Shown: piece after piece, positions 1 to 33,837 of the stretch
Position numbering within the stretch: position 1 is the stretch's first letter
How the letters are laid out: each line of letters starts with the position of its first letter
From: Actinophytocola xinjiangensis
GTDB lineage: Bacteria > Actinomycetota > Actinomycetes > Mycobacteriales > Pseudonocardiaceae
Direction: 5' to 3'
DNA length: 33,837 nucleotides
NCBI RefSeq assembly: GCF_001921215.1
Contig: NZ_MSIF01000046.1
Location: 1-33,837, forward strand
Notes under the pieces: generated by a model
Database searches by the model: none
What the model saw: the letters and a program-made list of their open reading frames with translations, nothing else
What the model was told of the DNA's origin: nothing
Translations under genes and position numbers: made by a program

Positions 1-283
1 TGCGGTGGCGGCGGTGGCGACAGCGACAGCGGTGGCGGTGGCGGCGGTGGCGACAGCGGCGGCGGCGGCGGTGGCGGCGGTGGCGACAGCGACAGCGGTG
101 GCGGTGGCGGCGGTGGCGACAGCGGCGGCGGCGGCGGTGGCGGCGGTGGCGACAGCGACAGCGGTGGCGGTGGCGGCGGTGGCGACAGCGGCGGCGGCTG
201 CGGTGGCGGCGGTGGCGACAGCGACAGCGGTGGCGGTGGCGGCGGTGGCGACAGCGGCGGCGGCTGCGGTGGCGGTGGCGGTG
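1..283. repeat. 66-bp tandem repeat (minisatellite), about 4.3 copies
   Basis: A GC-only low-complexity array with a strict 66-bp period. The marker GACAGCGACAGC recurs at 19-30, 85-96, 151-162 and 217-228, each 66 bp apart. The period equals 22 codons, so copy-number change keeps any reading frame open. The last copies carry a G-to-T change (CTGCGG near 199 and 264). The plus strand reads Gly/Asp/Ser-rich or Ala/Val-rich. The minus strand, in the frame of the lipoprotein gene at 689, reads Pro-rich with Leu-Ser pairs. The array runs off the left edge. Confidence 0.93.
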
Positions 284-689
284 AACCTGAAATGACTCCG
301 TCCCCACCCCGCACCCGCCACCGCACCGAACCCGGTTCGACCCTGTGCTCGCTCCCCATCCTGGGCGGGCCCTGGGTGGTGAGGTCGACGCCGATCGGTT
401 CGGTGGTCGGGCCGGTGATCGGGCGGCGGCGGTAGTAGAACGTGGTTTCCGGGATCAGGTCCCGGTGGTGGAACGTGGTTCGGTCCGGCGGCAGGAACTC
501 GAGGATCGTGTACGGGCCGGCGGGAGCGGTGGCGAACTCGACCACGGTCGCCGCCGTGTCCTGGCCCACGGCGGGCCAGGTGAGGGTGATGTCGGTGGGG
601 CTGGTGAGCTCGGCGGTCAGGTCGGGTGGCGGCGACGGGGCGGCGCAGGCTGTCAGGGCCAGAACCACTCCGAGAGCGGCGAACCGCAT
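1..689 (-). CDS. Lipoprotein with fibronectin type III domain and proline-rich repeat tail (3' end off window)
   Basis: An ATG at 689 opens a frame with no stop to the window edge (229 codons). It begins MRFAALGVVLALTAC, a short lipoprotein signal with lipobox LTAC (Cys15), so the product should be membrane-anchored outside the cell. Residues ~23-105 look like one fibronectin type III domain (ITLTW strand; YTILEF; TTFYYR near its end). After ~30 poorly conserved residues the frame enters the 66-bp array and becomes Pro-rich (LSLSPPPP type), a possible wall-spanning stalk. The ATG follows directly after the TAG of the secreted jelly-roll gene with no gap, so the two are probably co-transcribed. 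The signal peptide and FN3 part are solid. The Pro-rich tail is less sure, because an indel near 283-300 could put the true C-terminus elsewhere. Confidence 0.7.
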   Translation of the reverse strand, partial: MRFAALGVVLALTACAAPSPPPDLTAELTSPTDITLTWPAVGQDTAATVVEFATAPAGPYTILEFLPPDRTTFHHRDLIPETTFYYRRRPITGPTTEPIGVDLTTQGPPRMGSEHRVEPGSVRWRVRGGDGVISGSPPPPPQPPPLSPPPPPPPLSLSPPPPPQPPPLSPPPPPPPLSLSPPPPPPPPPLSPPPPPPPLSLSPPPPPPPPPLSPPPPPPPLSLSPPPPP

Positions 690-1277
690 CTACTTGCGCC
701 AGAAACGGATGCCGCTCCACTCCACCGTCACGGTGCCGGCGCCACTGTTGGTGCGGTACGCGCCGAACTTGTCGTAGTACGGACCACTCGGGCCAGCCAC
801 CGTGTGGCGCAGCGAACCGTTGATATAGGTCCGATGTGTACCGCCTACGTCATGGACGGTGTTCACCCGTACGGTGGTCCCGATCGTGGCGCCGGTGGCA
901 ATGGTGTCGCCGCCGTGGACCGCGTACAGCCGGCCGCCGCGTTCCACCGCGAGCATGAAGAACGGCCCGGTGGCCTCGTTGAACGTCTGCTTCAGACTGA
1001 TCCGCGAGCCGGGCAGGTCGGTGATCCGGAAGTAGCCCTCGAACTGCCGTGACCCACCCGTGTAGGTGACGTAACGGCGTTCAGCGCGCTGGTCACCGCT
1101 GGCCGTCGTGCAGGTCAGCCGGAAGGTCAGGTCGTCGACCTGGCCGCACCCACGTTCCTGCACGTTGAACCCCGGCGAGTACGACTCCCACCCGCCAGGC
1201 TCCACCTCCGCCGCAGCCACCGGCGCAGTCAACATCAGTGCCGCCAGCGCCGTGAGGACCGCCCCGACTCGGCTCAT
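690..1277 (-). CDS. Secreted jelly-roll (concanavalin A-like) protein, possibly polysaccharide lyase-like
   Basis: 195 residues. The ATG at 1277 is preferred over the in-frame start at 1325 because it gives a classical Sec signal peptide (MSRVGAVLTALAALML, cleavage near APVAAAEV) and has an AGGGGTG Shine-Dalgarno just upstream. The mature part is beta-rich. It carries strand patterns seen in the jelly-roll fold of PL7/PL20-type polysaccharide lyases and related lectins: RYVTYTGGSRQFEGYFRI early, and YYDKFGAYRTNSG then VEWSGIRFWRK at the C-terminus. Two Cys in the N-terminal third (CGQ, LTC) may form a disulfide. I do not see a certain catalytic set, so binding versus cleavage of a polysaccharide is open. 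It abuts the FN3 lipoprotein gene, suggesting a joint surface carbohydrate role. Confidence 0.65.
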   Translation of the reverse strand: MSRVGAVLTALAALMLTAPVAAAEVEPGGWESYSPGFNVQERGCGQVDDLTFRLTCTTASGDQRAERRYVTYTGGSRQFEGYFRITDLPGSRISLKQTFNEATGPFFMLAVERGGRLYAVHGGDTIATGATIGTTVRVNTVHDVGGTHRTYINGSLRHTVAGPSGPYYDKFGAYRTNSGAGTVTVEWSGIRFWRK

Positions 1278-1297
1278 CGCACACCCCTGAACACTAT

Positions 1298-1317
1298 CCG
1301 TGGTCGTTCGACCACGG
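1298..1317. promoter_or_regulatory. Perfect 9+2+9 palindrome upstream of the jelly-roll gene
   Basis: CCGTGGTCG-TT-CGACCACGG lies 21 bp upstream of the ATG at 1277 and 54 bp past the transketolase stop. A TAGTGT hexamer follows on the minus strand (1291-1296). It could be a repressor operator for the secreted genes or a U-less terminator hairpin for the transketolase operon. A second small dyad, GACCA-N5-TGGTC, sits at 1350-1364. Confidence 0.55.
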
Positions 1318-1371
1318 TACGACAAACCGGAAGCCGTCGGAAGGGTCTAGACCAACAAATGGTCGGATGGC

Positions 1372-2280
1372 TCAGTGGAAGAAGTCGCGGATGGCCACCG
1401 CGAGACCCGCCGGGTCCAGGCCGTGTACCGCGTCGTGGTCGGTGGCCGTGCCGTACGCGCGCACCTCCCTGTCCCGGCTCACCCCCAACGACCGCAGCCG
1501 GTGCGGAACGTCGGCGAGCGTCTCGGACACCTGGTGCGCCGAGGTCCCCGCCAGATACGGCTCCACCAGCACGACCTCCGGCGTGGCGCCGGCCACCGCC
1601 GCCCGCAGCCCGGCGTGGTCGAACGGCCGCACCGTGCTCGCGTACAGCACCGAGACGTCCAGCCCGGCCGTCGCGGCCAGCACCCCGTCCAGCATCGGAC
1701 CGACCGCCAGCACCACGCCCCGGCTTCCCTTGCGCACCAAGGTGAACTCCCCGGTGGGCAACGCCGAGCCGTTCTCCCTCGCGGACAGTCGAAGGTAGAC
1801 CCGGCCGGAGCCGGCGAGCGCCGCGCGCAGCAGCGGCTCGACCTCGTCCGGGTGCCCAGGGACGTGCACGGTCCAGCCGGGCAGGGTGTCCAGCAGCGCC
1901 ACGTCACCGGGCGCCTGGTGGGTGCGCCCCCACACCGGGTCGTCGTAGGAACCGCCGATGCTGGCGAGCACCGCGCCGACGTCCTGGTGCCCGAGGTCCA
2001 GCTTGAGCTGCTCGAACGGCCGCTCGACGAGGAACGGCGTGTAGCTGTGCACCACCGGCCGCAGCCCGGTGAGCGCGAGACCGCCGGCGACACCGATCAT
2101 CGCCTGCTCGCGGATCCCGACGTTGATCACCCGGTCCGGGTGCCGCTCGCGCGCCGGGGCGAACGCGCCGGCGGAGATGTCGGCGGTGACGACGGCGATC
2201 CGGGGATCCTCGTCGAGGGCGGCGGACACGGTGTCGACGAACACCGTGCGCATGATCTTGTCGGTCTGCTGGGTGGTCAT
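1372..2280 (-). CDS. Transketolase-like protein, C-terminal (pyrimidine-binding) subunit
   Basis: 302 residues, the second half of a split thiamine-diphosphate transketolase. Residues ~10-170 are the pyrimidine-binding domain: INVGIREQAM contains the ThDP-activating glutamate (Glu58), followed by SYTPFLVERPFEQLKLD and GRTHQAPGDVALL. The rest is the transketolase C-terminal domain. It should act with the upstream N-subunit as an alpha2-beta2 enzyme moving two-carbon ketol units between sugar phosphates; the actual substrates cannot be read from sequence. The ATG at 2280 overlaps the upstream TGA by one base (TGATG), so the two are translationally coupled. A GTG at 2283 is an alternative start. 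The operon is driven from the SoxR-type promoter near 2968-2998. Confidence 0.88.
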   Translation of the reverse strand: MTTQQTDKIMRTVFVDTVSAALDEDPRIAVVTADISAGAFAPARERHPDRVINVGIREQAMIGVAGGLALTGLRPVVHSYTPFLVERPFEQLKLDLGHQDVGAVLASIGGSYDDPVWGRTHQAPGDVALLDTLPGWTVHVPGHPDEVEPLLRAALAGSGRVYLRLSARENGSALPTGEFTLVRKGSRGVVLAVGPMLDGVLAATAGLDVSVLYASTVRPFDHAGLRAAVAGATPEVVLVEPYLAGTSAHQVSETLADVPHRLRSLGVSRDREVRAYGTATDHDAVHGLDPAGLAVAIRDFFH

Positions 2281-2960
2281 CACAGCTCCTCGGCGTGGAT
2301 CGTGGCCACCACGACGGACGGGCGGCCTGGGTGGTGGGCGGTGAACGCCCGGTGCAGTGCGTCGTGGTCGCGGCCGTCGACGGTCGCGCTGTGCCAGCCC
2401 TCGACCTCGAACCGCCGGGCGATACCGCCCGGCCAGCCGTGGCTCGCCGAACCGTTGTCGATCGCGACGACCGTCAGCCGCTCCAGCCCGAGCCGCCCGG
2501 CCAGCGCGATGGCCTCGTGGTTGCTGCCCTCGTCGAGCTCACCGTCGCCGACCAGCACGACGACGCGGCTCTCGCGACGCTGCGCGCGCAGGCCGAGCGC
2601 GGTGCCGACCCCGAGACCGAGGCCGTGCCCGAGCGAGCCGGCGCCGATCTCCACGCCGGGGACGAGCACGCGGTCGGGGTGCTGGCCCAGCGGCGAGTCG
2701 AACGTGGTCCACGTGTCGAGCAGGTCCGGGTCGAGGAAACCCTTGGCGGCCAGAACGGCGTAGTAGGCCATCGGGCCGTGCCCCTTGGACAGCAGGAACC
2801 GGTCGCGGTCCGGGTCGTCGACGTTGTCGGGGCTGATGTTCAGGACGCGGTCGTAGAGCACCCACAGGACGTCCACAGTGGACGCGGCGGCCCAGGTGTG
2901 CTTCTCGTCGCCGGTCATGCGCTCGAACAGAGCGGCGAGGTCGTGTGTCGTTCGTGTCAT
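2280..2960 (-). CDS. Transketolase-like protein, N-terminal (ThDP/Mg-binding) subunit, shortened
   Basis: 226 residues. Visible motifs: SKGHG (59-62), IGAGSLGHGL (105-114) and the ThDP/Mg motif starting GDGELDEGSN at 138, closing at AIDNG (167-170). The start at 2960 is chosen over 3119 because the longer frame would run through the SoxR box and the divergent promoter; GGTGA precedes the ATG. The family is usually ~260-280 residues. This copy ends at VVVATIHAEEL, where relatives continue with a KTxKGxGV segment and a C-terminal helix, so the tail is missing or replaced. First gene of a two-gene operon, divergent from soxR. Confidence 0.87.
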   Translation of the reverse strand: MTRTTHDLAALFERMTGDEKHTWAAASTVDVLWVLYDRVLNISPDNVDDPDRDRFLLSKGHGPMAYYAVLAAKGFLDPDLLDTWTTFDSPLGQHPDRVLVPGVEIGAGSLGHGLGLGVGTALGLRAQRRESRVVVLVGDGELDEGSNHEAIALAGRLGLERLTVVAIDNGSASHGWPGGIARRFEVEGWHSATVDGRDHDALHRAFTAHHPGRPSVVVATIHAEEL

Positions 2961-2967
2961 GTCACCG

Positions 2968-2998
2968 AGCGTGCAACCTCGACTCCACTGGAGGTCAA
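2968..2998 (-). promoter_or_regulatory. SoxR box inside a 19-bp-spacer promoter for the transketolase operon
   Basis: On the minus strand -35 TTGACC (2993-2998), a 19-bp spacer and -10-like CACGCT (2968-2973). The 18-bp dyad CCTCCAGTGGAGTCGAGG (2977-2994) starts on the last two bases of the -35. E. coli soxS has the same geometry and its box is CCTCAAGTTAACTTGAGG; 13 of 18 positions agree. The over-long spacer is the hallmark of promoters that MerR-family activators untwist. The start site would fall within a few bases of the ATG at 2960. Confidence 0.75.
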
Positions 2999-3041
2999 GA
3001 AGTCGTTGGAGCAACTCCTCCACCTTTGTCCAGGTTTTCGG

Positions 3042-3047
3042 TAGGGT
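3042..3047 (+). promoter_or_regulatory. -10 box of soxR, leaderless type
   Basis: TAGGGT lies 7 nt before the GTG at 3055, so the mRNA should start at or next to the start codon. No good -35 is visible at 17-18 bp. A GGAG-CAA-CTCC dyad (3008-3018) lies just upstream. The SoxR box itself is about 50 bp away and does not overlap this promoter. Confidence 0.5.
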
Positions 3048-3054
3048 CGGTGAC

Positions 3055-3519
3055 GTGCCGAAACTGCCGGACATGCTGACGATCGGTGACGTGGCCAGGC
3101 GAAGTGGCGTTCCCCACACGGCGCTCCGCTTCTACGAGGAACGCGGCCTGATCGCGTCCGAACGAACCGTCGGCAACCAGCGGAAATACGCCCGAGCCGT
3201 CCTGCGCCGGCTGGCGTTCATCCGCACGGCGCAACGCGTCGGCCTCTCTTTGGAGGAGATCCGCGACGCGCTGAGCACCCTGCCCGAGGGCCGCACCCCC
3301 ACCAAGGCCGACTGGTCCCGCCTGTCCAACGTCTGGCGCCGCGAACTCGACGCGAGAATCGACGCGATGCAACGCCTGCGCGACCGCCTCACCGCCTGCA
3401 TCGGCTGCGGCTGCCTGTCCCTGAAGTCCTGCCACCTGATGAACAAGGACGACGTCCTGGCGGCGATGGGCCCGGGCGCTCCCCGCCTCCGCGCCTCCAC
3501 CGAGGGCGGCATCGTCTGA
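3055..3519 (+). CDS. soxR: Redox-sensing transcriptional activator SoxR
   Basis: 154 residues, MerR family. An N-terminal winged helix-turn-helix (LTIGDVARRSGV, residues 8-19; ALRFYEERGLI) is followed by a long dimer helix and a C-terminal iron-sulfur loop. The loop has C115-x2-C118-x-C120-x5-C126 in CIGCGCLSLKSC, the exact SoxR spacing for a [2Fe-2S] cluster, and separates this protein from other MerR members. GTG at 3055 (VPKLPDMLTIGD) aligns with the SoxR N-terminus; longer in-frame starts would cross the transketolase promoter. Known biology: outside enterics SoxR responds to redox-active secondary metabolites and controls few genes. The box in the divergent promoter names the transketolase pair as its likely target. 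The C-terminal codons run into a 15-bp tandem repeat that holds the stop codon. Confidence 0.95.
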   Translation: MPKLPDMLTIGDVARRSGVPHTALRFYEERGLIASERTVGNQRKYARAVLRRLAFIRTAQRVGLSLEEIRDALSTLPEGRTPTKADWSRLSNVWRRELDARIDAMQRLRDRLTACIGCGCLSLKSCHLMNKDDVLAAMGPGAPRLRASTEGGIV

Positions 3520-3552
3520 GCCGGCATCCTCAGGCCCGGCATCATCCGGCCC
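3508..3552. repeat. 15-bp tandem repeat, 3 copies, containing the soxR stop
   Basis: Three adjacent imperfect units start GGCATC at 3508, 3523 and 3538 (GGCATCGTCTGAGCC, GGCATCCTCAGGCCC, GGCATCATCCGGCCC). The TGA of soxR lies in the first unit; the other two lack it and stay open, reading GIL/GII-RP. Confidence 0.85.
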
Positions 3553-3582
3553 GGCCTGTGGACAGGTCGAACGACGGGCCGA

Positions 3583-3794
3583 GAACTGTCGGTGCCGCGC
3601 GGTAGTGTTGAAACCGGGGGGCCCCTCCCGGCCTGGGGTGCGTGAAGGGGCCGTTCGCGCGCGGAGTGGGGGTTGTCGGCGTGCGGGGGAGGTGCATCCA
3701 GGGCGACCGTCAGGAACTGTCGGTGTCGCGCGGTAACGTTGAAACCGGGGGTCCCCTCCCGGCTGGGGGCGTGCGGAAGGGACGGTTCGCGCGG
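3583..3794. repeat. Pair of ~81-bp direct repeats in the soxR / his intergenic region
   Basis: Copy A spans 3583-3663 and copy B 3714-3794, offset 131 bp. Both start GAACTGTCGGTG, continue CGCGCGGTA then GTTGAAACCGGGGG, and end in GTTCGCGCG. The first ~49 bases differ at about four positions; the rest diverges more. Each holds a GGGGCCCC-like GC-rich dyad. The whole 3520-3901 stretch has no credible ORF on either strand. The repeats may belong to a dispersed family in this genome. Confidence 0.85.
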
Positions 3795-3901
3795 GCTGAG
3801 GTGGTCGGCGCGGTGGGGGGCTCGACGTTTTCCGACGTCCAGGCGGGTGCGGGGTCAGGAGCTGGTCGGTGGCCGGTGGTCGCGTCGGGAACCGCGCGTT
3901 G

Positions 3902-4060
3902 TCAACCGACCATCCACAGGATGGCGCCGGCCACGGCGATCGCCGCGGCCAGGCCCAGGGCGACGGCCAGGGCCTTGGCGGTGCGGTAGGTCGAGTAGAC
4001 GCCACCCAGCAGGAAACCGGCGAGCGCCAGCAGGCCGATGACCACAACTTCCTTCGACAC
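3902..4060 (-). CDS. Small two-helix membrane protein downstream of hisB
   Basis: 52 residues, GTG start at 4060, TGA at 3902-3904. It starts MSKEVVVIGLLALAGFLLGG (helix ~5-22). A short loop YSTYRTAK is followed by a second Ala/Leu/Ile-rich helix ending AGAILWMVG. It begins 10 nt after the hisB stop, so it sits in the his operon, but TAGGCT 7 nt before its GTG may also give it a separate leaderless transcript. Length, hydrophobicity and codon use support a real gene. Function is unknown to me; a hairpin membrane protein at this place is compatible with a conserved small protein of the his cluster in relatives, but I cannot confirm that. Confidence 0.72.
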   Translation of the reverse strand: MSKEVVVIGLLALAGFLLGGVYSTYRTAKALAVALGLAAAIAVAGAILWMVG

Positions 4061-4070
4061 GACCCGCAGC

Positions 4071-7086
<3,016 letters not shown>

Positions 7087-7273
7087 CGGCTTCCTCTGGA
7101 TCGTTCTGCCCGGGGTGTCCAGAGTAAGCCGTCGGGCCGTCAGCCGGTCGGCCCAGTACCTTCGTCGGTGATCAGCCGTGTGCGGTACGTGCCCGACCAT
7201 TGACGGGTTGTCACGACCGGACGGGAGCGCCAGGCTCGGCCACGCACTGGCCTCGTCGGGGAGGAACACACAC
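7087..7273. promoter_or_regulatory. Divergent promoter region, hisD / carboxypeptidase
   Basis: 187 bp without a credible ORF. On the minus strand TACTCT lies about 40 nt before hisD and could be its -10; no good -35 was found. On the plus strand TTGACG (7200-7205) is a good -35 for the carboxypeptidase, but no convincing -10 follows at 17-18 bp. GGGGAGG (about 7259-7265) is the carboxypeptidase ribosome site. No T-box or other riboswitch fold was recognised. Confidence 0.4.
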
Positions 7274-8536
7274 ATGTCGAGCACACGTCGTGCGCTGGCC
7301 ACGGTTGCCGCGGCCGCGTTGGTGCTGGCCACCGGATGGTCGGCCACCGCCCAGGAGAACACGCCACCACCCGATCGTGGGATCTATCAGGTGACCGGAG
7401 CCGACGACGCGCAGGCCAGGACCGAGGTCGCGCGCACCGGCGTCGACGTGCTCGGCGTGCGGGACGGGACCATGGAGGTCGTCGCCAGCCCCGCCCAGGC
7501 CAGGACCCTGCGCGACGCCGGCTACGCGCCCCGGCTGACCGGCGACTTCGACGCGGCGCTGGCCGCGCAGAGCAACGGGCCCGCCGCGGCCGACGACTTC
7601 CCCGCCGGCGACGAGGGCTACCACACCTACGACGAGATGGTCGCCGAAGTGCGGGCGGCGGCGGGCGACCACGCGGACATCACGTCGGTGTCCAGCATCG
7701 GCAGTTCGTTCGAAGGGCGGGACCTGCCGCTGGTGAAGATCAGCGACAACGTGGGGGTCGACGAGGACGAGCCCGAGGTGGTGTTCACGTGCAACATGCA
7801 CGCCCGGGAGCATCTGACGCTGGAGATGTGCCTGCGGATCGTCAACCGGTTCACCGACGGGTACGGGACCGACGAGACGGTCACCGGTTTCGTGGACGGG
7901 CGGGAGATCTGGGTGGTGCCGTCGTTGAACCCCGACGGGGCCGAGTTCGACATCTCCGGAGGCGAGTACCAGGGGTGGCGGAAGAATCGGCAGCCCAACT
8001 CCGACGGGTCCGTGGGGACCGACATCAACCGGAACTTCTCGTACAAGTGGGGATGTTGCGGTGGGGCCAGTGACTCACCGTCGGCCGAGACCTACCGGGG
8101 GCCGTCGGCCGGGTCCGCGCCGGAGGTCGCCTCGGCGCAGGAGTGGGTTTCCTCCCGGGTGATCGACGGGGAGCAGCAGATCACCGCGCACATCGACTTC
8201 CACTCGTTCTCGGAGTTGGTGTTGTGGCCGTTCGGGCACACCTACGACACGGTGACCGAGGGAATGACCCAGGAGGAGTACGACCGGTTCTCCTCCGTGG
8301 GGACCGAGATGGCTGACGCCAACGGGTACACGCCTGACCAGGCCAGTGGGTTGTACATCACCGACGGGGACATCAACGACTGGATGTGGGGGGAGCACAA
8401 GATCCTGAGCTTCTGTTTCGAGATGTATCCCTCAGGTGGTGGGCTGGACGGGTTCTACCCGCCCGACGAGGACATCGTCGAGCAGACCACCCGGAACGAC
8501 TCCGCCGTGGACGTTCTGTTGACCCACGCCGGGTGA
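7274..8536 (+). CDS. Secreted M14-family zinc carboxypeptidase
   Basis: 420 residues. Signal peptide 1-26 ([20 protein letters not shown], cleavage near ATAQE), pro-region ~27-112, catalytic domain ~115-415. Zinc ligands are His176 and Glu179 in NMHAREH and His310 in HIDFHSFSE. Substrate-carboxylate residues are Asn252/Arg253 in [11 protein letters not shown], and the general base is Glu383 in CFEMYP. This is the complete M14A set, so an active metallocarboxypeptidase of the Streptomyces/Thermoactinomyces extracellular type is expected, trimming C-terminal residues from peptides outside the cell. Cys260-Cys261 (GCCGG) may form disulfides with Cys173 or Cys381. The ATG at 7274 is preferred over 7178 because of the signal peptide and the GGGGAGGAA site. 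It faces an orphan peptide-binding lipoprotein tail to tail with a 22-bp gap. Confidence 0.95.
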
Positions 8537-8558
8537 TCGGCCGTCCCGGTTCGCGCGC

Positions 8559-10100
8559 CTACTGGGGGGTCCAGGTTTCCAGGTTCCACCAGGCCCCCCA
8601 GGTGGCGTCGACGGTGGGCGAGTCCACCACGGGTTCGTAGCCGTCCCACGATTCCCGGATGACGTAGGTGTGGTGGGGGGCGGCGATGACGACCATGCCC
8701 GGGGACGTGATGTACGCGCGTTGGAGGCGGCGGTAGGCGGTGGCGCGTTGGGCCGGGTCGGTCGCGGTGCGCCCGGTGTTCAGGGCGTCGTCGACCGTGG
8801 CGTTCTGGTAGGCGCCAAGGGCGGCGTCGCTCGTCGTGCTCAGGTGGGGGTGGAGGGCCAGGTCGGGATCGAACGGGTCGCCGAAGGCGACCAGGGAGGA
8901 GCCGGTGAGGGACTCCCGAGCGGCGGGAAGCAGGTCCACCTGGATGCCGATAGAGCGGGCGCTGGTGGCGAAGGACTTCGCCAGGTCCTCGGACACCGTG
9001 TCGCCCGCTAAGTAGCTCAGGGTGAACTTCGCCGGTTGACCGTTCCTGCTGCGGATGCCGTCGGCACCGGTGACCCAGCCTCGCGACTCCAACTGGTCCA
9101 GGGCGTGGGTGATGTTGTACTCGAAAACCGCCCCGGGCTCCACGTACTCGGCGAGGACCGCGGGCATCGGGGTGTGGGCGACCTGCCCCTGCCCGGCCAG
9201 CACGTCGTCGACGACCGTGCGGCGGTTCATGGCGTGGTTGAGGGCCAGGCGCACGGCGGGGTCACCGGTCACCGGGCCGTCCGACGGGAGTACGACGGCG
9301 CGTACGTCGGCGGAGCTGTGGGAGACGACGCGCAGGCCGTCCGTCCCGTCGAACTCCTGGGCCAGGGCCGGCGGGAGCGCGGCACCGTCCAGCTTTCCCT
9401 CACGAAGCCTCGTCGCCCTCGCCTCGTCGTCGGGGAGGAACTCGACGGTGACCTTCTTGATCGCCGGGGCACCGGCCCAGTAGTCGTCGTTGGCCGCCAG
9501 GACCAGGCGGGTGCCGCGCTGCCAGTCGTCCACCCTGTACGGGCCGGTGCCGATCGGGGGGCTCGTCGCGGCGAGCGACTCGCTCGACATGATGCCGAAC
9601 ACCAGCAGGTCCGGGAACGGGGCGTACGGCGCCGTCAACTCGAAGCGCACCACCGACGGACTCTGCGCCACCACCTGCCGCAGCATCGAGAACCGTTGGC
9701 GCATCGGGGAACGGTTCGCCGGGTCCAGCAGCGCCTGGTACGTGGCGACCACGTCCTGGGCGTCCAGCGGGCTTCCGTCCGAGAACGTCACGCCGGCTCG
9801 CAACCGGACGGTCCACGTGCGACCGTCGGCCGCCGGTTCCGGTAGGTCGGCGGCCAACGCGGGACGCAGGGTCAGGTCGACGTCGTGCTCCACCAGGCCG
9901 TCGAAGATCTTCGCGGCGCCGTTCGCGCCGTAGCCGGACAGCGGGTTCAGCTCGGCCGGCTCCTCGGCGACCGCGATCACCAGCGAGGTGCCGTCCGGAT
10001 CACCGGACGCCGGAGGTGCCGGGTCGCCGGTGCAACCGGCGGCCAACGACACGACCGCCAGCAGCGCCACGACGACGCGGCGCGGGGACAAGGTGGGCAC
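8559..10100 (-). CDS. Orphan family 5 (peptide/nickel-type) ABC solute-binding lipoprotein
   Basis: 513 residues. Lipobox LAAGC (Cys23) marks it as a lipoprotein. The mature part follows the SBP_bac_5 plan: LVIAVAEEPAELNPLSGYG, LRAGVTFSDGSPLDAQDVVATY, IGTGPYRVDDW, RLALNHAMNRRTVVDDVLAGQG and DATWGAWWN at the end. Family members capture oligopeptides, dipeptides or other ligands for a membrane permease. No permease or ATPase gene lies nearby, so it either serves a transporter coded elsewhere or acts alone. The GTG start at 10100 has TAGGGT 8 nt upstream. Divergent from the nitrilase gene; convergent with the carboxypeptidase, which could supply peptides. Confidence 0.93.
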   Translation of the reverse strand: MPTLSPRRVVVALLAVVSLAAGCTGDPAPPASGDPDGTSLVIAVAEEPAELNPLSGYGANGAAKIFDGLVEHDVDLTLRPALAADLPEPAADGRTWTVRLRAGVTFSDGSPLDAQDVVATYQALLDPANRSPMRQRFSMLRQVVAQSPSVVRFELTAPYAPFPDLLVFGIMSSESLAATSPPIGTGPYRVDDWQRGTRLVLAANDDYWAGAPAIKKVTVEFLPDDEARATRLREGKLDGAALPPALAQEFDGTDGLRVVSHSSADVRAVVLPSDGPVTGDPAVRLALNHAMNRRTVVDDVLAGQGQVAHTPMPAVLAEYVEPGAVFEYNITHALDQLESRGWVTGADGIRSRNGQPAKFTLSYLAGDTVSEDLAKSFATSARSIGIQVDLLPAARESLTGSSLVAFGDPFDPDLALHPHLSTTSDAALGAYQNATVDDALNTGRTATDPAQRATAYRRLQRAYITSPGMVVIAAPHHTYVIRESWDGYEPVVDSPTVDATWGAWWNLETWTPQ

Positions 10101-10164
10101 GGGCCCCGACCCTAGTCTGGGCCCCTATCCTGATGTCGGTGGATTGGTCACTTCGGGAGGCGCC
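10101..10164. promoter_or_regulatory. Divergent promoters for the binding protein and nitrilase genes
   Basis: Minus strand: TAGGGT (10109-10114) ends 8 nt before the GTG at 10100, predicting a leaderless mRNA. Plus strand: TATCCT (10126-10131), then GGGAGG (10155-10160) 4 nt before the ATG at 10165. The two -10 boxes are only 11 bp apart, so the two polymerases would interfere. Confidence 0.5.
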
Positions 10165-10956
10165 ATGCGGGTCGCGTTGAGCCAGATCACGTCAACCGGC
10201 TCGCCCGCCGACAACCTCACGCTCGTGCGCCGCTCGGTCACCGCCGCCGCCGACGCCGGGGCCAGCGTGGTCGTGCTGCCCGAGGCGACGATGGCCCGTT
10301 TCGGCACTCCGCTCGCCCCGGTCGCCGAGCCGCTCGACGGGCCGTGGGCCACGGCCGTCGCCGCGATCGCCGAGGAACACGGGGTGTTGGTCGTCGCCGG
10401 GATGTTCACGCCGGCCGACGACGGGCGGGTGTTCAACACGCTGCTGGCCACCGGGTTCGGCCAGCACGTCGGCTACGACAAGGTCCACCTGTTCGACGCG
10501 TTCGGCTTCACCGAGTCACGCACCGTCGCGCCCGGTTCCGACCTCGTCACGGTCACCGTCGACGACGTCACCTTCGGCCTCGCGACCTGCTACGACATCC
10601 GTTTCCCCGGCGTGTTCACCGGCCTGGCCGACCGGGGCGCGAGCGCCGTGCTGCTCGGCGCCGCGTGGGGCGCCGGGCCGGGCAAACGCGAGCAGTGGGA
10701 ACTGCTGGTTCGCGCCCGCGCGCTGGACTCCACGTGCTGGGTGGCGGCCTGTGGGCAGGCCGACCCGACCGAGTCCGGGCTCGCGCCGCACGCGACGGCA
10801 CCGTCGGGGATCGGGTACAGCATGGTCGCCGGGCCCTCCGGCGCGGTCACCGCGCAGTTGGGCGCGGCCGACGACCTGCTGGTCACCGACCTGGACCTGG
10901 AGCTGGTCGGCACCACCCGGGCGGCCATCCCGGTGCTGGCCAACCGGCGGCTATGA
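10165..10956 (+). CDS. Nitrilase-superfamily carbon-nitrogen hydrolase (Nit/omega-amidase-like)
   Basis: 263 residues, cytoplasmic. The catalytic triad is complete: Glu40 (VVLPEATMARF), Lys106 (YDKVHLFDAFGF) and Cys142 (LATCYDIRFPGVF). The CYDIRFP context is typical of the Nit1/Nit2 branch that hydrolyses deaminated glutathione or 2-oxoacid amides, a metabolite-repair role; other amidase activities are possible. ATG 10165 is preferred over 9988 because of the GGGAGG site and because the longer frame overlaps the divergent gene. It ends convergent with the P450: the two coding regions share 6 bp (10951-10956). Confidence 0.92.
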   Translation: MRVALSQITSTGSPADNLTLVRRSVTAAADAGASVVVLPEATMARFGTPLAPVAEPLDGPWATAVAAIAEEHGVLVVAGMFTPADDGRVFNTLLATGFGQHVGYDKVHLFDAFGFTESRTVAPGSDLVTVTVDDVTFGLATCYDIRFPGVFTGLADRGASAVLLGAAWGAGPGKREQWELLVRARALDSTCWVAACGQADPTESGLAPHATAPSGIGYSMVAGPSGAVTAQLGAADDLLVTDLDLELVGTTRAAIPVLANRRL

Positions 10957-12261
10957 GCGGCGCGGCGTCGCGACGATCCGCGCGCCGTCGGCGGGCACCA
11001 GCGTGATGTTGCGGGTCTTGCGCCGCTCCGGTTTCGGCTGCGCCGGCCGCAGGTCGTAGCGGGTCAGCGCGGCGCGCAGCACCGCCGCCGCTTCCTGCAG
11101 GGAGAACCCGGCGCCCAGGCAGCGGCGCGTCCCGCCGCCGAACGGGATCCACGTGCCGGCCTCCGGCGAGCGGCCGACGAACCGCTCCGGGCGGAACTCG
11201 ACCGGCCGCTCGTACCACGTGGGATCCCTGTGCACCAACGAGATCGACGGTGCGACGACCGTCCCGGCGGGGAGCAGGTAGCCGCCGATCTCGGTCGACT
11301 CCATGAGCATGCGGGCCACGTTCTGGATCACCGGGCGGCGACGCATCGCCTCCTTGGCGACCGCCTTCAGGTACTCGTCGTCGCCGTCGTCGGCGGCCTG
11401 GCGGGCCCGGCGCTGCACGTCCGGGCGGCGGGCCAGCTCGTGGAAGGACCAGGCCAGGGCGGTCGCCGTGGTCTCGTGGCCGGCCAGCAGCAGGGTGATC
11501 ATCTGGTCGCGGACCTCGGCGTCGGTCAGCTCGCCGCCGCCCGCGGCCAGCAGGCGGGACAGCACGTCGGCGCGGTCGGCCAGGTCGCCGGCGGCGCGGC
11601 GGTCGGTGATCTCGGCCTGGAGCAGGCGGTTCACCTCGTGGAGGTTGTCCCGGCTGCGCCGCCACGGCCCCACGTCGGCCAGCCGGCGGTAGCTCCAGCC
11701 GAGGATGGTCAACGGGCCGATGTCGGAGACCTGGCGCAGGCGCGGGCGCAGTTCGGACAGCCGCGCGCCCTCGCCGAGCCCGAACACCACCCGCAGGATG
11801 ATCTCCAGCGTGACGGCGTTCATCCTGGGGTGCACCTCGAACGGGTGACCGACGGGCCAGGACTCGACGTTCTCGACGGCCAGTGACGTCATCAGGTCGC
11901 CGTAGCCGCGCAGGGCCGCACCGTTGAACGCGGGCATCAGCAGCTTGCGGGCCCGCAGGTGCTCGTCACCGTCGGCGATGAGGATCGAGTGCTCGCCCAT
12001 GATCGGTTCGAGCATCTGGTTGCCCTTGCCGGCGTGGAACACCGACGGCGAACCGGCGAAGACCTCCCGGATGTGCTCCGGGTTGCACAGCGTGACCACG
12101 ACCCGGTTGCCGGCGACCCGGGTGCTGAACATGTCGCCGTGGCGGCGGTGCAGCCGCAGCACCAGCTGCCGGCGGGCCACCACGTACATGATCGTCTGCA
12201 CGATCGCCGGGAGCCGCGAGCCGGGAGGCAGGGTGGGCACCATCGCCCCGGTCGTCGCCAT
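10951..12261 (-). CDS. Cytochrome P450
   Basis: 436 residues, a full-length soluble P450. I-helix oxygen-binding motif AGHETT (260-265), K-helix ExxR at Glu304-Arg307 (KEAMR), PERF (358-361), and heme loop FGGGTRRCLGAG with the thiolate Cys381. Overall pattern resembles bacterial class I enzymes such as the CYP110/CYP138 type; the substrate is unknown. No ferredoxin or reductase gene is next to it. It starts 8 nt after the nadC stop, so it can be read through from the NAD operon, yet TATAAC 7 nt upstream of its ATG may be its own -10. The link to NAD synthesis is positional only. Confidence 0.96.
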   Translation of the reverse strand: MATTGAMVPTLPPGSRLPAIVQTIMYVVARRQLVLRLHRRHGDMFSTRVAGNRVVVTLCNPEHIREVFAGSPSVFHAGKGNQMLEPIMGEHSILIADGDEHLRARKLLMPAFNGAALRGYGDLMTSLAVENVESWPVGHPFEVHPRMNAVTLEIILRVVFGLGEGARLSELRPRLRQVSDIGPLTILGWSYRRLADVGPWRRSRDNLHEVNRLLQAEITDRRAAGDLADRADVLSRLLAAGGGELTDAEVRDQMITLLLAGHETTATALAWSFHELARRPDVQRRARQAADDGDDEYLKAVAKEAMRRRPVIQNVARMLMESTEIGGYLLPAGTVVAPSISLVHRDPTWYERPVEFRPERFVGRSPEAGTWIPFGGGTRRCLGAGFSLQEAAAVLRAALTRYDLRPAQPKPERRKTRNITLVPADGARIVATPRRS

Positions 12262-12268
12262 ACCACCG

Positions 12269-12274
12269 GTTATA
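12269..12274 (-). promoter_or_regulatory. -10-like TATAAC at the nadC stop, before the P450
   Basis: TATAAC on the minus strand (5 of 6 to TATAAT) includes the nadC TAA stop and lies 7 nt before the P450 ATG at 12261. It predicts a leaderless internal promoter. No clear -35 is seen. Confidence 0.45.
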
Positions 12275-13127
12275 CGCGATCAGGGGTCCGCAGATCCATG
12301 CCGAGGTCCAGGGCTGGCGCCGAGTGGGTGAGCGCGCCGACGGCCAGGTAGTGCACGCCGGTCTCGGCGTAGCGGCGCGCGTCGACCAGGGTCAGGCCGC
12401 CGCTGACCTCCAGGCGGGTGGCCGTGCCGCTCACGCGGCGCACGGCCTCGACGCACCGCTCGACGGTGAAGTTGTCCAACAGCACCAGTTCCGCGCCGGC
12501 GGCGAGGGCCTCGTCGAGCTGGTCGAGGGTGTCGACCTCGACCTCGCACGGCAGCGTCGGCGCGTGCGCCCTGGCGGCGGCCAGCGCGGCGGTCACCGAA
12601 CCGGCGGCCAGCACGTGGTTGTCCTTGATCAGCACGGCATCGCCGAGCCCCAGCCGGTGGTTCTCACCGCCGCCGCACCGCACCGCGTACTTCTCCAGCA
12701 GGCGCAGACCGGGCAGGGTCTTGCGGGAGTCACGGATCACCGCGCCGGTGCCGGCGACCGCGTCCACCCAGGCGGCGGTCGCGGTGGCCACGCCGGACAG
12801 GTGACAGAGCAGGTTCAGCGCGGTGCGCTCGGCGGTCAGCAGGCCGCCGACCGGGCCCCGGACCACCAGGACCGGTGTGCCAGCCGGCACCCGGGCGCCG
12901 TCGTCGACCCGGTCGAGGACCTCGACGTCACCGAGCACCGACTCGAACACCGCCAACGCGGCCGGGATCCCGGCGACGGTGCCGGGGGCGCGCGGGGTCA
13001 GCTCGGCGACGGCGACCGCGTCGGCGGGCACGGTCGCGGCGGTGGTCGCGTCCTGGCCGTAACGCAGGTCCTCGGCCAGCGCGGTCGCCACCACGCGGCG
13101 CAGGTCCTCGGGGTCGAGGCCGGTCAT
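12270..13127 (-). CDS. nadC: Nicotinate-nucleotide pyrophosphorylase (quinolinate phosphoribosyltransferase)
   Basis: 285 residues. Makes nicotinate mononucleotide from quinolinate and PRPP, third step of de novo NAD synthesis. Motifs: AEDLRYGQDATTAATVP, TAERTALNLLCHLSGVAT, IRDSRKTLPGLRLLEKYAV with GGGENHRLGL, LIKDNHV, and a C-terminal TIM-like barrel with CEVEVDTLDQL, LLDNF and LEVSGGL. All expected substrate-binding Arg/Lys/His are present. ATG at 13127, 16 nt after the nadB stop. Third gene of nadA-nadB-nadC; the P450 follows 8 nt on. Confidence 0.97.
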   Translation of the reverse strand: MTGLDPEDLRRVVATALAEDLRYGQDATTAATVPADAVAVAELTPRAPGTVAGIPAALAVFESVLGDVEVLDRVDDGARVPAGTPVLVVRGPVGGLLTAERTALNLLCHLSGVATATAAWVDAVAGTGAVIRDSRKTLPGLRLLEKYAVRCGGGENHRLGLGDAVLIKDNHVLAAGSVTAALAAARAHAPTLPCEVEVDTLDQLDEALAAGAELVLLDNFTVERCVEAVRRVSGTATRLEVSGGLTLVDARRYAETGVHYLAVGALTHSAPALDLGMDLRTPDRV

Positions 13128-13143
13128 GCGGAACCTCCGGTGA

Positions 13144-14757
13144 TCAGGCCGCGCCCCGGGCGAGCAGGGCGTGGCTGTCGAGCATGGGCTGGCCGGACGG
13201 GGTCAGGCGCACGGTCAGGCCGTGGGCCAACGCCGGGTCCGACCCGGGGTGGTCGGTACGCACGTGGCAGCCCCGGGACTCGGTCCTGGCGGCCGCGGCG
13301 GCCAGCAGCGCCCGCGCGGTCAGGGTGAGCGCGGCGTCCTCGACCCGTTCGCGGGTCGTGAGTGGACGGTCCACGGCGGACACGTCGAGGACCGAGGCGA
13401 CGACCGCCAGCCCCTCGGCGTCACGGCCGATGGCCGCGTAGCGGCTCATCACGCGTTGCAGGGTGTCCCGGTCGGCGGCCGGGAGGGTCGGCGCCGGGCC
13501 GCAGGCGGCCAGCCGGCGTTCGGTGAGCCGGCCGACGGCCAGGTCGGCGGCCACGGCCTCGGCGGCGCGGGTGCCGACGACCAGACCCTCCAGCAGGCTG
13601 TTGGACGCCAGCCGGTTGGCGCCGTGCAGGCCGGTGCGGGCCACCTCGCCGGCGGCGTAGAGCCCGACGACCGGGGTGCGGCCCTCGACCGTCGACACCA
13701 CGCCGCCGCAGGCGAAGTGGGCGGCCGGCGACACCGGGATGGGCGAGACGACGGGGTCGACGCCGGCGGCCAGGCACGCGGCGAGCACCGTGGGGAAGCG
13801 GCGGGCGAAGGTCGGGCGGTCGAGGTGGGTGGCGTCGAGGAAGACGTGGTCCTCGCCCAGTTCGGCGGCGTGGCGGGCGATCGCGGCCGACACCACGTCC
13901 CGGGGGGCCAGGTCGCCGAGCGGGTGCACGCCGGCCATCACCCGCGCGGCCCGCGAGTCGACCAGCACCGCGCCCTCGCCGCGGACCGCCTCGGTCACCA
14001 GCGGGCAGCGGCCGCGCGCGCCGGCTCCGGTGTAGAGCACGGTCGGGTGGAACTGGACGAACTCCAGGTCCATCACCGGCGCCCCGGACCGCAGGGCGAT
14101 CGCCACGCCGTCGGCGGTGGCCACGGCCGGGTTGGACGTGGCCTGGAACAGCTGGCCGAGGCCGCCGGTGGCCAGCAGCACGGCCGGCGCGCTCAGCACC
14201 CCCGGCACGCCGTCGGCGTCGAGCACCAGCAGGCCGGCGACCTCACCGGCCGGGGTGCGCAGCGTGTCGACGGCGACGTGCCGCTCCAGCATCGGCACCT
14301 GCCCGTCGCGGGAGGCGGCCAGCAGCGCGCGCTCGACCTCCGCGCCGGTCGCGTCGCCGCCGGCGTGCACGACACGGAAGGCCGTGTGGCCGCCCTCGCG
14401 GGTCCGCGCCAGCCGCCCGCCGGAGGGGGCCGGGTCGAACACGGCGCCCCTGGCCCGCAGGCGGGCCACGGCCTCGGGGCCGTCGGTGATGATCGCCGTC
14501 GTCGCGGGTTCGTCGCACAGGCCGGCGCCGGCGGTGAGGGTGTCGGCGACGTGCCGGTCGAGCGAGTCGTCGGGGGTGTCGCCGAGGACGACGGCCACCC
14601 CGCCCTGGGCCCAGCGGGTGTTGCCGCCGTCGGCCTCGTCCTTGGTGACCACCAGGACGCGCAGGCCCAGTTCCCTGGCGCGCAGCGCGGCGGTCAGCCC
14701 GGCGACCCCGCTGCCGACCACGACCAGGTCGGCCCGCGCCTCCCAGGCGAGGTTCAC
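13144..14757 (-). CDS. nadB: L-aspartate oxidase
   Basis: 537 residues. FAD enzyme oxidising aspartate to iminoaspartate for NadA. N-terminal dinucleotide motif [10 protein letters not shown] (11-20), then [68 protein letters not shown] and [29 protein letters not shown] cut into its parts, all hallmarks of the NadB/SdhA flavoprotein family; the Arg of LAPRDVV is the expected catalytic-type residue. GTG at 14757 overlaps the nadA TGA by 4 nt (GTGA). The longer open frame to 15216 is a shadow of nadA. Confidence 0.97.
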
Positions 14758-15761
14758 TCCCCACCGCCCGGCTTGCCGATCTCGATCATTCGGCGCACCG
14801 CGCCCCGGGCGCGTTCGGCGACCATCGGGTCGACGTGCACCTCGTCGGCGCCCTCGCGCAGCGACCGCAGCAGCGCCGCCGGGGTGATCATCTTCATGTA
14901 GCGGCAGGAGGCGCGGTCGTTCACCGCGCGGAAGTCGACCTCGGGGGCGGCGCGGCGTAACTGGTGGAGCATGCCGACCTCGGTGGCGACCAGGACGGTC
15001 TTGGCGTGGGTGGCCCTGGCCTCGGTGACCATGTCGCCGGTGGACAGGATCTTGACCTGCTCGGCGGGCACCACGCCCTCCCCCGCCAGGTACAGCGCCG
15101 AGGTGGCGCAGCCGCACTCGGGGTGCACGAACAGGTCGGCGTCCGGCTCGGCGGCGGCGCGGGCGGCCAGCTCCGGGCCGTTGATGCCGGCGTGCACGTG
15201 GCACTCGCCGGCCCACACGTGCAGGTTGTCCCGGCCGGTCTCGCGGCGCACGTGCGCGCCGAGGAACTGGTCGGGCAGGAACAGCACCTCGCGGTCGGCC
15301 GGGATGGAGGCCACCACGTCGACCGCGTTGGACGAGGTGCAGCAGATGTCGGTCTCGGCCTTGACCTCGGCGGTGGTGTTCACGTACGAGACGACGACGG
15401 CGCCGGGGTGCTCGGCCTTCCAGGCGCGCAGCTGGTCGGCGTCGATGGAGTCGGCCAGCGAGCAGCCGGCGCGCGCGTCGGGGATCAGCACCGTCTTGTG
15501 CGGGCTGAGGATCTTGGCGGTCTCGGCCATGAAGTGCACGCCGCAGAACACGATGGTCGAGGCCTCGCTGGCGGCCGCGATCCGGCTCAGCGCGAGCGAG
15601 TCGCCGGTGTGGTCGGCGATGTCCTGGATCTCGGGCAGCTGGTAGTTGTGGGCGAGCAGCACCGCGTCGCGCTGCCTGGCCAGCCGGCGTACCTCGTCGC
15701 GCCAGGCGGCGTCCGCCTCGACACCGCCGTAGGGCGTCAGGTCTTCGGCGATAGCGGCCAT
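14754..15761 (-). CDS. nadA: Quinolinate synthase
   Basis: 335 residues. Condenses iminoaspartate with dihydroxyacetone phosphate to quinolinate, using a [4Fe-4S] cluster. Expected cluster ligands are Cys100 ([10 protein letters not shown]), Cys187 ([10 protein letters not shown]) and Cys286 ([10 protein letters not shown]). [15 protein letters not shown] near the N-terminus and [14 protein letters not shown] are family signatures. ATG at 15761 is preferred over 15803 because GAGGGAG precedes it and the longer start would lie within the palindromic control region. First gene of nadABC, divergent from the NrtR-like regulator. Confidence 0.97.
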
Positions 15762-15780
15762 GTCGTCACTCCCTCGCGTT

Positions 15781-15793
15781 GGCAATCGTTGCC
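15781..15793. promoter_or_regulatory. Palindrome GGCAA-TCG-TTGCC in the nadA / nrtR intergenic region
   Basis: A perfect 5+3+5 dyad 19 bp before the nadA ATG. It lies next to the nadA ribosome site, a good place for a repressor of nadABC. One of two candidate NrtR operators in this 71-bp region. Confidence 0.5.
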
Positions 15794-15810
15794 GATTTCC
15801 CATCCCGAGG

Positions 15811-15831
15811 TTTTCGCCTTAGGATCGAAAA
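15811..15831. promoter_or_regulatory. 21-bp palindrome with nested -10 before the nrtR-like gene
   Basis: TTTTCG-N9-CGAAAA with a near-symmetric core CCTTAGG. The -10-like TAGGAT (15820-15825) lies inside it, 7 nt before the ATG at 15833, so a protein bound here would block a leaderless nrtR transcript. 21 bp is the usual size of NrtR operators; the sequence consensus for this lineage was not available to compare. Confidence 0.6.
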
Positions 15832-15832
15832 C

Positions 15833-16549
15833 ATGGCCGATGCTACCACCGCACCCCTGCCGGCGGCCCACGAAGTTCTCGCCGCGGTGCTCCAGGTGCG
15901 AGCAGACTCACTCCAGGTCCTGCTCTGGCAACGCGCACTGGAACCGCACGCGCACCGCTGGTCACTGCCCGGCGGCCGGCTCGGCGCCACCGAGGACGTC
16001 GAGACCTCCATCAAGCGCCAACTCGCCGAGAAGGTCGACGTCCGGCAGTTGTCGCACGTCGAACAACTCGCCGTGTTCAGCGCGCCCCGGCGGGTCCCCG
16101 GTGAACGGGTCGTGGCCACCGCGTTCCTCGGCCTGGTGCCCTCCGACGTCGACCCCGGCCTGCCCGCCGACACCCGCTGGCACCCCGTCGACGACCTGCC
16201 GCCCACCGCGTTCGACCACGACTCCATCGTGCTGCGAGCCCGGCACCGGCTGCGCTCCAAGCTGTCCTACACCAACATCGGCTTCGCGCTCGCGCCGCCG
16301 GAGTTCACCATCTCCGCACTGCGCGGCCTCTACTCCGCCGCCCTGGGCTACCGCGTCTCGGCCACCAACCTGCAACGCGTCCTGGCCCGCCGGGGCCTGC
16401 TCGAACCCACCGGCCAGACCGCCGCCCCCGGCCGGGCCGGCGGACGCCCGGCAGCGCAGTTCCGGTTCGTCGAGGCCAGCATGTCGGTGACCGACCCGTT
16501 CGCGGTGCTGCGGCCACCGAACCAAGCGCGCACCGGCGGGCCGTCGTAG
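15833..16549 (+). CDS. nrtR: NrtR-like transcriptional regulator of NAD synthesis (Nudix domain + winged helix)
   Basis: 238 residues. Residues ~12-145 form a Nudix fold and ~160-225 a winged-helix tail (TISALRGLYSAALGYRVSATN, then RVLARRGLLEPTG and GGRPAAQFRF), the NrtR architecture. The Nudix box begins at Gly48 and keeps Glu54, Arg62 and Glu66, but two metal-binding positions are changed (RQLAEK in place of REUxEE, Gln63 and Lys67). Hydrolysis should be lost, leaving an ADP-ribose-type sensor. Known NrtR proteins repress NAD genes and release DNA on binding ADP-ribose. It is divergent from nadABC with palindromes between, matching that role. ATG at 15833 is preferred to 15779, which would place the palindromes in the coding region. 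Confidence 0.88.
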   Translation: MADATTAPLPAAHEVLAAVLQVRADSLQVLLWQRALEPHAHRWSLPGGRLGATEDVETSIKRQLAEKVDVRQLSHVEQLAVFSAPRRVPGERVVATAFLGLVPSDVDPGLPADTRWHPVDDLPPTAFDHDSIVLRARHRLRSKLSYTNIGFALAPPEFTISALRGLYSAALGYRVSATNLQRVLARRGLLEPTGQTAAPGRAGGRPAAQFRFVEASMSVTDPFAVLRPPNQARTGGPS

Positions 16550-16558
16550 GTTGGAGCG

Positions 16559-17251
16559 GTGCCCGAGACGCTGCCCCTGTTCCCCCTGCAGACGGTCTTG
16601 CTGCCAGGCACCACGTTGCCGCTGCACATCTTCGAGCCGCGCTACCGGCAGCTCACCGTCGACCTGATCACCGGCGCCTTACCGGACAAGCGGTTCGGCG
16701 TGGTCGCGCTGGCCCCGTCGCACGAGGCCGAGATCACCTCCCGCGACCAGCTCCGGGAGATCGGCTGCGCCGCCCTGCTCCGCCAGGCCAAACGCCTCCC
16801 CGACGGCCGGTTCGACATCGTCACCGCCGGCGAACGGCGCTTCCGGCTGCTGGCCGTCGACTCCTCCAGCGCGCCCTACCTGATGGGCGCCGTCGAATGG
16901 GTGCCCGACACCCCCGCCGTCATCCCCGGCCAACGCGACGCGCAGAGCACCATCAACTCGCTGATCGGCGCGGCCCGCTCGGCCTACCGCCGCTACTGCC
17001 AGGCCGCCTGGCAACAGGGCGACTGGGACGAACCCGCCGAGGACGTCGCCGTCGAAACCCTCGCCCACCTGCTGGCCACCGACTGCCTGCTGCCCCTGGA
17101 GGACCGCCAGCGCCTGCTGGAGGAAACCCGCCCGCTGCACCGACTGCGGCTGGCCGGACGCCTGCTCAACCGGGAGGCCGGGATCCTGGCCACGCTGCGC
17201 GCCGTGCCCGCGCCCCCCGCCGAACTACGCCACCACGCCAGCCGGAACTAG
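16559..17251 (+). CDS. Lon N-terminal (LON substrate-binding) domain protein
   Basis: 230 residues. It begins LPLFPLQTVLLPGTTLPLHIFEPRYRQL, the start of the Lon substrate-binding fold, with GERRFRLL later and an alpha-helical C-terminal half. The ATPase and protease domains of Lon are absent, as in the stand-alone LonN proteins common in actinobacteria; function is not established. GTG at 16559, 9 nt after the nrtR stop, so the two are likely one operon; TAGGTT (16547-16552), built from the nrtR stop, could be a separate -10. It converges on the DUF2567 gene: one CTAG (17248-17251) supplies both stop codons. Confidence 0.9.
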   Translation: MPETLPLFPLQTVLLPGTTLPLHIFEPRYRQLTVDLITGALPDKRFGVVALAPSHEAEITSRDQLREIGCAALLRQAKRLPDGRFDIVTAGERRFRLLAVDSSSAPYLMGAVEWVPDTPAVIPGQRDAQSTINSLIGAARSAYRRYCQAAWQQGDWDEPAEDVAVETLAHLLATDCLLPLEDRQRLLEETRPLHRLRLAGRLLNREAGILATLRAVPAPPAELRHHASRN

Positions 17252-17919
17252 CCCAGCCGGCGGCCGAGGTCGTCCATGCTGTTCCACGCGGCCATCACGC
17301 CGTACATCAACGCGGTCGTCAACGGCCAGGCCAGCAGCACCCACTGGCTGTCCACCACGGGCGCCAGTCGGATCACGTCCAACACCTCGACCTTCGCCGG
17401 CAGCGGATAGCGCCCCGCCGCCCAGCTCTCGCCGAGCAACACCGCCAGCCAGCCGCCCAGCCCCGACCCCAGCACCGCCGCGATCATCACCACCGGGCCG
17501 CGCCGCCCCCGCAGGAACCACACCGCCAGGCCCGTGCACAGGCCGGCCGCCAGGCCCAGCAGCAGGAAGATCACCAGCGCGTCGCCCCGGTGGTAGCTCT
17601 CCGCCTGGTTGGCCGTCAACGCCGAGAGCGGCAGGTCCTCGCCGTCCCGGCCGATCACCCGGCGCGTGGCCGGCGCCAGCAGCGACCACAGCCAGCCGAC
17701 CAGGAACCCCAGCATCGACACCGTCGCCAGCACGCTGACCGCCGGAAGCAGATCGGCCCGCACCACGACCCTCGGCCGCGGCGGATACCACTGGTAGAAG
17801 TAGGCGGGGTAGCCCGGCGGCGGCCCAGCCTGCTGCGGTTCGGGAACGACGCCGTCACCGGCGGTGTCGTCCTGCCGGAGGGGCCCGGGGCCCTGTTCTC
17901 CGACCGGTTGTTCCGCCAC
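17248..17919 (-). CDS. DUF2567-type integral membrane protein
   Basis: 223 residues. The N-terminal ~50 residues are Pro/Gly/Tyr-rich and cytoplasm-like (GPPPGYPAYFYQWYPP). Four membrane helices follow at about 55-82, 112-136, 141-165 and 190-213, with an extracytoplasmic loop holding RVIGRDGEDLPLSALTANQAE. This layout and position (after bioB-bsaP) match the DUF2567 protein Rv1591 of M. tuberculosis as I remember the map. No function known. GTG at 17919 has GGGAGG in front. Downstream of bsaP by 45 nt, probably the last gene of the bioB operon. Confidence 0.8.
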   Translation of the reverse strand: MAEQPVGEQGPGPLRQDDTAGDGVVPEPQQAGPPPGYPAYFYQWYPPRPRVVVRADLLPAVSVLATVSMLGFLVGWLWSLLAPATRRVIGRDGEDLPLSALTANQAESYHRGDALVIFLLLGLAAGLCTGLAVWFLRGRRGPVVMIAAVLGSGLGGWLAVLLGESWAAGRYPLPAKVEVLDVIRLAPVVDSQWVLLAWPLTTALMYGVMAAWNSMDDLGRRLG

Positions 17920-17964
17920 CCAGACCTCCCACTAGCCACGCCACATCATCTGTGACGACAAAGA

Positions 17965-18168
17965 CTAGTCGGTCGCCCTCAGGGCGTCGGACGAAGAGCG
18001 CTCACCGTGACGACTGCACCGCGCGGACCACCCGGACGGCGTCACCTGGACCACCATCCGGCGCGCGCAGTCCTGGCAGAAGCGGGGCGGGTCGATCGCC
18101 CCGCGCGCACCCTCACAGCGGGTGTGGTCGCCCTCGGCCGGCGGAACGCCGCAGTGCACGCAGTACAT
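17965..18168 (-). CDS. bsaP: Biotin synthase auxiliary protein BsaP
   Basis: 67 residues with six Cys and three His: Cys3/Cys6 (CVHC), Cys18, Cys31/Cys34 (CQDC) and Cys51, plus His5, His15 and His54. The block [20 protein letters not shown] is the typical core. In mycobacteria this small protein (Rv1590) was reported to be needed by BioB for conversion of dethiobiotin to biotin, probably through an iron-sulfur cluster. The ATG lies one nt after the bioB TGA (TGACATG), so the two are translationally coupled. The final ~14 residues ([11 protein letters not shown]) look disordered. Confidence 0.9.
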
Positions 18169-18169
18169 G

Positions 18170-19219
18170 TCAGAGGGTGTCGCTCAGCGCCTTGATCGGC
18201 ATGTTCAGCTCGGTCAGCATGTCGAGATCCTGCTGGGCCGGCCGGCCGAGGTTGGTCAGGTAGTTGCCGACGATGATCGCGTTGATGCCGCCCAGCATGC
18301 CCTGCTCGGCACCCAGGTCGCCCAACGTCAGCTCCCGGCCGCCGGCGAAGCGCAGCATCGTGCGCGGCATCGCCAGCCGGAACGCCGCGACCGTGCGCAA
18401 CGCGTCCGGGCCCTGCACGATCTCGAAGTTCTCGTACGGCGTGCCGGGCTGCGGGATGAGGAAGTTCATCGGCACCTCGTGCGGGTCCAGCTCGGCGAGC
18501 TGCACGGCGAACTCGGCGCGCTGCTCGACCGTCTCCCCCATGCCGATGATGCCGCCGCAGCAGACCTCCATGCCGGCGTCGTGCACCATCCGCAGCGTCT
18601 CCCAGCGCTCCTCCCAGGAGTGCGTGGTGACCACCGACGGGAAGTGCGAACGCGCCGTCTCCAGGTTGTGGTTGTAGCGGTGCACGCCCATCGCCACCAG
18701 TTCCTCGACCTGCTCGGGGGTGAGCATGCCCAGCGAACAGGCGATCTGGATGTCGTTGCCGTCCTCGCGGATCGCCGCGATGCCGTCGCGGACCTGGGAC
18801 ATCAGTCGCTTGTCCGGGCCACGCACGGCCGCCACGATGCAGAACTCGCTGGCACCGGTCGCCGCGGTCTCCCGCGCCGCCCTGACCAGGCCGGGGATGT
18901 CCAGCCACGCCGAGCGCACCGGCGAGGGGAACTGGCCGGACTGCGAACAGAAGTGGCAGTCCTCCGGGCAGCCGCCGGTCTTGAGGCTCACGATGCCCTC
19001 GACCTCGACCTCCGGTCCGCACCAGCGCATCCGCACCTGGTGGGCCAGCTCCAACAACTCGGGCATCCGGTCGTCGGGCAGCCGCAGGATCTCCAGCACC
19101 CGAGCCTCGTCCAGGCCAACGCCCCGCTCGAGCACCTGCTCGCGAGCCAACGCCAGCACGTCGGTCGAGTCGCCTGTCGAGTCGCGGTCAGCCCCGGTCC
19201 GTTCGGCGGCAGCGGTCAC
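18170..19219 (-). CDS. bioB: Biotin synthase
   Basis: 349 residues, radical SAM enzyme inserting sulfur into dethiobiotin. The SAM-binding [4Fe-4S] cysteines are Cys84, Cys88 and Cys91 in [14 protein letters not shown]. Further family blocks: [50 protein letters not shown] and [12 protein letters not shown] at 19219 is preferred over 19300 because GAGGAGG lies 5 nt before it and the longer N-terminus would contain poor, unrelated sequence. bsaP follows immediately; bioD lies 109 bp upstream behind a hairpin, so bioB-bsaP is probably its own transcription unit. Confidence 0.97.
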
Positions 19220-19306
19220 GAATGCCTCCTCGCTCGTGGTGATCGGCCTGCTGGCCAAGTCTGCCGCACGCGGCGACGCGGCGAACGCGATGTATCTCAC
19301 GCGCTA

Positions 19307-19324
19307 CCGGCTCTTGAGCCGGTC
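19307..19324 (-). terminator. GC-rich hairpin after bioD
   Basis: ACCGGCTC-TT-GAGCCGGT, a perfect 8-bp inverted repeat 4 bp past the bioD stop, without a U-tract. Such I-type hairpins are common actinobacterial terminators. It would separate bioA-bioD from bioB. Confidence 0.6.
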
Positions 19325-19328
19325 GGCA

Positions 19329-20048
19329 TCACGCGACGTGTGCGGCGGCGAACCCGTTCGCGTCGAACTCGCCACCCAACGAGGGGCCCAGCGAGGCGCG
19401 AGCGACCGTGCGGAACCCGTCGCGGCCCAGCGAACCGGCCTGCTCGGGCAGCGCGCCGACCAGCGGCGCGTCCGCCACCAGCGGCAGGTCGTCGAGGTTG
19501 CAGCGGGCCGCGAGATCCGGCTCGGCCGGCCACGAGCCGACCACCACCCCGGCGCACTCGATCCCCCGGCGGCGCAACACCTCGGCGGTCAACGCGGTCG
19601 CGTTGAGGGTGCCCAGCCCGGCGGCGGCGACGATCAGCACCGGCGCGCCGATCGACCAGGCCACGTCAGCGAGCGTGCCGCCGTTGTCGTCCATCGGGAC
19701 CAGCAGGCCGCCGGCGCCCTCGACCAGCACGTCGTCGTGACCCCGGGACAGCTCGACCGCGGCGGCCGCGGCCTGGGACGGGGTGACCGGCAGGATGCCG
19801 GCGCGGCGGGCGGCCGTGCCGGGGGCCAGCGGTTCACCGAACCTGGCCAGCTCCCAGGTGGTGACGTCGTCGCCGGCCAGCCGACCGACGTCGTCCACGT
19901 CGCCCGGCTCGCCAGGGGGCAGCCCGGTCTGGGCCGGTTTCAGGACGGCGACACTGCGCCGCCGCGCCAACGCGAGCGTGGCGATCGCGGCCGTCACCAC
20001 CGTCTTGCCGACGCCCGTACCGGTACCCGTGAGCACGATGACACTCAC
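19329..20048 (-). CDS. bioD: Dethiobiotin synthetase
   Basis: 239 residues. Makes dethiobiotin from DAPA, CO2 and ATP. P-loop GTGTGVGKT (8-16), LKPAQTG, and VEGAGGLLVPMDDNG, with LGTLNATALTAEVLRRRGI near the middle, all standard for BioD. GTG at 20048; TAGCCT lies 8 nt upstream, so it may have a leaderless promoter as well as read-through from bioA 49 bp upstream. bioF, which sits between bioA and bioD in mycobacteria, is absent here. Confidence 0.95.
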   Translation of the reverse strand: MSVIVLTGTGTGVGKTVVTAAIATLALARRRSVAVLKPAQTGLPPGEPGDVDDVGRLAGDDVTTWELARFGEPLAPGTAARRAGILPVTPSQAAAAAVELSRGHDDVLVEGAGGLLVPMDDNGGTLADVAWSIGAPVLIVAAAGLGTLNATALTAEVLRRRGIECAGVVVGSWPAEPDLAARCNLDDLPLVADAPLVGALPEQAGSLGRDGFRTVARASLGPSLGGEFDANGFAAAHVA

Positions 20049-20056
20049 GGTCGGTC

Positions 20057-20062
20057 AGGCTA
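20057..20062 (-). promoter_or_regulatory. -10-like TAGCCT before bioD
   Basis: TAGCCT on the minus strand, 8 nt before the GTG at 20048; predicts a leaderless bioD mRNA. The same hexamer precedes bioA. Confidence 0.45.
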
Positions 20063-20097
20063 GACCCACCCGTTCACGCCGATCTCACCCGCCCCGG

Positions 20098-21366
20098 TCA
20101 ACCCGCCTTCGCCGCCGCCAGCACCGCGCCGGTGATCGTGGCGACGTCGCCCGGCTCGCACACGAACGGCGGCATCGTGTAGATCAGGTCCCGGAACGGG
20201 CGCAGCCACGCGCCGTGCCCGACGGCCGCGCCGGTCGCCGCCGCCAGGTCCACCTCGTGGTCGAGCTGCACGACACCGATGGCGCCGAGCACCCGCACGT
20301 CCGCCACCCCCGGCAGGTGCGCCGCCGGCGCCAGCCCCTCGGCCAGCTCGCCCTCGATCCGCTTCACCCGCTGGCGCCAGTCCTGGCCGCGCAACAGGTC
20401 GACCGACGCCTGGGCCACCGCGCTGGACAGCGGATTGCCCATGAACGTCGGGCCGTGCGCGAGCACCGGCACCTCGCCCCGTGAGATCCCCTCGGCCACC
20501 CCCGGCGTGCACAACGTCGCCGCCATCGTCAGATACCCGCCCGTCAGCGCCTTGCCGACACACATCACGTCCGGGGCGACCCCCGCGTGGTCGGCGGCGA
20601 ACATCTCGCCGGTCCGGCCGAACCCGGTGGCGATCTCGTCGAAGACCAGCAGCACGTCGTTGGCCAGGGTCAGCTCGCGCAGCACGTGCAGGTAACGGGG
20701 ATCGTGGAAACGCATCCCGCCGGCGCCCTGCACCACCGGCTCGACGATCACCGCCGCCAGCTCGTCGGCGTGCGTCTCGATCAGCTCGGCGAGCTGGGCG
20801 ACGTAGTCGTGGTCCAGCGCGGCCGGCGGCGGATCGGCGAACAGCTGGTCGGGCAGGACACCGCGCCACAGGCTGTGCATGCCCCCCTCCGGGTCACACA
20901 CGCTCATCGGGTGGAACGTGTCCCCGTGGTAGCCGCCGCGCCAGGTCAACAGCCGCCGCTTGTCCGGCCGCCCCGCCGACCGCCAGTACTGCAGACACAT
21001 CTTCACCGCGACCTCGACCGACACCGACCCCGAGTCACAGAGGAACACGTGCTCCAACGGATCCGGCGTGATCTCCACCAGCGTCGCGGCCAGCCGCACC
21101 GCCGGCTCGTGGGTCAACCCGCCGAACATCACGTGCGACATCCGCCCGGCCTGCGCGGCCAGCGCGGCGTCGAGCACCGGGTGGCGGTAGCCGTGGATCG
21201 CCGCCCACCACGACGACATGCCGTCGACCAGCTCCCGCCCGTCGGCCAACCGCAGCCGCACCCCGCTGGCGGACTCGACCACCAGCGGGTCGGCGGTGCC
21301 CGGCATCGGACCGTACGGGTGCCACACGTGCGCCCGGTCGAGCGCGATCAGCTCAGCGACGTCCAC
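20098..21366 (-). CDS. bioA: Adenosylmethionine-8-amino-7-oxononanoate aminotransferase
   Basis: 422 residues, class III PLP aminotransferase turning KAPA into DAPA with SAM as amino donor. Seen: VWHPYGPM near the N-terminus, [37 protein letters not shown] (Gly-His PLP loop), [13 protein letters not shown] with Asp243, and the PLP lysine Lys272 in [13 protein letters not shown] at 21366 with TAGCCT 6 nt upstream, predicting a leaderless mRNA. It lies 51 bp downstream of dnaE on the same strand. Confidence 0.96.
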
Positions 21367-21372
21367 GTCCGG

Positions 21373-21378
21373 AGGCTA
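21373..21378 (-). promoter_or_regulatory. -10-like TAGCCT before bioA
   Basis: TAGCCT on the minus strand, 6 nt before the bioA GTG, in the 51-bp dnaE-bioA gap. No clear -35 and no recognised BirA or BioQ operator in the gap. Confidence 0.45.
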
Positions 21379-21417
21379 GGTCACGACCCGCCGCCACCGG
21401 CGCACCAGTGGGTCGAC

Positions 21418-24400
21418 TCACGCGTCGACCGCCACCCCCGGGATCGCCTTGATCTCGCCCAGGAACGCCGGGGTGACCTTGATCGGGTAGTCGTCCAGCG
21501 CGAGGGTGACGCCGTTCTCCTTGTGCGCGAACTTCAGGTGCACCGGAGTGTCACCGCGGTGGGCCGACAGGGTGTTCTTCAACTCGCCGACCACCTCGTC
21601 GTTGAGCTTGCCCGGATTGCACAGCAGGACCAGCGGGATCTCCTCGTCGGCCGCGCCGAGATCGGCGTCGGTGAACTCCAGCGGGATGACCCCCGAGCCG
21701 AACACCGACATCTTGTCCTCGCGCCAGTTGACCCGGCCCTTGACCGCCACCACGCCGTCCTCGACCAGGTCCTGGGACAGCACCGAGTACGACTTCGCGA
21801 AGAACAACACCTCGATCGAGGCGTCCAGGTCCTCGATGGTGGTGATCGCCCACGGCTCACCCTGCTTGTTCACCCGGCGCTCCAACGCCGAGATCATGCC
21901 GGCCAGGACGATCTCACCCTCCTTCGGCGCGTCGCTGATGATCTCGGCGATCGGCTTGGGGGCGTGCTTGCGCAGCAGCCGCTCCGCGCCGTCGAGCGGA
22001 TGCGCCGACACGTACAGGCCCAGCATCTCCCGCTCGTAGCTGAGCAGCTGCTTGCGCGGCCACTCCTCGGCGGTGAACCGCAGGTGGGCCAGCGGGCTCG
22101 CGTCGGCCTCCGCCGGGGTGTCGTCGTCCCCGCCGAACAGGTCGAACTGGCCCATCGCCTCCTGCCGCTTGAGCCCGACGACGGCCTCCACGGCCTCCTC
22201 GTGCACCTGGACCAGCGACAGCCGGGTGTGCCCCAGGGAGTCGAACGCGCCGGCCTTGACCAGCGACTCGATCACCCGCTTGTTGCAGCACAACAACTCC
22301 GACTTGTCCAGGAAGTCGGTGAACGAGGTGTACGGGCTCTTGGCCGTGCGCGTCCGGATGACCGACTCGACGACGTTGGCCCCGACGTTGCGGACCGCGC
22401 CGAGACCGAACCGGATGTCGGTACCGACCGCCGCGAACCGCAGCCCCGACTCGTTCACGTCCGGCGGCAGCACCTTGATGCCCGACCGGCGGCACTCCGA
22501 CAGGTAGACCGCCGACTTGTCCTTGTTGTCGGCCACCGAGGTGAGCAGCGCCGCCATGTACTCGGCCGGATAGTTCGCCTTCAGGTACGCCGTCCAGTAC
22601 CCGACCAGGGCGTAACCGGCCGCGTGCGACTTGTTGAACGCGTACCCGGCGAACGGGAGGACCGTGTCCCACAGGGTCTTGATGGCCTCGGCCGAGTAGC
22701 CGTTGGCCTTCATGCCCTCCTCGAAACCCGCGTACTCCTTCTCCAGGACCTCGGCCTTCTTCTTGCCCATGGCCTTGCGCAGCACGTCGGCGCGTCCCAT
22801 GGAGTAGCTCGCCACCTTCTGAGCGATCTGCATGATCTGCTCCTGGTAGACGATCAGACCGTAGGTCTCGGACAGGATGTCCTTGAGCGGCTCCTCCAGC
22901 TCCGGGTGGATCGGCACGATCCGCTGGCGCCTGTTCTTGCGGTCGGCGTAGTTGTTGTGCGTGTTCATCGCCATCGGACCGGGCCGGTACAGGGCGTTGA
23001 CCGCGGTGATGTCGTTGAACTCGGTGGGCTGCATGCGGCGCAGCAGGTCGCGCATGGCGTTGCCGTCGAGCTGGAACACGCCCAGGCTGTCGCCGCGACC
23101 CAACAGGTCGAAGGTGGCCTTGTCGTCCAGCGGCAGCGTGTCCAGGTCGATGTCCTCGCCCCGGTTGGCCTTGATGTTGTCGATCGCGTCGCCGATGACC
23201 GTCAGGTTGCGCAGGCCGAGGAAGTCCATCTTCAGCAGGCCGATGGCCTCACACGACGGGTAGTCCCAGCCGGTGATGATCGACCCGTCGTCGCGGCGCC
23301 ACAGCGGGATGGACTCCATCAGCGGCGAGGAGGACAGGATGACCGCGCAGGCGTGCACGCCCGCGTTGCGGATCAGGCCCTCCAGGCCGCGGGCGGTCTC
23401 GAAGATCTTGCCGACCTCGTTGTCGGTCTCGATCAGCGTGCGGACCTCGGCCGCCTCGGCGTAGCGCTCGTGCTTGGGGTCGACGATGCCCGACAGCGGG
23501 ATGTCCTTGGCCATGACCGGCGGCGGCAGCGCCTTGGAGATCCGGTCGGCGATGGAGAACCCCGGCTGGCCGTGCAGGACGCGGGCCGAGTCCTTGATCG
23601 CGGCCTTGGTCTTGATCGTGCCGAACGTGATGACCTGGGCGACCTTGTCGGAGCCGTACTTCTCGGTCGCGTAGGTGATCATCTCGCCGCGCCGGCGGTC
23701 GTCGAAGTCGATGTCGATGTCGGGCATGGCGGTGCGCTCGGGGTTGAGGAACCGCTCGAACAGCAGGCCGTGCGCGATCGGGTCGAGGTTGGTGATGCCC
23801 AGCGCGTAGGCGACCAGCGCGCCGGCGGCCGATCCACGGCCAGGACCCACCCGGATACCGACCTTGCGGGCGTAGGTCACGAGGTCGGCGACCACCAGGA
23901 AGTAGGCCGGGAAGCCCTTCTGGTTGATCACGTCCAGCTCGAACTCGGCGCGGTCGACGTACTCCTGCGGGACGCCGTCGGGCAGGCGCCACTCCAGGCC
24001 GCGCATGACCTCCTTGTGCAGCCAGCTCGGCTGGGTCTCCCCCTCCGGCACGGCGAACACCGGCATCCGGTCGACCGGCGACCAGATCTCCTCGTAGGAC
24101 TCGACCCGCTCGGCGATCAGCAACGTCGAGTCGGCGGCACCGGGAACCTCCTTGTCCCAGTACTCCCGCATCTCCTCGGCCGACTTCAGGTAGTAACCGT
24201 CCCCGTCGAACTTGAAACGGTTCGGGTCGGAGAGCGTCTTGCCGGACTGCACGCACAGCAGCGCCGCGTGCGCCTCGGACTGGTCACGGGTGACGTAGTG
24301 CGAGTCGTTGGTGGCCAGCGGCGGCAACTCGAGCTTGCGGGCGATGTCGAGCAGACCGTCACGCACCGACCGCTCGATCGGCAGCCCGTGGTCCATCAAC

Positions 24401-26136
24401 TCCAGGAAGAAGTTCTCCTTGCCGAAGATGTCCCGGTAGTCCGAGGCGGCCTGGATGGCCTCGGCCGGCTGGCCGAGGCGCAGCCTGGTCTGCACTTCGC
24501 CCGACGGGCAGCCGGTGGTCGCGATGATCCCCTTGGCGTACTCGGAGATCAGTTCCCGGTCACAGTTGTGGACGGCGAAATCGGTGACGTAGGAGTGGTC
24601 CTCCTCGACCTCGATGTTGTAGGTGACGCCCGCGTAGTGCTCGCGCAGCACCTCCGCCACCGGCTTGTACACGAAGTCGTCGTCGGACAACGTCCGCCGA
24701 TACGCGGGCGTGCGGTCCGGGGAGAAGTTGGACCGGTATCTCTGCGCGTGGTTCTCACTGGTCACCGGCTGGCAGTACGTGCTGGCGAAGTCGGCGTTGA
24801 GGCGTGCGGCGAGCGTCCGCAGCTGCCAGTGGAGCTGGACCGAGGTCTGCTCCAGACTCACGACCTCCGGCCTGGTCTGCGAACCGTCACCGGCGAGCGC
24901 ACCCCGGAACATGCCGCGCATGAACTCGTCCGGCGCGTCGAACACGAACGCCGGCAGGTGCTTGTTGTTGGCGCCCTTCCCGCACAGGGAGGTCAGCAGC
25001 TGCGCGAGCAGCGTGGAGCTGACCGACACCGAGATGCCCCGATAGCCAGGACGATCCGGCCTGCCCCGAACAACGGCTTTCTTGCCGGTGTACTTCTCCA
25101 CCAGCTTCACACAGAAGTCCGCGAGGTCCCGCTCGTCCTCGTGCAGGTACCACGACACGGTGTGGCCGCGGTCGACGCCGCCCTCCGCGACGAACAGACC
25201 GAGGAAGAACCCGAAGTCGTGGTCCAGCTCGATCTCGCCGCGCAGGTCCCCGTAGTGCCTGGTCGGTCCCATACCGGGACGCTCGACGACCTGGACGAAC
25301 CGATCGGGGTCACCGTCGACCGGGGCCCAGGTGACGTGGTCGGCCACCCGGACCGACCGCACCGGCTCCGCGTCCGACGCCACCCTGGGCAGACACACCC
25401 AGCTGTTCCAGTAGTCAGCCGTCTCACGGGTACCGGTTCCCGGCCGGCCGGCCACGATGTCCTTGGCCTCGACCCAGGACCTGGTGCCGTCACGGTGCCG
25501 GATGAGCACTGGGTGTTCCCCGGTCATCCAGGTGACCCGCTGGTAGCGGTTGTTGAGCCGGACACCGTAGATGTCACCGTCGTGCTGGTTGCGCATCAGC
25601 TCGACCACGCGACGGAAGCGGCCACGGTGGGTGAGCACCTCGTCGCCGACCCGGACATCCTCGATGCGCGTCATGCCGTCCCTGGTCATGATCTCCTGAC
25701 CAGGCAGGAAGCATCTCGGCTTGCGATATTGACCCTCGATGCTCGCCCGGGAGGACAGTGTGAACAGGTTGCGCAGGCCGGTGGAGTTACCGGCGAGCAT
25801 CGTCATGTGGGTGTAGGCGCCGGCGCCGGAGACGTCGCCGCCCTCGCCGTGTTCGTCGCTGCTGCGCTGGCGGGCCTCGCCCCAGAAGACCGGCTTCTTG
25901 TGGTAGCGGCTGCCGGGGGCGATGTAGGCCTCGATGCCGATGATCGGCTTGATGCCGGCCTTGCGGGCGCACTGGTAGAACTCGTCGGCGCCGTACATGT
26001 TGCCGTGGTCGGTCATCCCCACCGCGGGCATGCCCAGCCGTGTGGCCTCCGCGATCAGTGGCGCCACCTTCGCCGCGCCGTCGAGCATCGAGTACTCGGT
26101 GTGAACATGGAGATGTACGAAGGAGTCAGCCGCCAC
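21418..26136 (-). CDS. dnaE: DNA polymerase III alpha subunit (DnaE1) with intein
   Basis: 1572 residues as translated, 1189 after removal of the intein, normal DnaE size. The N-terminal PHP domain starts [13 protein letters not shown] with MTDHGNMYG and GIEAYIAPG. The polymerase core has [10 protein letters not shown] and the catalytic acid motif PDIDIDFDD. The C-terminal part carries helix-hairpin-helix and OB-fold blocks ([14 protein letters not shown]) with the beta-clamp region. It is the replicative polymerase subunit. The intein interrupts the PHP domain between RKPR (to 141) and [12 protein letters not shown] (from 525). GTG at 26136, with TAGGGT 8 nt upstream. The same strand continues to bioA. 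Confidence 0.97.
24565..25713 (-). mobile_element. Intein in DnaE, with LAGLIDADG-type homing endonuclease domain
   Basis: 383 residues, Cys142 to Asn524 of the precursor. Block [14 protein letters not shown] with catalytic Cys1. Block B: TGEHPVLI (Thr and His of TxxH). Two endonuclease motifs: [11 protein letters not shown] (310-320) and [12 protein letters not shown] (408-419), each keeping its acidic residue. Block [16 protein letters not shown]. Block G: AVHN followed by extein Cys525, with penultimate His and terminal Asn intact. All splicing residues and both endonuclease acids are present, so the element should be splicing-competent and possibly still mobile. Splice junctions are R/C and N/C. 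Confidence 0.96.
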
Positions 26137-26144
26137 GAGGCATC

Positions 26145-26150
26145 ACCCTA
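26145..26150 (-). promoter_or_regulatory. -10-like TAGGGT before dnaE
   Basis: TAGGGT on the minus strand, 8 nt before the dnaE GTG; TTAGAT lies 16 bp further up as a weak -35. Predicts a leaderless mRNA. The 130-bp gap to the divergent gene at 26267 holds nothing else recognised. Confidence 0.5.
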
Positions 26151-26254
26151 CGTCGCGTTCATGATCATCTAACGGCACCCTCCCGGGTGTGTCTCACGCC
26201 CGTCCCGGACGGTCGGTTTCTACCGTGCCCCACCGACAATCCCGCGCCGGCTGG

Positions 26255-26260
26255 CATGAT
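26255..26260 (+). promoter_or_regulatory. -10-like CATGAT before the uridine-kinase-like gene
   Basis: CATGAT in GGCATGATCG, 6 nt before the GTG at 26267; CCGACA 16 bp upstream is a passable -35. Leaderless type. Confidence 0.45.
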
Positions 26261-26266
26261 CGTGGA

Positions 26267-26902
26267 GTGCGTTTCCGGCCCGTGTCCCCCGCCCTGCTGG
26301 TCGACGAAGTCGCTGAGCTGATCGGCCGACGGCCGGCCGACGAATGGACCAGGGTCGCGGTCGACGGCGCCGCGCCGGCCGCCCCCGAACACACCGCCGA
26401 CGCGCTCGCCGAGGCCCTGCGGCTGCGGGGGCGCGCGGTACTGCGCGCCGGCGCCGAGGACTTCCTGCGGCCGGCGTCGCTGCGGTTCGAACGGGGGCGC
26501 ACGGACCCGGACGCCCGCTACGACGACTGGCTCGACACCGGAGGGCTGACGCGGGAGCTGCTCACGCCACTGGAGCCGGGCGGCACCGGGCGGGTACTGC
26601 CGCGACTGTGGGACGCGCGGACCGACCGGGCCAGCCGGGCCGAGTACGTGGACCTCCCCCCGGGCGGGGTGCTGGTGTTGGACGGGACGCTGCTGCTCGG
26701 ACGGGGGCTCGCGTTCGACCACGTGGTGCACCTGTGGATCTCCCCGGCCGCGCTGGCCAGGAGGACGCCGGCGGTGGACGCGTGGACGCTGCCGGCCTAC
26801 GAGCGCTACGACACGCGGGTACGGCCGCTGCACGTGGCGGACACGGGGGTGCGGGTCGACGACCCCGCACACCCAGCGGTACTGGACAACTCCCCGGTGT
26901 GA
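26267..26902 (+). CDS. Uridine kinase-like protein with degenerate P-loop
   Basis: 211 residues. It follows the actinobacterial proteins usually labelled uridine kinase: VAVDGAAPAAPEH (30-41), LRGRAVLRAGAEDFLRPASLR, DDWLDTGGL, LPRLWDARTDRASRAEY, VLVLDGTLLLGRGLAFDHVVHLWISPAALARRT. A normal Walker A (GxxxxGKS/T) should stand where GAAPAAPEH is; Gly-Lys-Ser/Thr is missing, so ATP binding in the usual way is doubtful. The Asp of SAEDF-type (AGAEDF) is kept. GTG at 26267 fits the conserved start (VRFRPVSP). Divergent from dnaE. Whether it phosphorylates anything is open. Confidence 0.75.
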   Translation: MRFRPVSPALLVDEVAELIGRRPADEWTRVAVDGAAPAAPEHTADALAEALRLRGRAVLRAGAEDFLRPASLRFERGRTDPDARYDDWLDTGGLTRELLTPLEPGGTGRVLPRLWDARTDRASRAEYVDLPPGGVLVLDGTLLLGRGLAFDHVVHLWISPAALARRTPAVDAWTLPAYERYDTRVRPLHVADTGVRVDDPAHPAVLDNSPV

Positions 26903-26993
26903 CCTGTTCATGAGGACACTGTATCGAACGTCTGGTCGATCCGCTGGTTGAGAGCGGCACGGGATCCGGTCGCGCGTGAGCTGCGGGCCGGGA

Positions 26994-27011
26994 CATCCTG
27001 CGGGCAGGATG
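26994..27011. promoter_or_regulatory. Perfect 8+2+8 palindrome upstream of the OsmC gene
   Basis: CATCCTGC-GG-GCAGGATG, centred 53 bp before the ATG at 27056. Its right arm contains CAGGAT (27005-27010), a plausible -10, so it looks like an operator over a promoter. A looser dyad ATCGA-N8-TCGAT is at 26923-26940. The rest of 26903-27055 has no ORF I trust. Confidence 0.55.
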
Positions 27012-27055
27012 GTGCACTGATCATCCGACCCCGTTCCGAGGAGGGACCAGAACAC

Positions 27056-27481
27056 ATGGCCACCACCCGTACCGCCAACGCCCACTGGGAGGGCGCGCTG
27101 CTCGACGGCTCCGGCACCGTGACGCTCGACTCGTCCGGCATCGGGTCCTACCCGGTGTCCTGGCCCTCGCGCGCCGAGTCGGCCAACGGGAAGACCAGCC
27201 CCGAGGAGCTCATCGCCGCCGCGCACTCCACCTGCTACTCGATGGCGCTCTCCCACGGGCTCGCCGGCGCCGGCACCCCGCCCACCACCGTGGACACCCG
27301 GGCCGACGTCACGTTCCAGCCCGGTGAGGGCATCACCGGGATCCACCTGACCGTGCGCGCGGCCATCCCCGGCATCTCCAAGGAGGACTTCGCGGCCGCC
27401 GCCGAGGACGCCAAGAAGAACTGCCCGGTGTCCCAGGCGCTCGCCGGCACCACCATCACCCTGGACGCCGAACTGCTCTGA
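27056..27481 (+). CDS. OsmC-family hydroperoxide reductase
   Basis: 141 residues, OsmC/Ohr fold, a cytoplasmic thiol peroxidase for organic hydroperoxides. The reactive cysteines are Cys60 (AAHSTCYSMALSH) and Cys123 (KKNCPVSQAL); Arg39 and Glu51 near the active site are present (SRAESANGKTSPEEL). SPEELIAAAHSTCYSMALS groups it with OsmC rather than Ohr. ATG at 27056 with GAGGAGGG upstream. A perfect palindrome lies in its promoter, but no OhrR or other regulator gene is adjacent. Confidence 0.93.
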   Translation: MATTRTANAHWEGALLDGSGTVTLDSSGIGSYPVSWPSRAESANGKTSPEELIAAAHSTCYSMALSHGLAGAGTPPTTVDTRADVTFQPGEGITGIHLTVRAAIPGISKEDFAAAAEDAKKNCPVSQALAGTTITLDAELL

Positions 27482-27523
27482 AACCCGAATGCCCCGGTCG
27501 GCCGGCCCGGTTACGGTGCCGGC

Positions 27524-28048
27524 ATGACCGAGGGATCAGCGCCGCTCGTGCGGCTACGGCCGGTGACCGAGCAGGACCTTGATCCGCTCGACGACATGTT
27601 CAACGACCCCGACGCGATCGGCGAGTACAACTGGGGCGGGTTCTCCGACCCGACCAAGTGGCGGCGGCAGTGGCAGGAGAACGGGCTGCTCGGGGACTCC
27701 TCGGTGCTGATCGTCGACCTCAACGGGGAGCCGTTGGGGTTCGTGTCGTGGCATCGGGTGCCGACGAGTTCGCACGCGTACGTGGTCGAGTTCGGGATCA
27801 GCCTGTGGCCGCGGTGGCGCGGGAAGGGCTACGGGACCGCGGCGCAGGTGCTGCTGGCCCGGTACCTGTTCGCGCACAGTCCGGTGAACCGGATCCAGGC
27901 GTGGACCGAGGCCGACAACGTCGGGGAGCAGCGGGCTCTGGAGAAGGCCGGGTTCGTTCGGGAAGCGGTGCTGCGGGAGTACGCGTTTCGGGACGGGGCG
28001 TGGCGCGACGAGATCATGTACCGGATGCTGCGTCGCGAGTTGCCCTGA
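27524..28048 (+). CDS. GNAT-family N-acetyltransferase (RimJ/RimL type)
   Basis: 174 residues. LVRLRPVTEQDLDPL at the N-terminus, VEFGISLWPRWRGKGYGTAAQ in the middle with acetyl-CoA loop RGKGYGT, and NVGEQRALEKAGFVREAVLREYAFRDG later: the RimJ/RimL branch that acetylates N-termini or small amines. Target unknown. TACGGT (27512-27517) ends 6 nt before the ATG, predicting a leaderless mRNA. Convergent with the LysE gene, 10-bp gap. Confidence 0.9.
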   Translation: MTEGSAPLVRLRPVTEQDLDPLDDMFNDPDAIGEYNWGGFSDPTKWRRQWQENGLLGDSSVLIVDLNGEPLGFVSWHRVPTSSHAYVVEFGISLWPRWRGKGYGTAAQVLLARYLFAHSPVNRIQAWTEADNVGEQRALEKAGFVREAVLREYAFRDGAWRDEIMYRMLRRELP

Positions 28049-28058
28049 TTCCGGTGGG

Positions 28059-28682
28059 TCAGCGGTCGGTGACCAGGCGGATGGCCAGGGCGCCGAAGAT
28101 GGCGGCGGAGACCCTGTTGAGCCAGCGTTGGATGGTGGGGCGGCGGCGGAGCAGCGCCGCGAGGGCGCCGGCGGCCAGGCCGACGCTGCCGTCCACCGAG
28201 AAGCCGACCACGACCAGGATGGCGCCCATGACCAGGAACTGGACCGGGGTCGACCAGCCGCCCTCGGTGAGGAACTGGGGGAAGAACGCCAGGTAGAACA
28301 GGATCACCTTGGGGTTGGCCAGGTTGGTCAGGACGGCCATCACGTACGTGCGGCGCAGGGACCTGGCGGGGGGCGTCGGCGCGGCGCTGGTCGATTCGCG
28401 GGCGGCCCGCAGGGCGGCGACGGCCAGGTAGATCAGGAACACCGCGCCCACCAGGCGGATGGTGTCCAGGGCGACGGGGGCGGCGGCCAGCAGGGCGCCC
28501 AGGCCCAGCGCCGTGAGGACGGTGTGGACGGCGATGCCGGTCGACATTCCCACGGCGGCCACCACGCCGGCGGCTCGGCCTCGGGCGATGCCGTTGGCGA
28601 CGATGAACATCATGTCCTGGCCGGGGACGATGCTGATGATCAGACAGGCGGCCGCGAACGCCAGTACGAGAGACAGGTCCAC
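28059..28682 (-). CDS. LysE/RhtB-family amino acid exporter
   Basis: 207 residues with about six membrane helices. N-terminal VLAFAAACLIISIVPGQDMMFIVANGIARGRAAG carries the family PGPxxxxV-like motif (here PGQDMMFIV), followed by LIYLAVAALRAAR and TNLANPKVILFYLAFFPQF, the NPK signature. Exports an amino acid or derivative; substrate not predictable. GTG at 28682. It lies 31 nt after the ABC ATPase gene on the same strand, so it may be the last gene of that operon. Confidence 0.92.
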   Translation of the reverse strand: MDLSLVLAFAAACLIISIVPGQDMMFIVANGIARGRAAGVVAAVGMSTGIAVHTVLTALGLGALLAAAPVALDTIRLVGAVFLIYLAVAALRAARESTSAAPTPPARSLRRTYVMAVLTNLANPKVILFYLAFFPQFLTEGGWSTPVQFLVMGAILVVVGFSVDGSVGLAAGALAALLRRRPTIQRWLNRVSAAIFGALAIRLVTDR

Positions 28683-28713
28683 GGCGTCATCACATCATCG
28701 GGGCGCAACCGAT

Positions 28714-29760
28714 TTAGGTCAGCTGGCCGGTGTCGCTGTCGTAGAGCAGGAGGCGGCCCGGGCGCGGGGCCACGGTCAGGACCGAACCCACGGGGGGCTC
28801 CTCGTGCTCGGGGACGGTCAGGCCCACGGTCACGTCCTGCGGGCACTCCAGGGTCACCAGGGAGGTCACGCCGAGGTTCTCCACGATCGACACCGTGCCG
28901 GTGATGCCCTCGGGGGCCTCGTGCAGGTACTCGGGGCGGATGCCCACGGTGACGGGGGCGTCGGGGTGCGGGCCGCCGGGGTCCAGGTGGGCGCCGGCCA
29001 CCTCCACGCGACCGTTGCGGACCTGGGCGGGGAGCAGGTTCATGGGGGTGGAGCCGATGAAGTTCGCGACGAACGTGTCCGCCGGGCGTTGGAAGACGTC
29101 CCGGGGGCTGCCCAGTTGGCGGATCCGGCCCTCCGACATGACCGCTATGCGGTCGGCCATCGCCAGGGCCTCGGCCTGGTCGTGGGTGACGAACACGGTG
29201 GTCAGGCCCAGGTCGCGTTGCAGGCGTTTGAGGAACGTGCGCGCCTCCAGCCGCAGCCTGGCATCCAGGTTGGACAGTGGTTCGTCCAGGAGGAGGACCT
29301 CGGCGGACATGGCCATCGCCCTGGCCAGGGCCACGCGTTGCTGCTGGCCGCCGGACAGTTGTGCCGGGCGGCGCTCCAACAGCCCCGCGAGGCCGAGGCC
29401 GGCGGCGGTGCGGGCGGCCGTCTCCGCACGCTCCGGTTTGGGGGCCCGGCGTACGCGCAGCGGATAGGCGATGTTCTCCGAGACCGTCATGTGTGGGAAC
29501 AGGGCGTAGTCCTGGAAGACCATCGCCACCTTGCGGACCCCGGGCTCCAGTCTGGTCACGTCGGCGCCGCCGATGGACACGCTGCCCGACGACGCCTGCT
29601 CCAGGCCGGCGATCGTGCGCAGCAACGTCGTCTTCCCGCAACCCGACGGGCCGAGCAGCGCGAAGAACTCGCCGTCGGCGACGGTCAGGTCCAGGGCGTC
29701 CACGGCGCGCACACCGTTGGGATAGACGGTGGACACCCCGGCCAGTTCGATCCCCGCCAT
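28714..29760 (-). CDS. ABC transporter ATPase (MalK/UgpC type)
   Basis: 348 residues. Walker A GPSGCGKTT, Q-loop MVFQDYALFPHMTV, signature LSGGQQQR, Walker B VLLLDEPLSNLDA, and H-loop VFVTHDQAEA. The C-terminal ~110 residues form the TOBE regulatory domain (VTVGIRPEYL) found in carbohydrate (CUT1) importers. ATG overlaps the permease TGA by one base (TGATG). A dedicated ATPase is noteworthy because many actinobacterial sugar importers share one MsiK. Confidence 0.95.
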   Translation of the reverse strand: MAGIELAGVSTVYPNGVRAVDALDLTVADGEFFALLGPSGCGKTTLLRTIAGLEQASSGSVSIGGADVTRLEPGVRKVAMVFQDYALFPHMTVSENIAYPLRVRRAPKPERAETAARTAAGLGLAGLLERRPAQLSGGQQQRVALARAMAMSAEVLLLDEPLSNLDARLRLEARTFLKRLQRDLGLTTVFVTHDQAEALAMADRIAVMSEGRIRQLGSPRDVFQRPADTFVANFIGSTPMNLLPAQVRNGRVEVAGAHLDPGGPHPDAPVTVGIRPEYLHEAPEGITGTVSIVENLGVTSLVTLECPQDVTVGLTVPEHEEPPVGSVLTVAPRPGRLLLYDSDTGQLT

Positions 29761-30581
29761 CAGGCCTTGATCCCTCCGTGGAAGCGGAACCCGTACCGCT
29801 TGCTGACGAACAAGTACAACGCCACCACCGGAATCGCGTACAACAGCGAGAACACCGGGATCACCGTCAGGTTGGCGCTTCCGCCCTCGTCGCGCAGCGT
29901 GCGCAGCAGCACCGCCGCCGGCTGCGACGACACGTCACGCATCAGCAGGAACGGCAGCAGGAAGTTGCCCCACGCCTGCACGAACGCCCACACCAGGATC
30001 GTCGCGATCCCCGGCCTGGCCACCGGCAGCACCACGTGCAGCAACACCTGCGTCGGGGACGCGCCGAACACCCGCGCCGACTCCTCGTAGGACCGGGGCA
30101 CCGAGTCGACGAAGTCCTTCAGGATGAAGATGGCCGCCGGGAGCAGGCCGCCGGCGATGACCAGGCCGGTCGCGTACTGCGAGTTGGTCAGGCCCAGCTG
30201 GAACATCATCACGAAGATCGGCACCATCGCCGCGGTCCCGGTGACCACGCTGGAGAGCAACAACAGCACGTACAGCAGCGCGTCGCGGCCGGGGATGCGC
30301 ACCCTTGAGAGCGTGTACGCCGCCAGGGTGGCGAACACGGTGGTCACCGCGGTCGCCACGACGCACAGCACCACCGAGTTGACCAGCGACGACAGCGCGT
30401 ACGGGTGCTCGAAGGTGACCTGCCAGTTGGTCAGTGTCCAGTCCGGCCAGCGCAGGCCGAGGCCCGGATCGCTGTCGAAGGGCGCGGACGCCAGCCACAG
30501 CATCGGCACCGCGAAGAACGCCAGCACCACCGCCATGAACGCCGTGTAGGCGAGCCGGCGGGCCACCTGCCGGGGCGTCAT
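29760..30581 (-). CDS. ABC sugar-type permease, MalG/UgpE-like
   Basis: 273 residues, six helices. The cytoplasmic EAA loop reads YEESARVFGASPTQVLLHVVLP, the ATPase contact. It begins MTPRQVARRLAYTAFMAVV. ATG overlaps the upstream permease stop by 4 nt (ATGA) and its own stop overlaps the ATPase start. Confidence 0.94.
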   Translation of the reverse strand: MTPRQVARRLAYTAFMAVVLAFFAVPMLWLASAPFDSDPGLGLRWPDWTLTNWQVTFEHPYALSSLVNSVVLCVVATAVTTVFATLAAYTLSRVRIPGRDALLYVLLLLSSVVTGTAAMVPIFVMMFQLGLTNSQYATGLVIAGGLLPAAIFILKDFVDSVPRSYEESARVFGASPTQVLLHVVLPVARPGIATILVWAFVQAWGNFLLPFLLMRDVSSQPAAVLLRTLRDEGGSANLTVIPVFSLLYAIPVVALYLFVSKRYGFRFHGGIKA

Positions 30582-31483
30582 GAGCGCTTCCGCAACAACA
30601 GCAGGTACACGGCCGACACCACCAGGTTGACCAGCAGCAGCAACACCGACACCGCCGCCGCGTAGCCCAGCCGGCCGCTGGGCACCGCCTGCTGGTAGAT
30701 GAACACCGGCAGCGTCTCCGACGCGTGGTTGGGCCCGCCGGCGGTCAGCAGGAACGGGCCGAAGTCGTTGGCCGTCCACAGCGAGATCAGCAGCGTGTTG
30801 GTCAGCACATGGCCCCTGATGTGCGGGAACACCACGTCCCGCACGGTCTGCCAGCCGCTGGCGCCGACACTGCGGGCCGTCTCCAGCTGGGACGGTGGCA
30901 CGGCGGCGAGGGCGGAGCTGTAGAGCAGCATCGAGAACGCGGTACCGCGCCAGGTGTTGAACACGACCAGCGACGCCATCGGGTACTCGACCAGCCACGC
31001 GGTGCCCGGTGAGCCGATCAGCGCGCCCAGGGTGCCGCCGTCGCGGTCCAGCAGGGCGATCCACAGGTAGGCCACGACGACGCTGGGCAGGATCCACGAC
31101 ATCAGCACCAGGCTCTCGACCACCCGCCGCAGCGCCGGCCTGGCCCCGCGCAGCAGCCAGGCCAGCGCGAAGCCCAGGAAGTTCTGGCCGATCACCGCCG
31201 AGCCGAGGACGAACACCAGCGTCAGCCACAGCGCGTTGCCGAACAGCGCGTCGTCCAGGGCCTCGACGAAGTTGCCGAGGCCGACGATCTTCGGCGCGAC
31301 CGACGCGGTGCCGGTCAACGTGTAGTCGGTGATGCCGATGTAGATCGTCCACAGGGCAGGGAAGACCAGGAACAGTCCGATCAGCACCAGCGCCGGCGAG
31401 ACGAACGTGACGGCGCGGGCGACCCCGATCCCGGCGGTGTCCCGCGCTCGTCCCGTCCGTCGCGCCGGCGGTGCGTCAACCAC
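30578..31483 (-). CDS. ABC sugar-type permease, MalF/UgpA-like
   Basis: 301 residues, six helices, with EAA loop LETARSVGASGWQTVRDVVFP. N-terminal ~20 residues are basic and cytoplasmic. GTG at 31483 overlaps the binding-protein stop by 8 nt. Pairs with the MalG-like permease to form the membrane channel. Confidence 0.94.
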   Translation of the reverse strand: MVDAPPARRTGRARDTAGIGVARAVTFVSPALVLIGLFLVFPALWTIYIGITDYTLTGTASVAPKIVGLGNFVEALDDALFGNALWLTLVFVLGSAVIGQNFLGFALAWLLRGARPALRRVVESLVLMSWILPSVVVAYLWIALLDRDGGTLGALIGSPGTAWLVEYPMASLVVFNTWRGTAFSMLLYSSALAAVPPSQLETARSVGASGWQTVRDVVFPHIRGHVLTNTLLISLWTANDFGPFLLTAGGPNHASETLPVFIYQQAVPSGRLGYAAAVSVLLLLVNLVVSAVYLLLLRKRS

Positions 31484-32879
31484 CGCTGACCGCGTCCTCG
31501 CCGACCGCCTTGACCATCGCCGCCTGGTAGGCGGCCGACGCCTCGGCGGCGCTGCGGCCGGCGACGACGTCCGCGGTGGCCTGCTGGAGCGCGGCGGACA
31601 CCTTCGGGTAGTCGGCCAGGCCCGGGCGGAAGCGGGTGATCGGCAGGATCTCCTCGGCGACGAAGCTGAGCATCGGGTCGCCGGTCAGCACCTCGGCGTT
31701 GACGTCGTCGCGCTGGGTGATCTGGGCGGTGTCGCCGAGCCGGACCTTGGTGGCCTCGGCGGAGTTCATGAACTCCAGCAGTTCCCAGGCCTGCTGGGGG
31801 AACTCGGTCTTCGGGTTGATCACCCGGATGGAGCCGCCGGACATGCTGACGAAGTCCTGGCCGTCGACACCGGACCCGGGGGTGCGGGCGGGGATCTTCG
31901 CCCAGCCGACGGCGGTGTCCCGGTCGGCCATCGGGGCGACGCCGTCGGCCGAGAGCACGCCGCGCCACAGGTAGTCGCCCTCGAACAGGATGCCGATCTT
32001 GTTCTGGGAGAACATCTCGAAGGACTTGTCGCGGCCCTTGGCCTCCTGCTGGAGTACCGGGTCACCCAGTCCGCCCTGGTAGATCCGCTGGTACAGGTCG
32101 AGCACGGCGGTCATGTCGTCGGTGCCGCCCTGCCACTTCCCGTCGGCCCAGACCTCCGAGCCGGTGCCGGCCAGCAGCGGCAGCACGGCCTGCATGGTGG
32201 TCGCCTCGGTCATCGCGGTGCCGGCGTTGAGCTGGAGCGGGACCACCCCGGGCAGCTTCTTGAGCGCGACAGCGGCCTCGGTGATGTCCTCCCACGAGGT
32301 CGGCTGCCAGTCCGCCGGCAGACCTGCCTTGGCGAACAGCTTCTTGTTGAAGAAGATCACCCGGCCGTCGGTGCCCAGCGGGATGCCGTAGCGCTGGTCC
32401 TCGAACGCGCCGAGCGCCTCGACCGCGTCCGGGATCTGGTCCCAGCCGTCCCAGGAGTCGACCTCGTCGCCGACGACGTCGGTCAGCGGGCGGATCTGGC
32501 CGCCCTGGGCGAACTCGCCGAGCCAGATGCCGTCGATCTCGACGATGTCGCCGCCGATGTCGGTGCCGAAGTCCAGCGCGACCTTCGCCTTGTAGTCGGC
32601 GTCGTCCACCCCGATGCCGTCGTGCTCGATGGTGACGTTGACGCCCTTGTCCTTCTGCTGCTTGGTGAACTCGGGGATGACCCACTCCTCGATCCACCGG
32701 GCGTTGATCTCGTTCTTGCCGCCGGCGTCGGAGTTGGAGGTGATGGTGAGCGTGACGTCCTTGGCGTCGGCGTTGCGGCCGGCGTCGGACTCCTGTTCCT
32801 GGCCGAGGCAGCCGGACAGGACCAGAGCCATGGTCAGGGTGCTGGCGGCCGCGGCGGTGCGCGTTGCCGTACGTCGCAT
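31476..32879 (-). CDS. ABC solute-binding lipoprotein, family 1 (sugar type)
   Basis: 467 residues. Lipobox LSGC (Cys24). The mature part shows the SBP_bac_1 pattern: VTLTITSNSD, WIEEWVIPEF, GDIVEIDGIWLGEFAQGG, RYGIPLGTDGRVIFFNKKLFAKAG, DWQPTSWEDI and KIGILFEGDYLWRGV. It binds the substrate and delivers it to the two permeases. ATG at 32879 with GAGGTGGAG upstream. The ligand is not readable; a neighbouring PHP hydrolase makes a phosphorylated or diester ligand one option. Confidence 0.94.
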   Translation of the reverse strand: MRRTATRTAAAASTLTMALVLSGCLGQEQESDAGRNADAKDVTLTITSNSDAGGKNEINARWIEEWVIPEFTKQQKDKGVNVTIEHDGIGVDDADYKAKVALDFGTDIGGDIVEIDGIWLGEFAQGGQIRPLTDVVGDEVDSWDGWDQIPDAVEALGAFEDQRYGIPLGTDGRVIFFNKKLFAKAGLPADWQPTSWEDITEAAVALKKLPGVVPLQLNAGTAMTEATTMQAVLPLLAGTGSEVWADGKWQGGTDDMTAVLDLYQRIYQGGLGDPVLQQEAKGRDKSFEMFSQNKIGILFEGDYLWRGVLSADGVAPMADRDTAVGWAKIPARTPGSGVDGQDFVSMSGGSIRVINPKTEFPQQAWELLEFMNSAEATKVRLGDTAQITQRDDVNAEVLTGDPMLSFVAEEILPITRFRPGLADYPKVSAALQQATADVVAGRSAAEASAAYQAAMVKAVGEDAVSGG

Positions 32880-32924
32880 CGGGTATCTCCACCTCTCGTC
32901 ATCGAGCTGGTGGCAGTGGCTAGG

Positions 32925-32984
32925 TTCTCACCAACCACGCGCCGAACGTGTGAGAATCTTGTTACACGGCCGGCCCGCTGACAA
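32925..32984 (-). promoter_or_regulatory. Promoter and inverted-repeat operator of the ABC operon
   Basis: Minus strand: -35 TTGTCA (32979-32984), 17-bp spacer, -10 CAAGAT (32956-32961); start near 32949. A 7-bp inverted repeat TTCTCAC / GTGAGAA (32925-32931 and 32950-32956, 18 bp apart) spans the start site, where a repressor would block transcription. The promoter begins 3 bp after the PHP gene stop, giving a ~70-nt leader. Confidence 0.65.
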
Positions 32985-32986
32985 GG

Positions 32987-33837
32987 TCATCTTCCGGACG
33001 CCAGCGACAGCACGCTCCCGTCGTGCCCACCGAGCACCCCACCGCCGGGCGCCAGCGTGTCCAGGTCGGACCGGACCGGCCGCCGCCGGCCGTCCCCCAG
33101 CACCAGCGCGCCCGCCGCGCCGACCGCCACCAGCTCACCGTCCACCGGCAGCAGCACCGGCGCCGACCGGTCACGGGAGACCGCCGTCCGCCCGGCCGCC
33201 AACCCGTCGAGCACGGCCGTGACCAGCTCGTCCGGTGTGGACGCCGCCTCGTCGACCGCCACCCAGGTCGTCGGCGACCCCAGCTCGACGCCCTGCCCGA
33301 CCCGGTGCAGGTCGCTGCCGCCGACCGGGACGGCGTCGCCCCACGCCTGCCACCAGGCCACCGGACCGCCCCACTCCGGCGCGTGCCACGTCGAGTGCCA
33401 CACCTCCGCCAGCGGCGGACGCTCCACCAGCGGATGCCGCCAGGCACAGTCGGCGGCCAGCGGATGGTTCACCGACAGCAGCCCGCCGCGCTCGGCGACC
33501 GTGCGCACCCACGCCGTCGCCGGCTCGCGGAAGTCGACCCAGCCGATGTCGCCGAAGGCGTTGGCGTGCCCGAGATCGGTGGTCACCTCCTGGCCGGGCA
33601 CCAGCGCGACGCCGTAGCGCCGGCCCGCCTCGGCCAGGTGCGCGTGGTGGCTGACGGTGTTGTGGTCGGTGACCGCCAGCGCGTCCAGCCCGGCCGAGAC
33701 CGCCAGCGCCGCCAGCTCGTCGATGGTCAGCGCGCCGTCGGAGTGCAGGGTGTGCGCGTGCAGGTCGGCGGCCACCCAGCGCAGACCGGGCGCCGCCGGC
33801 AGCACGCGGCGCGGCGGGCGCGGCGGCACCGGCGGCC
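32987..33837 (-). CDS. PHP-domain metallohydrolase (CehA/McbA-like), 5' end possibly off window
   Basis: At least 280 residues from a GTG at 33829; the frame stays open to the edge, so the true start may lie outside. Metal-binding sets of the PHP fold are complete: DLHAHTLHSDG (Asp22, His24, His26), VTDHNTV (Asp55, His56), Glu81 in GQEVTT, His88, NHP (121-123) and GSDLH (172-175). These proteins hydrolyse phosphoesters or act as CehA-type hydrolases; no signal peptide is visible in this part. The last ~60 residues (GELVAVGAAGALVLGDG) are a beta-rich tail. It ends 107 bp before the ABC operon on the same strand. Confidence 0.88.
   Translation of the reverse strand, partial: PPVPPRPPRRVLPAAPGLRWVAADLHAHTLHSDGALTIDELAALAVSAGLDALAVTDHNTVSHHAHLAEAGRRYGVALVPGQEVTTDLGHANAFGDIGWVDFREPATAWVRTVAERGGLLSVNHPLAADCAWRHPLVERPPLAEVWHSTWHAPEWGGPVAWWQAWGDAVPVGGSDLHRVGQGVELGSPTTWVAVDEAASTPDELVTAVLDGLAAGRTAVSRDRSAPVLLPVDGELVAVGAAGALVLGDGRRRPVRSDLDTLAPGGGVLGGHDGSVLSLASGR

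Follow-up and report, generated by a model that had tools for sequence, protein, structure and literature searches.

The window, i.e., the whole stretch of Actinophytocola xinjiangensis DNA analysed here (33,837 nt, contig NZ_MSIF01000046.1), carries a soxR gene and, on the opposite strand in a divergent arrangement, a tktA-tktB pair encoding a transketolase split into two subunits (Table 1). The ATG of tktB at 2280 overlaps the stop codon of tktA (ATGA). The interval of the original prediction, 2280-3519, took in soxR and the tktA-like gene but omitted tktB.

Table 1. Genes and predicted regulatory elements of the soxR-tktAB region (window coordinates)
Feature	Position	Strand	Details
soxR	3055-3519	+	154 aa, GTG start at 3055
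tktA-like, thiamine-diphosphate (PP) subunit, 226 aa	2280-2960	-	Transketolase_N, PF00456 99.7 bits
tktB-like, Pyr plus C-terminal subunit	1372-2280	-	Transket_pyr, PF02779 104.9 bits
SoxR box of tktAB promoter, predicted	2977-2994	-	minus strand CCTCCAGTGGAGTCGAGG; 13/18 to soxS box
-35 element TTGACC	2993-2998 (minus strand 2998-2993)	-	sequence
-10 element CACGCT	2968-2973 (minus strand 2973-2968)	-	sequence; 19-bp spacer from -35
second, degenerate SoxR-like dyad CCTCCACCTTTGTCCAGG	3017-3034	.	adjoins soxR start; 10/18, counted by eye

As judged from profile and structure matches, the soxR product is a true SoxR: it scores 201.6 bits against TIGR01950 (cut-off 116.9) and residues 2-145 of its 154, almost the full protein, align with the solved SoxR structure 2zhg (E 3e-42). 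The exact C-x2-C-x-C-x5-C spacing of the [2Fe-2S] motif, claimed in the original prediction, is borne out by CIGCGCLSLKSC, and this cysteine motif is kept in 110/110 SoxR matches at loci of the tkt family (some loci having been fetched twice). An in-frame ATG at 3073 is a possible alternative start of soxR.

The tktAB promoter has the layout of SoxR target promoters, with the box between the -35 and -10 elements and a 19-bp spacer. This resembles the E. coli soxRS system, where soxR is also divergent from its target and the box lies in a 19-bp spacer (PMC4411124), although the target there is the activator soxS and here an enzyme operon. Rescoring of the window confirmed the 18-bp dyad with 13/18 agreement and the 19-bp spacer: against the soxS box as printed, CCTCAAGTTAACTTGAGG (PMC4411124), 2977-2994 is the best match among all 18-mers of the window, two others reaching 11 and none 12. 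Six of the nine dyad pairs match in this 18-mer. A looser pattern with up to two mismatches found at least one match in 39/100 shuffles of the window, so the dyad alone is not striking, and it is conservation across relatives that makes the box real; a chance origin is ruled out by this conservation together with the best-18-mer status. Since the -10 element lies at 2973-2968 and the ATG at 2960, tktAB is probably transcribed with little or no leader. The second dyad is a possible candidate for a soxR autoregulatory site, and a clearer version of it occurs in relatives from the window genus (CCTCCACCAAGGTCGAGG in L020).

Conservation was scored at 14 fixed box positions, with a consensus that was fixed after loci had been inspected. 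There were 92 family matches, of which 90 were scored, the other two, at 46-47% identity, being set aside and used as outgroup; 55 class matches, giving 28 scored loci, with two returned loci duplicating family loci and 25 matches without a locus in the main scoring; and a named set, the best 80 of 469 matches, that partly overlaps the other two. A score of at least 12/14 was reached by 81/90 family loci (0.06% of shuffles), 26/28 class loci (0% of shuffles) and 65/80 named loci among the best 80 of 469 (0.25% of shuffles), leaving nine, two and fifteen loci, respectively, below that score. No box was found at the two outgroup matches. Five of the class matches outside these counts, L157, L159, L165, L166 and L167, scored 14, 10, 11, 12 and 11 of 14; these are the five rescored later among 15 neighbourhoods that were inspected, the other ten being at places within the scored sets. 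L172 reaches 11/14 through a match at -199, taken as chance, and is outside the 65. A divergent soxR within 800 bp was present at 64/90 family, 7/28 class and 26/80 named loci (best 80 of 469). In the 181 promoters scoring at least 11, TTGAC is nearly invariant, its positions being included in the score; the unscored -10 positions are also constrained, with A at the second position in 0.95 and T at the last in 0.99. The search of relatives for the soxR-tkt pair and its box, proposed as a check of the original prediction, thereby strongly supports predicted SoxR control of the split transketolase, and regulation of tktAB by SoxR can be considered well supported from sequence. Strong SoxR matches were also found in 52/53 class genomes with tktA versus 172/341 without (394 genomes; p 4e-13, a value that ignores shared ancestry), a co-occurrence given little weight because it is uncorrected for ancestry. 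No single conserved third partner was seen in the tkt-locus neighbourhoods, whose genes were read by eye.

SoxR boxes resemble the sites of other MerR-family regulators, and the box could in principle belong to one of these. In line with this, 54/80 named loci (best 80 of 469) are without a soxR match, and one genome, G186, has a boxed tktA and no strong SoxR. However, a tblastn search with SoxR as query detected no further MerR-like gene at 46/46 soxR-free family and class loci (flanks of 1.5 to 2 kb, with boxless rows among the loci; more distant MerR proteins could escape), nor in the soxR-free named loci among the best 80 of 469. The cysteine motif is moreover present in every SoxR match at tkt-family loci, and the same box precedes SoxR-type targets elsewhere in the genome. 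On the tblastn result and the cysteine motif, control by another MerR regulator was rejected and appears very improbable. By eye, L161 and L166 have a MerR-like gene besides the adjacent soxR.

Those other boxed genes of A. xinjiangensis encode two NmrA-type, one ABC and two zinc-dehydrogenase-type proteins, one arylamine N-acetyltransferase and one MFS protein. The boxed oxidoreductase and exporter genes form a candidate SoxR regulon, and the classes partly match the S. coelicolor regulon as described in PMC4146615, which features SoxR boxes and co-regulated oxidoreductases, an NAD-binding epimerase type and an ABC transporter. The same source, published in 2014, already predicts a conserved SoxR site for S. 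avermitilis SAV_1623, a 'putative transketolase' (Table 4, footnote c), so that the earlier statement that no split transketolase had been described as a SoxR target has to be narrowed. The passage on SAV_1623 neither places soxR beside it nor draws a link to Rif15 (PMC4146615), and the gene was not met elsewhere in the literature searched. The placement of a SoxR box ahead of a transketolase gene had thus been noted before; what is new is the identity of the enzyme as a member of the Rif15a/b clade.

Transketolase_C on the tktB-like protein stays just under its cut-off (23.8 versus 25.9), and the NCBIfam transketolase equivalog is not reached by either subunit (130.1 and 80.3 bits, cut-off 488), although this cut-off was built for whole-length enzymes and a split subunit fails it regardless. 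In E. coli residue numbering (D155, N185, E411), the ThDP/metal positions D155 and N185 are each kept in 197/197 family rows, as are the catalytic Glu (E411-equivalent, 196/196) and His473-equivalent (197/197). These intact domains and motifs, and the fact that the A. mediterranei Rif15 enzyme takes Xu5P, F6P, Ru5P, S7P and DHA as donors (PMC6002545), would suit an ordinary pentose-phosphate transketolase, induced by SoxR for more sugar-phosphate recycling and NADPH under redox stress. The window nevertheless reads G, G, W and A at the equivalents of S385, H461, D469 and R520, so that the sugar-phosphate acceptor positions are replaced; across the family rows, the last three are kept in none and S385 in 7/196. 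In addition, tktA lacks the C-terminal region of the PP domain, which bears the GKAHG loop, the genome has its own separate full-length transketolase, which keeps S, H, D and R by alignment and has no SoxR box, and the known activity of the clade is on a quinone. A plain pentose-phosphate enzyme was rejected on the replaced acceptor positions and the missing loop, and this explanation seems quite improbable. Two purposes had been put forward originally: NADPH supply through the pentose phosphate pathway is disfavoured because the substrate-binding positions are changed and a separate, boxless full-length transketolase exists, while a 'special substrate' is favoured because the nearest characterised relative found, Rif15, acts on a quinone. 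In E. coli transketolase, joint change of S385, D469 and R520 leads to acceptance of aromatic aldehydes (PMC5073344). The predicted structure of tktB, folded from one sequence, was poor (pLDDT 40.9) and therefore set aside.

Rif15a/b of A. mediterranei is a two-subunit transketolase that converts the quinone rifamycin S to rifamycin L by transfer of a C2 ketol, does not use the hydroquinone rifamycin SV as acceptor and is slow, with a kcat of 0.022 per min (PMC6002545). It was the sole characterised relative found. Ketol transfer to a quinone carbonyl is, to our knowledge, known for this enzyme only. In the trees, from which L016 was excluded owing to an in-frame stop in tktA, five copies from rifamycin-type clusters (the Rif15-type rows, the A. 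mediterranei protein not knowingly among them) form one clade (100/100), and a 13-row set (100/91) holds these five together with five rows of the window genus; in a second tree, both share a supported 17-row group. By this placement, the split enzyme is a member of the Rif15a/b clade. It shares with Rif15 the two overlapping genes, the replaced H461, D469 and R520 positions and the kept catalytic positions, and its identity to the five Rif15-type pairs is 68-73% (A) and 68-71.5% (B). Rif15, by contrast, belongs to a rifamycin-type cluster, and its five relatives are without a SoxR box and have W at the S385 position, whereas the window copy has soxR and the box, no rifamycin genes were recognised by eye in the 33.8 kb, and the neighbouring genes look, by eye, like his genes among others. 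The S385 equivalent is D in 110/196 rows, W in 5/5 Rif15-type rows and G in the window, a variation indicating that acceptor pockets differ within the family. The best PDB match of tktA, a distant one (E 4e-34), is the split transketolase of Carboxydothermus hydrogenoformans (6yak, 6yaj), whose N and C components are likewise encoded apart but whose N component is longer (309 aa versus 226).

Taken together, these data point to a SoxR-induced ketol transferase of the Rif15 type in a divergent regulatory unit, likely capping redox-cycling quinones, a reading to which we give a probability of roughly 0.55. Oxidised SoxR, bound in the spacer of the tktAB promoter, would switch on tktAB. A sugar phosphate, for instance xylulose-5-phosphate, would serve as donor of a C2 ketol unit, which the two-subunit, thiamine-diphosphate-dependent product would transfer to the carbonyl of the quinone, whose ring would rearomatise to a hydroquinone mono-ester incapable of further cycling. 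SoxR binding, induction and a quinone as physiological acceptor are what we infer here. The loss of acceptor-hydroxyl and phosphate positions would also suit small, non-phosphorylated aldehydes, and the induced enzyme could instead remove glyoxal, methylglyoxal or formaldehyde arising from redox stress; this is unlikely, as inspection of the 15 neighbourhoods by eye turned up nothing connected with aldehyde metabolism and Rif15 takes a bulky quinone. Alternatively, tktAB could serve in tailoring or precursor supply for one of the strain's secondary metabolites, being induced as a redox-active product builds up, with no general role in detoxification. Some boxless relatives lie in rifamycin-type clusters and in YcaO-containing ones, and two-subunit transketolases are reported for AHBA or C2-unit supply. 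Boxed copies, however, are found in housekeeping settings, e.g., adjoining his genes in several relatives (by eye), and tktA, present in 90/150 family genomes, is too widespread for one pathway, which makes such a role distinctly unlikely. Against quinone capping itself, two-subunit transketolase genes are needed for any rifamycin and saliniketal production in Salinispora (reported in PMC4551226), which suggests an aminosugar role. Quinone use may also be an innovation confined to the rifamycin branch, and the slowness of Rif15 implies that the ancestral substrate may have been unlike rifamycin S. By eye, no natural-product cluster was recognised around the boxless copies L173, L184, L205 (where no gene was called) and L244.

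In antibiotic producers, the enzymes induced by SoxR are regarded as acting on redox-active metabolites (PMC4146615). Here, a widely conserved predicted SoxR target groups with an enzyme whose quinone chemistry is known, which makes its substrate directly testable. If quinone capping is correct, conjugation by ketol transfer would join the known ways of disarming quinones, and the SoxR-tktAB pair may be a widespread means of capping toxic quinones and not of boosting sugar metabolism. More tentatively, and with somewhat less than even confidence, ketol-esterification by a ThDP enzyme, induced when quinones oxidise SoxR, could be a standard arm of the SoxR regulon in Actinomycetota, with outliers in Chloroflexota and Myxococcaceae MAGs, from which rifamycin producers would have recruited a stress enzyme that lost its box and became the biosynthetic Rif15. 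One step of rifamycin biosynthesis would then trace back to a stress-response enzyme that was captured by the cluster and lost its SoxR box. In the tree, the five boxless rifamycin-type copies nest inside mostly boxed relatives, adjoining the window genus.

The promoter of tktA and tktB, which encode a split transketolase on contig C41 of the 9.5-Mb genome of Actinophytocola xinjiangensis (G000), carries a SoxR-binding-site-like dyad (the box) that agrees with the soxS box at 13 of 18 positions, the runners-up among all 18-mers of the window reaching 11. SoxR itself contains the cysteine motif CIGCGCLSLKSC; the sequence features named in the original prediction, among them this motif, the 13/18 dyad and the 19-bp spacer, are confirmed. 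A second SoxR-like dyad also occurs in the intergenic regions of related loci (L014, L015, L016, L020, and L065). Within the window's genus the relatives show this soxR-side dyad more clearly than the window does, and it may be an autoregulatory site. In several relatives (L158, L161, L169-L171), hisH/hisA/hisF-like genes, named by eye, lie on the opposite side of soxR-tktAB.

Features of the soxR-tktAB locus and its surroundings in the window
Feature	Position	Strand	Remarks
soxR	3055-3519	+	TIGR01950, 201.6 bits vs cut-off 116.9; alignment with solved SoxR 2zhg
tktA-like, half of transketolase	2280-2960	-	faces soxR
tktB-like, other half of transketolase	1372-2280	-	faces soxR
tktA promoter		-	TTGACC, 19-bp spacer, CACGCT, then ATG at 2960; from sequence
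Box (18-mer)	2977-2994		
Second SoxR-like dyad	3017-3034		adjoins soxR start
his genes (hisB, hisC, hisD side)	4071-7362	-	adjoin soxR-tktAB; names by eye
Low-complexity CCGCCACCG-type repeat	1-300		contig end, within open reading frame

Among the genomes sampled, a tktA protein is present in 90 of the 150 from the same family (E <= 1e-40) and in 53 of the 394 from the class (E <= 1e-50). The box was searched from 220 bp upstream of the tktA start to 45 bp inside the gene, using the 14 fixed positions of TTGACCTCNANNNNNNTNGAGG; because this consensus was set after the loci had been inspected, controls with shuffled sequences and with other windows of the same loci are important. A score of at least 12/14 was found at 81/90 loci of the family, 26/28 of the class and 65/80 of the named set (the best 80 of 469), versus 0.06, 0, and 0.25% of shuffled draws, respectively, and 0.06, 0, and 0.06% with other windows. 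At 64/90, 7/28, and 26/80 of these loci (the last again the best 80 of 469), soxR is encoded divergently no more than 800 bp away. In the promoters with a score of 11 or more (181 in all), the -10 element, itself unscored, reads xAxxxT (A 0.95, T 0.99) with a 19-bp spacer, and the cysteine motif is kept in all 110 SoxR matches of tktA loci, some loci being counted twice. In a locus of the same genus (L016, genome G094), tktA has an in-frame TAG, yet soxR and a 13/14 box are present.

At the level of whole genomes, a strong SoxR match accompanies tktA in 52 of 53 class genomes, versus 172 of 341 lacking tktA (Fisher p 4e-13, ancestry ignored). The exception, G186, has boxed tktA copies (L125, L163) and no strong SoxR match; it is a draft of 470 contigs, and an assembly gap is possible. 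Beyond the class, the soxR-tktAB unit with divergent soxR and a 12/14 box occurs in three Chloroflexota MAGs (L199, L209, L251), and a Myxococcaceae MAG (L181) has soxR with a box of only 9/14; other Chloroflexota copies (L205, L232, L244) have boxes of 8 to 10 and no soxR match in the locus. Binning errors are possible for the MAGs. On these comparative grounds, the predicted control of tktAB by SoxR is close to certain (probability near 0.9).

The same genome holds a candidate SoxR regulon. With at most one mismatch, the promoter-box pattern occurs at 10 distinct places (overlapping palindromic matches merged), and with at most two it gives 85 rows versus 18 for the reversed control pattern. 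Besides tktAB, seven of nine places directly precede a gene, encoding two NmrA/NAD-binding proteins, two zinc-binding dehydrogenases (quinone-oxidoreductase type by eye), an ABC transporter, an MFS transporter, and an arylamine N-acetyltransferase; L052 has no called gene and L053 lies within one. A tblastn search with SoxR over the 3 kb surrounding each of these nine places gave no MerR-like gene. At the level of protein classes, this set resembles the SoxR regulon of S. coelicolor, where targets include a quinone oxidoreductase, an oxidoreductase, an NAD-dependent epimerase, an ABC transporter, a monooxygenase, and a flavoprotein reductase; a footnote of the same source mentions a conserved SoxR site for S. 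avermitilis SAV_1623, a putative transketolase (PMC4146615). In the open-licence library searched, SAV_1623 was met in this one paper, a single relevant paper was seen among those listed for SoxR with transketolase, and no paper joins SoxR, transketolase, and rifamycin.

Trees of the A plus B subunits (FastTree, 199 rows; IQ-TREE, 79 rows) relate the window enzyme to Rif15, the two-subunit transketolase (Rif15a/Rif15b) of rifamycin biosynthesis. The five rifamycin-type copies (L026, L041, L064, L124, L172) form one clade within a supported 17-row group containing the window in the former, and are monophyletic in the latter (100/100), with the boxed L027 and L030 (11 and 12 of 14) as sister (100/96). 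Together with five rows of the window's genus they fall within a 13-row set (100/91), itself enclosed in an 18-row set (98/97). Phylogeny thus firmly assigns the window enzyme to the Rif15 type, and the simplest reading is that the boxless rifamycin copies descend from boxed ancestors and have since lost the box. Four of them (all but L172) are surrounded by genes resembling rifamycin tailoring genes, taken together a P450, a methyltransferase, a type II dehydroquinate dehydratase, a thioesterase, and an FAD enzyme; for these neighbours the Rif gene names are putative. Among four neighbour proteins, one per neighbourhood, NCBIfam placed the dehydratase above cut-off and gave general matches only for the others. 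The remaining copy, L172, which has thioesterase and P450 genes nearby, is from Amycolatopsis vancoresmycina, for which a rifamycin-congener cluster has been described, rif15A/15B usually lying at the edge of such clusters (PMC6175910). Both kinds coexist in G141 (rifamycin-type L041 and soxR-linked, boxed L114) and in G244, whose soxR-linked L159 has a weaker box (10/14); G109 and the incomplete G011 have a single copy each.

As to chemistry, Rif15a and Rif15b, with ThDP and Mg2+, have been shown to take a C2 keto fragment off a ketose donor, Xu5P being the best, and to attach it at the C-4 carbonyl group of rifamycin S, yielding rifamycin L with a kcat of 0.022 per min; in the same account the hydroquinone rifamycin SV, if held reduced, is no substrate (PMC6002545). 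An alternative role in AHBA supply has been reported for the Salinispora homologues (PMC4551226).

The genome also encodes a full-length transketolase of its own; relative to it, tktA is missing the C-terminal stretch of the PP domain, with the GKAHG loop in it. Active-site positions were located by motif in the split-transketolase rows and are given by their presumed E. coli numbers. Catalytic E411 (196/196) and H473 (197/197) are kept, as are H26 (194/195), H66 (196/197), and R358 (195/196). Changed, by this numbering, are H461 (196/196 rows; G or A in 189), D469 (197/197; E in 11), R520 (196/196), and S385 (189/196; D in 110/196). The window has G, W, and A at positions 385, 469, and 520, where the Rif15-type rows have W (5/5), W (4) or R (1), and E (4) or D (1), respectively. 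In E. coli transketolase, S385 touches the substrate phosphate, and the evolved S385Y/D469T/R520Q variant moved from phosphorylated to aromatic aldehydes (PMC5073344). The changed positions argue against a plain pentose-phosphate role and fit a bulky or aromatic acceptor, short of proof for a quinone. From the single relative of known activity, the kind of compound that induces SoxR, these acceptor positions, and the company in the regulon, we infer that the natural acceptor may be a redox-cycling quinone; the whole mechanism, a SoxR-induced Rif15-type enzyme that would place a C2 ketol on such quinones, stands at slightly better than even odds.

Low-scoring copies also occur outside rifamycin-type clusters. 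No cluster was recognised around L173, L184, L205, or L244, L205 lacking a called gene, and YcaO-type genes are close to L150 and L188. The boxless L188, from Streptantibioticus silvisoli (neighbours assigned by eye), and the boxless L156 (G292), with a YcaO-type neighbour matching TIGR00702, possibly represent another recruitment of the split transketolase into a natural-product cluster. In L167 (G459), the genes near soxR-tktAB include some that, judged by eye, resemble those for protocatechuate dioxygenase subunits and for an aromatic-ring hydroxylase.
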